Translations under genes and position numbers: made by a program
The notes under the pieces: generated by a model
What the model was told of the DNA's origin: nothing
The model's input: the letters and a program-made list of their open reading frames with translations, nothing else
Database searches by the model: none
Part shown: in pieces, positions 1 through 64,000 of the stretch
How positions within the stretch are numbered: the stretch's first letter is position 1
Layout: the number at the start of each line of letters is the position of its first letter
NCBI GenBank assembly: GCA_019637335.1
Contig: JAHBVV010000001.1
Span: 503,440 to 567,439, forward strand
Length of the DNA stretch: 64,000 nt
Reading direction: 5' to 3'
Origin: Candidatus Hydrogenedentota bacterium
Lineage (GTDB): Bacteria > Hydrogenedentota > Hydrogenedentia > Hydrogenedentales > JAEUWI01

Positions 1-2
1 TT

Positions 3-1649
3 ACGATTGCGGCAGTGTTGGATCAGCCCATGCCCCGGTCGGCGTGGGGCCGGCATGCGATCGAATCCGCGCGGGAGGCGATGGGCGAGGCGTGGGGCGC
101 GGGCCTGCTGGATGCCGCGCAGGATCCCGGGCTGGAGCCGGACTTGCGGGTTCGCGCGATCGAGGCGCTGCAGGTGTTTGGTCCGCAGCCCGAGCCGCAC
201 GTGCTTGCGCAACTCGCGCGCGATCCGGAGCCGCGGGTGAAGGACGCGGCGATCTATTTGATGGGCTGCGGATCCTTTGAGACGTTCCGGGAGCCGCTGA
301 TTAACGCGCTGTACGACAAGGACGCCTCGGTAACGCGGCGCGCGTGCGAGGCGATTGTCCGGTCCGGCCTTGACGAGGCGACGCGGGTGGAGACGCACGA
401 GGGCCTGATTTCCGGGCTGTACCTGCTGCTGGACAGCGAGGACCGGCACGTGCGCTATGCGGCGCGGCTGGCAATGATGCGCATGCACCGCGATCTCTGG
501 TCGGATCACATGTTGCGCGACGATATCGGGCGGCGACCGCGCGGCGCGCTGGAGGGTCTGGCCGCGCTAATCGCGACGCAGCGGGCGGCGGTGCATTCGG
601 ACGCGATCTTCGCGAAGCTGGACGCGATCAGCCAGGTTCCGCTGGAGACGCCGGCGCTGCTGGATTTCCTGCGCGTGATTCAGCTCGCGCTGATCCGGGA
701 TGTGACGGGTGGCGACCGTCTTGAGCCGTTTCGCGCGGCGATGGGGCCGCGGCTTCTGGGGATTTTCCCGCACGCGGACGCGCGGGTGAACCGGGAGCTT
801 CAGGTGGTATTGGCGGCGCTGGCTCCGCCCGGGGCGGTGGAGGCGCTGATCGCGTATCTGACGCCGGACAAGCCGCAGGAGGAGCAGATCCACACGATGT
901 ATGCGCTGCGGGCGATCGAGCGCGGGTGGACGGAGGCGACGCGCCAGGCGGCGGTGGCGTGGTTTGATCGGGGGCGCGAGATGACGGGGGGCGCGAGCAT
1001 CCAGGGCTTCATCGACAATATGTGGTCGGACTTGATGGCGCGGCTTCCGGAGGCTGAGCGCGTGGCGGCGGAGGAGCGGAAGGCGCGGTCGCTGCGCGCG
1101 CGGGAGGAGGAGACGCTTGCGCTGCTGGCGGAGATGGAAGGCGAATCGGCTCCGGAATCGGACCTGGTAGCCATGAGTTTTGAGGAAATCGCGGAGTATC
1201 TGGAGTACGATCCGATGGCGTACACGCCGCGCGATCTTGAACAGGGCAAGCGGGTGTTTCTACGGGCCAAGTGCGCGAACTGCCATGTTTTCGGGAGCGT
1301 GGGGCAGGGCGGCGGTCCCGATCTATCGACCGTGGCGAGCCGTTTTCGCCGGCGTGATCTATTAGAGGCGATTATGTATCCCTCGCGCGTTGTCTCGGAC
1401 CAGTACGAGGGCGTGGAGGTGGAACTCGACGACTTTACGACCGTTTCGGGCATGCTTGCCGGGGAGAATGCCGAGCGGCTAACGCTGATAACGCTTCAGG
1501 GCGAGCGGGTGGATATTCCGAAGGCGTCGATCGAGTTGCGGACGAAGCTGGAGCGCTCCACGATGCCGGAAGGGCTCGTGCAGACGATGACCCTGGAGGA
1601 ACTGGTCAGCCTGGTGCAGTTTCTGGAGCGGGGCGGGGACGAATCGTAG
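3..1649 (+). CDS. HEAT-repeat protein with C-terminal c-type haem domain (5' end outside window)
   Basis: The frame is open to the left edge and repeat-like sequence continues upstream of the first possible start (GTG at 15), so the N terminus lies outside the window. About 330 residues are alanine-rich helical HEAT-like repeats. A charged linker leads to a cytochrome c domain with one CANCH haem motif (tgc at 1272, about residue 420 counted from 15). The following PDLSTVASRF and SRVVSDQYEG segments match the Pirellula/Verrucomicrobium-type haem-binding domain family. Such proteins are usually exported and often carry an upstream sugar-dehydrogenase-like domain, which would be in the missing part. 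An electron-transfer role in periplasmic sugar oxidation is inferred. It converges on the next gene with a two-base gap. Confidence 0.85.
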   Translation, partial: TIAAVLDQPMPRSAWGRHAIESAREAMGEAWGAGLLDAAQDPGLEPDLRVRAIEALQVFGPQPEPHVLAQLARDPEPRVKDAAIYLMGCGSFETFREPLINALYDKDASVTRRACEAIVRSGLDEATRVETHEGLISGLYLLLDSEDRHVRYAARLAMMRMHRDLWSDHMLRDDIGRRPRGALEGLAALIATQRAAVHSDAIFAKLDAISQVPLETPALLDFLRVIQLALIRDVTGGDRLEPFRAAMGPRLLGIFPHADARVNRELQVVLAALAPPGAVEALIAYLTPDKPQEEQIHTMYALRAIERGWTEATRQAAVAWFDRGREMTGGASIQGFIDNMWSDLMARLPEAERVAAEERKARSLRAREEETLALLAEMEGESAPESDLVAMSFEEIAEYLEYDPMAYTPRDLEQGKRVFLRAKCANCHVFGSVGQGGGPDLSTVASRFRRRDLLEAIMYPSRVVSDQYEGVEVELDDFTTVSGMLAGENAERLTLITLQGERVDIPKASIELRTKLERSTMPEGLVQTMTLEELVSLVQFLERGGDES

Positions 1650-1651
1650 GG

Positions 1652-2107
1652 CTACTTTCCGCAGCCGCACTTTCCACTGCCGCATCCACCACCGCCGCCG
1701 CCTTGCGTGACCGGAGGTACGAGATGGAGGGTACCCACCGGGACGGGCGCGGGCACGGCCGGGGGCCGGGCGGTCGTGTACCAGGCGGCCGCCAGGGCGA
1801 GGCTCCAGAGCCCGGCGATGAGCAGGCCGCCTCCCTCGCGGGTGAGCTCGCTCTTGAGGTAGGGGGCCTCGAAGCCGGGGAGCAGCCAGAAGAAGCCGCC
1901 CAGGTAGCCGATCATGCCGGGTATCGCCCAGCCGGTGTAGACGCCGAAGGCGGCGGGGAGGGTGATTACGAGGCTATAGCCGTAGATCAGCATCCAGACG
2001 AAGCCGTCGGGGTCGTTCCACTGCACGGCGACCGACGCGCTGAGCGGCAGGAGCATGAATGCGGCGGCGATACGGAAGAGCAGGTCGCGTTTCTTGTTGG
2101 ACTTCAT
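1652..2107 (-). CDS. TMEM220-family membrane protein with Cys/Gly-rich tail
   Basis: A 151-residue protein with about four hydrophobic segments. The segment QWNDPDGFVWMLIYG near residue 30 is characteristic of the transmembrane protein 220 family, whose function is unknown. The last 20 residues are glycine and cysteine rich (GCGSGKCGCGK), reminiscent of metal-binding or membrane-tethered tails, and are probably not part of the usual family fold. It is convergent with the haem gene and co-directional with the Nudix gene upstream on the same strand. Start is the ATG at 2107, followed by the basic stretch MKSNKKR. Family assignment is fairly sure; role unknown. Confidence 0.75.
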   Translation of the reverse strand: MKSNKKRDLLFRIAAAFMLLPLSASVAVQWNDPDGFVWMLIYGYSLVITLPAAFGVYTGWAIPGMIGYLGGFFWLLPGFEAPYLKSELTREGGGLLIAGLWSLALAAAWYTTARPPAVPAPVPVGTLHLVPPVTQGGGGGGCGSGKCGCGK

Positions 2108-2173
2108 GACTACCTCGCGAAACAGCTGGTTTGGATTCTACGCCATCGGCGTTGAGTGTAACATGGCGGGCGG

Positions 2174-2821
2174 CTACTCCACATCCGTGAGCGGCCGCTC
2201 CGTCGGCAGGGTGACATCGAACAGGCCCATGAACTGGGCGAGAATGCGGTAGGTGAGGCCCCAGATGGTGTAGGGGCCGTAGTTAAAACAGGAGAATGCC
2301 CGTTGCTCGGGATCGCGCGGGTAATAATAGGCGCCGATGCTTGCGGTATCGGCGAGAAACGAGAGGGGCACCCATACCGTCTCGGCGACTTCGTAGTTGT
2401 GGGCCAGCGGTCCGGGGTCGGGGTGGAAATAGACCATGGGGCAGACAGCGAGCTCGAAGGTGCGGAGGCGTCCGCCCGAGATGTCGTTGAGGCGCCCGAG
2501 AAGCATCTCGGGGGCGAGGGCCAGCCCGACCTCCTCCAGGGTTTCGCGGCGCGCGGCGGCTTCCGGGCCGTTGTCGCCGGGGTCCACGTGCCCGCCGGGA
2601 AAGGCCATCTGCCCGGACCAGGGGTCGTCCGCGCGTTCGGCGCGTTTCATAAAGAGGGTTTCGAGCGCGCCATCCGGCCCGTGGCGCAGCACCATGGCGA
2701 CCGCCGCGACGCGCGGGGTGTTTTCCGAGGGGCGCGTGTCGGGGCTGTGAAGCGCGAGCACATTGCGGATCTGTTCGAGGGCGTCGGTCGCGGCGAATTC
2801 TGTGTTGGACGAAATGAACAC
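2174..2821 (-). CDS. Nudix hydrolase, coenzyme A pyrophosphatase-like
   Basis: A Nudix hydrolase of 215 residues. The stretch QMAFPGGHVDPGDNG followed by RRETLEEVGL (residues 71-100) is a Nudix box, and the preceding LFMKRAERADDPWSG fits the NudL/CoA-diphosphatase subgroup, which cleaves CoA or its derivatives to 3',5'-ADP and phosphopantetheine. I chose the GTG start at 2821 because GAGGAG lies seven bases before it. The longer open frame would run deep into the upstream bioC gene and its extra residues look non-coding. It lies 59 bases downstream of bioC on the same strand and may share its transcript. Substrate is inferred from the family only. Confidence 0.8.
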   Translation of the reverse strand: MFISSNTEFAATDALEQIRNVLALHSPDTRPSENTPRVAAVAMVLRHGPDGALETLFMKRAERADDPWSGQMAFPGGHVDPGDNGPEAAARRETLEEVGLALAPEMLLGRLNDISGGRLRTFELAVCPMVYFHPDPGPLAHNYEVAETVWVPLSFLADTASIGAYYYPRDPEQRAFSCFNYGPYTIWGLTYRILAQFMGLFDVTLPTERPLTDVE

Positions 2822-2880
2822 TACGGACTCCTCATCGCATTGGCTGCCGGCATTGCGATGTACTTCGGTCCAAAACCGGA

Positions 2881-3666
2881 TTATACCACTTGCCCCGGCT
2901 TGCGGGCGATGATCACTATGGGGTGGTAGGTGAGGGCGACTCCGCCGTCGAAAGGGTGGGAGCGCTCGAATTCGGCGCAGAACCGATTGAGTTGCCGGGG
3001 CGTCCAGCGGCATTCGGCGAGGCCGTTCACCCCGGTTTTCCGCAGGTGGCGCAGGACGTCGAGCGCGCTGTCGAAACGGAGGGGATGACGCCACTCCCGG
3101 GCGACCAATACCTCCATGCTACCGGCAAGTATCGCACGGAGGCTGTCGAGCGGCGGGTAGGGGAGGCCAATGCCGGTGGCGTTGCGGAGCTCGCGCAGGT
3201 TTTCGGGTCCGAAGGTGCTGAAGGCGAGGAGGCCGCCGGGGCGGAGATGCGCGGTGATTCTAAGGAGAAAGCGGGCGGTGTCGCGGAGCCACTGGAAGGT
3301 GGCCCCCGAGATAATCAGAGACTGCGCGGCCGGGAACTCAGTGATGGCCTCAATGTCGCCCGGCAGGCAGGCGACGGGTCCGGCGCCGCCGCGTCTCAGG
3401 AAGTCGGCGGCGTTTTCGGCGAGGTCGGGGACGAGGTCGTTTACGGTGCAGGCCCCCAGATCGAAGGCGTCCGCGAGCTCGCGCGTGACGAGCCCGGTGC
3501 CACAGCCGAGCTCCAGGACGCGGTCGAGGCGGTGCGGACAATAGTCGCGCAGGGGAGCGATCAGCGCGCGGGCCATCTCGCGTTGCACGATGGCGTGCTG
3601 GTCGTAGGTGGCGTGGTTGCGGTGAAAGGCGCGGGCGACGCGATCGGTGTTGATGGTGGCGTGCAT
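2881..3666 (-). CDS. bioC: Malonyl-ACP O-methyltransferase BioC-like
   Basis: A 261-residue class I SAM-dependent methyltransferase. The SAM loop VLELGCGTG is at residues 50-58. BioC-type signatures follow: FSTFGPENLRELR, LPYPPLDSL and HLRKTGVNG. BioC methylates malonyl-ACP so that the fatty-acid elongation cycle can build the pimeloyl moiety of biotin. No other biotin gene lies in the window, so the role rests on family motifs and not on context. A TATAAT-like hexamer on the minus strand lies about 250 bases upstream near 3912 but has no convincing -35. The Nudix gene follows on the same strand. Confidence 0.8.
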   Translation of the reverse strand: MHATINTDRVARAFHRNHATYDQHAIVQREMARALIAPLRDYCPHRLDRVLELGCGTGLVTRELADAFDLGACTVNDLVPDLAENAADFLRRGGAGPVACLPGDIEAITEFPAAQSLIISGATFQWLRDTARFLLRITAHLRPGGLLAFSTFGPENLRELRNATGIGLPYPPLDSLRAILAGSMEVLVAREWRHPLRFDSALDVLRHLRKTGVNGLAECRWTPRQLNRFCAEFERSHPFDGGVALTYHPIVIIARKPGQVV

Positions 3667-4089
3667 GGGGCGGCGGAACTGCGTATGGGCGCCGGGCGTC
3701 CGGTATGTGGGGGCGGCGGCGGGTATGGCGGTTGGTACGGCGGGCGACTGGCGGGTAGCGCGGGTTTCGCCCTTCCCCGGAGCGGGGTGTGGATGCGGTA
3801 TTGTATCCGCCGGGGGGCGCGCGCGGCAACGTGGAAGGGGGTGTTTCGCGGCGCGACAGGGCGGGTGCGTTCCGGCGTGGCGCAGATTTTACAACGGGCG
3901 TTATTGCGGCTTATTATACCGCTCTTGGGAATTATCCAGATGGGGTCCGGGCCGCCCGTGCGGGCGGCGGGCGCATTCTGGTAACACCCGCGCCCGTTTC
4001 ACCCCGCGCCGGCGCCGAAATCGAGTATTGGGGATTTCAGGCGGGCGGCGCCACGACCAGGTAGTGTCTTGCTTTTGAAGGAGTTGACC
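3667..4089. other. Intergenic region without recognised gene
   Basis: The 423 bases between the divergent bioC and cupin genes are GC-rich with short open frames in every phase, none with a ribosome site and plausible protein together. The only signals are a minus-strand TATAAT-like hexamer near 3912 and the AAGGAG at 4078-4083 that serves the cupin gene. It probably holds divergent promoters that I cannot place securely. Confidence 0.5.
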
Positions 4090-5325
4090 ATGAATACCCT
4101 TACCGGAGAGAACGCCGCGCAAGCGGCAAAACAGGCCCTGGAAGCGGGCGAAGGCATCCTGCGGCTGGCGCCGAACTGGGTGCCGCGATCCTTCTTGCAG
4201 CCGGGCCGGCGGCTCAAACTGCACCCGCAGGACTACTACGCGTACGGCAAGCACCGGGGCGGCATCGACGAGCGCTGGTTCGGGTCGACGACCCCGGCGG
4301 CGAACGAGAACCGCAACGAGGACGAGGGCCTGAGCTATGTGGTGCACGACGGCGCGCGCTTCACGCTGAAGGATGCGGTGGACGCGCTTGGCGGCGCGGT
4401 TATCGGCCAGTCCATGTGGGACACGTACAAGAAGTGGCCGGTGTATTCGAAGTTTTTCGACAATATGGGCCCGATCCCGCACCACATGCACCAGAACGCG
4501 GAGCAGGCGGCGCTGGTGGGTCAGGAGGGGAAGCCGGAGTCGTATTACTTCCCGCCGCAGATGAACGCGATCGGCAACAACTTCCCGTATACCTTTTTCG
4601 GGCTGGAGCCGGGCACGACGCGCGCTCAGTTGCGCAAGTGCATCGAGGACTGGAACAAGGGTGACAACGGCATCCTGGATCTTTCCAAGGCGTACCGCCT
4701 GAAGCCGGGTACGGGCTGGCTGGTGGGTCCGTGCATTCTTCATGCGCCGGGCTCGCTGGTGACCTACGAGCCGCAGTGGGGCAGCGACGTGTTTGGCATG
4801 TACCAGAGCCTGGTGGAGGGGCGCGACGTGCCCTGGAGCCTGCTGGTGAAGGATATGCCGGAAGACAAGCACCAGGATATCGATTTCATCGTGGACCAGC
4901 TTGACTGGGACGCGAACGTGGATCCGAACTTCAAGGACAACCACTACCTGGAGCCGATTGTCGACACGCAGGACGACGGCCACTATGACCGGTGGATCGT
5001 GTATGGCGATGTGAACGGCAAGCAGTACTTCTCCGCGAAGGAGCTGACGGTGCTGCCGGGCCACCGGGTGACGGTGAAGGACAACGGCGCGACGAGCCTG
5101 ATCGCCGTGCAGGGCCGCGGCCGCATCGGCAACCTGCCGCTGGAGAGCCCGGACATGATCCGCTTTGGCGAGATGACGGAAGACGAGGTGTTTGTCTCCG
5201 AGGCGCGCGCGAAGGAAGGCTACGTGGTGGAGAATCTGGCGAAGGAGTGCCCGCTGGTTATCCTGCGCTACTTCGGGCCGGGCGTGAACCCGCAGGCCCC
5301 GAAGGTGGGGAGCTACGCGCGGTAA
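4090..5325 (+). CDS. Cupin-fold protein, mannose-6-phosphate isomerase-like
   Basis: A 411-residue protein beginning at ATG 4090, six bases after AAGGAG. The central part has a histidine-rich metal-site segment (PIPHHMHQNAEQ, about residues 130-141). The C-terminal third has a second beta-rich cupin-like stretch with GRGRIGNLPLES. The double-cupin layout resembles type I phosphomannose isomerases, which interconvert mannose-6-phosphate and fructose-6-phosphate, but I see no full isomerase signature. It is followed by a TIM-barrel sugar isomerase and a Gfo/Idh dehydrogenase on the same strand, which supports a sugar-catabolic role. Specific substrate unknown. Confidence 0.65.
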   Translation: MNTLTGENAAQAAKQALEAGEGILRLAPNWVPRSFLQPGRRLKLHPQDYYAYGKHRGGIDERWFGSTTPAANENRNEDEGLSYVVHDGARFTLKDAVDALGGAVIGQSMWDTYKKWPVYSKFFDNMGPIPHHMHQNAEQAALVGQEGKPESYYFPPQMNAIGNNFPYTFFGLEPGTTRAQLRKCIEDWNKGDNGILDLSKAYRLKPGTGWLVGPCILHAPGSLVTYEPQWGSDVFGMYQSLVEGRDVPWSLLVKDMPEDKHQDIDFIVDQLDWDANVDPNFKDNHYLEPIVDTQDDGHYDRWIVYGDVNGKQYFSAKELTVLPGHRVTVKDNGATSLIAVQGRGRIGNLPLESPDMIRFGEMTEDEVFVSEARAKEGYVVENLAKECPLVILRYFGPGVNPQAPKVGSYAR

Positions 5326-5361
5326 GTGTGATGGAGAGTTGAAGGGCCTTGCACGTCCCCA

Positions 5362-5435
5362 CAGGGACAGCAGGGACTTCAGGGACGGCAGGAGGTCGTG
5401 GCGATCTGCTGTCGCTGAAGTCGCTGCCGTCCCTG
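5362..5435. repeat. 9-bp period repeat with matching inverted copy
   Basis: Three tandem 9-mers of the form CAGGGACNN lie at 5362-5388. The 12-mer CAGGGACGGCAG (5380-5391) recurs as its perfect reverse complement at 5424-5435, and GACTTCA/TGAAGTC pair between them, so the leader of the TIM-barrel gene can fold into a hairpin. A related 9-mer run is at 6512-6547. Confidence 0.6.
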
Positions 5436-5533
5436 CAACCAGGGGCTGGGGCTCCAAGCCACCAAAGAATCCTGACAGGAAGCGAGAGCGGGCGGTTCAG
5501 AGCCGCCGTAAACCAGAAGGGAAACACCACACC

Positions 5534-6433
5534 ATGAAGAAGATTTCGATTGGAAGCTGGGCCTACAGCATTGGCCCGTATCAGGACAACCCGATTCCCT
5601 GGGAAGAGGTGCTGCAGGGCCTGAAGGATCTGAACTTCGACGGTGTCGAGGTGGGCGGGTTTTCCATCCACCCGAGCCCGGAGAACGCCCCGAACAAGGA
5701 AGATCGGGAGAAGCTCGTGGCGCAGGCGAGGGAATACGGCCTGGGCTTCTCCGGGTTCGTGCCCAATCTCTGGGGCGAGAAGCTGATCAACACCGAGGAC
5801 AACGCCGCCTACATCGCGGCCTTCTCGCACGGCGCCCAGTTCGCGCATGACCTGGGCATCCAGGGCATTCGCGTGGACTGCGTGCAGCCTCCGACGATCC
5901 ACGCCGAAATCGACTACAACATCGCCAAGGAACGCGTCGTCAATACGTGGAAGGAATGCTCCAAGATTGCCGCGGACCTGGGGTGCTATGTGACGTGGGA
6001 ATTCGAGCCGGGATTCGCCTTCAACAAGCCCTCCGACGTGCTCCGGATTGTGGACGAGGTGAACGAGGACAACTTCGGCATTGAGTTCGACACGTGCCAC
6101 GCCGAGATGGTGGCGGGCAAGGGCGCGCGCCAGCATGGCGAGAAGGAAACGCTGCCGGGCGGCTGCCTGGAGATGGCGCAGAAGCTGAAGGGGAAGATCA
6201 ACCACATCCACCTGATCGATTCCGACGGCACCCTCCACCACGACGAGACCAGCAGCCACCCGCCGTTTGGCGACGGGTACCTGGATTTCGACGCCATTAT
6301 CCCCGTGCTGCTTGATTCGGGCTGCCCCCACGACTGGTGGACCATCGACCTCTGCTTCTGGCCGGACGCCTGGAAGGTGACCGAGCGCTGCAAGAAGAGC
6401 ATCGACGCGATGAACAAGAAGTTCTGCGGCTGA
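5534..6433 (+). CDS. Sugar phosphate isomerase/epimerase (AP endonuclease 2-type TIM barrel)
   Basis: A 299-residue cytosolic TIM-barrel protein of the xylose-isomerase-like superfamily. Residues visible at strand ends include DGVEVGGF, the acidic WEFEPGF, EFDTCHAEM and HIHLIDSDGT, which together would bind one or two divalent metals. The start ATG at 5534 gives MKKISIGSWAYS, a typical first strand. It lies 208 bases after the cupin gene and ends 10 bases before a strong terminator, so the two genes probably form one transcript. Family members isomerise or epimerise free or phosphorylated sugars; the substrate cannot be read from sequence. Confidence 0.8.
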   Translation: MKKISIGSWAYSIGPYQDNPIPWEEVLQGLKDLNFDGVEVGGFSIHPSPENAPNKEDREKLVAQAREYGLGFSGFVPNLWGEKLINTEDNAAYIAAFSHGAQFAHDLGIQGIRVDCVQPPTIHAEIDYNIAKERVVNTWKECSKIAADLGCYVTWEFEPGFAFNKPSDVLRIVDEVNEDNFGIEFDTCHAEMVAGKGARQHGEKETLPGGCLEMAQKLKGKINHIHLIDSDGTLHHDETSSHPPFGDGYLDFDAIIPVLLDSGCPHDWWTIDLCFWPDAWKVTERCKKSIDAMNKKFCG

Positions 6434-6442
6434 TACCGCGCT

Positions 6443-6475
6443 AACCGCCCCCCGGGAAACGGGGGGCGGTTTTGT
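6443..6475 (+). terminator. Rho-independent terminator
   Basis: An 11-base perfect stem (6443-6453 with 6461-6471) with loop GGGAAAC is followed by TTTTGT. It closes the cupin/TIM-barrel transcript. Confidence 0.9.
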
Positions 6476-6511
6476 AATTCGTAACGCGCTCTGCGTTGCC
6501 GTTGGCGATTG

Positions 6512-6700
6512 CAGGGACGTCAGAGACATCAGGGACGGCAGAGACTACGCAGGCCGCAGTTAATAGCGATGCTCGCGGGCCGCTGTCGCGGTTTCGGAGC
6601 TGCGCTGCCCTTACAGGGCGATTGGGATATGGCGTCCATTTCCCAGGGCGTTGCCCTGGGCTATGTTGCGCTGCCCCTTCGGGGCGAAGACCGGCAATGA
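6512..6700. repeat. Hairpin-rich intergenic repeat cluster
   Basis: This leader of the Gfo/Idh gene holds four 9-mers of CAGRGACNN type at 6512-6547 and a run of small palindromes: GCCC/GGGC at 6607-6619, CCCAGGGC/GCCCTGGG at 6642-6660 and GCCCC/GGGGC at 6673-6685. Similar low-complexity palindrome strings are spread between genes in many environmental genomes. No coding sequence is supported here. Confidence 0.55.
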
Positions 6701-6771
6701 TTTAACAGGACCCCGCGGCCCGCCGCTGCGAAATGATCGGCCCCCACGGGCCACGACCCAGGAGAGACCCC

Positions 6772-7917
6772 ATGGCAAAGAAGAAACTCAACATCGGCAT
6801 GATCGGCTACGGCTTCATGGGCCGGGCCCACTCGAACGCCTTCCGGAAGGTCAACAACTTCTTCGACCTCGAATACCAGCCCGTGCTGAAGGCCGCGTGC
6901 GCGCGGAACGCGGAAAAGGCGCAGGCCTTCGCGGACAAGTGGGGCTATGAGAGCATCGAGACGGACTGGCGCGCGCTGATCGATCGGGACGACATCGACT
7001 GCATCGACATCGGCAGCCCGAACAACACGCACCACGAGATCGTGCTTGCGGCGGCGGCGAAGGGCAAGATGATCCTCTGCGAGAAGCCGCTGGCGATGGA
7101 CGCGAAGGAAGGCGAGGAGATGACCGCGGCGGTGGAGAAGGCGGGCGTGCCGAATATGGTGTGGTACAACTACCGTCGCGTGCCGGCGATTACCCTGGCG
7201 AAGCGCCTCATCGACGAAGGCCGCCTGGGCCGCGTGTTCCACTACCGGGCGAAGTACCTGCAGGACTGGACCATCAGCCCGGAGCTTCCCCAGGGCGGCG
7301 AGGGCCTCTGGCGCCTGGACGCGGCGGTGGCGGGCAGCGGCGTGACGGGCGACCTCCTCGCGCACTCCATCGACACGGCCATCTGGCTCATCGGCGGCGT
7401 GGACAAAGTCACCGCGGCCACGGAGACGTTCATCAAGGAGCGCCAGCACAACCTGACCGGGAAGAAGCAGGAAGTCACCATCGACGACGCCTGCGCCTTC
7501 CTCGCGAAGTTCGACTGCGGGGCGCTGTCGACGTTTGAATCGACACGCTACGCCCGCGGCCGCAAGAACCAGAACACCTTCGAAGTCAACGGCCAGCACG
7601 GCTCCATCTACTTCGACCTGGAGGACCCGCACCAGCTCCAGTTCTTCGACAACAAACACGAGAGCCACGTCCACGGCTGGCAGACGATCCTTGTGACGGA
7701 CTTCGAGCACCCCTACATGGACCACTACTGGGTGCCGGGGACGACGATCGGCTATGAGCACACGTTCGTAAACGCGATGGCGGATTTCCTCAAGAGCCTC
7801 GAAAGCGGCCAGGACCCGGTGCGCCCGAACTTCCGGGACGCGCTGGAGACGCAGTACGTGTGCGACGCGGTGCTGAAGTCTGGGAAGACCGGGGTTTGGG
7901 AGAGCTGCAAGCCGTGA
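6772..7917 (+). CDS. Gfo/Idh/MocA-family oxidoreductase, cytosolic
   Basis: A 381-residue NAD(P)-dependent dehydrogenase of the inositol 2-dehydrogenase/glucose-fructose oxidoreductase family. The Rossmann motif [12 protein letters not shown] is at the N terminus, followed by the EKPLAMDA segment whose lysine is catalytic, and a C-terminal alpha/beta domain with [17 protein letters not shown] containing the usual histidine. Start is ATG 6772 with AGGAGA upstream; an in-frame ATG at 6733 lacks a ribosome site. No export signal, unlike the other two Gfo/Idh proteins of the window. Genomic partners are the cupin and TIM-barrel genes, so oxidation of a sugar or cyclitol is likely. The tail [15 protein letters not shown] resembles the gene relic at 13717. 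Confidence 0.88.
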
Positions 7918-7955
7918 GGTGAGTGCGGGGGCGTATAGATTGGTAGTGATAGAGG

Positions 7956-7986
7956 CGGCCCCGGCGTGATGCCGGGGCCGTTTTTT
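7956..7986 (+). terminator. Rho-independent terminator
   Basis: A perfect 10-base stem CGGCCCCGGC/GCCGGGGCCG (7956-7965 and 7971-7980) with a GTGAT loop is followed by six T. Confidence 0.92.
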
Positions 7987-8218
7987 GCGAAGAAGGGGCG
8001 AAGCACCATTCGCCTTTGCAGGGCGAAGCCGCGTCGCGAAACGGGGGATCGAGGGAAAACGGAATGGTATACTGAAGCCGCCCGCGCTCCAACGGGATGG
8101 GCGCTGCGCCGCGGCGGCCCAAATCTGTTGCAGACCGGGTTTCGCCCGGTATATTGGCGTAGCTCGGTGATTGTACTATTCCTGATAGCCGTAGTTCCTC
8201 AACTGCTAAGGGTCCGCC

Positions 8219-9238
8219 GTGCCCGCGAAACACCGCTATGAGCCTCCATTTACGCTGAGCCCCAAGGTGTTGCATCTGGTTGCGGAGATTGGCGAGCAGA
8301 TCGGGCGATATACGGTGCTGGCGGACAGCAGGCTGTCGCCGCGCCTGCGCCGGGCGAATCGCGTTCGCACGATTCATGCGTCCCTGGCCATAGAAAACAA
8401 TACGTTAACGCTCGATCAGGTCACCGCGGTGATTGCGGGCAGGCGCATCCTGGGCGATCCTCGTGAAATCCAGGAGGTACGAAACGCCTTCGCCGCTTAT
8501 GAGGCGATGGGCGCGTGGCATCCGGCCTCTCTGGTGGATTTGCTCGCGGCCCACGGCACGATCATGGCGGGCCTCGCCGACGATGCGGGGCGGCTGCGCG
8601 CGGGCAATGTGGGCGTTTTTCGTGGCGATGCCGTGGTTCACATGGCCCCGCCCGCGAAACAGGTCCCGCGATTGGTGGATGACTTGCTCGACTGGCTGGC
8701 GCGGACGGATACCCATCCCCTGGTCGCAAGCTGCGTCTTCCATTATGAGTTGGAATTCATTCATCCCTTTTCCGACGGCAATGGACGCATGGGCAGGCTG
8801 TGGCAAACGCTCATTCTCCGGCAGTGGAAACCGTTGCTCGCCTGCTTGCCTGTGGAGACCATCGTCCGCGATCGTCAGGCGACCTACTATGAAGTCCTGG
8901 GGGCGTCCGACGCCAACGCCAACTGTACACCTTTCGTGGAATTCCTCTTGGAGGCGATCCGCGAGGCGTTGCGCGAGGCAACGGCCACCGATCAAGTATT
9001 CGATCAAGTAACCGAACAAGTGAAACGAGTGCTCGCCCACCTGTCCGACGGCCCGTTGGGCGGCGCGGCGCTCATGGTCGCCCTGGGGCTTTCCCACCGC
9101 CCGACTTTTTATCAGAATTACTTGAACCCGGCGTTGGACGGCGGCTGGATCGAGCGCACGCAGCCGGATTCACCCCGAAGTCCGACTCAGCAATATCGGC
9201 TGACCGCGAAGGGGCGGCAGTGGGTAGGCGGGACGTGA
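8219..9238 (+). CDS. Fic-domain protein (class II, self-inhibited type)
   Basis: A 339-residue protein starting at GTG 8219. The Fic catalytic loop HPFSDGNGRMGR is complete (residues 182-193, with catalytic His182), so AMP transfer to a hydroxyl of a target protein is expected. The inhibitory motif [S/T]xxxE[G/N] is present N-terminally as SLAIEN (residues 55-60), which places it in the class whose own helix blocks ATP binding. The C-terminal 80 residues look like a winged-helix domain (LSHRPTFYQNYLNPALDGGWIERT) that may give DNA binding and autoregulation. It stands alone between a terminator and a convergent gene. Target unknown. Confidence 0.88.
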   Translation: MPAKHRYEPPFTLSPKVLHLVAEIGEQIGRYTVLADSRLSPRLRRANRVRTIHASLAIENNTLTLDQVTAVIAGRRILGDPREIQEVRNAFAAYEAMGAWHPASLVDLLAAHGTIMAGLADDAGRLRAGNVGVFRGDAVVHMAPPAKQVPRLVDDLLDWLARTDTHPLVASCVFHYELEFIHPFSDGNGRMGRLWQTLILRQWKPLLACLPVETIVRDRQATYYEVLGASDANANCTPFVEFLLEAIREALREATATDQVFDQVTEQVKRVLAHLSDGPLGGAALMVALGLSHRPTFYQNYLNPALDGGWIERTQPDSPRSPTQQYRLTAKGRQWVGGT

Positions 9239-9300
9239 TGGAGATAGAAAGTGACAGCTTGAGGCGAACGGTTCCGGGGACAACGCCTCGCCTTTCCCCG

Positions 9301-10047
9301 TCAGCAACCACTCCTGGCGTTCCATCGGGCGACGAGACCGACCCGCTCGCCTTCTTTCGCGGCGGAGGATAGCAACAACGCCAAATCCGTATGCATGTAG
9401 GACGCGCTCAGGTTCATGAGCAGGTCCAACTTGCCATCGCGATCAAGATCTCCAGCCCACACCAGGGTGGGCGCAGCTTCACCGTCCAATGTTGGGATTT
9501 GAATGATGACCTGGTGCATGGAGGTTCGTCCGGGAAGTTCCATGAGGTGCAATTCATAGTCCCTGATTCGCGTATATCGTTCTCCCGGCTCCAATACGAC
9601 ATGCCCGGTTCCGAACAATTCCGTTAATACGGGTTGGCTGAGTTGCTTGATACTGAAGGTCGAGCGCATTCCCGGCTTCAAATTGGTGGCTGCAAACGCG
9701 GGTTTGAGCGCTATAAGTGGACCAGGGGCGGCGTCGCGGAGCCCGCGAACCAATAGGATCTGCTCACCGGCTCGCGAGGTCTTTATTTTTGTCGCGGTCT
9801 TCCGGACTCCATCGCCATCAATTGGATTGACCACCGCCTCGGTCGTCACGGAAGTAGAATGCAGGTAGAATCCGTTTCCGCTCGGAAAGATGCCCCACCA
9901 ATCGTCGCCAGGCTCGATTTCCTCCGCGCTCACGAAAAAGCCCGAAATCGCAATCTGCACCGCGTCTTCGGCGGGCGCTTTGGGAGCGGCTGTGGCGAGG
10001 AGCGCCAGGATGACGCCGAGTGCGAAGTTTGTGGCGTGGTTGAACAT
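9301..10047 (-). CDS. Secreted protein of a three-copy local family (copy 1)
   Basis: A 248-residue protein with a signal peptide (FALGVILALLATAAPKAPAE). I place the start at ATG 10047, as in the paralogue at 13340, because the longer frame would enter a repeated leader. Conserved blocks shared by the three copies are GDDWWGIFPSGNGF near residue 45, LVRGLRDAAPGPL, a late WAGDLDRDGKLDLL whose DxDxDG core resembles a calcium-binding or FG-GAP loop, and the end LLLSSAAKEGERVGLVARWN closing in GC. No enzyme signature is visible. I infer an exported beta-rich protein; function unknown. Confidence 0.75.
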   Translation of the reverse strand: MFNHATNFALGVILALLATAAPKAPAEDAVQIAISGFFVSAEEIEPGDDWWGIFPSGNGFYLHSTSVTTEAVVNPIDGDGVRKTATKIKTSRAGEQILLVRGLRDAAPGPLIALKPAFAATNLKPGMRSTFSIKQLSQPVLTELFGTGHVVLEPGERYTRIRDYELHLMELPGRTSMHQVIIQIPTLDGEAAPTLVWAGDLDRDGKLDLLMNLSASYMHTDLALLLSSAAKEGERVGLVARWNARSGC

Positions 10048-10186
10048 GCGCGGTTGCCTCCTTGACGCGCCCGATGGCGGAGCGAACGCCAGATTAACCA
10101 TTGGCCGCTACGCCGGTACAGTATATCATCCACGCGGGTGGCCTCCGGTTCCATTGGGAGGTATGCGGAGTCGCGGTTGGGGGCTT
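10047..10186. repeat. Duplicated leader/promoter segment (partner at 13340-13485)
   Basis: About 140 bases upstream of secreted copy 1 are over 90 percent identical by eye to those upstream of copy 3. The shared piece includes a minus-strand TATACT hexamer (10120-10125; 13413-13418) that could be the -10 of both genes. Identity ends at the same point in both places, where GNAT-derived sequence begins in this copy. Confidence 0.7.
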
Positions 10187-10346
10187 CGGGGGCAGGGTCG
10201 GCCTGCATGCATTGCCGCAGTCGGAGTCGTTCTATTCTGGAGCATGCGGCATGACGCCATTGGGCCGCGACGAGGCATTCGACGATTTGATGTACTTCGA
10301 GCTTTCGCGCGAGAACGCTGATACAATACTGAAAAGGAGCGTGTGA
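10101..10346 (+). pseudogene. Truncated GNAT-like gene fused to repeat sequence
   Basis: The frame from TTG 10101 starts in the duplicated leader, then from about 10194 reads GRVGLHALPQSESFYSGACGM and YFELSREN, matching the C-terminal third of the intact GNAT-like gene at 10730-11359. The N-terminal two thirds, including the acetyl-CoA-binding region, are missing. It overlaps the following small gene by its stop codon. I treat it as a deletion remnant that may still be translated. Confidence 0.7.
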
Positions 10347-10348
10347 CC

Positions 10349-10570
10349 ATGGATGACAAATCCTCCAGAAGCCTTGAGTCACTTCCCGCGTGGTTGCAGC
10401 ATGCCGTGGAGGTGGAGGCCCAATGCCGTTCCGTGGCCGCCGCGGGGCTGGCGTCGGAACTCGGCATGATCGACCGGGAACTCATTCGCAAGAGCCGCGC
10501 GGCGATGGAAGCGGCGGAAGCGGAAGCGGGCAGGGTCGCCCGTGAAGAGACGCCGCCCTACGGTGAGTAG
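10349..10570 (+). CDS. Small partner protein, copy 1
   Basis: A 73-residue acidic helical protein. AAAAGGAG lies just upstream and ATG 10349 follows the stop (10344-10346) of the truncated GNAT frame. The block SVAAAGLASELGMIDREL, then IRKSRAAMEAAEA, is nearly identical to the 71-residue protein at 11362, at DNA as well as protein level, so the copies are recent. The end REETPPYG is shared too. I do not recognise the family. Its constant place after a GNAT-like frame suggests a two-gene unit, possibly with a toxin/antitoxin-like relationship, but this is inference. Confidence 0.65.
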   Translation: MDDKSSRSLESLPAWLQHAVEVEAQCRSVAAAGLASELGMIDRELIRKSRAAMEAAEAEAGRVAREETPPYGE

Positions 10571-10729
10571 GGGTGCTTGCTCGGGGTGTGTGCCGCTGAA
10601 CCGGGCAATCTTTGTGTCCGGCGCCCGTCGGACTACGGGCACACGAATCGGCGTTGCCGAATCGCGTGGCACGGAAGTCTATGCCGCTGGCCGGCTGGTC
10701 GCATTTTAGTTCGCGAGGCTCTTTCCGCT

Positions 10730-11359
10730 ATGAGCACCACACCAATCAAAATTCTCGACCGCACTACTGGCCAACCCATCGAAGCGGAATTGGTCGATGC
10801 CTTGGCGCCCGAGGACCTGATGGTGCTCGAAGCGGTGTGGACGCCGGAGCGTGCCCGAATTATCCTTGAAATCGGGCGCGCGGGGCTGCTTTATGCGGAG
10901 CGCCCCCAGAGCCTGGGCTGGAACTGGCGGGCCAAGTCGCACCACTTGCGCCTGACCCAAGCCTCCGGCTATGGCGTGGTCTGCCAGGACGAATGGCAGG
11001 GGGCCATGCTGACCAAGTCCGGGACCCATTTTTCGCGCCTTGGCAGTGACCGCGGTAAGCCGCTGGTGTACATCGATTTTCTGGAGGTGGCGCCGTGGAA
11101 CTGGACGATTCCGGGGATTGGGCAATTTCGGCGGTACGGCTATATTGGACCACACCTTTTCGAGCGAGCCGTCCGGCAGAGTTGGGAAGATGGATTCGAG
11201 GGCCGGGTCGGGCTACACGCGCTTCCGCAATCGGAACCGTTCTATAGTGGCGCGTGCCGGATGGCGGCACTGGGCGCGGAGGAGGAGGAATACGGAAACT
11301 TGACCTACTTCGAGCTTTCGCGCGAAAATGCAGCAAGGATATTGGAAGGGTGCCGTTGA
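10730..11359 (+). CDS. GNAT-like N-acetyltransferase
   Basis: A 209-residue protein starting at ATG 10730. The second half has the spacing of the GNAT fold: LVYIDFLEVAPWNW (central strand), an RRYGYIGPHLFERAV helix in the acetyl-CoA position, then GRVGLHALPQSEPFY and a closing TYFELSREN. The N-terminal half (WNWRAKSHHLRLTQASGYGV) fits related hypothetical acetyltransferases. The strict pyrophosphate-loop motif is degenerate, so catalytic competence is uncertain. The next small gene begins two bases after its stop. A C-terminal fragment of the same gene occurs at 10194-10346. Confidence 0.65.
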   Translation: MSTTPIKILDRTTGQPIEAELVDALAPEDLMVLEAVWTPERARIILEIGRAGLLYAERPQSLGWNWRAKSHHLRLTQASGYGVVCQDEWQGAMLTKSGTHFSRLGSDRGKPLVYIDFLEVAPWNWTIPGIGQFRRYGYIGPHLFERAVRQSWEDGFEGRVGLHALPQSEPFYSGACRMAALGAEEEEYGNLTYFELSRENAARILEGCR

Positions 11360-11361
11360 TT

Positions 11362-11577
11362 ATGAACACGAACACACCGGATGAACCGTTCCCGTACCCA
11401 GAGTGGATGCGCGGCGTTGCAGAAATCGAAGAGCAGTGTCTATCCGTCGCTGCCGCGGGCTTGGCATCGGAACTCGGCATGATCGACCGGGAACTCATCC
11501 GCAAGAGCCGCGCGGCGATGGAGGCGGCCGAGGCGGGCAGCGTCGCCCGTGAAGAGACGCCGCCCTACGGGGGGTAG
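11362..11577 (+). CDS. Small partner protein, copy 2
   Basis: A 71-residue protein starting at ATG 11362, two bases after the GNAT-like stop, so translation is probably coupled. It shares the block SVAAAGLASELGMIDREL and the end REETPPYG with copy 1 at 10349; the first 25 residues differ (MNTNTPDEPFPYPEWM). No domain recognised. The pairing with an acetyltransferase is kept in both copies, and a decayed third copy is visible at 13525-13650. Confidence 0.65.
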   Translation: MNTNTPDEPFPYPEWMRGVAEIEEQCLSVAAAGLASELGMIDRELIRKSRAAMEAAEAGSVAREETPPYGG

Positions 11578-11762
11578 GGGGTTGACATCCGGGGAAGGGG
11601 GGGGTAGTTCGACATTTGCCTCGTTTCTGGAAGCAAGCCTGTCCGTGCCTCGCGATCACGCGGCACGTCTGTTTCGTTCGACGCCGGTGGTTATACATCG
11701 CGCTCCATGCAGCCGCAGTCTCCCGCTCGCGACGGGTCAGCCGTAGCCTCCCGACCTCCCCG

Positions 11763-12500
11763 TCAACAGCCGCAGGTCCCGGTCCACTGGGCGACGAGGC
11801 CCACGATTTCACCCTCTTTCGCGGCGGAGGAGAGAAAGAGCATCAACTTCGTTTCGGTATGATGCTCCCCGAAATTGTAGATCAAATCCACATACCCGTC
11901 CCGGTCCAAGTCACCGGCCCAACGTAAGCGGGGTCCCTCACCCTTGATCTGTGATCGGGTATACAGCACCTGTTTAAGGGGTTTTTCGCCGCCGCGTTGC
12001 AGCACCAGTTGGTAGCCCGCCGCCGCCCTCTGTGTACCGCCGGAGGGATGTGGTGGCGCTGGGTCTGGTTCCGCGGTGATACGAATGGCTGCTTTCTCAG
12101 GCCCTGACCGCAACATCAATACGACGGATTTGCCCGGCTGTAGCGGGGCGGGATAGGGCGGCAGGTCCACTACATTGAGGGGGCCCGCAGCCGCGGACAT
12201 CAGGCCCCGAAAAACGATGACGCCGTTGTTCCCGTCCGGTACACGAATCTGGCGGGGGGGCTTCTCCGGCGGGATCACCATGTCGGGGTCCGAAATGGCG
12301 CGGACGCGGGTGGGCTGGAGCGTGTATCCGTTGCCGTCGGGAAAGATGCCCCACCAGTCGCCCCCAGGCCGGATCTGTTCCTTCCATTCGTACAGACCGG
12401 CCACCGCAATCTGTGGCGGGGCCTCGGCCAGCGCGGGCTCCGCGATAGTGGCGCAAAAGACGATGGCCTGGAGCGTGAAGCGTGTTGATTTCATGTACAT
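11763..12500 (-). CDS. Secreted protein of the local family (copy 2)
   Basis: A 245-residue protein with a signal peptide (TLQAIVFCATIAEPALAEA). ATG 12500 or ATG 12494 could be used. Family blocks: GGDWWGIFPDGNGYTLQPT, VFRGLMSAAAGPL, LRWAGDLDRDGYVDLIYNF and the end FLSSAAKEGEIVGLVAQW with terminal GC. It is the most diverged copy in its middle part, which is proline rich. It lies 78 bases after copy 3 on the same strand, so the two are likely co-transcribed. Confidence 0.78.
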   Translation of the reverse strand: MYMKSTRFTLQAIVFCATIAEPALAEAPPQIAVAGLYEWKEQIRPGGDWWGIFPDGNGYTLQPTRVRAISDPDMVIPPEKPPRQIRVPDGNNGVIVFRGLMSAAAGPLNVVDLPPYPAPLQPGKSVVLMLRSGPEKAAIRITAEPDPAPPHPSGGTQRAAAGYQLVLQRGGEKPLKQVLYTRSQIKGEGPRLRWAGDLDRDGYVDLIYNFGEHHTETKLMLFLSSAAKEGEIVGLVAQWTGTCGC

Positions 12501-12578
12501 GGAAAGGGGGGCTCCCTGGTTTGTCCGATTGGCGACATTAGACTCGAAGAGCGCGGTACGCTGAGTCTGAGTCGGTTC

Positions 12579-13340
12579 TCAGCATCCCCCAACAGCGTTC
12601 CATCGGGCGACGAGACCGACCAGCTCGCCGTCTTTTGCGGCGGAGGAAAGAAACAGCGCCAGCTTGTTGACAATATAGAACGAACTGAGGTCGTACAGTA
12701 GATCCACTTTTCCATCGCGGTCCAAATCGCCGGCCCAGAGCAGGCTGGGGCACGGGTCATTTGGCAACCGCTGAAACTCCGGAAGCGCGGCAAGGAGCTG
12801 CGATTGTTGTTTACTTCCGGAGGTTCGAATCAATCGCAACTGGTAGCCCTTTAGCACTGTCGCCTCGCTGGGTCCGGACTCTTTGGCGGTTTCCTTTCCC
12901 TCGGCGACAATCTTCATCTCAACACCCGCGTCTTCGCCCTCCAGGGGCAGTTTAATCGTGTCTCCCGGCGCGAGATAGCGCCAGTTTTTGGCGGGTTTTA
13001 TCGCGTCCAGCGGCCCGGCCGCGGCGGACATAAGTCCGCGAAGCAACGGTATACCCCGATCGTATCCGGGTACGGTGACCTGCGTGGCCGTCTTTCGGGT
13101 GTCTCCGTCCGCCAGGGGATTGACCACCGCCTCCACCCGCACGCGCGTGGGCTGCAGGGTATATCCGTCACCCTCGGGGAAGATTCCCCACCAGTCTCCG
13201 CCACCGCGAACCTTGTCGGCCGCCAGGTGGAGACCGGAGAGGGCGAGGTGAACGGAGTCTTCGGCGGGCGCCTGGGGCGTGGCTGTGGCGAGGAGGGCCA
13301 GGATGACGCCGGGTGCGAAGCGTGTGGAGTGGTTGAGCAT
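12579..13340 (-). CDS. Secreted protein of the local family (copy 3)
   Basis: A 253-residue protein with signal peptide (FAPGVILALLATATPQAPAE), nearly the same as in copy 1. Family blocks GGDWWGIFPEGDGYTLQPT, LRGLMSAAAGPL, LLWAGDLDRDGKVDLLYDL and FLSSAAKDGELVGLVARW are all present. It is closest to copy 1 at both ends and in its upstream DNA, so copies 1 and 3 probably arose from one segmental duplication. Upstream lie relics of the small partner gene, paralleling copy 1. Function unknown; exported location is inferred from the signal peptide. Confidence 0.78.
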   Translation of the reverse strand: MLNHSTRFAPGVILALLATATPQAPAEDSVHLALSGLHLAADKVRGGGDWWGIFPEGDGYTLQPTRVRVEAVVNPLADGDTRKTATQVTVPGYDRGIPLLRGLMSAAAGPLDAIKPAKNWRYLAPGDTIKLPLEGEDAGVEMKIVAEGKETAKESGPSEATVLKGYQLRLIRTSGSKQQSQLLAALPEFQRLPNDPCPSLLWAGDLDRDGKVDLLYDLSSFYIVNKLALFLSSAAKDGELVGLVARWNAVGGC

Positions 13341-13524
13341 GCGTGGTTGCCTCCTTGATGCGCCCGATGGCGGAGCGAACGCCAGATTAACTGTTGGCCG
13401 CTACGCCGGTACAGTATATCATCCACGCGGGTGGGCTCCGGTTCCATCGGGAGGTATGCGGGGTCGCGGTTGGGGGCTGGAGGAGGTAAGAATCGCTGGG
13501 TTGCGCGGGTTGGGTTGTCTCGGG

Positions 13525-13650
13525 GTTGCTGGAGGACGCGGAAGTCGTAGCCACCTGCGAGTCCATCGCAGCCGCGGGGCTCCCGGCGAGCCCGGCATGT
13601 TCGACCGCGAACAACAGCGCAAGGGCCGCGCGGCAGCCGAGGCCTTGCGA
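13525..13650 (+). pseudogene. Decayed third copy of the small partner gene
   Basis: In one frame the DNA reads LEDAEVVATCESIAAAGL, and after a frameshift GMFDREQQRKGRAAAEA, which align with the SVAAAGL and GMIDRELIRKSRAAMEA parts of the proteins at 10349 and 11362. No intact frame remains. It sits downstream of the second copy of the duplicated leader, as the intact gene does at 10349. Confidence 0.6.
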
Positions 13651-13716
13651 CCGCAACGGCCCGTTCGTTGACGGCAGGCTGATAGCTGCCGCCGGGCGGC
13701 TGCAAACGCCCGTCCC

Positions 13717-13830
13717 CTCAACTTCCGCGACGGCCTCGAAACCCAATATGCCTTCGATGCCGGTCGAGATGTCGCCTTCGTCCGAGGCGTTCCACATGAA
13801 GAGAATGGCGAATTCGCGCGTTTATTTTGA
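13717..13830 (+). pseudogene. C-terminal fragment of a Gfo/Idh/MocA oxidoreductase gene
   Basis: The frame ending in TGA 13828-13830 reads LNFRDGLETQYAFDAG, very close to [16 protein letters not shown] at the end of the intact gene at 6772-7917 and typical of that family's tail. Nothing upstream continues the family, so it is a scrap left by rearrangement. Confidence 0.6.
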
Positions 13831-14388
13831 CGGGTTCTGATCCGCAACTATACGTCTTACACCACTCACCAGTTTGCGAAAGCTCCGGGAGGTGTTTCGT
13901 TCCATCGACAGCCGGGCTCCCATTTGGCGTGCTCCGGAAACTTTTTGAAACGCGGGGATGCGGTTTGCCAGTTCCCGGGCCGGATTCAATACGGCGTCGG
14001 GGTCGCGGAATGGCGCGAGGTTGCCGAGCGTCCGAAGCGAGTCGTCATTGTAGGCCTCGGCCAGCGCGTCAGGCTCGCCCAGATACCACGCCTCCAACTC
14101 CTGGCACGCGATGCGAACCAGTGTGTCGCCGCGTTCCGCATCTTCGCACAATGCCGTGAGACGTTGTTTCAGCGCGTGACAATCGGCCCCATCGTTGTCA
14201 CGGAGTACGACAAATCGAACCCCGGGCTCTTTCCAGGCCCGTAGCTTGCGTGGGATGCTTTTTTCCAAGTCTTGCTTGCCTTCGTGGGGGACGCACAGGA
14301 ACGGCAGATCCGGGAAGAGGCGGGGGATCAACACGTCGAGAAACGTTTTCATCGAACGTTCCTCAAGCAGGAATACGAGGCGGCTCAT
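13822..14388 (-). CDS. DUF4276-like protein, TOPRIM-type acidic motifs
   Basis: A 188-residue protein starting at ATG 14388, overlapping the ATPase stop as ATGA. It opens MSRLVFLLEERS with an acidic pair at residues 9-10, then VVLRDNDGAD with Asp64, Asp66 and Asp69, then CQELEAWYLGEPDALAEAY. This order (glutamate, DxD, ELEAW) is that of DUF4276 and RloB-like proteins, whose acidic residues suggest a TOPRIM metal site and nuclease activity. Paired with an SMC/OLD-like ATPase, it resembles two-gene phage-defence modules. A defensive role is inferred. Confidence 0.7.
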   Translation of the reverse strand: MSRLVFLLEERSMKTFLDVLIPRLFPDLPFLCVPHEGKQDLEKSIPRKLRAWKEPGVRFVVLRDNDGADCHALKQRLTALCEDAERGDTLVRIACQELEAWYLGEPDALAEAYNDDSLRTLGNLAPFRDPDAVLNPARELANRIPAFQKVSGARQMGARLSMERNTSRSFRKLVSGVRRIVADQNPSK

Positions 14389-15563
14389 CGCGGGCCGGCT
14401 CCTTCGAAGAGCCCTTGTTTCCAAAGGGCGCCAGGCAAGTCGCCCTCACCGATTAAATTGCGGAGCAGTTCGCTGCCGGAAGCCCGCCGTATGGTGGAAA
14501 ATCCATCTTGCTTGGCCAGCCAGTAAATCTCGCGTAGCGCGGCGCCGTTCAAGAAATCAGGTGAATGGGTCGAGACAAAGACCTGGCCGCCCCGGCGCGC
14601 ATAATCTCGAAACTCTTCGATTAATTCGTAGAGGAGTTCAGGATACAGCTGATTTTCGGGCTCTTCAATGGCTAGCAATGGATGCGGCTTGGGGTCGTGG
14701 AGTAACACCAGGTACGCAAACATCTTAATCGTGCCGTCGGAGACGTACCGCGCGATGAAGGGGTCCTTGAAGCTGCCGTCCTGAAAGCGTAAGACGAGGC
14801 GGCCATCCTCGGTCGGTCGGGCTTCCACCTGTGTTACGCCCGGAACCCGGTCACGCATCTTAGCGACTATCTGGCTGAAAATATCCGGGTGATTTTCGTA
14901 CAGATATTGCGCCACTTGTGCGACGTTATCACCGCGCGTCGAAAGATGTTCGGCATACCCGGCCTCGGCGCTGGGCCGCGCCTCGCTGATGTGAAAGTCC
15001 GAGGTATGCCAGCTCTCGATGAGGCTGCGGAACTCCGAGACCACGCGGAACTCCTTGAACTGGCCGAGCCCCTTAATCGCGAGCACGCTCGGATCTTCCA
15101 ACTGGAATTCACTTCGTTGTTCCTGTGCGCCCTCCTCGCCGTAGACGGATTCGTTCGTTATAGCCGTACCGACGCCGCGCGAGAAATCAACGAAATGCCA
15201 TGGTTTTCCGTACTGCCCTCTGCGAAACTTCAAGATCTCTCGATGTACGGCCGGTTTTCCCTGGTAGTGTTCGATTTCCAATTCGTAGGTGGCGAGCCTT
15301 CCGCCACTCTCCCTGAATTTTACGACGATCCCGATGGGGCCGGTTTCGCCCCGGCTTACCAGTTCCTTGAATCCGCCTCGCCGCGCCACCGCTTGCGCCA
15401 CGTTCTGGCTCAAGGCGTCCTTGAGAAAGGAGAAAACATCGAAGAGTGTTGATTTGCCCGAACCGTTCGCACCGACGACCACAGCGAGACTTGGGAGGTC
15501 TTCGAGTTTTGCGTTGCGGAAGAGCCGGTAGTTCCGAATTTCAATTGATTCTATTTGCTGCAT
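14385..15563 (-). CDS. AAA ATPase (OLD/SMC-like) partner of DUF4276 protein
   Basis: A 392-residue ATPase. Walker A GANGSGKST is at residues 31-39, after the typical opening IESIEIRNYRLFRNAKLED. A SDGTIKM signature-like segment lies at 275-281, Walker B LLAIEEPEN at about 296-304, and the H-loop STHSPDFL at 331-338. The layout is that of stand-alone AAA_21 ATPases related to OLD and RecF, without coiled-coil arms. It ends in an ATGA overlap with the DUF4276 gene, so both are translationally coupled. It probably senses or loads on DNA and controls the partner nuclease. Confidence 0.8.
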   Translation of the reverse strand: MQQIESIEIRNYRLFRNAKLEDLPSLAVVVGANGSGKSTLFDVFSFLKDALSQNVAQAVARRGGFKELVSRGETGPIGIVVKFRESGGRLATYELEIEHYQGKPAVHREILKFRRGQYGKPWHFVDFSRGVGTAITNESVYGEEGAQEQRSEFQLEDPSVLAIKGLGQFKEFRVVSEFRSLIESWHTSDFHISEARPSAEAGYAEHLSTRGDNVAQVAQYLYENHPDIFSQIVAKMRDRVPGVTQVEARPTEDGRLVLRFQDGSFKDPFIARYVSDGTIKMFAYLVLLHDPKPHPLLAIEEPENQLYPELLYELIEEFRDYARRGGQVFVSTHSPDFLNGAALREIYWLAKQDGFSTIRRASGSELLRNLIGEGDLPGALWKQGLFEGAGPR

Positions 15564-15749
15564 CAGAGGCTCGTTTCAGATCCAGGGGGGCATCGCCTGA
15601 TTCACACATGGTAGCACACTGCCCGTCGAGCGATCCGCACTTGAGTCTTTTCAACGCCCAACCCGCCCCCCTTGTCCCGCCGTGGCTGGATCGCGTAGCA
15701 TGTGGCCTTCTTTTTGGGAATGGGAATTACAGAAGGGAGTGCTACACCT

Positions 15750-16871
15750 ATGAAGTGCATTACGTATACCCTGGCGGGCGCCGTGTTGGCGGCTGGCTGG
15801 GGGTCGGCTTTTGCGGCGGATCTGCCGCTGGACCGCATCCAGTTGCCGGAGGGTTTTTCGATCAGCGTGTACGCGGAAAATCTGCCGGGCGCGCGGACGC
15901 TGGTGCTGGGGGATGCGGGGACGTTGTTTGTGGGGACGCGGAAGGCGAACACGGTGTATGCGGTGGTGGATCGCGATGGGGATCATGTTGCGGACGAGAC
16001 GCATGCGTATACGGAGGGGCTGCGGAATCCGAACGGCCTGTTTTTCCACGAGGGGTCGCTGTATGTCGGCGAGTTCAATCGGGTGCTGCGCTATGACGGC
16101 ATTGAAGCCTCTTTGGACGCGCCGCCGGCCCCGGTCGTGGTGACGGAGGCGCTGCCGTCGGAGGAGGCGCACGGGTCGAAGTACTATGCGCTCGGTCCGG
16201 ACGGGCGGCTGTACTTCGGGATTGGCGCGCCCTGCGATCATTGCGACCCCACGGTTGACTACGAGGACGCGCGGCTGGGGACGATCACGTCGATGAAACT
16301 GGACGGATCGGACGTTCAGCCGTATGTGACGGGCGTGCGCAACACGGTGGGGCTGGCGTGGCACCCGGAGAACGGGACGTTGTACTTCACGGACAATGGC
16401 CGCGACAACCTGGGCGACGACGCGCCGGATTGCGAGTTGAACCGGGTGACCCGTCCGGGCGCGCATTTTGGCAACCCGTACATTCACGGGGGCGACGTTC
16501 CGGATCCGGAGCATGGCGCGGGGAAGAACCCGGACGACTACGAGAAGCCGATCCAGAAGCTCGGGCCGCACGTGACGCCGCTGGGAATGCAATTCTACAC
16601 GGGCGATCAGTTTCCGGCGGAATACAGGAACCGGATTTTCATCGCGCTGAAGGGCTCAACCAATCGCACGCTGAAATCGGGCTACAGCGTGGTGCAGGTG
16701 ACGCTGGACGCGGCGGGGAACGCGGCGGCCTACGAGGATTTCGCCACGGGCTGGGTGTACCGGGAGGAGGCCTGGGGCCGCCCGGTGGACGTGTGCGTGG
16801 CGAAGGACGGCGCGCTGTTTGTGTCCGACGAGCAGGCGGGCGTGATCTACCGGATCGCGTACGGGGAGTAG
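15750..16871 (+). CDS. Exported PQQ-type sorbosone/aldose dehydrogenase-like beta-propeller
   Basis: A 373-residue protein with an N-terminal signal peptide ending near SAFA (about residue 22). The mature part is a beta-propeller of the soluble glucose/sorbosone dehydrogenase family: LRNPNGLFFHEGSLYVGEF, GVRNTVGLAWHPENG, TDNGRDNLGDD and PLGMQFYTGDQFP. Family members oxidise aldoses in the periplasm using PQQ and pass electrons to haem proteins. No PQQ biosynthesis gene is in view. Start ATG 15750 follows AAGGGAG. A terminator follows the stop, so it is probably monocistronic. Confidence 0.82.
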   Translation: MKCITYTLAGAVLAAGWGSAFAADLPLDRIQLPEGFSISVYAENLPGARTLVLGDAGTLFVGTRKANTVYAVVDRDGDHVADETHAYTEGLRNPNGLFFHEGSLYVGEFNRVLRYDGIEASLDAPPAPVVVTEALPSEEAHGSKYYALGPDGRLYFGIGAPCDHCDPTVDYEDARLGTITSMKLDGSDVQPYVTGVRNTVGLAWHPENGTLYFTDNGRDNLGDDAPDCELNRVTRPGAHFGNPYIHGGDVPDPEHGAGKNPDDYEKPIQKLGPHVTPLGMQFYTGDQFPAEYRNRIFIALKGSTNRTLKSGYSVVQVTLDAAGNAAAYEDFATGWVYREEAWGRPVDVCVAKDGALFVSDEQAGVIYRIAYGE

Positions 16872-16897
16872 CGCGGCGGGAGAAGAGAATCGTGTGG

Positions 16898-16928
16898 GCC
16901 CGCGACCGGGTTGGTCGCGGGTCTTTTT
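16898..16928 (+). terminator. Rho-independent terminator
   Basis: A nine-base perfect stem CCCGCGACC/GGTCGCGGG (16899-16907 and 16913-16921) with a GGGTT loop is followed by TCTTTTT. Confidence 0.9.
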
Positions 16929-17046
16929 CTATTTGGGGTTTTCAGCGGGACTTGAGACGGGGGCTACCGGGTTGGAGCGGTACTGATTTCGGGTTATTTC
17001 TCGACAGCAATAGCACGCCGCAGTCAAAGGTGAGAAAAACAGATGC

Positions 17047-17075
17047 TTGACATGTCCTGGCGCCCGTGCTTCAAT
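17047..17075 (+). promoter_or_regulatory. Candidate sigma-70 promoter of the PIN module
   Basis: TTGACA at 17047-17052, a 17-base spacer and TTCAAT at 17070-17075 lie about 50 bases before the PIN gene start. The -35 is perfect, the -10 matches four of six. Confidence 0.45.
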
Positions 17076-17126
17076 GGAATTGCGATTAGGTGCGTAGGTT
17101 TATATGCGAAAGCGGGAAGGGGGTCG

Positions 17127-17609
17127 ATGAAATTCAAGGTATACGTGGAAACGTCGGTAATCAGCTATCTCGCGGCGCGACCGAGTAGAGATGTTATAAT
17201 TGCTGGTAGACAGGCCGTGACTCGCGAGTGGTGGGAGCACTACCGCAGCCGGTTTGAGTTGCTGTCCTCCGTGGTCGTGGAGGATGAGGCGGGCCGCGGT
17301 GACCCAGCGCAATGTGCGAGACGACTTGAATTGTTGGCCGGCATACCACGGGTCGCGGTGTCATTGGAGGCCGCGGAAATTGCAACGCGGCTCATCGAGG
17401 AGGGTGGCGTACCCGCGAGTTGCGAGGAAGATGCCCTTCACATCGCGATAGCGGCAACCCAGGGCGCCGATTATCTGGTGACCTGGAATTTTCGGCATAT
17501 CAACAACGACGCCAAAAAGCAGACGATTGGCAAAATTGTAAATCGCTGTGGATGCGAATGCCCGATAATATGTTCGCCGGAGAGCTTTGGAGGTAATCTC
17601 GATGATTGA
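17127..17609 (+). CDS. PIN-domain protein, VapC-like
   Basis: A 160-residue PIN-fold protein starting at ATG 17127. The first strand KVYVETSVISYLAAR carries the family's acidic residue (Glu8), EDALHIAIA gives Asp102 and ADYLVTWNFRHI gives Asp115, matching the carboxylate cluster of PIN ribonucleases. It overlaps the next small gene by eight bases. PIN toxins of VapBC systems cleave tRNA or rRNA, and the neighbour would be the antitoxin, although here the partner is downstream and not upstream. A promoter-like sequence precedes it. Confidence 0.8.
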   Translation: MKFKVYVETSVISYLAARPSRDVIIAGRQAVTREWWEHYRSRFELLSSVVVEDEAGRGDPAQCARRLELLAGIPRVAVSLEAAEIATRLIEEGGVPASCEEDALHIAIAATQGADYLVTWNFRHINNDAKKQTIGKIVNRCGCECPIICSPESFGGNLDD

Positions 17610-17820
17610 AGATCCGATCGTGGAAGAGATTCGACGCTACCGAAAGGCGCACGCCGCCCAGTATGGTAACGATTTGAAAAAGATCGTGGAAGCGTATCAG
17701 GAGTTAGAACGCAAGTCGGGCCGCGAATACCTTAATCTTGAGCCCAAGCGTGTATCCGTGCCCAAGGCGTCCGAGTCGCGGGGTGACTATGGGGCGCAGG
17801 GCCGGGAGGATGGGTCGTAG
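17602..17820 (+). CDS. Small partner of PIN protein, probable antitoxin
   Basis: A 72-residue protein starting at ATG 17602 inside the PIN gene's last codons, with GGAGG upstream. It begins MIEDPIVEEIRRYRKAHAAQ, a helical opening that I recall from small proteins next to PIN genes in other bacteria. The C terminus is basic and polar. No DNA-binding fold is obvious, so it may neutralise by direct contact. The role is inferred from the overlap and the neighbour. Confidence 0.65.
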   Translation: MIEDPIVEEIRRYRKAHAAQYGNDLKKIVEAYQELERKSGREYLNLEPKRVSVPKASESRGDYGAQGREDGS

Positions 17821-18008
17821 TCGGGGCTGATGCGCTGTGGGGTGTTCAGGGCAGAAGTGTTCAGTGCAGGACGGAGATGCGGCGCCGGCCTGGGGCGGCA
17901 TCGGGCTAAGTAGCCTGTATTCGGGGGCTTCCGACGAGCCTGTTTGCGGGCACGGTTTATGCGGATCCTGGGTGGGGTATTGTATCTTGACCCAGGAGCC
18001 TGAACACC

Positions 18009-19397
18009 ATGAACACCCGAGACCTTACGCGTCGCGCTTTCCTTGCCTCCACGACCCTGGGGGCCACCGCGGCCCTTACTGGATGCGCGACGCGCGCCAA
18101 CACCGCCCGGGTTGTCCCGGGACGCCGATCGCCGAATGAGATGGTGAGCGTGGGGGTCATTGGCCTTGGCGGCCGATCACGGGACATGATCGGGCAGTGC
18201 AAGGACGTGCCGAATTTCCAGCTTGTGGCGGTGAGCGACTGTTTCGAGCCGCGGATTGCGCAATTCCAGGAGCTGCACGGTGGGGCCCACACGTTTACGG
18301 GGTACCCCGACTTCCGCACGATGATCGAGAAGGAGAATTTGGATGGCGTGATGGCCGTCACGACGACCCACGCGCGCGCCTGGGTGTCGTGCTGGGCGAT
18401 GGTGATGGGGATGGACGTTTATATCGAGAAGCCCATGTCGCTGACGATTGCGGAGGGGCGGGAGATGGTGGATATTGCGCGGAAGTACAAGCGCGTGACG
18501 CAGGTGGGGACGCAGCAGCGGACGATGCCCGTGAACAACTGGATCAGCGATCTGGTGAAGGGCGGCGCGGTTGGCAAGGTCCACACCGTGCGGGGCTGCA
18601 ACTATATCGGGCCGTGGATGTACACGAGCACCGAAGAACAGCCCCTGCCCGAGGGCGGCGAGAACTGGTGGGACATCTGGACCAACCAGGCGGAGGTGCG
18701 CCCGTACCACCAGCAGATTCACCGCGGATGGGACAAGTGGTGGGATTATGACGGCGGCGGCACGACGTATGGCGTGACGGGTTGGGGCGCGCACGGGTAT
18801 GACCAGATCCAGCGGGGCCTGGGCACAGATGAGACCGGTCCGGTGGAGGTGGAGTTGCTGGAGGAGGTGGCGGAGCGGCGCACGGGCAAGTTCGAGCGCA
18901 CGGAGATTCCGCCGGAAGACACGGGATCGCCCTACTACGGCATGGCCGACCAGACCGGGCCGCGCGCGCGGGTGCGGATGAAGTACAAGAACGGCGTGGA
19001 GCTTCAGCTCGACATGGACGGGGATCGGTCGCCCGGGCTGGGCTGCGTGTATATTGGCGATAAGGGCGCAATTGAACTGAATCGCAATATGTACACGTGC
19101 GATCCGGTGGACCTGGTGAATCCGGCCGACAGGCCGACGCCGCTGGGGGTTCCGGAGACGCACCCGCACGTGGAGAACTGGCTGGAATGCATCAAGAGCC
19201 GCGAGACCTGCACGGGCGATATCGAATATGGCCAGCGCAGCTCGACCCTGTGCTACCTGGTGAACATCGTGCGCGATGTCGGCAAGGTCGGCGAGGTGCT
19301 ACAGTGGGATCCGAAGAAGGAGCAATTCCGGAACTGCCCCGAGGGGAATGCGATGCTGTCGCGCCCGCGCCGGGCGGGGTATGAATTGCCGAGCTGA
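18009..19397 (+). CDS. Tat-exported lipoprotein oxidoreductase, Gfo/Idh/MocA family
   Basis: A 462-residue protein. The N terminus MNTRDLTRRAFLAS is a Tat signal and LTGC gives a lipobox cysteine at residue 26, so it is likely folded with its cofactor before export and tethered to a membrane. The Rossmann motif VGVIGLGGRSRDM, the lysine segment YIEKPMSLTIAEG and the C-terminal domain with GVTGWGAHGYDQIQ follow. It fits the exported branch common in planctomycete-like bacteria, some of which act on glycosidic substrates. AGGAG precedes the ATG. Two DUF1080 genes follow on the same strand. Confidence 0.88.
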   Translation: MNTRDLTRRAFLASTTLGATAALTGCATRANTARVVPGRRSPNEMVSVGVIGLGGRSRDMIGQCKDVPNFQLVAVSDCFEPRIAQFQELHGGAHTFTGYPDFRTMIEKENLDGVMAVTTTHARAWVSCWAMVMGMDVYIEKPMSLTIAEGREMVDIARKYKRVTQVGTQQRTMPVNNWISDLVKGGAVGKVHTVRGCNYIGPWMYTSTEEQPLPEGGENWWDIWTNQAEVRPYHQQIHRGWDKWWDYDGGGTTYGVTGWGAHGYDQIQRGLGTDETGPVEVELLEEVAERRTGKFERTEIPPEDTGSPYYGMADQTGPRARVRMKYKNGVELQLDMDGDRSPGLGCVYIGDKGAIELNRNMYTCDPVDLVNPADRPTPLGVPETHPHVENWLECIKSRETCTGDIEYGQRSSTLCYLVNIVRDVGKVGEVLQWDPKKEQFRNCPEGNAMLSRPRRAGYELPS

Positions 19398-19474
19398 GTG
19401 GCGCGGTGGCATCAGGGACTACAGGGGCTGCGGTCCTTGTACTCTGGCTTTTGAACACGATGAGGAGTTGGATT

Positions 19475-20161
19475 ATGGGCGCCTTGGCTGGAGTTGGTCT
19501 TGTGGTGCTGTCATGCCTGGCCGCTGGCGCGGGGGTGGCGGAGGTTGAGGCGGATTTTACGCCGATGTTCAATGGCGTGGACCTGAGCGGCTGGGACGGG
19601 AAAGATGGCGGTTGGTGGGTGGAGGAGGGGGCGATCACGTCGGAGAGCACGCCGGAGAACCCGTGCGTGAAGCACCACTACCTCTTCTGGGAGGGCGCGC
19701 AGCCGGCGGATTTCGTGTTGCGTTTCCGCTACAGGTTGGTTGGCGGCAATTCCGGCGTGCAGATCCGCAGCAAGAAACTGCCCGAATATGATGCATGGGG
19801 CTACCAGGCGGATATGGAGGCGGGCGGGCAGTGGACGGGCTGTCTTTTTCAGCATGATCGCGAGGCGGTGGTGAAGCGCGGGTTCAAGGCGGTCATTGCG
19901 GAAGATGGGAACCGGGAGGATACGCCCTTCGCGGATCCGGAGAAGCTCCACGCGGTTGTGAAGCAGGACGAGTGGAACGACTATGAGGTTAGCGCCATCG
20001 GGCCGAAGATTACCCTGCGGATCAATGGCGAGCTGATGTGCGAGGTGGAGGATCGCGACGCGAAAATGGCGCGCGGCGAGGGGTATATCGCGGTGCAGAT
20101 GCATCCGGGGCCGCCGATGAAGGTGCAGTTCAAGGATTTGCGGATCAAGATTCTGGAATAG
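19475..20161 (+). CDS. Exported DUF1080 (3-keto-disaccharide hydrolase-like) protein
   Basis: A 228-residue concanavalin-like beta-sandwich protein with an N-terminal signal sequence (ALAGVGLVVLSCLAAGAGV). Start at ATG 19475 is preferred since GAGGAG lies seven bases upstream. Family blocks: FTPMFNGVDLSGWDG, NSGVQIRSKKLPEYDAWGYQ and the end KVQFKDLRIKILE. Some DUF1080 proteins hydrolyse 3-keto-glycosides made by Gfo/Idh-type enzymes, and the upstream Tat Gfo/Idh gene fits such teamwork. The stop codon is the first base of a minisatellite. Confidence 0.82.
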   Translation: MGALAGVGLVVLSCLAAGAGVAEVEADFTPMFNGVDLSGWDGKDGGWWVEEGAITSESTPENPCVKHHYLFWEGAQPADFVLRFRYRLVGGNSGVQIRSKKLPEYDAWGYQADMEAGGQWTGCLFQHDREAVVKRGFKAVIAEDGNREDTPFADPEKLHAVVKQDEWNDYEVSAIGPKITLRINGELMCEVEDRDAKMARGEGYIAVQMHPGPPMKVQFKDLRIKILE

Positions 20162-20259
20162 TGGACGGGGTGGACAGAGTGGACGGGGTGGACAGAGTGG
20201 ACGGGGTGGACAGAGTGGACGGGGTGGACAGAGTGGACGGGGTGGACAGAGTGGACAGA
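20161..20259. repeat. 9-bp minisatellite
   Basis: Eleven perfect tandem 9-mers, alternating GTGGACGGG and GTGGACAGA, so also an 18-bp repeat, start on the last base of the preceding stop codon. One diverged unit follows. Open frames through it (Val-Asp-Gly-Val-Asp-Arg) are considered artefacts. Confidence 0.95.
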
Positions 20260-20425
20260 GTGGATTCGCCTCGGCGAATGGACGGGGTGGACGTATCAAG
20301 TCCACCGCTTGATTGCCTCGCGCTTATCTGATTAAATGGCCGGATTCACTGTCGCGGATTCCCTGTGGTTGCCTCGCTGGGCGATTGGGAACGAAGCGGC
20401 CTTCAACCAACATCAGGAGAGTACC

Positions 20426-21094
20426 ATGATGAAAAAGACCCTCACCCTGGCGGCGTTTGGCCTCGTAGCCCTGCCGCTTTCTTCGCTGGCGGCGGATGGC
20501 TGGGTGTCCCTGTTCGACGGCGAGTCGCTGAATGGCTGGATCCAGAAGAACGGGACGGCTGTTTACCTGGTGCATGACGGGGCGATTCTGGGAATCACCG
20601 CGGAGGGCAGCCCGAATTCGTTCCTGTGCTCGGAAAAAGAGTATGGCAACTTCGAGCTGGAATTCGAGGTCAAGCTGAACGACAACGAACTGAATTCCGG
20701 CGTCCAGATCCGGTCGCAAACCAAGGAGCCGGAAGGTGACGCGCAATTCGGGCGCGTGAACGGGCCGCAGGTGGAGATTGAGGCGAGCGGCGAGGGTGGC
20801 GCGCAGTCCGGCCTTATTTATGGCGAGGCGTGCGGCGGCTGGATGTCGAAGGACGCCGAGCAGCGGCAGTATAAGGCGTTTAAGGACGGCGAATGGAATC
20901 ACTACCGGGTTGTGGCAAACGGCGCGCGCATCCAGACCTGGATTAACGGCGAAGCGATTGAAGACCTGGTGGACGAAGAGAAGTTCCAGAGCCACCCGAA
21001 GGGCTTCATCGGCTTGCAGGTGCACAGCATCGGCGCTGGAAAGGGCCCGTACACGGTGATGTGGCGCAATATCCAGGTTAAAGAACTGGATTGA
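20426..21094 (+). CDS. Exported DUF1080 protein, second copy
   Basis: A 222-residue protein with signal peptide (LTLAAFGLVALPLSSLAA). The start at ATG 20426 follows AGGAGA; the adjacent ATG 20429 is possible. The mature part has WVSLFDGESLNGWIQKNG, LNSGVQIRSQTKEPEG and WRNIQVKELD, the same beta-sandwich family as the previous gene but only moderately similar, so this is an old pair and not a recent tandem duplication. It likely acts on carbohydrate outside the cytoplasm. A strong terminator follows. Confidence 0.82.
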   Translation: MMKKTLTLAAFGLVALPLSSLAADGWVSLFDGESLNGWIQKNGTAVYLVHDGAILGITAEGSPNSFLCSEKEYGNFELEFEVKLNDNELNSGVQIRSQTKEPEGDAQFGRVNGPQVEIEASGEGGAQSGLIYGEACGGWMSKDAEQRQYKAFKDGEWNHYRVVANGARIQTWINGEAIEDLVDEEKFQSHPKGFIGLQVHSIGAGKGPYTVMWRNIQVKELD

Positions 21095-21133
21095 ATGCAG
21101 GACGGGCCGTTCGTCATCCGTTTATAAATGAAA

Positions 21134-21175
21134 CGCGGGAGCAAGCTGGGTTGCTTGCTCCCGCGATTGTTTTTT
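21134..21175 (+). terminator. Terminator between convergent genes
   Basis: A 13-base perfect stem CGCGGGAGCAAGC (21134-21146) with its complement at 21153-21165 and loop TGGGTT is followed by ATTGTTTTTTG. It closes the second DUF1080 gene and separates it from serC. Confidence 0.9.
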
Positions 21176-21221
21176 GTATTCTCCGCGTTGCCGCTTGGAC
21201 AGGCGGGACGCCTATCCCACT

Positions 21222-22310
21222 TTATCCGTTGTTCTGCTGGAAGTCCTTCATGAAGGTGACCAGCGCGTCGACGCTTTCCTGGGTGATGGCGTTGTAGATG
21301 GAGGCGCGGCATCCGCCCACGGAACGGTGTCCCTTGAGGCCGTCGAGGTCGGCGGCGGTGGCTTCCTTGATGAACTTGGATTCCAGATCGGGGTTCTGGA
21401 GCACGAAGGTGACGTTCATCAGCGAGCGGCTTTCCTTGTCCGCGTGGCCGATGTAGTAGCCGCCGCTGTTGTCGATCGCGTCGTAAAGCGTCTGGGCCTT
21501 CTTGCGGTTGATGGCTTCCATCTTATCGAGGCCGCCGATGTCGTTGCGGAGGTATTCGGTGACCTTCGCGATCATGTAGATGCCGAAGCAGGGCGGGGTG
21601 TTGTAGAGCGAATCGTTTTCCGCCATGACCTTGTAGTCCAGCAGCGACGGCAGGTTCGCCGGGACGCGGTCCAGCAGGTCTTCGCGGATGATGACGGCGG
21701 CCACGCCGGAGGGGCCGATGTTTTTCTGGGCGCCGGCGTAGATGAGGCCGTATTTGGAGGCATCGATCGGGCGGGATAGGAAGCTGGAAGAGAAGTCGCA
21801 GAACAGCGGGACATCGCCGGTTTCCGGCTCCGCGAAAAACTCGATGCCCTGGATGGTCTCGTTCGCGGTGGAGTGGACGTAGGCGGCGTTGGGGTCGAGG
21901 TTCAATTCGCTGGTGGCCGGCATCCGCTTGTAATTGTCCGGCTTGCCGTCCCACACGACGTTGGGCGCGCCGTGTTTCTTCGCTTCAAAGATGGCCTTTT
22001 CCGCCCAGGAGCCACACTTGATGTAATCCGCCTTGCCGCCATTGAGGAAGTTCATGGCGAGCATGGAGAACTGGAGGGTCGCGCCGCCCTGGAGGAACAG
22101 GACGCGGTAGTTGTCCGGCAGGTTCAACAGGGCCTTGATGTTGTCCTTGGCGGCGGCGTGAACGGCGTCGAAGGCCTTGGACCGGTGGCTGATTTCCATC
22201 ACCGAGGCGCCAGCGCCGGGCAGGGCGAGCAATTCGGCCTGGACGCGCTCAAGCACCGTCAGGGGCAGGGCGGCCGGACCGGCCGAGAAATTGTGCACAC
22301 GTTTCTCCAC
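21222..22310 (-). CDS. serC: Phosphoserine aminotransferase
   Basis: A 362-residue PLP-dependent class V aminotransferase converting 3-phosphohydroxypyruvate and glutamate to O-phosphoserine, in serine and pyridoxal phosphate synthesis. It begins VHNFSAGPAALPLTVL and has GGATLQFSMLAMNFL, and the PLP lysine is in YAGAQKNIGPSG (Lys196). The tail GGCRASIYNAITQESVDAL is typical of SerC. The start codon is GTG at 22310, seven bases after AAGGAG; an ATG a few bases upstream is out of frame. Length is normal for the family. No other serine gene is nearby. Confidence 0.95.
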   Translation of the reverse strand: MEKRVHNFSAGPAALPLTVLERVQAELLALPGAGASVMEISHRSKAFDAVHAAAKDNIKALLNLPDNYRVLFLQGGATLQFSMLAMNFLNGGKADYIKCGSWAEKAIFEAKKHGAPNVVWDGKPDNYKRMPATSELNLDPNAAYVHSTANETIQGIEFFAEPETGDVPLFCDFSSSFLSRPIDASKYGLIYAGAQKNIGPSGVAAVIIREDLLDRVPANLPSLLDYKVMAENDSLYNTPPCFGIYMIAKVTEYLRNDIGGLDKMEAINRKKAQTLYDAIDNSGGYYIGHADKESRSLMNVTFVLQNPDLESKFIKEATAADLDGLKGHRSVGGCRASIYNAITQESVDALVTFMKDFQQNNG

Positions 22311-22495
22311 GATACATCTCCTTCATGGGTGAGAAATCGAACCCGGCGGACACAGGGCCACCGCGTCATGCATACCGCCTGGGGTAGGGAGGGTGGCCCC
22401 GGAATGCCGGAGGAAAGGGCATGCCGGTACGGGGAAATGGTAGCAGAAACGGAGCGGGGCGCGCCACGTGGGGGCGGGCGTACGGGGCCCGGAGG

Positions 22496-22687
22496 CTAGC
22501 GGGCCTGGCGTAGGGGCGGATCGGCGAATTCCGGGTCGACGGTGATTTCCTCGGCGGGAATCTCGATGATTTTCCCGTCCCGTTCGACGACGATGGAACG
22601 ACCGGCGCGCTTGTGCTCCGCGAGCGCGCGCTGCACGCCTTCATACATGCCGCGGTCAAACGCCTTCTGGATTTCGTCGTCGGTCAT
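22496..22687 (-). CDS. Small partner of zeta-type kinase
   Basis: A 63-residue protein whose ATG overlaps the stop of the upstream kinase gene as ATGA. It starts with a helical stretch MTDDEIQKAFDRGMYEGVQ and continues with KIIEIPAEEITVDPEF. No known DNA-binding motif. By position it would be the antitoxin or a cofactor of the kinase. Function is inferred only. Confidence 0.6.
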   Translation of the reverse strand: MTDDEIQKAFDRGMYEGVQRALAEHKRAGRSIVVERDGKIIEIPAEEITVDPEFADPPLRQAR

Positions 22688-23256
22688 TTGGTGGCCTCAC
22701 GGATTCTGCGCCAAGTCTCGGCATCATACACGCTAATTGTACCATTCTTATCTCGGGAGGCGACAGGAACAGGCATTTCTCCTGAATTGTCCACGCAATC
22801 CCATGTTCGAGCGAGTGGCGCGTACAGATTCAAGAAGTTCCGCATGCCGCGGACGTAGCGCCGGCGAACGACATCGTCGGGAATGTGGTGGCCGCCGGCG
22901 GCGACGCGGCGGGCGACGCGCTCGATGGCGAGATCGGGGGTGCGCAGCCATACGAAGAGCAGGTGCACGGTGTAGCCCTGCTCCCGGCACGCCCGCAGGA
23001 AGGGGGCGAAGGAGCGCGAGGCCATGGTGGTTTCGAAGGCGAAGTCCTGTTGATCCGAGGCCAGGCGCCGGATCCGGCTAAGCATGATGCGCCCGGCCTC
23101 CATCGCCACGGATTCCGGGCGGAACGGGGAAATTCCGGCGGCGATTGCGTCGGCGTTCACGAATTCGGGGCAGCGGAGGGCGTCCGGAAAGAGGGCCGTG
23201 GCGGCGGTGGTTTTTCCGGCCCCGTTCGGGCCGCCGATGACATAGACTCTGGGCAT
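22684..23256 (-). CDS. Zeta-toxin-family P-loop kinase
   Basis: A 190-residue protein starting at ATG 23256. Walker A is GGPNGAGKTT (residues 8-17), followed by EFVNADAIAAGISPF and DFAFETTMASRSFAPFL, the pattern of zeta toxin-like small-molecule kinases, and a FVWLRTPDLAIERVARRV segment with the arginines that grip the nucleotide. Zeta toxins phosphorylate UDP-N-acetylglucosamine, but many chromosomal relatives have other or unknown substrates. It is coupled by ATGA to a 63-residue partner. A decayed copy of its 5' end is at 24590-24673. Confidence 0.8.
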   Translation of the reverse strand: MPRVYVIGGPNGAGKTTAATALFPDALRCPEFVNADAIAAGISPFRPESVAMEAGRIMLSRIRRLASDQQDFAFETTMASRSFAPFLRACREQGYTVHLLFVWLRTPDLAIERVARRVAAGGHHIPDDVVRRRYVRGMRNFLNLYAPLARTWDCVDNSGEMPVPVASRDKNGTISVYDAETWRRIREATK

Positions 23257-23339
23257 GGTTGCCTTTCCGCGCGGCGTGGAGGCGCCCCGCACGGCTTCCT
23301 GCTTGTTGCGCCAAATCACCTTCTGAATTTTGTCGACGT

Positions 23340-24410
23340 CTATTCCGTGATCGCGGAGGCGTCGCGCCGGGTTTCGGCGCTGTAGACGGTGCGCGGGCAC
23401 GGGCTGGGCCGCGTTCTCAAATCCTCCGCGAGGTCGGTGATACGCTTTGCCCCGATAGCATGCAGGGCGTCCTTCCACGGGAGTCCGTCGGGGGACGGAT
23501 CCAAACCCCACTTACCGTCCGATCCCAGATTGAAACTCCAAACGGAATGGTGGCCGTAACTGATTCCAGCAACGCCGGTTTCGATCGCGCCGAGAATATG
23601 TTCGAAGACTTGATCCGCTGTGCAGCCCTGATTGCAGCCGCACATGCTGGCGCGGCCTTCGTATACGGGCTCTGAAAGAAAGACAGGTTTCTCCGGCACG
23701 CGTTCGATCTCGGACCGGACCAGGTCGTTAATGGAGCCGGGATTACACTTGTGAACTGAATAGAAGTCCATGTATTCGGGGCCGATAGCGGCCACGTCCA
23801 CCACGGACTGTCCGGAGCGCGGGTGGAAGGTGGCCAGGCGATCCGGATCGGCCGATTTTACGCCACGGAGCGTTTCGATAACGCGGGATCGCATGTCTGC
23901 CGGGTCGCGTTTGGCGTGCGGCGAATCCAGGCCTTCGATTGTGTACGCGAAGATATTCGGGCGTTCGCGGAAGGCTGCGGCGATGCGGCGCCCGACTTCG
24001 TAATTGTCCGACACCAGCGCGCCGGCGTGGTAGTCGTAGGAGGGGATGAAGAGTTCCGCGTACATGCCGTACTTTGCGAGCGTATCGAGTATGAAATCCA
24101 GCTTCGGAAAGTCGACTGCCTCCGATTCCGGACCGAACTTGATCGTATTGAATCCCTGCGCGCTTCGCGTTTGTACGTAATGGGCGATGTCGGACTCTGA
24201 CATTCGCACCAGAAGCCAGGCCGTGTCCGCAATTGGAAAGAACGTTTCGCCCCGCACCGTTTCGAAGCACTGGCCGTTCACCCGAATGCGCGGCGCCGCG
24301 TGCGCGCCCGCGGCATCAGCGGTCGCGGCGAGGGCCAAGGCCATTGCGAAGAGGAGTGGCGGCGCGATGTGGAAGGTGGAGGGGCCGTAGATAATCCGGT
24401 TTGAGCGCAT
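23340..24410 (-). CDS. Exported DUF4038 glycoside hydrolase-like protein
   Basis: A 356-residue protein with an N-terminal hydrophobic signal (PPLLFAMALALAATADA). The mature N terminus RIRVNGQCFETVRGETFFPIADTAW matches the DUF4038 TIM-barrel family, which includes apiosidase-like enzymes of GH140. Candidate acidic residues are in YTIEGLDSP and KPVFLSEPVYEG. The cysteine-rich CGCNQGCTADQVFEH is unusual for the family. A promoter with TTGACA lies upstream. I infer extracytoplasmic attack on plant or algal polysaccharide; the substrate is unknown. Confidence 0.7.
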   Translation of the reverse strand: MRSNRIIYGPSTFHIAPPLLFAMALALAATADAAGAHAAPRIRVNGQCFETVRGETFFPIADTAWLLVRMSESDIAHYVQTRSAQGFNTIKFGPESEAVDFPKLDFILDTLAKYGMYAELFIPSYDYHAGALVSDNYEVGRRIAAAFRERPNIFAYTIEGLDSPHAKRDPADMRSRVIETLRGVKSADPDRLATFHPRSGQSVVDVAAIGPEYMDFYSVHKCNPGSINDLVRSEIERVPEKPVFLSEPVYEGRASMCGCNQGCTADQVFEHILGAIETGVAGISYGHHSVWSFNLGSDGKWGLDPSPDGLPWKDALHAIGAKRITDLAEDLRTRPSPCPRTVYSAETRRDASAITE

Positions 24411-24436
24411 ATACTTCTTCCCTTGTGCAGTCCCGA

Positions 24437-24466
24437 TTTATGCGCGGTCCGCAAGCATGTTGTCAA
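24437..24466 (-). promoter_or_regulatory. Promoter of the DUF4038 gene
   Basis: On the minus strand TTGACA (complement of 24461-24466), an 18-base spacer and CATAAA (complement of 24437-24442) lie 27 bases upstream of the ATG at 24410. Confidence 0.5.
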
Positions 24467-24589
24467 CGCATCGCCCGCGCCGGCATCTACTCGGTGGTGC
24501 TATTCTGGTCTCGAGTGTCCCAGCGGCGTTTGGTCCCGAATTCCGAATTGGCGTGTGCCGCCGAGTAGGCCGATCAGGGCAATCGCCCG

Positions 24590-24673
24590 CGAGGGGGGCT
24601 TGCCGGCCGCGTTCGGGCCGCCGATGACGTGTGTTTCGGGCACGGTTGCCTTCCCGTGCTGCGTGGAGGCGCC
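24590..24673 (-). pseudogene. Relic of a zeta-type kinase gene 5' end
   Basis: The minus strand from GTG 24643 reads VPETHVIGGPNAAGKPPS, aligning with MPRVYVIGGPNGAGKTTA of the intact gene at 23256; the Walker lysine remains but the GKTT core became GKPP. About 30 bases upstream of the start are also conserved with the intact copy. The frame closes after about 46 codons. It lies between the DUF4038 gene and the kinase/FGE gene. Confidence 0.65.
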
Positions 24674-24900
24674 GCTGCGTCGGGTAGTATGCCACAGGGC
24701 AGGGGACGGATGCCGGTCGAAGTCGCGCGGGGGTGGAGATTACGCGGGGCCGAGATCGCGCACATGGCGTTTTCAGTGAATACTGCGGTATCATGCCGTT
24801 GCGCGGCGCCACCCGGCGCGTGCTGTAGTGCGAGGCAAGGGCGATGGGCTCACCCGGGTACGGGCGGGCCCTGGATCGGGAACGGGGTTATGGTGGAGCG

Positions 24901-27213
24901 ATGGTAGGTCCAGACGTTCGACAGAGCATGTTGGACGATCAATCTCCCGTCAGGACAGAACGCACCGATCCGCTTTCGGATCCTCTGCTGGGCACGCGGC
25001 TGGGGCATTACGAGATCAATTTTGTGCTGGGGAAGGGCGCGTACGGGGCGGTGTACAAGGCGCGGGACGTGATGCTGGGCCGCTATGTGGCGATCAAATT
25101 CCTGCACGCGTTTCTGGACAAGTCCCACGAGGCGATGTTCCTGCAGGAGGCGAAGGCGGTGGCCGCGCTGGGGAAGCACCCCGCGATCGTGACGATTTTC
25201 GAGTTCAGCGAGTACCAGGGGCGGAAGTACTTTGTGCTGGAGTTTGTGGGGTCGCACGCGGGGATGCTGCTGCGGGTGCACCCGCGCGGCCTGCCGGTGG
25301 ATATGGCGCTGCGTATTGGCAAGGAGGCGTGCGAAGGCCTCGACTACGCCCACAAGCGCCACATTATCCACCGGGACATCAAGCCCGCGAATATCCTGCT
25401 GGAGATTGAGGGGGGAAGCGCGAAGCTGGCCGATTTTGGCGTGGCGAAGCTGTTTGACCCTTCCGGGAAGGATCAGGGCGGGGCGCCCGGCGGTACACCG
25501 GCGTACATGGCTCCCGAGGTTATTCGTGGCTTCTCGGGCGATATCCGGTCCGACATTTTCTCGGCCGGGGTGACGTTGTACGAGTTGCTGAGCGGCACGC
25601 TGCCCTTCCCGGGCTCGACGAAGGAAGAAATGATGGCCAGCATCGCGGCCAACCGGTACACGCCGCTGCGCCAGGTTCGGGCGCTTCCGCCGGCGGTTTG
25701 CGCGGTGGTGGAGCGCGCAATGGCGCACCGCCCGGAAGACCGGTTTGCGACGGCGGGCGAACTGGCCGAGACGCTGGCGGGTTGTCTGGCGCCGGCGGCG
25801 GCTCCCCCGCCCGCGGCGCCGGACAACGTGAGCCGGGACGAGATGCGGATGGCGAAGCTGAGAGCCTACCAGCTCGCGCAGGACGCGAAGCGGACCGGGG
25901 GCGAGAAGCTGGCTCCGGGCCTGCTTCAGGAGGGGGTGGAATCCTTCCGGAACGGCGAAGCATACGAGCAGTTGAAGCAATTCGGCCCGGCGAAACTGTC
26001 GTTTGAGTCGTCAGCCCGGCATTTCCGCGATGCGCTCGCGCGTTCGAAGGCGCTGCTGGAGCGCATGCTGGCGCTGAAGGGGGCGCGAACCGAGATGGAG
26101 TCGGCGCGCGCCCGGGCCGAGGCCGCGCATGCGCCGCGCCTGGCCGCGGAGCCGTTCCAGCGGGCGTTGCAGGCGGAGAAGCTGGCGCGGGAGACCGCGG
26201 CGCTGCTGAAGGCCACGGAACTGTATCGCGAGGCCGCCGCGCGGTATGGGGCGGCGCACGAGGCGGCGCTTCGCCACGGCGAGGCGGCGCTGGTGGCCCC
26301 GCGCGACAAGCTGGAGCAGACACGGCGTGAAATAGAGGGGCTGGGCCTGGCCCCGTACCTGAAGCAGGAAATCGCGCAGGCAAATGCGATCGTGCGCCGG
26401 GCCGACGCGGCGGCGCCCGATTTTGAGAAGGCGCGCCAGGAGTATGTGGCGGCGGAGGCGCTGCTCCGGAAGGCGATTCCCCTGGGCGCCGAGCGGAAAC
26501 GGCTCGAGATCGAGAAACAGTCGCGGGCTCCGATTGTGGTCGGGGGCATCGAGCTTGTCTGGATACCGCCGGGCAGCTTCTACATGGGCAGCGACGATGG
26601 CGGGGTGGACGAGGAGCCGAAGCACGAGGTGACGATCCCCCGCGGGTTCTGGATGGGGAAGTACCCGGTGACGCAGGCCCAGTGGCAGGCGATCATGGGG
26701 GAGAACCCGTCGGCCTTTCCGGGGGATGATCGGCGCCCCGTGGAGAACGTGAGCTGGCACGATTGCCAGGCCTTTGTCTCGAAGTTGACCGCGCTTGGCG
26801 AGGGGCGCTTCTGGCTGCCTTCCGAGGCGGAGTGGGAGTATGCGTGCCGCGCGGGCGAACCGGGGGATTGGAGTTTCGGCAGCGATCCCGGCGAACTCGA
26901 CGCGTATGCGTGGCACCACGAGAATGCCGGTGGAACGACGCACCCGGTCGGGGAGAAGAAGGCCAATGTCTGGGGCCTTCATGACATGCACGGCAACGTT
27001 TGTGAGTGGTGCGAGGACCGGCTGCATCCGGATTACCAGGGCGCTCCGGACCGGGGCCAGGCGTGGGTTGACGGGGACGCGGAGGAGCACATGACCCGGG
27101 GCGGGAGCTGGTGCATCATCACGCCCGAGTGCCGGAGCGCGTACCGGGGCTGGTATGCTGGTCCGGATACCAAGGCGGATTTCATGGGGCTGCGGGTCTG
27201 CAAGGCTGGGTAA
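24901..27213 (+). CDS. Serine/threonine protein kinase fused to an FGE/SUMF1-type domain
   Basis: A 770-residue protein. Residues 38-300 are a bacterial Hanks-type kinase with G-loop LGKGAYGAVY, VAIK (Lys66), HRDIKPAN (Asp159), DFG (Asp178) and APE. Residues about 320-545 are alanine-rich and helical, probably a coiled coil. Residues about 550-768 are a formylglycine-generating-enzyme-like domain (PPGSFYMGS, FWLPSEAEWEYACRAG, GNVCEW). No transmembrane segment separates the parts, unlike many PknB-type kinases, so it is cytosolic. The ending GGSWCIITPECRSAYR lacks the usual FGE cysteine spacing, so a binding role is likelier than sulfatase activation. Start ATG 24901 has GGTGGAG before it. Confidence 0.88.
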   Translation: MVGPDVRQSMLDDQSPVRTERTDPLSDPLLGTRLGHYEINFVLGKGAYGAVYKARDVMLGRYVAIKFLHAFLDKSHEAMFLQEAKAVAALGKHPAIVTIFEFSEYQGRKYFVLEFVGSHAGMLLRVHPRGLPVDMALRIGKEACEGLDYAHKRHIIHRDIKPANILLEIEGGSAKLADFGVAKLFDPSGKDQGGAPGGTPAYMAPEVIRGFSGDIRSDIFSAGVTLYELLSGTLPFPGSTKEEMMASIAANRYTPLRQVRALPPAVCAVVERAMAHRPEDRFATAGELAETLAGCLAPAAAPPPAAPDNVSRDEMRMAKLRAYQLAQDAKRTGGEKLAPGLLQEGVESFRNGEAYEQLKQFGPAKLSFESSARHFRDALARSKALLERMLALKGARTEMESARARAEAAHAPRLAAEPFQRALQAEKLARETAALLKATELYREAAARYGAAHEAALRHGEAALVAPRDKLEQTRREIEGLGLAPYLKQEIAQANAIVRRADAAAPDFEKARQEYVAAEALLRKAIPLGAERKRLEIEKQSRAPIVVGGIELVWIPPGSFYMGSDDGGVDEEPKHEVTIPRGFWMGKYPVTQAQWQAIMGENPSAFPGDDRRPVENVSWHDCQAFVSKLTALGEGRFWLPSEAEWEYACRAGEPGDWSFGSDPGELDAYAWHHENAGGTTHPVGEKKANVWGLHDMHGNVCEWCEDRLHPDYQGAPDRGQAWVDGDAEEHMTRGGSWCIITPECRSAYRGWYAGPDTKADFMGLRVCKAG

Positions 27214-27336
27214 GGGGTGACTTGGCGGGTGCGCGTGGCGGCGTGGTATGCTGGGCGGTTCGGGGCGGCCCGCCTGGGCCGGCAGTGTGCACAAGCCCCG
27301 GGACGTGAGGATACGCTTAACCAGGAGAAGTGGCCC

Positions 27337-29427
27337 ATGCCTTCTGTTGTTCAGTATTCGGCCCGCGAGAAGTCGGGCATCATCACCATCGATTCCCCGC
27401 CGGTGAACGCGCTGTCGGCCGCGGTGCGGCAGGGTATTCTGGACGCGCTTTATCGGGCGAACGAAGACGAGTCGGTGGACGCGGTGGTGCTGATCTGCGC
27501 GGGGCGGACCTTCATTGCCGGCGCGGACATCACAGAATTCGACCGCGCCCCCGAGCACCCCTGGCTGGATGAAGTGATCGCGGGACTTGAATCCAGCGCC
27601 AAACCGGTGGTGGCGGCTATCCACGGCACGGCGCTGGGCGGCGGGCTGGAAACCGCGCTTGGATGCCACTACCGCGTGGCGGTTGCGGGGGCGCGCTGCG
27701 GGTTGCCGGAGGTCTCGCTGGGGATCGTGCCGGGAGCGGGCGGAACCCAGCGGCTTCCGCGGCTTATCGGGCCGGAACCCGCGCTGGAGATCATTGCTTC
27801 GGGGGCTCCGATTCCCGCCGCGCACGCGCTGGCGCTGGGCCTGATCGATCAGATTGTGGATGGGGATTTGCTGGAGGGGGCGATCGCCTTTATTCGGGAC
27901 GCCGTGGCGCAGGGCGGGCCCCACCGCCGCGTCCGTGACCTGGAAGAAAAGTTGAGCGGTTTCGATCCGGGCATTTTTGACGCCGCGCGCGCGCAGTTTG
28001 CGAAGAAACAGCGTGGATTCAACGCGCCCCAGCGGGCGATCGATTGCGTGGAGATTGCGACGAAAACGCCGATTGAAGACGGCCTCCGCCGCGAGCGGGA
28101 AATATTCGACCTCTGCCTGCGGTCCGATCAGTCGATCGCGCAGCGCCACATCTTCTTCGCGGAGCGCGCGGCCAGCAAGATTCCGGATGTGCCGAAGGAG
28201 ACGCCGGTTCTGCCGGTCCGGTCCGCGGCCGTGATTGGCGCGGGCACGATGGGCGGCGGCATCGCGATGAATTTCGCCAATGCCGACATCCCGGTGTACC
28301 TGATGGACGCCACCCGGGAGGGGCTGGACAAGGGGCTGGCGGTCATTGCGAAGAACTACGCGAGCGGGGTGAAGAAGGGGCGCATGACGCAGGAGAAGAT
28401 GGACGCGACGATGGCGCTGATCACGCCCACGCTGTCCTACGGCGATCTGGCGGACGTCGATATCGTTATTGAGGCGGTTTTTGAGGAGATGGACCTGAAG
28501 AAGGCGGTGTTCGGGGAACTCGATCGAATTTGCCGGAAGGACGCGATTCTGGCGACGAACACGTCGACATTGGACGTCAACGAGATTGCGGCGAGCACCT
28601 CACGTCCGGAGCAGGTGATCGGGCTGCATTTTTTCAGCCCGGCCAATATCATGCGGCTGCTGGAGATCGTGCGGGGCGAGAAGACCTCGAAGGAGGTCAT
28701 AGCGACGGCCTTTGCGCTGAGTAAGACGATCCGGAAGGTGGGGGTGCTTGCGGGGGTGTGCGACGGCTTCATCGGGAACCGGATGGTGCACCCGTACATC
28801 CGTGAGGCGCTGTTTCTGCTGGAGGAGGGCGCCACCCCGAAGCAGGTTGACGACGCCATTTACCAGTGCGGCATGGCGATGGGGCCGCACGCGATGAGCG
28901 ATCTGGCGGGGCTGGATGTGGGCTGGCGCATCCGCAAGCGCCAGGCGGCGACGCGGCCGGCGGACGAGCGGTACTGCGCGATTGCGGATTTGATCTGCGA
29001 ACGCGGCCACTATGGGCAGAAGACGGGCCGGGGCTTTTACATTTACGACCCGGAGACCCGGGCTGCGACGCCGGATCCGGAGGTGGAGGCGCTTTGCGTT
29101 GCGGAATCCGAGCGCCAGGGCATCGCGCGCCGCAGCATCAGCGACGAGGAGATCGTGGAGCGCTGCATATACGCGCTGGTGAACGAGGGCGCCCGGATTC
29201 TGGAGGAGGGCATTGCGTTGCGGGCGTCGGATATCGACGTGGTGTACGTGTACGGCTACGGATTTCCCGCGTTTCGCGGTGGGCCGATGCATTACGCGGA
29301 GGGCATCGGCCTGGACAAGGTTTACGCGCGCATTTGCGCGTTTCACGCCGAACATGGGAAACTGTGGGAGCCCGCGCCGCTGCTTGCGCGCCTGGCGGCG
29401 GGAAGCGGGAGATTCGAGGACGCCTGA
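27337..29427 (+). CDS. fadJ: Bifunctional enoyl-CoA hydratase/3-hydroxyacyl-CoA dehydrogenase
   Basis: A 696-residue beta-oxidation enzyme with an N-terminal crotonase domain and C-terminal 3-hydroxyacyl-CoA dehydrogenase domains. The crotonase glutamates are both present (Glu105 in GGGLETALG, Glu125 in LPEVSLGIVPGAGG), with oxyanion-hole segment AGADITEFD. The NAD motif VIGAGTMGGG starts at about residue 299, and the catalytic histidine is in GLHFFSPANIM near residue 430. Order and length match the FadJ/peroxisomal bifunctional type, hydrating 2-enoyl-CoA and oxidising 3-hydroxyacyl-CoA. Start ATG 27337 follows AGGAGAAG. No thiolase is adjacent, so the partner is elsewhere. Confidence 0.93.
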   Translation: MPSVVQYSAREKSGIITIDSPPVNALSAAVRQGILDALYRANEDESVDAVVLICAGRTFIAGADITEFDRAPEHPWLDEVIAGLESSAKPVVAAIHGTALGGGLETALGCHYRVAVAGARCGLPEVSLGIVPGAGGTQRLPRLIGPEPALEIIASGAPIPAAHALALGLIDQIVDGDLLEGAIAFIRDAVAQGGPHRRVRDLEEKLSGFDPGIFDAARAQFAKKQRGFNAPQRAIDCVEIATKTPIEDGLRREREIFDLCLRSDQSIAQRHIFFAERAASKIPDVPKETPVLPVRSAAVIGAGTMGGGIAMNFANADIPVYLMDATREGLDKGLAVIAKNYASGVKKGRMTQEKMDATMALITPTLSYGDLADVDIVIEAVFEEMDLKKAVFGELDRICRKDAILATNTSTLDVNEIAASTSRPEQVIGLHFFSPANIMRLLEIVRGEKTSKEVIATAFALSKTIRKVGVLAGVCDGFIGNRMVHPYIREALFLLEEGATPKQVDDAIYQCGMAMGPHAMSDLAGLDVGWRIRKRQAATRPADERYCAIADLICERGHYGQKTGRGFYIYDPETRAATPDPEVEALCVAESERQGIARRSISDEEIVERCIYALVNEGARILEEGIALRASDIDVVYVYGYGFPAFRGGPMHYAEGIGLDKVYARICAFHAEHGKLWEPAPLLARLAAGSGRFEDA

Positions 29428-29534
29428 ATGCGCGCATCGCCGAATTGGCGCAGGGCGGAATCGCGGGTGATCCTGCGCGGCGCCAACGCCGCGCGGAGCA
29501 ATTGGGAATATCGACCATGCGGGGAGCAATAACC

Positions 29535-30686
29535 ATGGAGCGGGTGGAGGCCACGGAGCTTGAATCGTGCCTGGAGATCGGGCTTGAGGTATTTCTCGAT
29601 CCGAATCCGGGGACGCCGAACTCGCGCCGCTTTCCCGGGCGCGTTCGCGGCTGGGAAGCGGGACGTTATCTAATCCTCGGGCTGTTGCCATCGGGCCCCC
29701 CGCCTGTTCTCCGGTCCGGCAAGGAATGCATCATCAGGTTTGTGCACGAGGGCGAAGTCTGGGGGGTGTCGGTGAGTTTTGTCGAGGAACTCCAGGGGGG
29801 TGCGAGCCGGCTGGTTCAGATGTCGTGGCCGCGCGAAGTGGCCCGGGTTCAGGTTCGGCGTCACGAGCGCGTTGCGGTGCAGGCTCCGTGCGACCTGTAC
29901 GACAGCGGGGGGGGCAGTATGCCGGGGACGATTTCCGATATCAGCGGAGGCGGCTGCAGCGTGCTGGCGCGGCGCGAGCTGGAGGTGGGATCGCGGGTCC
30001 TGCTTTCCTTCCAGATGCCCGATGGCGTGCGTATCGACAAGCGCCCGGTGATCGTGCGCAACCGGCGTCCGGTTACGGGCGGGCTCATCAAGTATGGTTG
30101 CCAGTTCCAGGAGCAGGATGGCCAGGATCGGAATATTGAATTCTTTGTGAACCGGTCGATCGCCAGCGCGCGGGGCGGGGTTGTGGCGACACCCCACCTG
30201 GTCCTGCTGTCGCCGCGCGAAGCGGATGCCGACGAGGCGCGCCGCGCGCTCGCCTCCGCGCATTGCGAGATTGTGGCGGCGGCCGGGGTGCTCGATCTCG
30301 GGTACCTGCTTCGGACCTGCCAGCCCGCCGGTGTGATTATGTCGCTTGATCAGGCGGGTCTTACGGCCGTTGAGATCCTGCCCCTTATCCGCCAGTCGCC
30401 GGGTATGGCCGCACTTCCGATCTTTGTGTATGGCGGCGGCGCGGGACTTGACGATGCGATGGCGCACGGTGCGACCCACTGCGTCAACGATTTGTCGCTT
30501 GCGGCGGAGATCCTGCGCTATCTGGACTTGCCGGAATCCCGGCCCGGGGGCGCGCAGGAATCTCCAGGTTCGGAGGTCGCATCGCCCGCAGGCGCGCCCG
30601 AGGAAAGCGGCGCGCCGATGGCCGAGGCGCCCGCGCCGGAACCGGTGGAGGAGGAGGACAGCGGGGAGATCCGCTTCGAGGAGTGA
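29535..30686 (+). CDS. PilZ-domain protein with degenerate response-regulator receiver domain
   Basis: A 383-residue cytosolic protein starting at ATG 29535, eight bases after GGGGAG. Residues about 105-205 form a PilZ domain with RRHER (108-112) and DISGGG (135-140), the RxxxR and DxSxxG motifs that bind cyclic di-GMP. Residues 220-335 look like a receiver domain, but the phospho-acceptor position in VIMSLDQAG is Ser270 and the conserved lysine is replaced (GATHCVND), so phosphorylation is unlikely. A proline/glutamate-rich tail follows. Residues 1-100 resemble the N-terminal part of YcgR-like proteins. It may link c-di-GMP to motility, perhaps with the pilT gene of the window. Confidence 0.82.
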   Translation: MERVEATELESCLEIGLEVFLDPNPGTPNSRRFPGRVRGWEAGRYLILGLLPSGPPPVLRSGKECIIRFVHEGEVWGVSVSFVEELQGGASRLVQMSWPREVARVQVRRHERVAVQAPCDLYDSGGGSMPGTISDISGGGCSVLARRELEVGSRVLLSFQMPDGVRIDKRPVIVRNRRPVTGGLIKYGCQFQEQDGQDRNIEFFVNRSIASARGGVVATPHLVLLSPREADADEARRALASAHCEIVAAAGVLDLGYLLRTCQPAGVIMSLDQAGLTAVEILPLIRQSPGMAALPIFVYGGGAGLDDAMAHGATHCVNDLSLAAEILRYLDLPESRPGGAQESPGSEVASPAGAPEESGAPMAEAPAPEPVEEEDSGEIRFEE

Positions 30687-30822
30687 GGGGCACGCGGCGC
30701 ACCGCCTTGACCCGGCGGCGCCGCCTTTGGCAGACTTGCGCGACTTCCAGCACGCACCCCGGCGCCCGGTAACGTTATCGCGGCGCGTGCGCAACCCGTG
30801 ATTGAAACAGATTGAGAGCGAT

Positions 30823-31809
30823 ATGACGGAACAAGCGATAGTGGCGGATCAGGCGGTGGCCCCGGGCAAGCCGGGGCGGGTGAATCTGGTCACGGGCGGC
30901 GCGGGATTTCTGGGTTCGCATTTGTGCGAGGCGTTGCTGGCGCGCGGGGAAGAGGTCATCTGCCTCGACAATTTTTTCACCGGCAACAAGGCGAATATCG
31001 CGCACCTGCTGGACAATCCGCACTTCGAACTCATCCGCCACGATGTTACGCAGCCTATCCTTGTGGAGGCGCACCGGATTTTTAACCTGGCGTGCCCGGC
31101 TTCGCCGGTGCATTACCAGCACAACCCGGTGAAGACGATTAAGACGAGCGTGATGGGCGCGTTGAACATGTTGGGGCTGGCCAAGCGGGTCCGCGCGCGG
31201 ATTTTGCAGGCGTCCACCTCGGAGATTTACGGCGATCCGGCGACGCATCCCCAGGAGGAGGCGTACTGGGGCAACGTGAATCCGATTGGCCCGCGGAGTT
31301 GCTACGACGAGGGCAAGCGGGTGGCGGAGACCCTGTTTTTCGACTACCACCGCCAGAACGACGTGGACATTCGCGTCATCCGGATTTTCAACACCTACGG
31401 TCCGCGCATGCAGATCAATGATGGCCGGGTGGTGAGCAATTTTGTGGTGCAGGCGCTGCGCGGCGAGCCGATTACGCTCTATGGCGACGGCAGCCAGACC
31501 CGGTCGTTCTGCTACTACGAGGACCTGATTCGCGGCATGATGGCGATGATGGACAAGGACGGGTTTACGGGGCCGGTGAACATTGGGAATCCCGGCGAGT
31601 TCACAATCCGGGAACTGGCCGAGACGGTGGTGCGCATGACGGGGTCTAAATCGGAGATTGCGTACCGCCCGCTTCCGCAGAATGATCCGGTGCGGCGTAA
31701 ACCGGATATCAGCCTGGCGAAGCGCGAGCTTGGCTGGGAACCGCGGATCAGCCTCGAAGAGGGGCTCAAGCCGACGATCGCCTATTTCAGCAACCTTGTG
31801 GGCGGCTGA
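30823..31809 (+). CDS. UDP-glucuronate decarboxylase (UDP-xylose synthase) family
   Basis: A 328-residue extended short-chain dehydrogenase. The NAD motif GGAGFLGS is at residues 25-32, and catalytic Tyr161 and Lys165 are in [11 protein letters not shown]. The block [18 protein letters not shown] with [16 protein letters not shown] is typical of UXS enzymes, which oxidise and decarboxylate UDP-glucuronate to UDP-xylose for polysaccharide synthesis. The ATG at 30823 is preferred over an upstream TTG. It lies 136 bases after the PilZ gene on the same strand and converges on the Rrf2 gene. Confidence 0.9.
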
Positions 31810-31827
31810 GGCCCCCGGTTATTTCCC

Positions 31828-32262
31828 TCACTCGTCCAGCGCGAGGAGCCGCCGCAGCGGTTCCCGGTTCGCGGCCATATCCTCCAGGGTGTATTGGTCG
31901 AGCACCTGGAGAAAGGCGTCGAAGGCCTCTCCCAGGACCCCCATGAGCCGGCAGGCCGGCGTGATGACGCACTGGTTGCGCGACGCGTCGAAGCACTCCA
32001 CCAGATGGAAGTTGGGCTCGGTCCGGCGCACCACCTCGCCCATATTGATTTCGGACGGCGGATAGGCGAGCCGCAGTCCACCCTGCCTTCCCCGTGTTGT
32101 GGTAATGTATCCAAGTTTTCCCAGGTTGTGCACCACCTTCACGAGGTGGTTCCGGGAAATCCGGTAGCGCTCGGCGATCTCGGTAATGGTCGCGTTGTCG
32201 CCGCAGATGGCGAGATAGATGAGCGTGCGCAGGGCGTAGTCCGTGTACTGTGTCAATTGCAT
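31828..32262 (-). CDS. nsrR: Rrf2-family regulator, NsrR-type nitric oxide sensor
   Basis: A 144-residue Rrf2 protein starting at ATG 32262. The winged helix MQLTQYTDYALRTLIYLA, then ISRNHLVKVVHNLGKLGYI, is the NsrR form. Three cysteines, Cys90, Cys98 and Cys104 in VECFDASRNQCVI and TPACRL, fit the ligands of an NO-sensitive iron-sulfur cluster, and AFLQVLDQYTLEDM closes the domain as in NsrR. NsrR represses NO-detoxification genes until NO destroys the cluster. It is divergent from a truncated haemoglobin and a reductase, with a candidate operator between them. Cys spacing is slightly wider than in E. coli NsrR. Confidence 0.85.
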   Translation of the reverse strand: MQLTQYTDYALRTLIYLAICGDNATITEIAERYRISRNHLVKVVHNLGKLGYITTTRGRQGGLRLAYPPSEINMGEVVRRTEPNFHLVECFDASRNQCVITPACRLMGVLGEAFDAFLQVLDQYTLEDMAANREPLRRLLALDE

Positions 32263-32290
32263 GGGCCGGCACTCCAGGGCGGGTACGCGC

Positions 32291-32299
32291 AGTATAGCA
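32291..32299 (-). promoter_or_regulatory. Extended -10 promoter of the NsrR-type gene
   Basis: On the minus strand TGC-TATACT (complement of 32291-32299) forms an extended -10, with no good -35, 29 bases before the ATG at 32262. Confidence 0.45.
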
Positions 32300-32492
32300 C
32301 GCGCAGGGGGCTCGACGCGGCCTGATTCTCGGGGTGCTGGTATTTCGCCCGCGGCGAATCCCAGGCCATGCGGGCAGAGATGCCGGGGCTCCAACGCGCT
32401 CACCTTCATTGATTCGAGGCTCCAGATCGCCTCAAGTTCACCCCCATATGCCGCGAGCGGGTCTGAATGGGATTGCCCTGGCTTCGCGGGGC

Positions 32493-32521
32493 TTGACAAA
32501 TGGACCGGGGATCTATATGAT
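32493..32521 (+). promoter_or_regulatory. Sigma-70 promoter of the globin/reductase operon
   Basis: TTGACA at 32493-32498, exactly 17 bases, then TATGAT at 32516-32521. This is among the best sigma-70-like promoters in the window and it points at the haemoglobin gene, giving a leader of about 90 bases. Confidence 0.8.
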
Positions 32522-32539
32522 GCATTTTAAATACACGTT
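32517..32539. promoter_or_regulatory. Candidate NsrR operator overlapping the -10
   Basis: The left arm atgatgcattt (32517-32527) and right arm aaatacacgtt (32529-32539) around one central T match the enterobacterial 11-1-11 NsrR consensus at 19 of 22 positions. The site covers the -10 hexamer and the expected transcription start, the right place for repression. Confidence 0.75.
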
Positions 32540-32619
32540 TGGTGCGCCGGGCAGGCGCGCCGCGGGCGGGCGCCCGCCGTGTTTCTGGCAGCAACCCCTG
32601 GCAATGAAGGAGAAGCACA

Positions 32620-32991
32620 ATGAGCAATTTGTACGAGCAAATCGGCGGCGAGCCCGCGGTGAACGCGGCGGTGGACCTGTTTTACCGGCATGTGTTGAGC
32701 GATGATCGCATCGCGCATTTCTTCGACGGCGTGGACATGGAGCGGCAGGCGCAGAAGCAGAAGGCGTTCCTGACGATGGCGTTCGGCGGCCCGCACAACT
32801 ACACGGGCAAGGACATGCGGGACGGCCACGCGCACCTGGTGAAGCGGGGCCTGGACGACAGCCATGTGGACGCGGTGCTTGAGAACCTCTCGAAGACGCT
32901 CCAGGAGCTTGGGGTGGCGCAGAACCTGATCGATCAGGTGACGGCCATCGCCGAGAGCACGCGCGACGACGTGCTCGGCCGCACGGCATAA
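32620..32991 (+). CDS. Group I truncated haemoglobin
   Basis: A 123-residue trHbN-type globin. Tyr22 in LFYRHVLSD sits at the B10 position, and His70 in MRDGHAHLV is the expected proximal haem ligand; LSKTLQELGVAQNLIDQV is the usual C-terminal helix. Group I globins turn NO and oxygen into nitrate when supplied with electrons. The next gene, 15 bases downstream, codes for a ferredoxin-type reductase that could supply them. A promoter and NsrR-like operator lie upstream. Oxygen storage is an alternative but less likely given the context. Confidence 0.92.
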   Translation: MSNLYEQIGGEPAVNAAVDLFYRHVLSDDRIAHFFDGVDMERQAQKQKAFLTMAFGGPHNYTGKDMRDGHAHLVKRGLDDSHVDAVLENLSKTLQELGVAQNLIDQVTAIAESTRDDVLGRTA

Positions 32992-33006
32992 GGTTTTGGA
33001 CGCCCC

Positions 33007-33981
33007 ATGCCCGCTGTAACCTTTGAAGATCGATCATACGAACTGTTGGATGGCGAATCCGTGCTGGACTGCCTCACACGGCATGGTCACGAGATACCCA
33101 ACTCGTGCCGGAGCGGCATTTGCCACAGCTGCCTCATGCGCAAGACGGAGGGCGACGTGCCGCCGCCGGCGCAGAAGGGGCTGAAGCCGCAGCAACAGGC
33201 GCAGGGGTATTTCCTGTCGTGTTGCTGCCATCCGGAGGCCGATCTCGGGGTTACGCGGGCGGATGGGGCGGCGAAAAAGATTCCGGCGGTGCTGGTGGCG
33301 CGGGAGGTGCTGAACCACCGCGTCCTGCGGGTGATCCTGGAACCGATCGATGCGCTGGACTACTATCCGGGCCAGTTTGTGAATTTTGTGCGCCCGGGGG
33401 GCCTGGTGCGGAGTTTTTCGCTGGCGAGCGTGCCGGCGCTGGACTCGAAGCTGGAGTTTCACGTGGCGCTCGTGCCCGGCGGGCGGATGAGCGGGTGGCT
33501 TCACGCGGACGCGCAGCCGGGCGACGCGCTGGAGATTATGGGGCCGGTGGGGAACTGTTTCTATACGCCGGGGAAGCCGGAGCAGCCCTTGTTTCTACTG
33601 GGAACCGGGACCGGGCTTGCGCCGCTGTATGGCATCGCGCGGGACGCGCTGCAGCAGGGGCATACCGGTCCGATCCACCTGTTTCACGGGGCGCTGGTGG
33701 CCCGGGATCTGTACCTTACCGATGCGCTGCGATCGCTGGCGGCGGCCCATGCGAACTTCCATTACCACGCCTGCGTGCGCGACGAGGCGGGCGAGGCGTG
33801 GATGCTTCAGGGCGCGGTGGACGCACTGGCGCTGGAAACCGTGCCGAATCTGAAGGGCTGGAAGGTGTTTCTCTGCGGCCACCCGGATCTGGTGCGTCTG
33901 GCGCAGCGGAAGACGTTTCTGGCGGGGGCGAGCATGTCGGAGATCCATGCGGACGCGTTTTTGCCCGCGGGCGGCGGCTGA
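33007..33981 (+). CDS. [2Fe-2S] ferredoxin/FAD/NAD(P)H oxidoreductase, putative globin reductase
   Basis: A 324-residue electron-transfer protein. The plant-type [2Fe-2S] site is at the N terminus (Cys34, Cys39, Cys42 in SCRSGICHSCLM and Cys72 in FLSCCCHPE). The FAD site RSFSLASVP is at 135-143, and the NAD(P)H site GTGTGLAPLYGIA at 199-211. The order ferredoxin-FAD-NAD resembles Hcr and CDP-deoxyglucose reductases and the reductase half of flavohaemoglobins with an added FeS domain. It follows the globin with 15 bases between them, so the pair probably forms a split NO dioxygenase. Confidence 0.88.
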   Translation: MPAVTFEDRSYELLDGESVLDCLTRHGHEIPNSCRSGICHSCLMRKTEGDVPPPAQKGLKPQQQAQGYFLSCCCHPEADLGVTRADGAAKKIPAVLVAREVLNHRVLRVILEPIDALDYYPGQFVNFVRPGGLVRSFSLASVPALDSKLEFHVALVPGGRMSGWLHADAQPGDALEIMGPVGNCFYTPGKPEQPLFLLGTGTGLAPLYGIARDALQQGHTGPIHLFHGALVARDLYLTDALRSLAAAHANFHYHACVRDEAGEAWMLQGAVDALALETVPNLKGWKVFLCGHPDLVRLAQRKTFLAGASMSEIHADAFLPAGGG

Positions 33982-34029
33982 ACAGCTACATTTTAAGCAT
34001 TATTCATATTTCCCGAAAAGGTCCTTTAT

Positions 34030-34067
34030 TTGTGGTTTAGACTGTGATATCATAGCCGAAACCACAA
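34030..34067. promoter_or_regulatory. Inverted repeat around the putative -10 of murC
   Basis: TTGTGGTTT (34030-34038) and its perfect complement AAACCACAA (34059-34067) flank TATCAT at 34048-34053, a likely -10, with a poor -35. The arms are 29 bases apart centre to centre, roughly three helical turns, so a dimeric regulator is possible. No known operator matched. Confidence 0.5.
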
Positions 34068-34090
34068 TATGTAGGGCCACGGGAAGAGAA

Positions 34091-35524
34091 ATGACCGGAC
34101 ACAAGAGAAGCGTCCACTTCGTCGGCGTCGGCGGAATTGGGATGAGCGGGCTTGCGGAGATCCTGCTGAACCTCGGTTACGAGGTATCGGGATCCGATTT
34201 GGCCTCGTCGGCGATTACCGATCGGCTGAAGTCCTTTGGTCTGGTCTTTCACGAGGGGCACCGGGCGGAGCACATTGGTAACGCGGGGATTCTGGTGGTG
34301 TCGGCGGCGGTTCCGGAGGACAATCCGGAAGTGTGCGCGGCGCGCTCCCGGCGGGTTCCGGTGATGCACCGGAGCGAGCTGTTGGCGGATCTGATGCGCC
34401 TGAAGCCGAACGCGGTGGCGGTGGGGGGGACGCACGGGAAGACGACGACGACTTCGATGATCAGCGCGATACTGGATGTGGCCAATATCGGGGCGACGAG
34501 CATCGTGGGGGGGATACTTCACCGCAGCGGCACGAACGCGCGCTGGGGTACCGGGGCGTACCTGGTGGCGGAGGTGGACGAACACGATGGGTCTTTTCTT
34601 CACGTACACCCGACGATCGCGGTGGTGACAAATATTGACGCGGAGCACCTGGAGTATTACGGCACGCTCGACCAGATCAAGCGGGCCTTCACGGAATTCT
34701 GCAATGGCGTGCCGTTTTACGGGTACGCGATCCTCTGCGGGGACGATGCAAACGCGGCTTCGATACTGGAGGACGTGCACAGCGTCGCGATCACGTACGG
34801 GCTGGGCGACGGTGTCTCACTGCGGGCCTCGAACATGCAGCTGGTTGACCCGGATCCGGACGCGGGGCTGGCGGAGCGCCTTCGGAATGTCGCGACGCGC
34901 TTTGACGTGGTCAGCCATGACGCGCGGCTTCCGGAGACGGGGCGTCTGGGAACGGTCACGGTGCACGCGATCGGCGAGAATAACGTGCGCAATGCGCTGG
35001 CCGCGTGCGCGGTGGGGCTGTGCCTGGGTATGCGTTTTTCGGCGATAGCGGAGGGGATCCGCCACTTCGACGGGGTCCGGCGGCGCTTGCAGGTGCGCGG
35101 GGAGCGGCGCGGCGTGACGGTGGTGGAGGACTACGCGCACCACCCGACGGAGATCGCGAGCACGCTGGAGGCGATCCGGTGGCTCCGCCCGGCACGCGTG
35201 ATCGGGGTGTTTCAGCCGCACCTGTACAGCAGGACGAAGTTTTTTTGCGACGCCTTTGCGGGGGTGCTTGCGGAGATGGACCGCGCGATTGTAACGGCGA
35301 TCTATCCCTCGCGCGAGGCCCCGCTTCCGGGCGTGGACGCGGGGATGATCGTGGATGCGGCACAGCGCCTGGGGGCGCGCCACGTGGAGCTCATCAAGGA
35401 CATGCACGCGGTTCCCGCGCAGCTTGTGGGCGATCTTTCTCCGGGCGACGTGGTGCTGGTGCTGGGCGCGGGAGACATTAACCGGATAGCGCAGCCCCTG
35501 CTGGACGCGCTGGGAGCCGCGTGA
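34091..35524 (+). CDS. murC: UDP-N-acetylmuramate-L-alanine ligase
   Basis: A 477-residue Mur ligase that adds L-alanine to UDP-N-acetylmuramate in the cytosol. It starts VHFVGVGGIGMSGLAEIL, the MurC Rossmann motif, has the ATP-binding GGTHGKTTTT (112-121), NIDAEHLEYYG and a C-terminal domain with VVEDYAHHPTEI and FQPHLYSRTK. Start ATG 34091 follows AAGAGA. The stop overlaps the ftsQ start as TGATG. The cluster is short: murC, ftsQ and ftsZ are adjacent, without murB, ddl or ftsA between them. Presence of a peptidoglycan ligase implies a wall. Confidence 0.96.
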   Translation: MTGHKRSVHFVGVGGIGMSGLAEILLNLGYEVSGSDLASSAITDRLKSFGLVFHEGHRAEHIGNAGILVVSAAVPEDNPEVCAARSRRVPVMHRSELLADLMRLKPNAVAVGGTHGKTTTTSMISAILDVANIGATSIVGGILHRSGTNARWGTGAYLVAEVDEHDGSFLHVHPTIAVVTNIDAEHLEYYGTLDQIKRAFTEFCNGVPFYGYAILCGDDANAASILEDVHSVAITYGLGDGVSLRASNMQLVDPDPDAGLAERLRNVATRFDVVSHDARLPETGRLGTVTVHAIGENNVRNALAACAVGLCLGMRFSAIAEGIRHFDGVRRRLQVRGERRGVTVVEDYAHHPTEIASTLEAIRWLRPARVIGVFQPHLYSRTKFFCDAFAGVLAEMDRAIVTAIYPSREAPLPGVDAGMIVDAAQRLGARHVELIKDMHAVPAQLVGDLSPGDVVLVLGAGDINRIAQPLLDALGAA

Positions 35525-36312
35525 TGCCGCTTGCGCAAGCCCATATGAAGCGGACGCGCCGTGGGGCGAAGGGCTACCGCCTCCGCCAGCTGGCGCGGCT
35601 CCTTGAGGCGGGGCTGTACATCGCCCTGTTTTTTATCTTCGTATACTACCTCGCGAGTTATATCACGGGATCGGGGCGGTATGCGGTGCGCAACATTCTG
35701 GTGTATGGCGAGGGCGCGGTGACGACGGAGGACGTGCGGGCGGTGGCCAGGCTGGACAGCAGGGACAACCTGCTGTTTCTGGATCGCGAGGCGGTGGCGC
35801 GGCGCGTTGCCGCATTGCCGTATGTGGCCGGCGCCGAAGTGCAGCGGGAGTTTCCGAACACGATTGTGATCACTATTTCCGAGCGGAAGGCGGTGGCGAC
35901 GCTGATTGCGGGCCGCCGCGCATTTCTGCTGGACCGGGAAGGGCATGTTCTGCGAGAGACCGAGCCTTCGGCCGAACCGATCGGGCCGCTGATCACCAAT
36001 GTGCCGGAACTGGGCGTGGTGACGCCGGGCGATCGGCTGGCGCAGCCCGCGCTTCAGGAGGCGCTTGCCCTCTGGGACGCCTTCGGCCCGGCTCCGATTG
36101 CCCGGGAGGTGAACGTTTCCGAGATTTCCGCCGAGAGCCCGGTGCACCTGACGATGTTTCTGGAGGAGGTTCCGTTCGCTATCCGCTGGGGCCGGAGCGA
36201 TTACACGATGCAGGCGGAGCGCTTGAGCGTGCTCTGGCGGGAGAAGGCGGGCCAGCTTCCTTGTGTTGAATACCTCGATCTTCGCTTCGACGAAGACCTC
36301 GTTTGCCGTTAG
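35524..36312 (+). CDS. ftsQ: Cell division protein FtsQ/DivIB-like
   Basis: A 262-residue bitopic membrane protein. A basic N terminus is followed by one hydrophobic helix (AGLYIALFFIFVYYLAS, near residue 30), then a POTRA-like domain (YAVRNILVYGEGAVTTEDV, LPYVAGAEVQREFPNTIVI) and the beta domain. It would bridge early and late divisome proteins in the periplasm. The ATG at 35524 overlaps the murC stop. Sequence conservation of FtsQ is low, so assignment rests on architecture and its place between murC and ftsZ. An ftsA gene does not follow. Confidence 0.85.
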   Translation: MPLAQAHMKRTRRGAKGYRLRQLARLLEAGLYIALFFIFVYYLASYITGSGRYAVRNILVYGEGAVTTEDVRAVARLDSRDNLLFLDREAVARRVAALPYVAGAEVQREFPNTIVITISERKAVATLIAGRRAFLLDREGHVLRETEPSAEPIGPLITNVPELGVVTPGDRLAQPALQEALALWDAFGPAPIAREVNVSEISAESPVHLTMFLEEVPFAIRWGRSDYTMQAERLSVLWREKAGQLPCVEYLDLRFDEDLVCR

Positions 36313-36357
36313 TCCGCGTGCCGCGCAAGTTGTTCCAGGGAAAAGAAGGGTGCTACC

Positions 36358-37635
36358 ATGAAACGCTCTACCACGGGGAATGCCTCTATGACCGTATCCA
36401 TGTCCGATGAGTTTCAGTCATTCGATCAGCGCGCCGTTATCAAGGTGTGCGGCATCGGCGGGGGCGGCGGCAATGCCGTGACCCGCATGATCGAAGCGGG
36501 CCTCTCCGACGTGGATTTCATCGCGGTGAACACCGATGCCCAGGCGCTGAAGAACTCCCCCGCGGGCACCCGGCTCCAGATCGGCGTCGAGATGACCGGC
36601 GGCCTCGGATCCGGCGCGCAACCCGGTGTTGGGGCGCGGGCGGCGGAGGAGGATCGCGAGCGCATCAAGGATGTGCTCAGCGGCGCGGACATGGTGTTTT
36701 TGACGGCGGGCCTGGGGGGCGGCACGGGCACCGGGGCCTCGCCCATCGTGGCGCAGGAGGCTTCGAGCAATGGCGCGCTGACCGTGGCGATTGTGACCAT
36801 CCCGTTCGCCTTCGAGGGGAAGGAGCGGATGTCGCTGGCGCTGAAGGGGCTGGCGGAGCTGGAGAAGCACGTGGACACGCTGATCGTGGTGCCGAATGAT
36901 CGCGTGGCGACGCTTTGCCAGAACAACATGTCGCTTTTGAACGCCTTCAAGAACGCGGACGAGGTGCTGCACAACGGCGTGCGTGCGATTTCGGAACTGA
37001 TCACGATTCCCGGGTTGATTAACCTGGACTTCGCGGACGTCCGCACGATTATGCAGTCCCGCGGGCGCGCCCTGATGGGGATCGGGACCGCCGAGGGCGA
37101 GGATCGCGCGGTGCGCGCGGCGCAGGAAGCGATTATCTGCCCGCTTCTGGAACAATCGAACATCAATGGCGCGATGGGCGTCATCGTGAATATCAAGGGC
37201 GGCTGCGACATCGGGATGCGCGAGGTGCAGGACGCGGTGACGGCGGTCAAGGAGTCGGCGCACCCGGACGCCAACATTATTTTTGGCGCGGTGGTGGATG
37301 AGCAGGAGCGCCCGGAACTTCAGGTGACCGTGATCGCGGCGGGCTTCCCGACGGGGGTCTCGGAGGAGTTTCTCTCGACGGACGGCAAGACCGAGAAGGC
37401 GTCGCATCCCGTGCCGCCGCCGCTGCCCGAGCGCAAGCGCCCGCAGCCGGTGGAGCTGGAATCGGCTAAGCACGACAATGGCAAGCCGGCGCATGTGGAG
37501 GCGTTTCCGTCGGAGCAGTTCCTGTTTCCCGACGAGGGGCAGGATGCGCCGGCCCCACCCGCCCCGCAGGAGCCCGAAGAGGATCTGAGTATCCCGGCGT
37601 TTCTTCGCAAGCGCATGAGAAAGAACAAACCATGA
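36358..37635 (+). CDS. ftsZ: Cell division GTPase FtsZ
   Basis: A 425-residue tubulin-like GTPase forming the Z ring. The tubulin signature GLGGGTGTGASP is complete (GGGTGTG at 120-126), with CGIGGGGGNAV near the N terminus and INLDFADVRTIM as the synergy-loop side. The C-terminal end EEDLSIPAFLRKRMRKN keeps the conserved peptide that binds FtsA or other tethers, after a proline-rich linker. The start at ATG 36358 gives a 20-residue N-terminal tail; downstream ATGs at 36388 and 36400 are possible. The stop overlaps the pilT start. Its presence argues against a planctomycete. Confidence 0.97.
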   Translation: MKRSTTGNASMTVSMSDEFQSFDQRAVIKVCGIGGGGGNAVTRMIEAGLSDVDFIAVNTDAQALKNSPAGTRLQIGVEMTGGLGSGAQPGVGARAAEEDRERIKDVLSGADMVFLTAGLGGGTGTGASPIVAQEASSNGALTVAIVTIPFAFEGKERMSLALKGLAELEKHVDTLIVVPNDRVATLCQNNMSLLNAFKNADEVLHNGVRAISELITIPGLINLDFADVRTIMQSRGRALMGIGTAEGEDRAVRAAQEAIICPLLEQSNINGAMGVIVNIKGGCDIGMREVQDAVTAVKESAHPDANIIFGAVVDEQERPELQVTVIAAGFPTGVSEEFLSTDGKTEKASHPVPPPLPERKRPQPVELESAKHDNGKPAHVEAFPSEQFLFPDEGQDAPAPPAPQEPEEDLSIPAFLRKRMRKNKP

Positions 37636-38735
37636 TGGATCGTACGCAGTTTGTGAAGCTCCTGCAGCGCGCGGTGCAGAAGGACGCCTCGGATATTCAC
37701 CTGAAGACGGGGAGCCCGGTCTATTTTCGCGTGGACGGGCTCATGGCGTCGCAGGAAGGCGATGTGCTGGTCAGCGAGGATATCGACAGCATGCTGTCCA
37801 TCCTGCTGAGCAAGGATCAGTACGATTTTTTCATGAAGCGGGGCGATCTTGACCTGGCCTTCACGGAGAAGGGGGTGGGGCGTTTCCGCGTGAACGTGTT
37901 CCGGCAGCGCGGGTCGGTTTCGCTGGTTATGCGGCGCATAAAGAACAAGATCCTGACGTTCGAACAGCTTAACCTGCCGCCGCCGGTGGTGCGCTTCGCG
38001 ACGATGCAGCGCGGCCTGATCCTGATCACCGGGACGACCGGCAGCGGCAAATCGACGGCGCTGGCGGCGATCGTCGATCACATCAACTCGAACCGCCGCT
38101 GCCACGTGGTTACGATTGAAGACCCGATTGAATACGTGCACAATGATCGGCTTGCGGTGATCAACCAGCGCGAGGTCACGATCGACACGCGCGATTTCTC
38201 CTCGGCGCTGAAGGCGGTGATGCGCCAGGATCCGGACGTTATCCTGGTGGGCGAGATGCGCGATCTGGAGACTTTCCAGGCGGCGATCAGCGCGTCGGAA
38301 ACGGGGCACCTGGTGTTCAGCACGCTGCACACGACGAACGTGATGCTCACGATCGACCGCATCATCGACCTGTTCCCATCCAACCAGCATGACCAGGTCC
38401 GGTCGCAGCTCGCGATGAACCTGCGGGCGATCATGTGCCTCCGGCTGCTGCCGCGCGCCAACGGCACGGGCCGGGTTCCGAACTGCGAGATCATGTTCAC
38501 CAACCCGGGCATCCGGGCGCTGATCAAGGAAAACCGCATCGTCCAGATGGACAACGCGATCGCCAATGGCCGCGAATCGGGCATGATGAGCTTTAACGAC
38601 AGCCTCTATGACCTGATCAAGAAGGAACTCATCACGCTGGACACGGGCGTGGAGATTTCCGACAATCCCGAGGAGCTGAAGATGCTGCTCCAGGGTATCC
38701 GGCTGAGTTCCGGCCGGGGCGGGTTGCTTCGGTAG
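37632..38735 (+). CDS. pilT: Type IV pilus retraction ATPase PilT-like
   Basis: A 367-residue hexameric secretion-type ATPase. N-terminal PAS-like domain begins LLQRAVQKDASDIHLKTGS; Walker A GTTGSGKST is at 134-142, the Walker B/Asp box DVILVGEMRD at 202-211 and the His box HLVFSTLHTTN near 226. The C-terminal NPGIRALIKENRI corresponds to the AIRNLIRE motif of PilT, needed for retraction. ATG 37632 overlaps the ftsZ stop, so the two are translationally coupled, an unusual linkage of twitching motility to division genes. PilU is an alternative name. Confidence 0.9.
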   Translation: MMDRTQFVKLLQRAVQKDASDIHLKTGSPVYFRVDGLMASQEGDVLVSEDIDSMLSILLSKDQYDFFMKRGDLDLAFTEKGVGRFRVNVFRQRGSVSLVMRRIKNKILTFEQLNLPPPVVRFATMQRGLILITGTTGSGKSTALAAIVDHINSNRRCHVVTIEDPIEYVHNDRLAVINQREVTIDTRDFSSALKAVMRQDPDVILVGEMRDLETFQAAISASETGHLVFSTLHTTNVMLTIDRIIDLFPSNQHDQVRSQLAMNLRAIMCLRLLPRANGTGRVPNCEIMFTNPGIRALIKENRIVQMDNAIANGRESGMMSFNDSLYDLIKKELITLDTGVEISDNPEELKMLLQGIRLSSGRGGLLR

Positions 38736-38743
38736 GGATTAGG

Positions 38744-38942
38744 TGGGCGCGGGGGTGGTGATGGGTCAGCCAGGGATGGCTAACCTCCTGTGGGGATTTG
38801 AACCGCGCGTGTGGGGTGGTGCTGGCGGAGGTGGGTTTACGTTGCTCCAGGCACACGAAGGCGCTGGGGCGCCATCGCGTGGCACGGGGGATCATCCTGG
38901 GCGCGGGGGTGGTGATGGTTCAGCCAGGGATGGCTAACCTCC
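38744..38942. repeat. Direct repeat pair, 45 bp
   Basis: Bases 38744-38788 and 38898-38942 are identical except for one base. Each ends in AGCCAGGGATGGCT, a short hairpin, then AACCTCC. No coding sequence is supported in the 240-base gap after pilT. Confidence 0.85.
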
Positions 38943-38975
38943 CAGGGGCTTCCGCCGCTGCATTTGCTGGCTTTC

Positions 38976-39941
38976 TTAGGGCGCGGGTTCGGTTTCCTCT
39001 TCCAGGCCCATCATCCGCACGGCCATATCGATGCCGGCGCGCTGCTGGTCGATTATCGGGCGGACGCGGGCGAAATCCTCCGGCGACAGCACCTGGCCCA
39101 GGTCCGCCAGCGTGTTGTCGAAGGCGGCGCGCATGGCGCTGAAGTCGGGGTTCATGTCCATCCCAGTCTGGCCGGCTTCGAGCAGGTTCTCCACCATGAT
39201 GTCCACGGCGGTGGCGCGGATGTCCTCGGGCAGGTCGCCGGCGAACATGTTCATCTGCATATCGAACTGCTGGCGCAGCATCCGCTCGGGGAGCTCTTCC
39301 TGGTAGGCGTCGAACTGCGCGAGCTCCTCGGGCGTCAGCACTTCCGCTATCGCGGCGCGGAGCGACTCTTCCGACGGCATGGCGCTACCGTCGGGCATGC
39401 CTTCGCCGCGCATCATCGACATCCCCGCGGCCATGCCGGCGCGCGCGTGCTCCAGCAGGGCGTCCCGCAGGGCGGCCCGCCGTTCCGCCGGCAGGTTGAG
39501 ATCCTGGAAGAGCGCGGAATACTGCATGTCCACCTGCATCGGCAGCATGGACTCTATCATGGCCTCGCCCTGCTCGCCCTCGAACATGGCCGCGAAGGGA
39601 TTCTCCGGCTTTTCGCCTTTCGGTTTGCTGGTTTCGGTTTTGTCGCCGCCGAGCATGTTCTTCAGCAGGGCGGCGGGATCGAAGCCTTTGGGCACTTCCA
39701 CGGATTCGGTCGCGGCGCCCATATGTGCCGGGGCCGCCTCGCCGGTTGCCGATAGATTGCGCCGCAATTCGGCATGTTCGTGCTCGAGATTCGCGAGCCG
39801 CGCCTCCAGCGCATTCCGGTTTGCCTCCGCCGCAGCGATCTGGCCCGTAAGATCCCGATTCGCCAGCACCTGCATAAACAGGGCGCCCCCGAGTACGATG
39901 GCCAGCACCCAGCCGGCCGCAAGCACGATAGATTTGTTCAT
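38976..39941 (-). CDS. Membrane-anchored protein with coiled coil, function unknown
   Basis: A 321-residue protein starting at ATG 39941 with GGAGGATCG upstream. Residues 4-25 form one N-terminal hydrophobic helix (IVLAAGWVLAIVLGGALFM), then a heptad-like helix (NALEARLANLEHEHAELRR). The rest is acidic, methionine-rich and helical, with repeated elements of the kind LNLPAERRAALRDALLEHAR and VLTPEELAQFDAYQ, resembling LTxxQ/Spy-like periplasmic stress proteins only loosely. Outer-face location is inferred. It is divergent from the GntR regulator. Confidence 0.6.
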   Translation of the reverse strand: MNKSIVLAAGWVLAIVLGGALFMQVLANRDLTGQIAAAEANRNALEARLANLEHEHAELRRNLSATGEAAPAHMGAATESVEVPKGFDPAALLKNMLGGDKTETSKPKGEKPENPFAAMFEGEQGEAMIESMLPMQVDMQYSALFQDLNLPAERRAALRDALLEHARAGMAAGMSMMRGEGMPDGSAMPSEESLRAAIAEVLTPEELAQFDAYQEELPERMLRQQFDMQMNMFAGDLPEDIRATAVDIMVENLLEAGQTGMDMNPDFSAMRAAFDNTLADLGQVLSPEDFARVRPIIDQQRAGIDMAVRMMGLEEETEPAP

Positions 39942-40116
39942 GGCATCGATCCTCCCGCGCCCCCGGGCCGCTCCCGGCGCGCTCTCTGACAATATACCCC
40001 TGACGCGCGAAATGTATTCATTTCACTCCGCAGCCATCATACCGCGACAGGGCGGGCAAATTCGCCTGGCGCGATGCGGCCCCGCGGGCGTTCCGGCGGG
40101 GCTCGGTTTCGGGGTA

Positions 40117-40154
40117 TTGACAGGCGGGACAAAGTGTATTAAACTCTTAATACA
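40117..40154 (+). promoter_or_regulatory. Promoter and palindromic operator of the YtrA-like regulator
   Basis: TTGACA at 40117-40122, a 17-base spacer and TAAACT at 40140-40145. A perfect inverted repeat TGTATTAA-ACTC-TTAATACA (40135-40154) covers the -10. Preceded by AG it resembles AGTGTA-type YtrA operators, so autorepression of the following regulator and its ABC operon is likely. Confidence 0.75.
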
Positions 40155-40184
40155 ATCAGTCAATAGGCACAGGGATTCCATTCG

Positions 40185-40559
40185 ATGCAGTTGCATATCG
40201 CGCCCGGCGACGGCGCGCCCATCTACCGCCAGATCATGGACCAGGTGAAGCACCTGGTCGCGGCGGGGCGCCTGAAGCCCGGGGACGAGATGCCGCCCAT
40301 TCGCGCGCTGGCGCAGCAGCTCCTGATCAACCCGAACACGGTGGCGCGGGCGTACCGCGAGCTGGAGACGCAGGGGGTGCTGGCATCGCGTCAGGGATCG
40401 GGCACGGTGGTGGCCGGGGGCGGATCGCCCCTGGCGCGGGCGGAGCGGCTGCGGCTGCTGGCGGCGCAGGCCGATCGTCTGCTGGCGGAGGCGGCGCACC
40501 TGGGCTTTGATTTGGACACGGTATTGGAACTCGTGGAGAAGCGGCACCGGAAACGGTAG
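40185..40559 (+). CDS. GntR-family regulator, YtrA subfamily
   Basis: A 124-residue protein with a GntR winged helix (GAPIYRQIMDQVKHLVAAG, then LLINPNTVARAYRELETQG) and a short C-terminal helical dimer region (LLAAQADRLLAEAAHLG) instead of a large ligand domain, which defines the YtrA subfamily. These regulators usually sit first in operons with ABC transporters and repress them until cell-envelope stress, often antibiotics, appears. Here the ABC ATPase follows after 49 bases. A palindrome overlaps its promoter. Confidence 0.88.
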   Translation: MQLHIAPGDGAPIYRQIMDQVKHLVAAGRLKPGDEMPPIRALAQQLLINPNTVARAYRELETQGVLASRQGSGTVVAGGGSPLARAERLRLLAAQADRLLAEAAHLGFDLDTVLELVEKRHRKR

Positions 40560-40608
40560 GCGCGGCAGGTGACCGCCGGACCGGAGCGCCGGCACAGGGA
40601 GACCGATC

Positions 40609-41505
40609 ATGGAAACGGTAGCACGCATCAAGAACCTCACGCGCACGTACAAACGCGTGACCGCCCTGGACGACGTGTCGCTGGACATCCCGAAGGGGTC
40701 CGTGTTCGGCCTCGTGGGCAGCAACGGCGCGGGGAAGACCACGCTCATCAAGCACCTCATGGGCATGCTGCGCCCGCAGTCGGGCACGGTGGAGGTCTTC
40801 GGCATGGACCCCATCGCCGAGCCCGAGGCCGTGCTCGTGCGCATCGGCTTCCTCAGCGAAGACCGCGACCTGCCCGGCTGGATGCGGGTCCACGAACTCA
40901 TGCGCTACCTCCGCGCGTTCTACCCGAACTGGGACCCGGACTTCGCCGAGGAGCTCCGCGAGCAGTTCAAGCTCGACCCCCAGGCCAAGCTCAAGACCCT
41001 CTCGCGCGGGCAGCTCGCCCAGGCGGGACTGCTCGGCGCGCTGGCGCACCGGCCCGATTTCCTCGTGCTCGACGAGCCCTCCTCCGGCCTCGACCCGGTC
41101 GTGCGGCGCGACATCCTCTCCGCCATCATCCGCACCGTGGCCGACGAGGGGCGCACCGTGCTCTTCTCCTCGCACCTGCTGGAGGAGGTCGAGCGCGTCG
41201 CCGACCACATGGCCATGATCTACAACGGCAAGCTGCTGCTCAACGCGCCGCTGGAAGAGATCAAACGGACCCACACCAAGTTCGTCGCCAAGTTCGAAAC
41301 GCCGCCGCTCCGCGCTACCCTCCCTGGCGCCCTCAGTTGCCAGCATTTCAATGGCGAATGGACCGTCCTCTGCAATCGGGAGCACGAGGCCTGCAAACAG
41401 GCCATCACGGAACAGGGCGGCGCGATTCTGGAGGAAAGCGAGGTGGGCCTGGAAGAGATCTTCATCGCGCATGCCGGCGCGCCGATGGCGCTGGGCGGGG
41501 AGTAG
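40609..41505 (+). CDS. ABC transporter ATP-binding protein
   Basis: A 298-residue ABC-type ATPase for an ABC-2 exporter. Walker A GSNGAGKTT, signature LSRGQLAQ, Walker B FLVLDEPSSGLD and the H-loop SSHLLEEV are intact. The C-terminal extension fits the EcsA/CcmA-type drug or antibiotic exporters. It is the only complete ATPase of the array and presumably energises one or all of the four large permeases. Its final codons GAPMALGGE and the 90 bases after them recur in damaged form at 43450-43530, evidence that a second ATPase gene once existed. Confidence 0.93.
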   Translation: METVARIKNLTRTYKRVTALDDVSLDIPKGSVFGLVGSNGAGKTTLIKHLMGMLRPQSGTVEVFGMDPIAEPEAVLVRIGFLSEDRDLPGWMRVHELMRYLRAFYPNWDPDFAEELREQFKLDPQAKLKTLSRGQLAQAGLLGALAHRPDFLVLDEPSSGLDPVVRRDILSAIIRTVADEGRTVLFSSHLLEEVERVADHMAMIYNGKLLLNAPLEEIKRTHTKFVAKFETPPLRATLPGALSCQHFNGEWTVLCNREHEACKQAITEQGGAILEESEVGLEEIFIAHAGAPMALGGE

Positions 41506-41631
41506 GGTGATGGGACGGGAAGCTCAGGAGGTTGGGCATCCCTGCCCGACGCAAGGGCAGCGCAGGTTCAAGTACCACCCTCGACCGAGTGGCGGGGCCG
41601 GGAAATGCAGGGCCAATGGAGTCCCCGACAC

Positions 41632-43323
41632 ATGAATCACCCAGTGTACATATTCCTATGGTCACTATGGCGCTCCCACTGCCGCGCTCTCGCCACGATC
41701 TGGCTTTTGTCTATAGCGGGCACCGGCGCCTGGTGGTATGCCGAGAATGAAACCCTGCTCTTCCTGGATGAAGGTCTGATGCTCGCCCTGATGTACCTCC
41801 TCTGGACTACGGGCATAGCGCTCCTGTGTTCGGAAGAGACGGTCTCGGGGCTTGGTCTGGCCTACCCGGCGCAGCGCTTTGCGTTGCCACTCTCGACCGG
41901 AAAACAGGTTGCTGTCGTTTTGGCGTATCGGACGATCATAGCCCTGCTCCACACGCTGATATGCATCCCCTTAAATGAATTCGTCTATTTCGGCGGGCGC
42001 ACCACTACAGAATTCGCGCCGCTGTTTATGGGCGCGGTTCTCCTGGTTTTCAGCGTGCAGTGGGCCGCCTTCTTGAACTGTCGATACGAAGCTCCACGGG
42101 CCATTGGCACGGTACTGGGCGCGGTCGGCGGCCTCTTGTGCATCGCCTGGTTGGCGACAGGCGGATTGGAGCTTGGTGGATCCCGAGCCAGCTGGGCCTT
42201 CGGACTCGCCGCTGTTCCCACCCTCTTCTTTTGCATTCGCGGCGCGGGCGTGGCGCGGACGGGTGGCAATGCCAGGCAAATGCCCATGTACTTTCGCGTC
42301 AACAGGTCCGGGGTTCAGACCGGTCGGCGGGAATCTATGCAAACAAAGCCCCCATGGTCCCCGCTTCGCGCACAGACATGGCTGGAGTTTCGCAGCACGG
42401 CCGTCTGGTTTCCGGCGCTCTTTCTGCCCGCTTTCCTCCTCGCCATTGCACCAGGTGTCGCAACACCGGATATGCACGTAGAAGCCTGGGACCTGGGTGG
42501 CCTCAGTTCGCTCGTCGCGGGCATCGCCTTCGCCACAGGTTATCTGTGGGACCGCCGGAACCGAGTGACAACACGTTTTTCCCTGGGATTACCCTTAGAT
42601 GAGACCACTTGCGGATCCGCGCGCGCGCTGGCGGGCATGGCATCCGTTTTAGTCGCGCTCCTGGGGGTAGGTGTAATTCTCATAATGGCCATGGTTGTGG
42701 GGGGCCGGTGGAATACATGGACCCTCGCGCCGAGGGAAGGAATGGCCATTTTTGGCAGCATGGCTATAGCGAGTGCCCCTTACTGGTGGGTCGCGCTCTG
42801 CGCGGGTCGCATAATCGCCTTAGCCGTACTTCCGGCAGTACTTTTGATTGCCGGCATCAGCACGCTTACCTCATTTGCGCCCGTCGAGATTATTATAACG
42901 CCCCCGTTTGTAACTCTGGCCGCGACGATATTCGCACTCAGCTTGTGGTCGAGCCGACGTTGCGGCACGCCAACCGCCTGGCCGCTCAGTCTCGTAGTCC
43001 TCCTCGCCATTCCACCAATTCTCTGGTACGACAGCGACGAGGTGGTCGTGTTTCTCGAACTGTTCCTGCTGCACGTAATCCCAACGCTAGCCGCGTTAGC
43101 GCTCCTTTACCACGCCTACCGGGCATCTTTTTTCTCACGCGCAACGACGGGCGGGTTGTTCCTGGCATTTCTCTTACTCTTCGGCCTGTTCCGTATCCTG
43201 CTGCCGCTGCAAGTGTATAACGTCGGTTTGGCCGCTCCGGATAGCGAGGGCTACCTGGTCGCCCTGATCATGCTTCCCATCGTTTGGTTGCCACATCTCG
43301 CGCGATTGCAGCGGGCCGGTTAG
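41632..43323 (+). CDS. ABC-2-type permease, array member 1
   Basis: A 563-residue integral membrane protein with many hydrophobic helices in two halves. The first half ends near the polar segment RSGVQTGRRESMQ; the second begins RAQTWLEFRSTAVWFPAL, a cytosolic opening like the Q-x-W-x-E element in the other array permeases. Start ATG 41632 lies downstream of a weak GGAG. It lacks the QFPGPNAALLW opening of members 2-4. Role as export subunit with the upstream ATPase is inferred from position. Confidence 0.72.
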   Translation: MNHPVYIFLWSLWRSHCRALATIWLLSIAGTGAWWYAENETLLFLDEGLMLALMYLLWTTGIALLCSEETVSGLGLAYPAQRFALPLSTGKQVAVVLAYRTIIALLHTLICIPLNEFVYFGGRTTTEFAPLFMGAVLLVFSVQWAAFLNCRYEAPRAIGTVLGAVGGLLCIAWLATGGLELGGSRASWAFGLAAVPTLFFCIRGAGVARTGGNARQMPMYFRVNRSGVQTGRRESMQTKPPWSPLRAQTWLEFRSTAVWFPALFLPAFLLAIAPGVATPDMHVEAWDLGGLSSLVAGIAFATGYLWDRRNRVTTRFSLGLPLDETTCGSARALAGMASVLVALLGVGVILIMAMVVGGRWNTWTLAPREGMAIFGSMAIASAPYWWVALCAGRIIALAVLPAVLLIAGISTLTSFAPVEIIITPPFVTLAATIFALSLWSSRRCGTPTAWPLSLVVLLAIPPILWYDSDEVVVFLELFLLHVIPTLAALALLYHAYRASFFSRATTGGLFLAFLLLFGLFRILLPLQVYNVGLAAPDSEGYLVALIMLPIVWLPHLARLQRAG

Positions 43324-43369
43324 GGAGGCGATCGATGAGATTTCGAGACAGCGAAAGGAGATTGGGCGC

Positions 43370-43483
43370 ATGCCGCTGATAAGACAATTCCCCGGCCGGA
43401 ATGCCGCGCTGCTCTGGCAATACGGCCGCGCGCTCTTCTGGCTCGCCGTGCTCGGCGCGCCGGTGGCCCTCGGCGGGGAGTAG
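43370..43483 (+). pseudogene. Relic ORF joining permease start to ATPase end
   Basis: A 37-codon frame with AAAGGAG before its ATG. It begins MPLIRQFPGRNAALLW, the opening of permeases 2-4, and ends GAPVALGGE, the last residues of the ABC ATPase, followed by the same 3' DNA as at 41506. A deletion in an ATPase-permease-ATPase-permease array is the simplest origin. Confidence 0.85.
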
Positions 43484-43757
43484 GGCGATGGGACGGGAAG
43501 GACAGGGGGTTTGGGCATCCCTGCCCGACACCGTTTGCGCGCAGGCGTCCGGGTTCCCGGCGTTCTGTCTTGCGTATCGTGAACGCGTATGTAGGAAATT
43601 CTTGTATGCGATTGCTATCGAACAACGTTGCGGGCGAATGTTCGCGCCCGCGCTTCCTCTGTGTCGGGCAGGTCGAAGACGCGCCGTGGCGGGATGCCCA
43701 ACCTCCTGCGGGCGCGCATTGCTGTCGGGTGCGATTTATCCTGCCAATGGGTATGGT

Positions 43758-43850
43758 CATGCGCGCTTTGAAACGGAGGCCCGATAGCCGGAGACGGTTG
43801 CCATGCCGCTGATAAGACAATTCCCCGGGCCCTACGCCGCGCTGCTGTGG
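43758..43850 (+). repeat. Array junction repeat, copy A
   Basis: A 93-base segment with the end of the preceding unit, a CGGAGA ribosome site and the first 16 codons of the next permease. It recurs at 45589-45681 and 47342-47434 with few changes. A short frame starting MRALKRRPD is present in all three copies. Confidence 0.9.
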
Positions 43851-45602
43851 GCGGAGTTCGCACCGCGTGCGCGGGTGCTGAGCGCGGTTGTGGCCGTTCT
43901 GCTCGCGCTCAGTTTCCTCAACTACATTCAGCATCTCGTCTTTGGATCCGGCGTTAGCGAAGCGACTCGCGCAGTGCCCTCCGTCGGCGTGTTCGAGATA
44001 GTGATATTGTGCGCGGCGGCGATAGGGATCTTGTGCTGCGTGCCCCGATGGAGCGAGGGGGACATCACCTTGCAGCCCCTATGGCAATCGCTGACGCTTC
44101 CCGTTCGGCTACATGGGCAAATACTTGTCACATTGATGTTTCACATCGCGGTGGCCCTGCTGTTGGGGGGGGTGTGCGGCCTGTTCTGGCACCTGGACGA
44201 AGGAACATTACCCTCCCTCATGCCCGTGGCCTTGCTGGTGGCAATTTCACTTCAAGGGCAAGCCGCCATGTTCGGGTGTTATGTCCTGGGTCCCGTGCCG
44301 GGGTTCTTAGCTTTTGCCATGGGTTTCATCGCGGTGGTTACGGCCGGCTGGCTGGCAACGCCGTTGACGCCCTTTTCGCCTGAGACGGACATCTGCCTGG
44401 CACTCGCAGTCGCGGGTATCCTCTGGTGCTTTGCCGCCGCACACCTGGCCCGCGGCGGCAGTCTACCTGGCGACCAACTGCTGCCGCGGATCCCGCGAGA
44501 GCATTTTTCGACCCGGCTGCCTGCCGCCATACTGCGTGGAAAATCCTTCTCCTCCCCCTTCTGGGCCCAGGTGTGGTTTGAGTGGCGCAGCGCCGCCATG
44601 TGGCTTCCCATGCTGGTGGGCGGCGCGACCGTGGTAAACATGCTCCTCATCGCGTTCGACGATTTCCCCTACAGTGTCATCTCTATGTTCACCATGACGG
44701 GAATTTACCTCATAGTCCCCTTCTTGATCGCTTCGAAGTACAACCGAGTATCGCCGCAGTACCGCAACTTCGCGCTAGCCCGCCCCATCACCTCGCAACG
44801 TGTCGGGCGCGCCAAGACGGTCTCCATGGCGTTGGCCATCCTGCTGACAGGCGCGCTCTTGGCTGGTCCGCCCCGTTTGGTCGCGATTTTCGCTGGGGAT
44901 ACGGTTGTAATCCTGGGCGAATTCCTCGTCGCTGGCCTGGTATTGGTACCGTCCGTTGTGGTCGCCGTTTATGGCCTGCTCGCATTCGCTATCGGGCTAC
45001 TCATATTCTTGATTTCATTCCCCGCTGCCCTGCTTCGATACCACGTGCTTTCGCTTTTCTTTAGCGACGACGAGGTCATATCCAAGATGGGCGAGCCGCT
45101 TCCCGGTGCGGGTGCACTGGCCTTCATATTCGCCGCCTGGATTGTCGTCCGGGCATTCGGCCGCCGCTATGGCACCCTCATTCGCTGGCCCCGCGAACTC
45201 TGGCTGTCGGTTCTGGCCCTGCTCGTTTCCGTTGTGACCGGAATCGTCGCGGTCGATGAAACCGCCGTGAATTACGGCACCCTCTGGTACATCTGGGTGA
45301 CGCCCCTCATCACTTTCGGGGCGCTTTTCAGTTATGGGCTGCGTACGGGACTAATCTCCAGGGGGGACACCGCAGCGGGTTCGGCGCTCTTCGCGTCACT
45401 CTATACCGCGGCCGGCTATGCCTATGTATTCCCCACCGAGCTGAGTGAGCACTTTATCAACATGCACTTCGGTCAAACATGCGTATTGCTGGCCAGCCCG
45501 ATCGTGTGGTACCCCCTCGCCGTGACGGCCCAGCGCTATTCCCACGACGGCCAATCAGGCACAACAGACAACGACCGGGGAATACCGCCATGCGCGCTTT
45601 GA
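43803..45602 (+). CDS. ABC-2-type permease, array member 2
   Basis: A 599-residue polytopic membrane protein starting at ATG 43803, nine bases after CGGAGA. It opens MPLIRQFPGPYAALLWAEF as members 3 and 4 do, and a second half begins near WAQVWFEWRSAAMWLPML, suggesting two fused permease halves. Hydrophobic helices fill the rest. Its stop codon lies inside the next junction repeat, so units are tightly packed. It probably pairs with the ATPase at 40609. No substrate can be assigned. Confidence 0.75.
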   Translation: MPLIRQFPGPYAALLWAEFAPRARVLSAVVAVLLALSFLNYIQHLVFGSGVSEATRAVPSVGVFEIVILCAAAIGILCCVPRWSEGDITLQPLWQSLTLPVRLHGQILVTLMFHIAVALLLGGVCGLFWHLDEGTLPSLMPVALLVAISLQGQAAMFGCYVLGPVPGFLAFAMGFIAVVTAGWLATPLTPFSPETDICLALAVAGILWCFAAAHLARGGSLPGDQLLPRIPREHFSTRLPAAILRGKSFSSPFWAQVWFEWRSAAMWLPMLVGGATVVNMLLIAFDDFPYSVISMFTMTGIYLIVPFLIASKYNRVSPQYRNFALARPITSQRVGRAKTVSMALAILLTGALLAGPPRLVAIFAGDTVVILGEFLVAGLVLVPSVVVAVYGLLAFAIGLLIFLISFPAALLRYHVLSLFFSDDEVISKMGEPLPGAGALAFIFAAWIVVRAFGRRYGTLIRWPRELWLSVLALLVSVVTGIVAVDETAVNYGTLWYIWVTPLITFGALFSYGLRTGLISRGDTAAGSALFASLYTAAGYAYVFPTELSEHFINMHFGQTCVLLASPIVWYPLAVTAQRYSHDGQSGTTDNDRGIPPCAL

Positions 45603-45681
45603 AACGGAGGCCCGATAGCCGGAGATGGTTGCCATGTTGCTGATAAAACAATTCCCCGGCCCGAATGCCGCGTTGCTGTGG
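45589..45681 (+). repeat. Array junction repeat, copy B
   Basis: Second copy of the 93-base junction; here it includes the last codons and stop of permease 2 and the start of permease 3. Confidence 0.9.
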
Positions 45682-47295
45682 TACTTTTTTCGCTGCTCTT
45701 GGACTGTATTTGCGAATGGGGCTTTCCTACTGTTTCTGGCGCTCTTCATAACATACTTTTCCGAAGAACTGGAGTACGTGAGTTACTTCCTCATTCCATC
45801 GGTTGCGATCATGGCTTTCGCTGCTGCGAGTATCCTGACCGGAGCCAGTTACCCCTTTGGCTGGCGTACGCCGGTCCGGACAGCCGCACTTGTCCACACC
45901 GAATTGCTTATCGTGCTTTTCATCGTCCTGTGGATGCTGGCCCTTTTCGGTTTGTCAAGCCTGTTTATCGATCCCATTCCCGTCACGTTCTACATCGGAT
46001 CCGTGCCCGCGGCACTATTCGTCTACGGAATCGCGCGCACATCGAACATAGACCACCGGGTTGGGTTGGCACGTCTCTTCTCCGTTGCGGGCATCGTGGC
46101 CCTCCTTATACTGGTCTTCACGAGCAGCCCCGTGCCGACTCCCGGCACGCTGATTTTCTGGCGGCCCCTCTGGCTGGCGTTTGCTGTGACCGCCGCCCTT
46201 GCCGTGATGTATTGGGCGGTGAGGCGCCATGCGCAGCATACCCGCCACGGGTTTGCAAGGCGGATGTTGTCACCCGCGCAGGGCGGCGCGGCGGCGCGCC
46301 GCCATTCCCTGCCGCAAAGAGTTCCCGCGCAGCGGCCTCCCTTTATGTCACAGAACGCGGCCCAGGAATGGCGCGAATGGCGGGAGCTCGCGAACCGCTT
46401 TCGGAGCCTGGGAGAACTCTCGTTTTCCACGGCCTACCTCGCCTTTCTACCCCTGTTCTTGCGCCTTGAGCCCCTATCCAGCCAGACGCTGTTCGCGGAT
46501 TACTTCCTCGGCGTGACCCTCTATATTGGCTTGCATTTAAGCGGTTGGCAGCCGCCAGTCACAACGCCGCCGGTCCCACTCACCGACTGGAATTACAGCG
46601 TCGTTCTGCTTCGGGTTCTTGGGATCGTGATCGCCGTGGGCGCCGTGGCGCTGTGGCTGCCACGCTTGCTCCTCCTGTTCGATCCGGAAGCCAGGGCGCT
46701 GGCCATCCTCGCGCCCCAAATGATGCTTGCGGCGGCGTGGGTGGGCTGGATCTCCGTGGCGCTCGGCCAGGGCCTCGTCTTTGGATTGATTGCTATTGGT
46801 GTGCTGCATTCCACCCATGGGAACGTGTACGACTCGCTTCTGGCGCCTTTCGGCCTCACCGGGCTGCTGCTGCCCATCCTGCTCCAGGCAAAACCGATTG
46901 CCCGTGCGTCCCGTGCGGCCCTGCCGGTTGCCCTGGCCGGCATCGCCTTCGCCGGCGCGGGCATGTTCGTGTTGCCCACGCTGGATATTCCGCCACCGTA
47001 TCCGATCCTCCTCCGCGAGATTCTCGGGGCGGCCCTGGTCCTCGGGCTCCTCTACCCCCTCATTGTCATGAAGGTCATCCCGGCACGAATGGCGCGGGCG
47101 ATCTGCGCCTTGCTCGCCGCCGGCGTGCTGGCGATTGCTCTGGTCACCTCCACCATTGGCCCGATCTCCGCCCCCGGGCCGGGGATTCTTTCCACCTATA
47201 TGGAATTTGGCATTCTGGCTCCGCTCCTGCTGCCCGTCGTGATGATGCCTCATTTTCTTCGACTACGAGAAATGGTGAAGGACAGATGGTGGTAA
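45634..47295 (+). CDS. ABC-2-type permease, array member 3
   Basis: A 553-residue polytopic membrane protein. The start is ATG 45634; the in-frame ATG at 45625 lies inside the GGAG ribosome site. It opens MLLIKQFPGPNAALLWYFFR and has a mid-protein polar section with AAQEWREWRELANRF before the second set of helices. The end GILAPLLLPVVMMPHFLRL is shared in pattern with member 4 and with the relic at 49141. It belongs to the array and is presumably cotranscribed. Confidence 0.75.
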   Translation: MLLIKQFPGPNAALLWYFFRCSWTVFANGAFLLFLALFITYFSEELEYVSYFLIPSVAIMAFAAASILTGASYPFGWRTPVRTAALVHTELLIVLFIVLWMLALFGLSSLFIDPIPVTFYIGSVPAALFVYGIARTSNIDHRVGLARLFSVAGIVALLILVFTSSPVPTPGTLIFWRPLWLAFAVTAALAVMYWAVRRHAQHTRHGFARRMLSPAQGGAAARRHSLPQRVPAQRPPFMSQNAAQEWREWRELANRFRSLGELSFSTAYLAFLPLFLRLEPLSSQTLFADYFLGVTLYIGLHLSGWQPPVTTPPVPLTDWNYSVVLLRVLGIVIAVGAVALWLPRLLLLFDPEARALAILAPQMMLAAAWVGWISVALGQGLVFGLIAIGVLHSTHGNVYDSLLAPFGLTGLLLPILLQAKPIARASRAALPVALAGIAFAGAGMFVLPTLDIPPPYPILLREILGAALVLGLLYPLIVMKVIPARMARAICALLAAGVLAIALVTSTIGPISAPGPGILSTYMEFGILAPLLLPVVMMPHFLRLREMVKDRWW

Positions 47296-47341
47296 AACAC
47301 ACACGCAGTCGGGCGGCACATAGGCCGAGAAAGGGATTCGC

Positions 47342-47434
47342 CATGCGCGCTTTGAAACGACGGCCCGATACCCGGAGATGATTGCCATGCCGCTGATAAT
47401 ACAGTTCCCCGGGCCGAATGCCGCGCTGCTGTGG
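47342..47434 (+). repeat. Array junction repeat, copy C
   Basis: Third copy of the 93-base junction, ahead of permease 4. The MRALKRRPD frame stops early here, so it is probably not a conserved leader peptide. Confidence 0.9.
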
Positions 47435-49144
47435 TACTTTTTTCGCTGCTATCGACTGCCCCTCCTGGTCGGGTGCGCGGGCGGCGGGCTCGTTGGGATG
47501 GTGGTCGCGGCGTACGCGGCATCCAATTCAATACCGCAAAACTTGTATGTTCTCGTAATACCATGGATTGTAATACTCGCCGCGATGCACCGCAGGGGGA
47601 GGGAACCCGATACGGTCGGTCTCTTCCAGCGGCTCCCCATTGCCACACGTGATTTTGTGTGCGTCGAATTCGTGTCTTTCGTCGTCGGCTTTGCGCTGGT
47701 TGCCGCGTGCTACATTGCCGGCCGTGGAGTTCCGGCGGAGGATCTGGTGCGGGCGATCATCACCCCACTCGTTCTTCTTGCCGCCATTGGCGCGCTCATT
47801 CAGACATGGTACTGGGTACTTCGCCTCCCGGAGACGGCGGATCCCATACCGTGGTATCTGACGCCATACCTGCTCATTCTGATTCTCTGCGCCAGCTTCT
47901 ATCCGAGCATCGAAAGCTACGGTAGCCCTCCAGCGGGACCCGGTTTCTGGTCGGCTTGCGCAATAATCGCCGCACTAGGGCTGGCCGTCTCGTTGCGCCT
48001 GGCGCGCCGTACACGCTGCGGGGATCCCGGCCCATACGATTTCCCGGGCGATATGCGCAGCAAGCTACATGCGGACCGCCCGTCGCCAGAACAGGCGTCC
48101 ATCCAGCGAGGCGAACTCGATCTATCGGATGACGGGGCCCATCCGCAGCCGTCCATCGGCGCGGATCTGGGGCAACCGCCTTTCCCGTCGCGGATTGCCG
48201 CCCAGTCGTGGTATGAATCGCGCCTTTTTCTAGAGTCCGCGCGTCGGCCGCCCCTAGTATGGATCATGGGTCTGGGTATGTTGTTCCTATTTCCCCTCGG
48301 CACCTTTCAACAAATCCCGGGACCCACAAAGGCGGCGGACGTGCTTTGCGCTACCGCGGGCGTAATCTGGATGATGTGGTTCAGTCACAGCCGCTCAGGC
48401 ATGGACTTCCAGCGTCCTCTTTCCAACTGGCAATGGAGCGTGGCTGTGATGCGGATCGCGGCGGTTAGTTTATTGGCGCTGGGCCTGGTCTGTGCGGCGA
48501 TAATTCAATCCGATATCCGGATGGGGGATATCGGCAGCGCGCACCCCGGTGCGATTCACGCGCTGGCCCTTGCGGTCTGGTCAGGCTGGATCGCGCTGGC
48601 CCTCTATCCCGGCGTACTCGGTGCGTACTGCCTATTGACCTTATTTGGCGACGCGCCACCCGAGTTTACGGCGTCGATTTTCTGCCTGCTCTGGGCGGGC
48701 GCACAACTGATACCGGGGAAAGAAGACTGTGAGGGCGGCCCGATCCATGGCGTGCTCGTGGTGGCGGTCACGGCCGCGGTTTTCACCGGATTCGTGTACC
48801 TGCCCGACTATACCGGGCCGCCCTGGATCGCGTGGATAGCCCGCGAAGTCCTAGGCGCGGCCTTCGTCCTGCTCGTACTCCAGCGGTGCCGGTGGGGTGC
48901 CCACCTGCCCGCAAGTACCGCCCGGAAGGTGCGGCGCGCGCTGCTTGCCGGCGTAGTGCTATCCTGTCTCGCCGCGTCGGCCCTGCAGCCAGACGGAATC
49001 GCGGTCTCAGGTATCGCCGGCGGCTTCCTCGCCTTCGGCCTTGTACCGCCGATCTTTCTCCCCTTGTTGATCATGCCGATCCAAATCGCCTCGATGAGGT
49101 CGAAGGCCGAGAAACACATTCGAGCGCGGAGGGGGCAACGATGA
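47387..49144 (+). CDS. ABC-2-type permease, array member 4
   Basis: A 585-residue polytopic membrane protein. The start is ATG 47387 after CGGAG, with an in-frame ATG at 47378 that is less likely. It opens MPLIIQFPGPNAALLWYFFR, has a mid-protein hydrophilic stretch with IAAQSWYESRLFLESAR and ends FLAFGLVPPIFLPLLIMP before a basic tail. The similar N terminus but divergent interior shows old duplication followed by either fast change or gene conversion of the ends. Stop overlaps the relic at 49141. Confidence 0.75.
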   Translation: MPLIIQFPGPNAALLWYFFRCYRLPLLVGCAGGGLVGMVVAAYAASNSIPQNLYVLVIPWIVILAAMHRRGREPDTVGLFQRLPIATRDFVCVEFVSFVVGFALVAACYIAGRGVPAEDLVRAIITPLVLLAAIGALIQTWYWVLRLPETADPIPWYLTPYLLILILCASFYPSIESYGSPPAGPGFWSACAIIAALGLAVSLRLARRTRCGDPGPYDFPGDMRSKLHADRPSPEQASIQRGELDLSDDGAHPQPSIGADLGQPPFPSRIAAQSWYESRLFLESARRPPLVWIMGLGMLFLFPLGTFQQIPGPTKAADVLCATAGVIWMMWFSHSRSGMDFQRPLSNWQWSVAVMRIAAVSLLALGLVCAAIIQSDIRMGDIGSAHPGAIHALALAVWSGWIALALYPGVLGAYCLLTLFGDAPPEFTASIFCLLWAGAQLIPGKEDCEGGPIHGVLVVAVTAAVFTGFVYLPDYTGPPWIAWIAREVLGAAFVLLVLQRCRWGAHLPASTARKVRRALLAGVVLSCLAASALQPDGIAVSGIAGGFLAFGLVPPIFLPLLIMPIQIASMRSKAEKHIRARRGQR

Positions 49145-49368
49145 CCGCCACGGGCGTAGGGATAGACACGCGATGCCCAACCCCCGGCCCGCCCGCTGCT
49201 CCGCCGGATGCGGCGGTTCTGTTCCTCGGGCTGGGCGTGGTGGCGCCGGTGTTTCTGCCGTTGGCGTGGATGCCTCTCGCCATTGCGTGGGCGGGTTCCG
49301 GGTCGGGCTGTGCCACACGGGACTTCGCCAGCGACACCGCGCGCGCACGCGAGTGGGATGGATTCTGA
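49141..49368 (+). pseudogene. C-terminal permease relic
   Basis: A 75-residue frame overlapping the permease 4 stop as ATGA. It contains LFLGLGVVAPVFLPLAWMP, matching the last helix of members 3 and 4, but no other part of the family. It marks the decayed end of the array, or may be a short membrane peptide. Confidence 0.65.
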
Positions 49369-49738
49369 ACGGCGCAAACTATTCACGGTGGCGGTGGACA
49401 ACCCAAGGTTCGCTTGTTCGCGCTGTCGCGCGATCTCACTTCATCCGCCGCGGCGGACTACGGTATGCCGCCACTGCGTGGCTATACAACCGATCATTCT
49501 CGAACGCACCAGTCTTATTCGGGTGAATTCGCGTGCATTCGCGGTTCCGTTCTATTGGCTTCGGTTGTGCTGCAATGTGCTTTGGATCGGGTGAGGGCTG
49601 GCGTAGCGAATGCGGGAGGGTGCTGCGGCCGGGGGAAGGCGTTCCGCTCTTTTCGGGTTGGCGATGTGTAATACTTTAGCCGAACGAAGTACAGTGGCCA
49701 AACCAGATAGACTTGCTGAATAAATGCTACGTGCAACT

Positions 49739-49894
49739 ATGGAGCGCCGGCGGCCCGCCGGCAGATTGCGCCTCCGGCGCAAGACAGCGTTCTGGAAATG
49801 CTACCGTCGCATCAGAAGCCGTGTGTCGACGGAGGACTCCGGCAACGTGTTCTTGCACCTTCGGCGCCATGCCGGCGGGCCGCCGGCGCTCCAT
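49739..49894. mobile_element. MITE-like element with 25-bp perfect inverted repeats
   Basis: Bases 49739-49763 are the exact reverse complement of 49870-49894. The 106 bases between them continue the symmetry imperfectly, with gcgcctccggcgcaag near the left arm facing cttgcaccttcggcg near the right. No transposase frame is inside. Confidence 0.7.
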
Positions 49895-49980
49895 GAACAC
49901 CGGCTTCATTAGTAAAAACACATACTGTTCCGCACTTCAGACCGCTATAGTGTTACGGCGATGTTTACTTGTTCGGCGCC

Positions 49981-50253
49981 TGGATTAGGGGGCTGAAGTG
50001 GCATGGGAAGGGAATCGGGACAGCCGTATCCGGCTGTGTGGACAGGCGAGACGCCTATCCTACTTTGCGCGTGGATTATGGGTCTGAAGTGGCATGGGAA
50101 GGAAAGCGGGAGAGCCGTATCCGGTTGTATGGACAGGCGGGACGCCTATCCTACTTTGCGCGTGGATTATGGGTCTGAAGTGGCATGGGAAGGAAAGCGG
50201 GAGAGCCGTATCCGGTTGTGTGGACAGGCGGGACGCCTATCCTACTTTGCGCG
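49981..50253. repeat. 91-bp tandem repeat, three copies
   Basis: Units start at 49981, 50072 and 50163. Copies 2 and 3 are almost identical; copy 1 is more diverged. Each holds AGGCG-GGA-CGCCT or a close variant, a small hairpin also seen at 21198. As 91 is not a multiple of three, translated frames shift at each unit. Confidence 0.9.
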
Positions 50254-50336
50254 GACGTTTTGCTTTTTTGGTGGCGTGACGCGCTGCTACGTGAGGTGGT
50301 GTCCGCTGTTTGTGCGGGGGGCGCCGTTTCATGAAA

Positions 50337-50366
50337 AAAGCCGGTGGCGCTGGCCACCGGCTTTTG
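50337..50366. terminator. Bidirectional terminator-like hairpin
   Basis: AGCCGGTGGC and GCCACCGGCT (50339-50348 and 50353-50362) form a 10-base stem with GCTG loop, flanked by A and T tracts. There is no gene immediately upstream, so it may belong to a lost gene. Confidence 0.75.
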
Positions 50367-50456
50367 TGTGTGGGTTGTGCGCGGTTTGGTGTTACTTCAG
50401 CCGTCTGAAGTATGGCGTTCGCCGATACGAGATTCCTTGCTTACACGGGAGGTGCT

Positions 50457-50691
50457 CGTCATTCCCGCGAAGGGGGCTGTCGGTTTACTTAATTCACCCT
50501 ACACTATAGAAGGAATGAGCAGATCCGTCATCCCCGCGAACGCGGGGATCCAGCGACGCGAACGCACAAACCTCCGAATTCCACTGGATTCCCGCTTTCG
50601 CGGGAATGACGCCCCAGCTCAATAACACAGAATTGTAGGTTCTGCGCGCCTCACAAATATTAAATCGACAGCCCCTTTCGTGGGGATGACG
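50457..50691. repeat. Nested inverted-repeat element, REP/MITE-like
   Basis: Outer arms 50457-50487 and 50661-50691 pair at 27 of 31 positions. Inner arms 50527-50553 and 50584-50610, of the widespread GTCAT-CCCGCG type, pair at 24 of 27. This is a REP-within-MITE arrangement. Confidence 0.8.
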
Positions 50692-50838
50692 GTTTTCGAT
50701 CACCGAAAGCCGCCACCGTTGGGTGCGACGAGGGTGACTACTTCAGACGACTAAACAATCCGAACAGGCTGCGTCGAAAATCGCACGCAGCCGCAGGCAC
50801 GCCACAACGGCCGGAACGAATTGCTATCCGTGTCATCC

Positions 50839-51165
50839 GTGTAATCCGTGGTCAAAAATCCTGATCGCGGCCAGCCGCTTCTCCCGGCGCATTCGTGTGC
50901 ATTGGTGTCCATTCGTGGTTAAAAACACGCCCCCATTCAACCGTCCCCGTCCGTCCGTGCACAATAACACCCTTTGCGCTCTCTGCGTTCTCTGCGGTTA
51001 AAGCTATTCTCCTTTTTTTCTTCGTGGTCTTCGTGCCCTTCGTGGTGATCATTTCTTTGGTTGCGGCCAGAGGCTGCCCTGTGTAATCCGTGATCACAGA
51101 TCCTGATCGCGGCCAGCAGCTGTTCCACGTGCATTCGTGTGCATTGGTGTCCATTCGTGGTTAAA
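50839..51165. repeat. 85-bp direct repeat pair of CGTGGTTAAA type
   Basis: 50839-50923 and 51081-51165 align without gaps over 85 bases. They consist of phrases such as attggtgtccattcgtggtt found between genes of many environmental genomes. The intervening DNA has further phrases of this type (cttcgtggtcttcgtg). Confidence 0.85.
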
Positions 51166-51294
51166 GCCCGTCTCTGTTTTTCTTCGCACCCTTCCCGCTC
51201 TTCGTGGTGATCAATTCCTTGCTTGCCTGCGCCCGGCCCGGTTCCGCAGAATGAACCCGAAACCGCCGAAAACAGAAATCGAATGGAGGCAAGC

Positions 51295-51699
51295 ATGCGC
51301 AGGCCGGTTAAGAAAAAACTCGACCCCGAGAAGCGCGCGCAGATCGTCGCCAATGCGCGCAAATACCAGGCGGAACGCAACCAGGGCTATCGCGAGCAGG
51401 CCCTGAAGCTCTTCCCGCATGTCTGCGCGCGCTGCGGTCGGGAATTCGCCGGCGCCGCCCTGCGGGAACTCACCGTCCACCACAAAGACCACAATCACCA
51501 CAATAACCCGCCGGACGGCAGCAACTGGGAGCTGCTCTGCGTCTACTGCCACGACGACGAGCACCAGGACGCGGAAGTGCGCGACGCGGGATCCGCGCGC
51601 AGCCAGGTGGGGCCGGCGGAGCCCACGCTGGGCTTCAACGCATTCGCGGGCTTGAAGGATCTGCTGGACGTGGACCGGGACGACGGAGAGAACCGCTAG
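51295..51699 (+). CDS. YajD-family HNH nuclease-like protein
   Basis: A 134-residue basic protein starting at ATG 51295, five bases after GGAGG. A zinc site (Cys44 and Cys47 in HVCARCG, Cys82 and Cys85 in LLCVYCHDDEH) surrounds the HNH core LTVHHKDHNHHNNPPDGSNW, with the His-His metal ligands at 62-63. The order matches YajD, a small HNH protein of unknown role. It precedes a DNA methyltransferase and restriction enzyme by 125 bases, so a DNA-processing role is plausible but unproven. Leader contains no other gene. Confidence 0.85.
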   Translation: MRRPVKKKLDPEKRAQIVANARKYQAERNQGYREQALKLFPHVCARCGREFAGAALRELTVHHKDHNHHNNPPDGSNWELLCVYCHDDEHQDAEVRDAGSARSQVGPAEPTLGFNAFAGLKDLLDVDRDDGENR

Positions 51700-51824
51700 A
51701 CTCTGGACATCTGATTCTATTTTCAGTATAATTGGCTTGTTCGAGTTTGGCTTGCTATCCAATTCTCGAAAAATACCAGCGTTGAATGTGGGCGTGGTAT
51801 CCTTGCGCACCGAAAGGAGACGGG

Positions 51825-52985
51825 ATGGCGACGACTGGCTTTACCTGTATAGACCTCTTCTGTGGGGCCGGGGGTCTTTCTCAAGGGTTCTACAATCAAG
51901 GGTTTGATGTTCGGATCGCAAACGATTTCGATGCATATTCGGCCATGACGTACCGTGCGGCCCATCCCGACGCCAATTTCATCGAAGGCCCCATCGAGCA
52001 CCTTGAAAGTAAAATGCTCCTGGAGCTGGCCGGCCTGAAGAAGGGCGAACTCGACTGTCTGATCGGAGGGCCTCCGTGCCAGGCGTTCAGCGTGTACAAC
52101 CATCAGCGTGGATTTCACGACGCCCGAAGTGGATTGTTTCGCGAATACCTCCGGCTGGTGGAAGGGCTATTGCCCCGGTTCGTTGTAATGGAAAACGTAA
52201 CGGGGATTCTCTCGGCCGGCGGCGGAAGAGCAGTCGAGGAAATCCATGCTCGCTTGACGGAGTTGGGCTATGCCGTGTCCCAAGACACGCTGAAGGCGGA
52301 GCAATACGGCGTGCCTCAGGAGCGCCGCAGAGTTTTCTTCGTGGGGACACGACTGCCAGGCCCATACTTCAGTTTCCCGGAACCTGCGCACGGGGCCGGC
52401 GGGAAGCCCTACGTTACGGTTCGCGACGCGATAAGCGACCTTCCGGCACTGAACATTCTTGAGGGCAAGGAGGTATCTGAGTACACGGGTGAGCCGTCTT
52501 CAGCCTATCAATCGGAAATGCGCCACCATTCAGACGCGCTTTTCAACCATGTCGCACCCCGGCTGGCGCCCATAAACATGGAGCGCCTGAAGCATATTCC
52601 GCAGGGGGGAAGCTGGAGGGACATCCCGGTTCACCTGCTTCCATCGGGAATGCGGAAGGCGCGCCGATGCGATCACACAAAGCGTTACGGGCGGCTGCAT
52701 CCGGACGGGCTCGCGTGCACGATACTGACGAAGTGTGACTTGCACTGGGGCGCCTACATTCATCCCGAACAGCAACGCACCCTTACAGTCCGCGAGGCGG
52801 CGCGATTCCAGTCTTTTCCCGATCGCATGAGGTTTTTCGGGCCGAGGATCGAGCAGTTCCGGCAGGTCGGGAACGCCGTGCCACCGCTGCTGGCGGAGGC
52901 GGTCGCTTCATCCATAAAAGAACTCCTAATCGGCGCCCAAACGGAACGGGAGAACCAATGCCTGAAGTCGATCCTCGCGACATAA
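51825..52985 (+). CDS. DNA (cytosine-5)-methyltransferase
   Basis: A 386-residue C5-methyltransferase starting at ATG 51825 after AAAGGAGA. Motif I DLFCGAGGLSQGF (10-22), motif IV GGPPCQAFS with catalytic Cys85, motif VI ENV (123-125), motif VIII QERRRVFFVG, motif IX RTLTVREAARFQSFP and motif X GNAVPP are all present, with a normal target-recognition region between VIII and IX. It overlaps the restriction gene downstream by 28 bases. It should methylate cytosine within the cognate site and protect the host; the site is not predictable from these motifs. Confidence 0.96.
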   Translation: MATTGFTCIDLFCGAGGLSQGFYNQGFDVRIANDFDAYSAMTYRAAHPDANFIEGPIEHLESKMLLELAGLKKGELDCLIGGPPCQAFSVYNHQRGFHDARSGLFREYLRLVEGLLPRFVVMENVTGILSAGGGRAVEEIHARLTELGYAVSQDTLKAEQYGVPQERRRVFFVGTRLPGPYFSFPEPAHGAGGKPYVTVRDAISDLPALNILEGKEVSEYTGEPSSAYQSEMRHHSDALFNHVAPRLAPINMERLKHIPQGGSWRDIPVHLLPSGMRKARRCDHTKRYGRLHPDGLACTILTKCDLHWGAYIHPEQQRTLTVREAARFQSFPDRMRFFGPRIEQFRQVGNAVPPLLAEAVASSIKELLIGAQTERENQCLKSILAT

Positions 52986-53776
52986 TCGGAGAAGTCCTGG
53001 GGGTTCCGCCGGATGGGGAATTGTTGCGCGAAAGCGGCGGGTTTCAGTGCCCCTTCACACAATCACGCTGCACAAAGAGAAGCCAACGCTCAAAGCAGCC
53101 GTTTCCGGTGTGCAGCGTGTACCGGACAGCCAGGAGCATCGAGAACCTTGTTGCGGTCTGCCCCAAGCGCTTACTTGCCTCCAACTTTGCGTTCGATATC
53201 GTGGAGCACTGCTGGTCCGGCGCAATGCCCGCGAAAGTCGAGGTCGTTCACGAAGTAAAAATGGCGGACGTCGGAACCGTCGACGCGGTCGTGGCGGAGA
53301 TGAGTGAAGATCGCAATTCGGTGCTGAATTTCGTAAGTGTCGAATTACAAGCCGTGGACATTACCGGCTCCTATTCATCCGCATATGATGCCCTTGCTTC
53401 CGGTACTCCCCTGGAGAAGCGACCGGTCTACGGGTTCAACTGGGCCAACGTAAAAAAGCGTTACATAACGCAGCTTGTATCAAAGGGATTCTATCACCAG
53501 CAGTGGCAAACTCGAATTGCCTCCGTCCTTCAGGATCATGTCTTCAACTATTTTACCGAGAAGTTGCGATTCGACGAGATTTCTCCGTCCAGGGCGGACA
53601 TCGTCTTCCTCGTATACAAGTACGCCGCTGCGCCGAACGGACACTACAACTTGAGCCTCGACAGGGTTGTAGGAACCAGTCACAGCAGCCTGATGATGCA
53701 GGCGCTATACAGCCAGACGCCGCCCAAGTCAGATTTCTGCCGCCGAATTGTGGAGAAGTTGCAGAGCGGCTCGTGA
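52958..53776 (+). CDS. NotI-family type II restriction endonuclease
   Basis: A 272-residue protein overlapping the methyltransferase. Four cysteines (31, 38, 52 and 68 in FQCPFTQSRCTK, PVCSVYR and VAVCPK) fit the metal site of NotI. The catalytic part has Asp109 in VDAVVAEM and Glu129-Leu-Gln131 in VSVELQAVD, a PD-ExQ site as in NotI, where a glutamine replaces the usual lysine. NotI itself cuts GCGGCCGC, but this protein is shorter and its site may differ. With the methyltransferase it forms a type II system. It converges on the DUF1501 gene. Confidence 0.82.
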   Translation: MPEVDPRDIIGEVLGVPPDGELLRESGGFQCPFTQSRCTKRSQRSKQPFPVCSVYRTARSIENLVAVCPKRLLASNFAFDIVEHCWSGAMPAKVEVVHEVKMADVGTVDAVVAEMSEDRNSVLNFVSVELQAVDITGSYSSAYDALASGTPLEKRPVYGFNWANVKKRYITQLVSKGFYHQQWQTRIASVLQDHVFNYFTEKLRFDEISPSRADIVFLVYKYAAAPNGHYNLSLDRVVGTSHSSLMMQALYSQTPPKSDFCRRIVEKLQSGS

Positions 53777-53784
53777 CCGTCACG

Positions 53785-55197
53785 TCACGCCAGTATTTCC
53801 CGCACCACATGCCCATGCACGTCGGTGAGGCGGCGGTCGATGCCGTCCTGGCGGACGGTGAGCCGCTGGTGGTCGATGCCGAGGAGGTGGAGCACGGTGG
53901 CGTGGAGGTCGTAGCAGTAGGTCTTGCCCTGGGCGGCCTGGTAGCCCCACGGGTCGCTTTCGCCGTGGGACACGCCGCCTTTGATGCCCGCGCCCCAGAG
54001 CCAGGTGACGAAGCTGCCGCCGTTGTGGTCCCGTCCCGTGCCGGATTGGGCGAAGGGCGTGCGCCCGAACTCGGTGGTCCAGATGACGAGCGTATCCTCA
54101 TCCAGCCCGCGCGATTTGAGGTCGCGCAACATGGCGGCGATGGGCTTGTCCACGCTCGCGGCCATGGGAGGCAGCTCGTCGATGATGCTGGCGTGGTTGT
54201 CCCAGTTGCCGACGGCGCCCTGGGGCCCGCTCCAGACCTGCACGAAGCGGACGCCCCGCTCGATGAGCCGCGTGGCCAGCAGGCAGCGGCGGCCGAAGTC
54301 TTCCGTGTGCTTTTCTTCGAGCCCATAGGCGCGCCGGACGTAGTCGGGCTCGCGCATGACGTCGAAAGCCTCCGGGGCGGAGAGCTGCATCTTCGCGGCG
54401 AGTTCGTAGCTGGAAATGCGCGCATCGAGGCGCGAGTCGCCGGGGCGATCGGCGGCGTGGGCGCGGTTGATGGCGTCCAGCAGCGCGAGGCCCTCGGCGT
54501 CCGCATCCGGGCCGGCGAAGGGATAGGCCTCATCCGGGAATAGGTTGGGCACGGGCTGGGGCGCGGCGGCGTTGATCACGGTGCCCTGGTGAACGGCGGG
54601 TAAGAAGCCCGAGGAAAAGCAGCCCTTCTGGTTGTAGGGCAGGCCACGGGCATCCGGCAGCACGACAAACGACGGCAGGTTGTCGGCGATGTTCCCGAGC
54701 GCGTACGTGATCCAGGATCCCATGCTGGGGAAGCCCGGGAGGAGGAAGCCCGAGTTCATCATGTAGGTTCCGGGGCCGTGGACGTTGGTCTTGGTGGTCA
54801 TGGCCATGAGGAAGGCCATTTCGTCGACGAGCTTCGCCTGTTCCGGGAAGACCTCGCTCACCCAGCGCCCGCTCTGGCCGTGCTGTTTGAAGGCGAAGGG
54901 GCTTTTCATGATGGCGCCGGGCATGGCGACAAACCCGTCGGGCTTTTCCTTCGGCCCGAGCATCTGCCCGTGGAGCCGTTCCAGTTCGGGCTTGTAGTCG
55001 AAGAGATCCATGGGGCTCGCGCCGCCGGTCATGAAAAGCTGGATGATCCGGTTGACGCGCGGCGGGTGGTGGAAAGGCGCGCGGGCGGCGGCGTCCCGCG
55101 CGAGCATCTGCGCGAGGGCGAGTCCGGCGAAACCGCCGCCGCACTGGACCAGAAACTTCCTGCGGCTGAGAGACTGCGCGTGATTCGGCTCGGTCAT
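53785..55197 (-). CDS. Tat-exported DUF1501 protein
   Basis: A 470-residue protein with a Tat signal (SRRKFLVQCGGGFAGLALA, residues 11-29). Family blocks include MTGGASPMDLFDYKPEL, VHGPGTYMMNSGF, FVVLPDARGLPYNQK, TTEFGRTPFAQSGTGRDHN, and a histidine-rich alkaline phosphatase-like fold is expected (LLGIDHQRLTVR). DUF1501 genes nearly always follow PSD1 cytochrome genes in planctomycete-like bacteria, as here with 49 bases between. Function unknown, probably sulfatase/phosphatase-superfamily chemistry at the envelope. Confidence 0.92.
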   Translation of the reverse strand: MTEPNHAQSLSRRKFLVQCGGGFAGLALAQMLARDAAARAPFHHPPRVNRIIQLFMTGGASPMDLFDYKPELERLHGQMLGPKEKPDGFVAMPGAIMKSPFAFKQHGQSGRWVSEVFPEQAKLVDEMAFLMAMTTKTNVHGPGTYMMNSGFLLPGFPSMGSWITYALGNIADNLPSFVVLPDARGLPYNQKGCFSSGFLPAVHQGTVINAAAPQPVPNLFPDEAYPFAGPDADAEGLALLDAINRAHAADRPGDSRLDARISSYELAAKMQLSAPEAFDVMREPDYVRRAYGLEEKHTEDFGRRCLLATRLIERGVRFVQVWSGPQGAVGNWDNHASIIDELPPMAASVDKPIAAMLRDLKSRGLDEDTLVIWTTEFGRTPFAQSGTGRDHNGGSFVTWLWGAGIKGGVSHGESDPWGYQAAQGKTYCYDLHATVLHLLGIDHQRLTVRQDGIDRRLTDVHGHVVREILA

Positions 55198-55246
55198 CGG
55201 ATCCAGGCCTCCATGCGTGGTTGGGCGGCGGCAGTGCGCGCGCCGC

Positions 55247-58200
55247 CTACGGCACGTAGATGAACTCCTTGAGATTAAAGATCGCGTGGGCCACGTCGCG
55301 CCAGACTGGCGCGCAGGCCATCAGGTCCGCCGGGTCGGCGCCGCGCAACTCGGCGCTGGCCACGGCGAACTCGGCGAAGCGCGCGGTTTCTTCCGAGTGG
55401 GGCGGGCGCGCGAACGCGGTGTGGAACATGTGCGCGATCCGCGATTCCGCCGATTCGTCGGTCCGCTCCACGGCGCGGGCGCCCCAGTGCTCCGCCATCG
55501 CCACAACGAAGGGGTCGTTCAGCAGCGCGAGCGCCTGGTTGGGCACGTTGGACGTATCCCGTCGGCCCTGGGTCAATTTGGGAATCGGCTGGTTGAACAG
55601 GGCGAGGAAGCGCGGCGGCTCCATCATGGTCATCTTCTGGTAAATGCTGCGGCGCCCATCGCCGTCGAGCGGTCCGGCAAAGAGGCGCTTGGTCGGGTCC
55701 TCCGCCACACGGTGGGGATTGATGGGCGGGCCATACAACGCCGTGTCGAGCCGTCCGGAGGCCGCGAGTATGGCGTCACGGACGGCCTCGGCTTCGAGGC
55801 GCCGCAGGGGCATGTGATGCCAGAGCCGGTTCTCGGGATCCGCGGTGACCGCGGCGGGATCCGGTGCGCTGGCCTGCCGCCAGGCGGACGAGGTCACCAA
55901 CATGCGAATAAGCTGTTTCGTGGACCAGCCCTCGGCCATGAAACGCTTCGCGAGCCAGTCGAGCAGCTCGGGGTGCGACGGGGTCTCGCCGAGATGGCCG
56001 AAGTCGTCCACGGTGCGCACGATGCCGGCCCCGAAGAGGTGGTGCCAGACGCGGTTGACGTAGACGCGGGCGGTCAGCGGGTTGTCGTCGCGCGTGAAGT
56101 TGCGGGCGAGTTCGAGGCGCCCGCTGGCGCTTTCGTAGGCGCGGGATCCGGGCCCGCCGAGGAAGCGGATCGTGCCGCGCGGGACTTCGTCGCCGAGGGT
56201 GGTGTAGGAGCCGCGAACGGCGAGGCGGGCATCGCGCCCTTCATGCGCGTCCTCCGCGGAACCGATGGTGCGATCGGGCTGGAGCGCCTGCTCGGCCTGA
56301 CGGTAGTCCGCGATGAGTTCGTTTAACCGGGGCGTCGCGTTGGCGGCATTCGGCAGCCATCCCGCCTGGAGCGCCTCGTTGATCAGGCGCACATCGTCTG
56401 TATCGCAGCGATCATCGCGCCAGCGATCAAGCGCGTCAATCACGAGATCCGTAATGCGTTCCGCGGCCGCCTCGGACGTTGCCGGCGGTTCGGCGTGTTC
56501 AAAGAGCGGCGCCAGGCGGTTTAGCTCATCGGCTGGCGTGTAGCCGGGGGTGACTTCGTAGGCGCGCGTAAGGCCGAACCACGAGCGCGGGTCGTCTTCC
56601 GCCTCGCGCGGCAGGCCGCCGAAGCGGTCCCGCGGCGGGTAGTAGTTGTTCAGCGATTTCGTGACCAGTTCGATGTAGGAATCGCGCGGCGTGGGGTCCG
56701 TGCCGCCGGCCAGTGCGGCCAGGTTGCCCGTATCGAGGGTCAGCCACCCGGGGAGGGGCTGTTTGAGAAACTTCATCCGCTCGCTGTGGAAGGCCTTGTC
56801 CACAATGAGCGCCTGCGCGGCGTAATCGCCACCCGCATATTCCACAGCGATGGCCGGCGCGGGATCCCGGGCGAATAGCGAACTGCGCACCGCGCCCGCC
56901 AGGCGTTTGGACCAGACATGGGTCCACCGGCCCGCAGGGAGGAGGTGCGCGACAGCGGACTCGCCTTCCTCCGCGATTACGAGCGCGCCATCGCCCACGA
57001 GGCCATGCTTCATGCCGAAGCCCTCGAGCGTCCAGCCCCGGGGCGGTTCGGGCAGGGTGAAGTCGGCAATGAGGCGGAGATTGGCCGCGTTTCCAGCGGC
57101 GCGATCCGCGTGTTTGGATGCGAATTCCGCCGCCAGACCGCGCCACGCCTCTTCCACGGGAACGCCCAGCGCCTGCTTCGCCTGAAGGTACTGCCATACG
57201 GCGGGCAGTGACTCGGGAAAGGCCGGTTCGGCGGGTGTTTCCTCCGCCTTATCGGTCGATTTCTCCGCCGCTTCGGGATCGGGTGCTGGGGTCAGGAGGG
57301 TATTCGCGATGGCGGGGGCCGATTCCCGCCAGCGATCACCCAGCTCCGCGCGGATGGCCGCCTTGAGACCCTTCATACGATCTATCACGGGACCGTTCGG
57401 GTCCGCCGTTTCCGCGCTACGCACGGACCAGCGCGAACTCATCAGCACGCCGGCGAGGCTGTAGTAGTCGGCCTGGCCCACGGCGTCGAGCTTGTGATCG
57501 TGGCACTGGGCGCAGGCCACGGTGGTAGCCAGGAAGCCCTTGCTCATGGTGTCGATCATGTTCGCGACGGCTTCCTGGGTGACCCCTTCGGCGTCGCCAT
57601 TGTCGCCGTGGCGGCGTTCGCCCAGGCGCAGGGCCATCGGTCCGATGATGGCCGCGTTCAGCCCGGTCTCGGGGTCAACCCGCGGCGGGATCAGGTCACC
57701 GGCGATCTGCTCCAGGATCAGTTGCCTGTAAGGCACATCCTGGTTCAACGCCCGGATGAGGTAGTCGCGGTAACGCCACGCGTTCTTCGCGGGGGCGTCC
57801 CATTCGTAGCCGTGGGTGTCGGCGTAGTGCACGACATCCATCCAGTGGCGCGCCCAGCGCTCGCCAAAGTGGGGGCTGGCGAGCAATTCGTCCACCAGGG
57901 CGCTGTAGCCGGCTTCTGAAGGATTGGCGGCGAAGGCCTCGGCCTGCGCGACGGTCGGCGGCAATCCGGTCAGGGCGAAGCTCAGGCGGCGCGCCAAAGT
58001 TCGCGCGTCCGCTTCGGGGGCGGGGCGCAATTCCCGGGCCTCCAGAGCCGTCAGGATGAAGTGATCGACATCATTGCGCGGCCAGGACGCATCCGCGACG
58101 GCGGGCGGCGATGACTCCGCCAGGGGCTGCAGGCTCCACCACGTGAGCCGCTGCTGATAGAGGGCCTCCCAGGCGGCGCCGCTGTCCGTGGAGCCCCCCG

Positions 58201-58573
58201 CGACTGCGGGCCCCTCGGCATCGCCACGGGGATCCACGGCGCCCCGCTGGATCCAATCCGCGAGCACGGCGATCTCGTCCGCCGAGAGCTTAGCCTTCGG
58301 CGGCATCTTGAAGGACGGGTCCGAATGCTGCACGGCGGTAATCAGGCGGCTCTTTTCCGGCGCGCCGGGGACGAAGATCGGGCCGCCCTCGCCGCCCAGG
58401 CGCAGGCCGGAGGCGGAGTCGAGCGCGAGCCCGCCCTTAATCGTTCCGGTGTGGGCGTGGCACTCGAAGCAATGCTTCTGCAGGATCGGTTGCACACGTT
58501 CCGTGAAGAGGTCCGCCGGCGCGGCGGCGGCGCCGAGGACGCCCGCCAGGGCAACTACATTGAGGAGGTTCAT
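55247..58573 (-). CDS. Planctomycete-type cytochrome protein with PSCyt1, DUF1549 and PSD1 (DUF1553) domains
   Basis: An 1108-residue exported protein. The start at ATG 58573 gives a signal (LLNVVALAGVLGAAAAPADLF); an upstream in-frame ATG at 58612 lacks a ribosome site. The PSCyt1 haem motif CFECH is at Cys35, Cys38 and His39. DUF1549 follows (WPRNDVDHFILTALEARELRP, FGERWARHWMDVVHYADTHG), a middle region of about 400 residues, then the PSD1 domain (NPLTARVYVNRVWHHLFGAG, SHPELLDWLAKRFMAEGW). One c-type haem is predicted. Partner of DUF1501 downstream. Reaction unknown. Confidence 0.93.
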   Translation of the reverse strand: MNLLNVVALAGVLGAAAAPADLFTERVQPILQKHCFECHAHTGTIKGGLALDSASGLRLGGEGGPIFVPGAPEKSRLITAVQHSDPSFKMPPKAKLSADEIAVLADWIQRGAVDPRGDAEGPAVAGGSTDSGAAWEALYQQRLTWWSLQPLAESSPPAVADASWPRNDVDHFILTALEARELRPAPEADARTLARRLSFALTGLPPTVAQAEAFAANPSEAGYSALVDELLASPHFGERWARHWMDVVHYADTHGYEWDAPAKNAWRYRDYLIRALNQDVPYRQLILEQIAGDLIPPRVDPETGLNAAIIGPMALRLGERRHGDNGDAEGVTQEAVANMIDTMSKGFLATTVACAQCHDHKLDAVGQADYYSLAGVLMSSRWSVRSAETADPNGPVIDRMKGLKAAIRAELGDRWRESAPAIANTLLTPAPDPEAAEKSTDKAEETPAEPAFPESLPAVWQYLQAKQALGVPVEEAWRGLAAEFASKHADRAAGNAANLRLIADFTLPEPPRGWTLEGFGMKHGLVGDGALVIAEEGESAVAHLLPAGRWTHVWSKRLAGAVRSSLFARDPAPAIAVEYAGGDYAAQALIVDKAFHSERMKFLKQPLPGWLTLDTGNLAALAGGTDPTPRDSYIELVTKSLNNYYPPRDRFGGLPREAEDDPRSWFGLTRAYEVTPGYTPADELNRLAPLFEHAEPPATSEAAAERITDLVIDALDRWRDDRCDTDDVRLINEALQAGWLPNAANATPRLNELIADYRQAEQALQPDRTIGSAEDAHEGRDARLAVRGSYTTLGDEVPRGTIRFLGGPGSRAYESASGRLELARNFTRDDNPLTARVYVNRVWHHLFGAGIVRTVDDFGHLGETPSHPELLDWLAKRFMAEGWSTKQLIRMLVTSSAWRQASAPDPAAVTADPENRLWHHMPLRRLEAEAVRDAILAASGRLDTALYGPPINPHRVAEDPTKRLFAGPLDGDGRRSIYQKMTMMEPPRFLALFNQPIPKLTQGRRDTSNVPNQALALLNDPFVVAMAEHWGARAVERTDESAESRIAHMFHTAFARPPHSEETARFAEFAVASAELRGADPADLMACAPVWRDVAHAIFNLKEFIYVP

Positions 58574-58730
58574 AGAAGGTACAACCCAACCGCTGAAAAC
58601 CTGAAAAGCCATGAAGACACTGTATTCTGGTTTTGTCTGGTTTTGCAAACATTCGGCAGCGCCGAATTTACCCGCCGGGCGCGGGTGCGGTATCATGCCG
58701 CCACTGCCTTTGTCTTTCGGAGCTTGGTCC

Positions 58731-59687
58731 ATGTCTTCTCCCCACGATTCCATCACGCTCATCGACTGCCACTACCACGGCGAGCCGGAGACGGCCGCCG
58801 CGTACCTGGTGATTGAGAATGGACGCGCCGCCTTTATCGACAACAACGCGAACCCCGCTATTCCGCGCCTGCTGGCGGCGCTGGCGGACCGGGGGATCGG
58901 CCCGGAGGCGGTTGACTACGCGATCATCACGCACGTGCACCTCGATCACGCGGGCGGCACGGCGGAACTGCTCCGCCACTGCCCGAACGCGATTGCGGTG
59001 GCCCATCCGAAGGCCGCGCGGCATCTCATTGACCCCGCGCGGTTGGTTGCGGGCACCCGGGCGGTCTACGGCGATGAACAATACGACGCGCTGTACGGCG
59101 AGATTGCGCCCGTGCCGGCGGATCGGGTGCGGACGGTGGAGGACGGGGAGCAGATTGAATGGGGCGGGCGCACCCTGACCTTCCTCGACACGCGGGGGCA
59201 CGCCTCGCACCACTGCTGCATCCACGACAGCCGCGAGAACATCATTTTCGCGGGCGACACCTTCGGGCTCGGTCGCATGAGCAGCCGCCGCCCGGGTCCG
59301 CCGTTTATCGTGTGCACGTCGTCCCCGCCGGAGTTCGATCCGGCGGAGGCGCGCAAGAGCGTCCAGCGCATTCTGGATACGGGCGCGGACTGGGCATATA
59401 TCACGCATTTCGGGATGTTCGACGAGCTCCCGGCGCGCGCCGCGCAATTGCTGGATTCGATCGATCGCCTCGAAGACGTGGCCCGGGAGGCGTCCGCCAC
59501 GGATCTGGCGGGCGAGGCGCTCCACGCATTCTGCGCCGAGCGGGTGCGGGCGGTGTTCACCGCGCACCTGGAAAAATGCGGGGTATCCGATCCCGCCGCC
59601 GACCTGCACTGGCTACGCCGCGACGCGGAACTCAACGCCATGGGCCTCGCGATCTACGCCGGCAAGCTGCGCCAGGCGAAGGGCTAG
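58731..59687 (+). CDS. Metallo-beta-lactamase-fold hydrolase
   Basis: A 318-residue protein beginning at ATG 58731 after GGAG. The metal motif THVHLDHAGG is complete, with distant His residues in DTRGHASHHCCIH and AGDTFGLG. This fits the broad MBL superfamily of thioesterases, sulfur transferases and lactonases; the C-terminal 80 residues (SATDLAGEALHAFCAERVRA) are helical and not informative. Divergent from the PSD1 gene; its stop codon overlaps the convergent transporter's stop by two bases in a CTAG. Substrate unknown. Confidence 0.85.
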   Translation: MSSPHDSITLIDCHYHGEPETAAAYLVIENGRAAFIDNNANPAIPRLLAALADRGIGPEAVDYAIITHVHLDHAGGTAELLRHCPNAIAVAHPKAARHLIDPARLVAGTRAVYGDEQYDALYGEIAPVPADRVRTVEDGEQIEWGGRTLTFLDTRGHASHHCCIHDSRENIIFAGDTFGLGRMSSRRPGPPFIVCTSSPPEFDPAEARKSVQRILDTGADWAYITHFGMFDELPARAAQLLDSIDRLEDVAREASATDLAGEALHAFCAERVRAVFTAHLEKCGVSDPAADLHWLRRDAELNAMGLAIYAGKLRQAKG

Positions 59688-61234
59688 TCCGCGGCGGGCG
59701 CGCCGGAATGGTTCTTCTTCCACGCGTGGTGGATCGCCCAGGCGAGCGCCGCGCCGCACAGCAACAGGCCGATGCGCGTGGCGAAGACATAGGGCTTGTT
59801 CGCCTCCGGCACCGCCGCCATGGTGAGGGTGGCCCACATGCCATCGACGGTCCACCAGGCCAGGAGCACGAGAATGAGCGCGGGGGTCACGAACTGCATG
59901 ATCCGGTAGTAGATCCCGGGAACGCGCATCTTTGAGCCCGCGTGAAGCTCTTCCCAGCCCTTCTTCATGCCGAAGCACCAGGCAAACAGGATGGCCTCGA
60001 CCGCGCCGAAGACCACCAGGAAGAACGTGCCGGCCCAGTAGTCCAGCTCGTCAAGCACGCCGCGGTGCATGAAGAGGATGACGGGCTGCATGAGCACGAA
60101 CACGAGAACGGACACCAGCGTAATTGCATGGCGCCGGACCATCTTGACCTCCTCCGTGAGGAAGAGGAGCAGGGGCGTGAACATGGACACGCTGGAGGTG
60201 AGGCCGGCCAGGAAGAGCAGCGCGAACCACATGGTGCCGAAGAGCCGCCCGAAGGGAAACTCCTGGAAAATGACCGGTAAGGTGTAGAACCCGATATCGA
60301 AGGTGCCGCCCGCCACGATCTCGCGGGTCATGGGCGCGCCGAAGAAAATCACCGCCGCCGGCACCACCACGCAGCTTCCCAGAATAACTTCGGTGAATTC
60401 GTTCACCGCGCAGGTGCTCAGCCCATTCTGCACGAGGTCGTCGTGCCGCTCCAGGTAGCTCGCGTAGGTGTGGATGGTGCCGAAACCGAGGCTCAACGTG
60501 AAGAAGATCTGTCCCGTCGCCGTAATCCAGATGTCCGGTGACGCCAGCGAGCTCCAGTCGATCCGGAAGAAATACGCCAGGCCGTCCCATGCGCTGCGGC
60601 CATCCACGGCGGGGAGTGTCAGAACGCGGATGGCCAGGATCGCGCCGAGGAGAAGCAGTACCGGCATGGCGTACTTCGCCACCAGCTCGATCCCGTGCAT
60701 GATGCCGCGGCTGAACACGATGAGGTTCAGAAAGATCGTGATCAGAAAGAAGGTGTACGCCTCCATGCCGAACGAGAAAAAGCCATCCCCGAGGCCGAGG
60801 TAGGATCCGAACACGCTTTTCATCTCTTCGCGCGTGTCCTGGCCCCAGTAGGCGCCGGTGGCCGTCTTCCAGGCGTAGCCCAGCGACCAGGATTCGATGT
60901 ACACATAATAGAGGCCGATGGCCGCCGGCAGGATGACGCCGAAGATGCCCAGATATTTCGCCAGCGGGTGCGGCCACAGGCGGTGGAACATGCCCGGGGT
61001 CGATCCGTGGCCGTGGCCGCCGCCGTGGCGCCCGATGGTCCACTCAATCCACATCAGCGGGAGGCCCAGCAGCAGCAGCGCCACGAAATAGGGAATCAGG
61101 AAGGCCCCGCCGTAGGCTTCCATCTTGGCGGGGAAACGCAGGAAGTTGCCCAGGCCGACCGCATTGCCGGCCATGGCCATAATCAGGCCGTAACGGGTGG
61201 TCCAGCGGTCAAGCCGGAGGGTGCTGTGGGTCAT
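59684..61234 (-). CDS. Sodium-dependent transporter, SNF (NSS) family
   Basis: A 516-residue membrane protein starting at ATG 61234. Helix 1 GNAVGLGNFLRFP (23-35) is the sodium and substrate motif of neurotransmitter:sodium symporters, and about 12 hydrophobic helices follow; LMWIEWTIGRHGGGHGHGS gives a histidine-rich loop after helix 2. Such proteins import amino acids or related amines with sodium. The stop overlaps the stop of the convergent hydrolase gene. Upstream lies 530 bases of repeats. Substrate cannot be inferred. Confidence 0.92.
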   Translation of the reverse strand: MTHSTLRLDRWTTRYGLIMAMAGNAVGLGNFLRFPAKMEAYGGAFLIPYFVALLLLGLPLMWIEWTIGRHGGGHGHGSTPGMFHRLWPHPLAKYLGIFGVILPAAIGLYYVYIESWSLGYAWKTATGAYWGQDTREEMKSVFGSYLGLGDGFFSFGMEAYTFFLITIFLNLIVFSRGIMHGIELVAKYAMPVLLLLGAILAIRVLTLPAVDGRSAWDGLAYFFRIDWSSLASPDIWITATGQIFFTLSLGFGTIHTYASYLERHDDLVQNGLSTCAVNEFTEVILGSCVVVPAAVIFFGAPMTREIVAGGTFDIGFYTLPVIFQEFPFGRLFGTMWFALLFLAGLTSSVSMFTPLLLFLTEEVKMVRRHAITLVSVLVFVLMQPVILFMHRGVLDELDYWAGTFFLVVFGAVEAILFAWCFGMKKGWEELHAGSKMRVPGIYYRIMQFVTPALILVLLAWWTVDGMWATLTMAAVPEANKPYVFATRIGLLLCGAALAWAIHHAWKKNHSGAPAAD

Positions 61235-61765
61235 GGCGGCGGCGCTCGCGGTAAATACTGGGTAAAGGCCAGCGCCCGGCGAACCACACCACGCGCCCGC
61301 CCGCGCCGACTTGGCCGGGAGTGTATAGCACGCGCTTGCCGGTGTCAATAGTTTCAGGTGAAACTATAGGTGGGGAAATGTTTATACTGACTTCTGCTCT
61401 GAAAAAAAGCGCCTCAGCTTCACCACAACAGCCTCATCCAAAACAGACTACAGTAACCCAAACAAGGAAGCGGCAAAGGCTGGGAGCGCAGGTCGGAGAC
61501 GCGCCGTGGTGGGCGTCCCCGCCTGCCAAGCGGCGAAGCCGCCGTCCTTTTCATCCTTAACGGGTGACGCAACGCCTCATGAAAGGCTGCTCTAAAACTT
61601 CAAAGGGAGCCACGGGTGCCACGTTCAAGCTCCGCGGCTCCGCCGCGAAGGCTTGAGCGTGCGAGACTCCAAAAGAACGCCAGCAGTCAGGAGCAGTATT
61701 TCATCCTTACTGGGTGACGCAACGCGTCATGAAAGGCTGGACCGAATCAACCCGGGCGGCGCCCC
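61235..61765. other. Intergenic region with repeats
   Basis: No gene recognised. The main feature is a 40-base direct repeat at 61550-61589 and 61700-61739 (37 matches), each with gggtgacgcaacg and ending in catgaaaggctg. A segment near 61487-61529 resembles a piece near 43665 (gagacgcgccgtgg). The SNF gene start and its promoter are at the left side. Confidence 0.7.
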
Positions 61766-62635
61766 CTACACGTCGCAGAGGTGAACCGCCTGGCGCAGCG
61801 ACGCGATGGGGTCGCGTTTGGGAATGAACTCCTGCGCCACGAAGCCCTGGAATCCGGTGTCGGCGATGGCCTGGCAGATCCGGGGATAATACAGCTCCTG
61901 CGTCTCGTCGATCTCGGCGCGGCCGGGGACCCCGCCGGTGTGGAAATGGCCGATATACTCGATATTGTCCGTGATCGTCTGGATCACGTCCCCCTCCATG
62001 ATCTGCATGTGGTAGATGTCGTACAGCAGCTTGAAGCGATCCGATCCGACCTCCTGGACAAGCGCCGCGCCCCAGGGCGTCCGGTCGCACTGGTAATCCT
62101 TGTGATCCTTCTTGCTGTTGAGCAGCTCCATGCAGATGGTCACGCCGAGCTGCTCCGCCAGCGGGGTAATCCGCTTGAGGCCCGCCGCGCTGTTTTTCAA
62201 GCCTTCCGCGTCGCTGAGGTCCCGCCGATTGCCCGAGAACACGATCATGTTCGGGAGGCCCGCCGCCGCAATCTGCGGGAGCAGATCCTCCGACTTCCTC
62301 ACCAGTTCATCGTGGCGGTGCGGCTCGTTCCAGCCGTCCTTGATGGGGCCCGGGCCACTCGCCATGGGGCAGATCAGGCCGTGCTTCGCGATGACCGGCC
62401 ACTCCTCTGGACCCAGGAGGTCGATCCCCTGGATGCCCATCGCCGCCGCGTGCGCCGCAAGCTCGTCGAGCGTCAGGTCCTTGTAGCACCACTTGCAGAC
62501 CGAATGCTTGATATTGCCCTTGAGGGGCGCGGGGGTGTCCTCGGCGCGCGCGCCCGCCGCGCCGAGCACGATACCGGCGGGCGCCGCGGCCAGGGACGTC
62601 AGGGCGGCGCGGCGGGTGAGGTTGGGCGAAGTCAT
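61766..62635 (-). CDS. Tat-exported hydroxypyruvate isomerase-like TIM barrel
   Basis: A 289-residue protein with a Tat-type signal (TRRAALTSLAAAPAGIVLG, residues 7-25). The mature TIM barrel has KHSVCKWCYKDLTLDELA, GIDLLGPEEWP, CMELLNSKKDH, LYDIYHMQIMEGD and FHTGGVPGRAEID, typical for the hydroxypyruvate isomerase-like branch of sugar isomerases with Glu/Asp/His metal ligands. Start ATG 62635 follows AAGGGAG. Exported members are common in planctomycete-like bacteria. It lies back to back with a Tat Gfo/Idh gene. Confidence 0.85.
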   Translation of the reverse strand: MTSPNLTRRAALTSLAAAPAGIVLGAAGARAEDTPAPLKGNIKHSVCKWCYKDLTLDELAAHAAAMGIQGIDLLGPEEWPVIAKHGLICPMASGPGPIKDGWNEPHRHDELVRKSEDLLPQIAAAGLPNMIVFSGNRRDLSDAEGLKNSAAGLKRITPLAEQLGVTICMELLNSKKDHKDYQCDRTPWGAALVQEVGSDRFKLLYDIYHMQIMEGDVIQTITDNIEYIGHFHTGGVPGRAEIDETQELYYPRICQAIADTGFQGFVAQEFIPKRDPIASLRQAVHLCDV

Positions 62636-62863
62636 GGGGGTGTACTCCCTTGGGGTAGCCTGCGGTTTGCAACGCCATCATGGAGGAATTGCCGCAACCT
62701 TTACAAGGATCGGGACAACCTTGCGTGGAACCACGATTCAACGCCACCGCGCGCCGGGCTCGGGGCACCGCCCGTGCTGGCAATTCACATGGGACCCATG
62801 TACCATAAACACGGTCTGCCGGCTGTTCGACGCCGGCGGAAACAACACAAAGGATATCCAACC

Positions 62864-64000
62864 GTGCGTACACACTATCTTTCGCGCCGCCGTTTTCTCG
62901 CCGCATCGGCCGCGGCCGCGGGTTTCACCATTGTTCCCCGATTCGCCGTTTCCGGCGCACAGGAAATTGCGCCCAGCGAGAAAATGAATATCGGCTGCGT
63001 CGGCGTGGGCGGCATGCAGGGCATGTACGATGTCAAGCATGTCAGCTCCGAGAACATATACGCCCTCTGCGACGTCGACGAGAATTTCCTCCTGCGCGCG
63101 GCGGAGCACTACCCGAATGCGAAGCTGTACCGCGACTATCGCGAGATGCTGGACAAGGAACACAAGAACCTGGACGGGATCACGATTACGATTCCCGATC
63201 ACATGCACGCGAGCGTGGCCGCGTTTGCCATGGAGCGGGGCGTGCACGTGTATTGCCAGAAGCCGCTGACCCAGAGCGTCTGGGAGGCGCGCTACCTGGC
63301 GAAGGCGGCGAAGAAATATGATGTCGTGACGCAGATGGGCAACCAGGGCTACTCCTCGGACGCGACCCGCGTGGCGTGCGAAATCATGTGGAGCGGCGCG
63401 CTCGGCGACATTACCGAGGTGCACTCGATGAGTGGGGGCGGGTTCGCGCGCGATATTTCGGCCTGGCCCGAAGGAGAAACCGCGCCCGAGTCCATCAACT
63501 GGGATCTGTGGAGCGGGCGCGCCGAGGTACACCCCTACAGCGCGAAGATTCACCCGTCAAACTGGCGCGGCTTCCTGGACTATGGCTCGCAGATGATCGG
63601 CGACTGGGGCATTCACATGCTCGGGCCCGCCAACTGGGGCCTGCAACTGGGCAGCCCGGCGCAGATCACCAGCTTCGCCGTGGAGGGCGTGAATCCGGTT
63701 ACCTTTCCGCACTACGCGGTGAAAATGGATTTCCCCGAGCGCCCCAACAAGTATGTGCCCGCGGGCAAGATGCCGCCGGTGTCCGTCTACTGGTATGAAG
63801 GAAACGCCACCGCCCAGTTCAAGGTCCCCGAGGCCCTTGCCGGTGAAGACCTCAAGGGGTTCAACGAGTTCTTCATCGGGACAAAGGGGCTTATGGGAAC
63901 CAAGGGACGCGGCGAGCACGTAAGCCTGCTTCCCAAGGCGAAGATGGAGGAATTCACGCTCCCGGCCCAGGTTCTCGAGCGTTCGCCCGGCCACTACGAA
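62864..64000 (+). CDS. Tat-exported Gfo/Idh/MocA oxidoreductase (3' end outside window)
   Basis: The frame is open from GTG 62864, after AAAGGA, to the window end, giving 379 residues without stop. It starts with a Tat signal (YLSRRRFLAASAAAAG), then the Rossmann part NIGCVGVGGMQGMYD, the segment HVYCQKPLTQSVWEA with the conserved lysine, and MIGDWGIHMLGPANWGL. Related exported enzymes have this glutamine in place of the usual glutamate of EKP. Orientation is divergent from the TIM-barrel gene and the pair may be regulated together. Confidence 0.88.
   Translation, partial: MRTHYLSRRRFLAASAAAAGFTIVPRFAVSGAQEIAPSEKMNIGCVGVGGMQGMYDVKHVSSENIYALCDVDENFLLRAAEHYPNAKLYRDYREMLDKEHKNLDGITITIPDHMHASVAAFAMERGVHVYCQKPLTQSVWEARYLAKAAKKYDVVTQMGNQGYSSDATRVACEIMWSGALGDITEVHSMSGGGFARDISAWPEGETAPESINWDLWSGRAEVHPYSAKIHPSNWRGFLDYGSQMIGDWGIHMLGPANWGLQLGSPAQITSFAVEGVNPVTFPHYAVKMDFPERPNKYVPAGKMPPVSVYWYEGNATAQFKVPEALAGEDLKGFNEFFIGTKGLMGTKGRGEHVSLLPKAKMEEFTLPAQVLERSPGHYE

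Follow-up and report, generated by a model that had tools for sequence, protein, structure and literature searches.

NsrR is an NO-sensing Fe-S repressor of the Rrf2 family, and flavohaemoglobin (Hmp), an enzyme of NO detoxification under NsrR control, unites haem, FAD and NAD functions in one chain that has a 3/3 globin domain and no [2Fe-2S] cluster. The closest described system is that of Legionella pneumophila, which has no hmp, hcp, dnrN or nnrS, and in which the glbN-lpg2536 operon, encoding a cyanoglobin and a ferredoxin reductase, was predicted to be the sole NsrR target and suggested to oxidise NO as Hmp does (Rodionov et al. 2005, PMC1274295). This prediction was restated by Gardner 2012 (PMC3820574), who also argued that ferredoxin-reductase-like proteins serve as electron donors of truncated globins. 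In the alga Chlamydomonas, the truncated haemoglobin THB1 uses a Lys at E10 as the distal haem ligand and has NO dioxygenase activity (PMC4304232, PMC11904497). Group I truncated haemoglobin genes of Methyloprofundus have been reported as highly transcribed, and a 2024 paper on Hydrogenedentota and Sumerlaeota mentioned nsrR and glbN, each separately.

The window analysed here, 64,000 nucleotides in length, belongs to a Hydrogenedentota genome of 7.16 Mb in 55 contigs. The NsrR-type Rrf2 gene, the globin gene and the reductase gene that an earlier note had proposed for this DNA were all present at the positions given there, with the following features.

31828..32262, minus strand: NsrR-type Rrf2 repressor, 144 aa (Pfam Rrf2, NCBIfam NsrR, PDB 5n07)
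32493..32521, plus strand: sigma70-type promoter of the globin operon, TTGACA (32493-32498)-17-TATGAT (32516-32521) (sequence)
32519..32537, no strand assigned: NsrR operator-like palindrome GATGCATTTTAAATACACG (pattern search, recurrence in relatives)
32607..32612, plus strand: Shine-Dalgarno AAGGAG of the globin gene (sequence)
32620..32991, plus strand: group 1 truncated haemoglobin (GlbN/trHbN), 123 aa (Pfam, cyanoglobin 1s69, pocket residues)
33007..33981, plus strand: [2Fe-2S]-FAD-NAD(P)H reductase, BenC/GcoB-like, 324 aa (Pfam, NCBIfam, PDB 5ogx, Cys)

The repressor gene is divergent from the globin and reductase genes, which are separated by 15 bp from stop to start and lie adjacent behind the operator in the layout of the Legionella operon. 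The locus is probably an NsrR-controlled globin-reductase operon of a known kind in a new phylum, and the view that a two-gene version under NsrR was undescribed did not hold, as it had been predicted for Legionella by the first of the studies cited above (PMC1274295) and restated by the second (PMC3820574). Compared by published description, the two systems share a group 1 cyanoglobin-type globin and a ferredoxin-reductase gene in one NsrR operon, the lack of hmp and a proposed oxidation of NO, whereas the present one lies in a Hydrogenedentota-type genome and has its repressor gene divergent and adjacent.

The repressor matched the Pfam Rrf2 family at 2.1e-37, and NsrR (5n07) in the PDB at 7.5e-18. 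Among the NCBIfam models NsrR scored best (1.8e-44, 151 bits, under its curated cut-off of 182), followed by RirA with 128 bits and IscR with 46 bits, and the four other Rrf2 proteins of the same genome reached just 32-47 bits for NsrR. Cys90, Cys98, Cys104 and Asp8, which occupy the Fe-S ligand positions, were invariant in 16 aligned sequences. The open reading frame is readable from 32499; the start was set at M32262 because homology with NsrR 5n07 (from residue 1) and with 15 relatives begins there.

The palindrome, which the earlier note had not mentioned and is added by the present analysis, fits the published NsrR consensus gATGyAT-N5-ATrCATc (PMC1274295) and overlaps the -10 hexamer TATGAT of the globin promoter. 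Its core pattern would be expected by chance 0.01 times in the window, and pattern searches of the whole genome at up to two mismatches found five places, with none for a reversed control pattern. In relatives, an operator within 200 bp upstream of the globin gene and mismatched at no more than 3 of its 14 positions was found at 39 of the 49 loci with a divergent Rrf2 gene (12 of them perfect), and 4% of shuffled sequences passed the same criterion. TTGAC about 30 bp ahead of the operator was common to many relatives. In three relatives of the same genus the operator has diverged by 3 to 6 mismatches, as in GATTCATTTGAAATCTATC.

The globin matched Pfam Bac_globin at 3e-20, and the nearest structure was cyanoglobin 1s69 (3.3e-33). 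The Bac_globin domain, His F8, Tyr B10 and the closest similarity to group 1 structures place it in the trHbN group, and it is the only Bac_globin gene of its genome. The pocket is formed by Tyr22 (B10), Gln43 (E7), Lys46 (E10), Gln47 (E11) and the proximal position by His70 (F8), and the distal Tyr/Gln/Gln arrangement is of the NO dioxygenase kind established by work on trHbN. All six of Tyr B10, Phe CD1, Gln E7, Lys E10, Gln E11 and His F8 were identical in 81 of 81 globins. The alignment showed that E10 corresponds to His46 of Synechocystis GlbN, and distant globin paralogues carried other residues around this position. A family study cautioned that six-coordination may result from a His or Lys at E10 (PMC4720485); from this caution, the invariant Lys E10 and the distal lysine of THB1, the resting haem is predicted to be Lys/His-capped. 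THB1 resembles the present globin as a group 1 truncated globin with Lys E10, in its NO dioxygenase activity and in its dependence on an external reductase, but it is eukaryotic, takes nitrate reductase as reductant and has no NsrR.

The reductase consists of an N-terminal [2Fe-2S] ferredoxin domain (Fer2) followed by FAD_binding_6 and NAD_binding_1 in Pfam. Its plant-type Fer2 cysteines C34, C39, C42 and C72 (CX4CX2C..C) were invariant in 15 aligned sequences. NCBIfam PRK05713 matched at 1e-56, below its cut-off, and the cut-offs of specific subfamilies were not reached. The nearest PDB entry was the P450 reductase 5ogx (2.7e-43), and resemblance extended to carbazole dioxygenase reductase and the BenC/MmoC reductases; overall, the protein was most similar to the reductases of P450s and ring hydroxylases. 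P450 systems such as 5ogx share the Fd-FAD-NAD build and the delivery of electrons to a haem protein; their partner is a P450 and not a globin.

The pair shares with Hmp the haem, FAD and NAD functions and the proposed NsrR control and NO detoxification, but its truncated globin is of the 2/2 type and its reductase is a separate, BenC/GcoB-type protein that includes a ferredoxin domain, and the two systems are not homologous as wholes. An origin of the pair by fission of Hmp was rejected: with a globin of the truncated group 1 and a reductase whose closest kin are the BenC/GcoB types, the pair is an analogue of Hmp. Of the earlier proposal of a split flavohaemoglobin, the idea of a two-protein functional analogue under an NsrR-type repressor was well supported by linkage, operator, Cys ligands, pocket residues and the lack of Hmp, and the idea of descent was not. 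None of the 68 genomes of the phylum contained an Hmp above the curated PRK13289 cut-off, and the PRK13289 match in the window covered the reductase part only. One candidate flavohaemoglobin of about 432-439 aa in the same genome (contig C7, L133 1192-2490) was discarded, as it has no globin; its FAD/NAD domains resemble those of Hmp and stand between a membrane-like segment at the N-terminus and a Fer2 domain at the C-terminus, and its gene adjoins a multihaem cytochrome gene.

Conserved adjacency of the globin, the reductase and the NsrR-type gene in relatives, which had been put forward as a check on the proposal, was found both within the phylum and across GTDB. Within the 68 genomes of the phylum, a globin match was present in 21 and a close orthologue (65-84% identity) in 18, the window's own genome included. 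A divergent Rrf2 gene, globin and reductase occurred together at 16 of these 18; the other two (L036 and L028) were without the reductase, and in L028 the contig breaks off on the side of the regulator. None of the 11 distant globin paralogues (at most 38% identity) had a reductase or Rrf2 gene nearby, which makes them a useful internal control. In a genome of the same genus (L172), an operator-like site at 2069-2087 lies directly before a second divergent truncated globin gene (2092-2541, Bac_globin 1e-05).

Profile searches showed that the reductase gene lies directly downstream of the globin gene at 72 of the 80 best GTDB loci, which belong to Hydrogenedentota, Acidobacteriota, Methylococcales methanotrophs, Gallionellaceae and other Pseudomonadota. 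The count comprises 71 loci found by script and L103, whose reductase lies inside a longer open frame beyond the distance limit of the script. A divergent Rrf2 gene accompanied 46 of the 72 pairs, six pairs of Acidobacteriota had the Rrf2 gene downstream on the same strand, and 17 had none nearby. The Acidobacteriota six (L052, L053, L055, L056, L057, L064), with the order globin-reductase-Rrf2 on one strand, carry a variant form of the operator (GTTGCAT...) a short distance from where the globin starts, and the operator was present at all five of the testable ones. The upstream search of the 80 loci found no operator at the majority of those lacking Rrf2. Because 17 of the 80 loci have the globin-reductase pair but no nearby Rrf2 gene, and many of them also lack the operator, NsrR control of the pair is not universal.

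Other arrangements were observed as well. Four loci encode two globin domains per chain and have no reductase; these two-domain truncated globins (L090 775-1587, L097 3743-4738, L116 3479-4357, L123 3539-4357) carry an N-terminal extra or hydrophobic segment and no adjoining reductase gene. Methylobacter-type loci (L077, L091, L126, and also L092, L094, L125) have a second convergent globin copy near the first pair, mostly with a reductase. On a Methylocystis heyeri plasmid (L175 3001-4328), a divergent RNA polymerase sigma factor gene replaces NsrR beside the globin-reductase pair, and the gene of a globin on a Thiothrix plasmid (51% identity) is not flanked by a reductase gene. In the reductase tree, the proteins of Hydrogenedentota and Acidobacteriota formed one group (100/99), and the short globin tree likewise grouped most proteins of the two phyla (93/93), with two long-branched Hydrogenedentota rows elsewhere. 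This pattern fits a module that may have been inherited largely as a unit.

Operator-like sites were also found elsewhere in the genome. One lies upstream of nrfHA, encoding cytochrome c nitrite reductase (L014 5117-5133 = C13:96116-96132), and such a site also precedes nrfHA in G052, a genome from a different family of Hydrogenedentota (L160 2017-2035). In E. coli, nrf is repressed by NsrR (PMC12285233), and nrfHA is likely to be co-regulated with the globin-reductase operon, as judged from these sites. In a molybdenum-cofactor gene cluster, the palindrome ATGTATTTCAAATACAC (L013 5869-5885 = C12:105368-105384) lies about 60 bp ahead of moaA and marks this gene as a possible NsrR target. The site ATGCATTCCAAATACAT (L012 6064-6080 = C4:162063-162079) lies some 55 bp ahead of a porin gene of the Alginate_exp family, which is divergent from dxs. 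An operator search of 17 genomes at one mismatch returned many chance-like sites inside open reading frames; the hits of note were confined to nrfHA, a globin gene and a cupin gene.

With these results, we consider it probable that the locus is an NsrR-controlled two-component NO dioxygenase cassette, for which electron transfer and catalysis are predicted. Without NO, Fe-S NsrR bound to the palindrome over the -10 box would block the globin-reductase operon, as the operator position and the known biology of NsrR suggest. NO would destroy the NsrR cluster and the operon would be expressed. Electrons of NAD(P)H would then reach the haem of the globin by way of the FAD and [2Fe-2S] centres in the reductase, and the ferrous globin would bind O2 and convert NO to nitrate by means of the Tyr B10/Gln E7/Gln E11 pocket. 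At rest, the haem is predicted to be capped by Lys E10, like that of Chlamydomonas THB1. The cassette would fill the role of Hmp, which is apparently missing from the phylum. Against this reading weigh the NsrR score under its cut-off, with RirA fairly close, the diverged operators of the three same-genus relatives and the 17 pairs that have no Rrf2 gene in the vicinity.

The alternative that survives best, although we regard it as unlikely, is that the pair acts reductively at low oxygen (reduction of NO, nitrite or hydroxylamine, or NO denitrosylation) and not as an O2-dependent dioxygenase. Hmp is also capable of a reductive side reaction, the operator-like site before nrfHA suggests a nitrite-reducing, low-oxygen lifestyle, and a Lys E10 cap could favour a resting electron-carrier state; the distal pocket of the NO dioxygenase kind and the many aerobic methanotrophs among the carriers argue against such a route. 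It is very improbable that the reductase serves another oxygenase or a P450 and adjoins the globin through shared regulation only, as its nearest solved relatives (the P450, carbazole dioxygenase and BenC/MmoC reductases) might suggest, since the operon contains no oxygenase gene and the reductase stays beside the globin across phyla, even at loci lacking Rrf2 and on the Methylocystis plasmid. An iron or Fe-S sensor of the RirA or IscR type, by which the operon would answer iron status and not NO, is equally hard to credit despite the second rank of the RirA model, given the top NsrR score, the low NsrR scores of the other four Rrf2 proteins, an operator that fits the NsrR consensus and is kept across phyla, and the site before nrfHA, which fits NsrR as well.

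Beyond the probable NsrR-controlled NO dioxygenase cassette of this genome, we tentatively propose, with a confidence that falls somewhat short of even, a widespread and separately evolved class of NO dioxygenase, in which a Lys(E10)/His-capped truncated globin and a dedicated [2Fe-2S]/FAD reductase form an NsrR-operator cassette in several phyla, sometimes plasmid-borne, doubled or free of NsrR, and replace Hmp. The literature searched, largely open-access papers, yielded no description of the cassette's spread, of the invariance of Lys E10 or of the connection with nrfHA. If true, such a class would reveal which protein natively acts as electron donor to a truncated haemoglobin. The reductase kept beside the globin at 72 of 80 loci, mostly with a predicted NO-responsive operator, is a concrete candidate for this donor and makes the question directly testable. 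The cassette also suggests how bacteria without Hmp, such as Hydrogenedentota, may handle NO.
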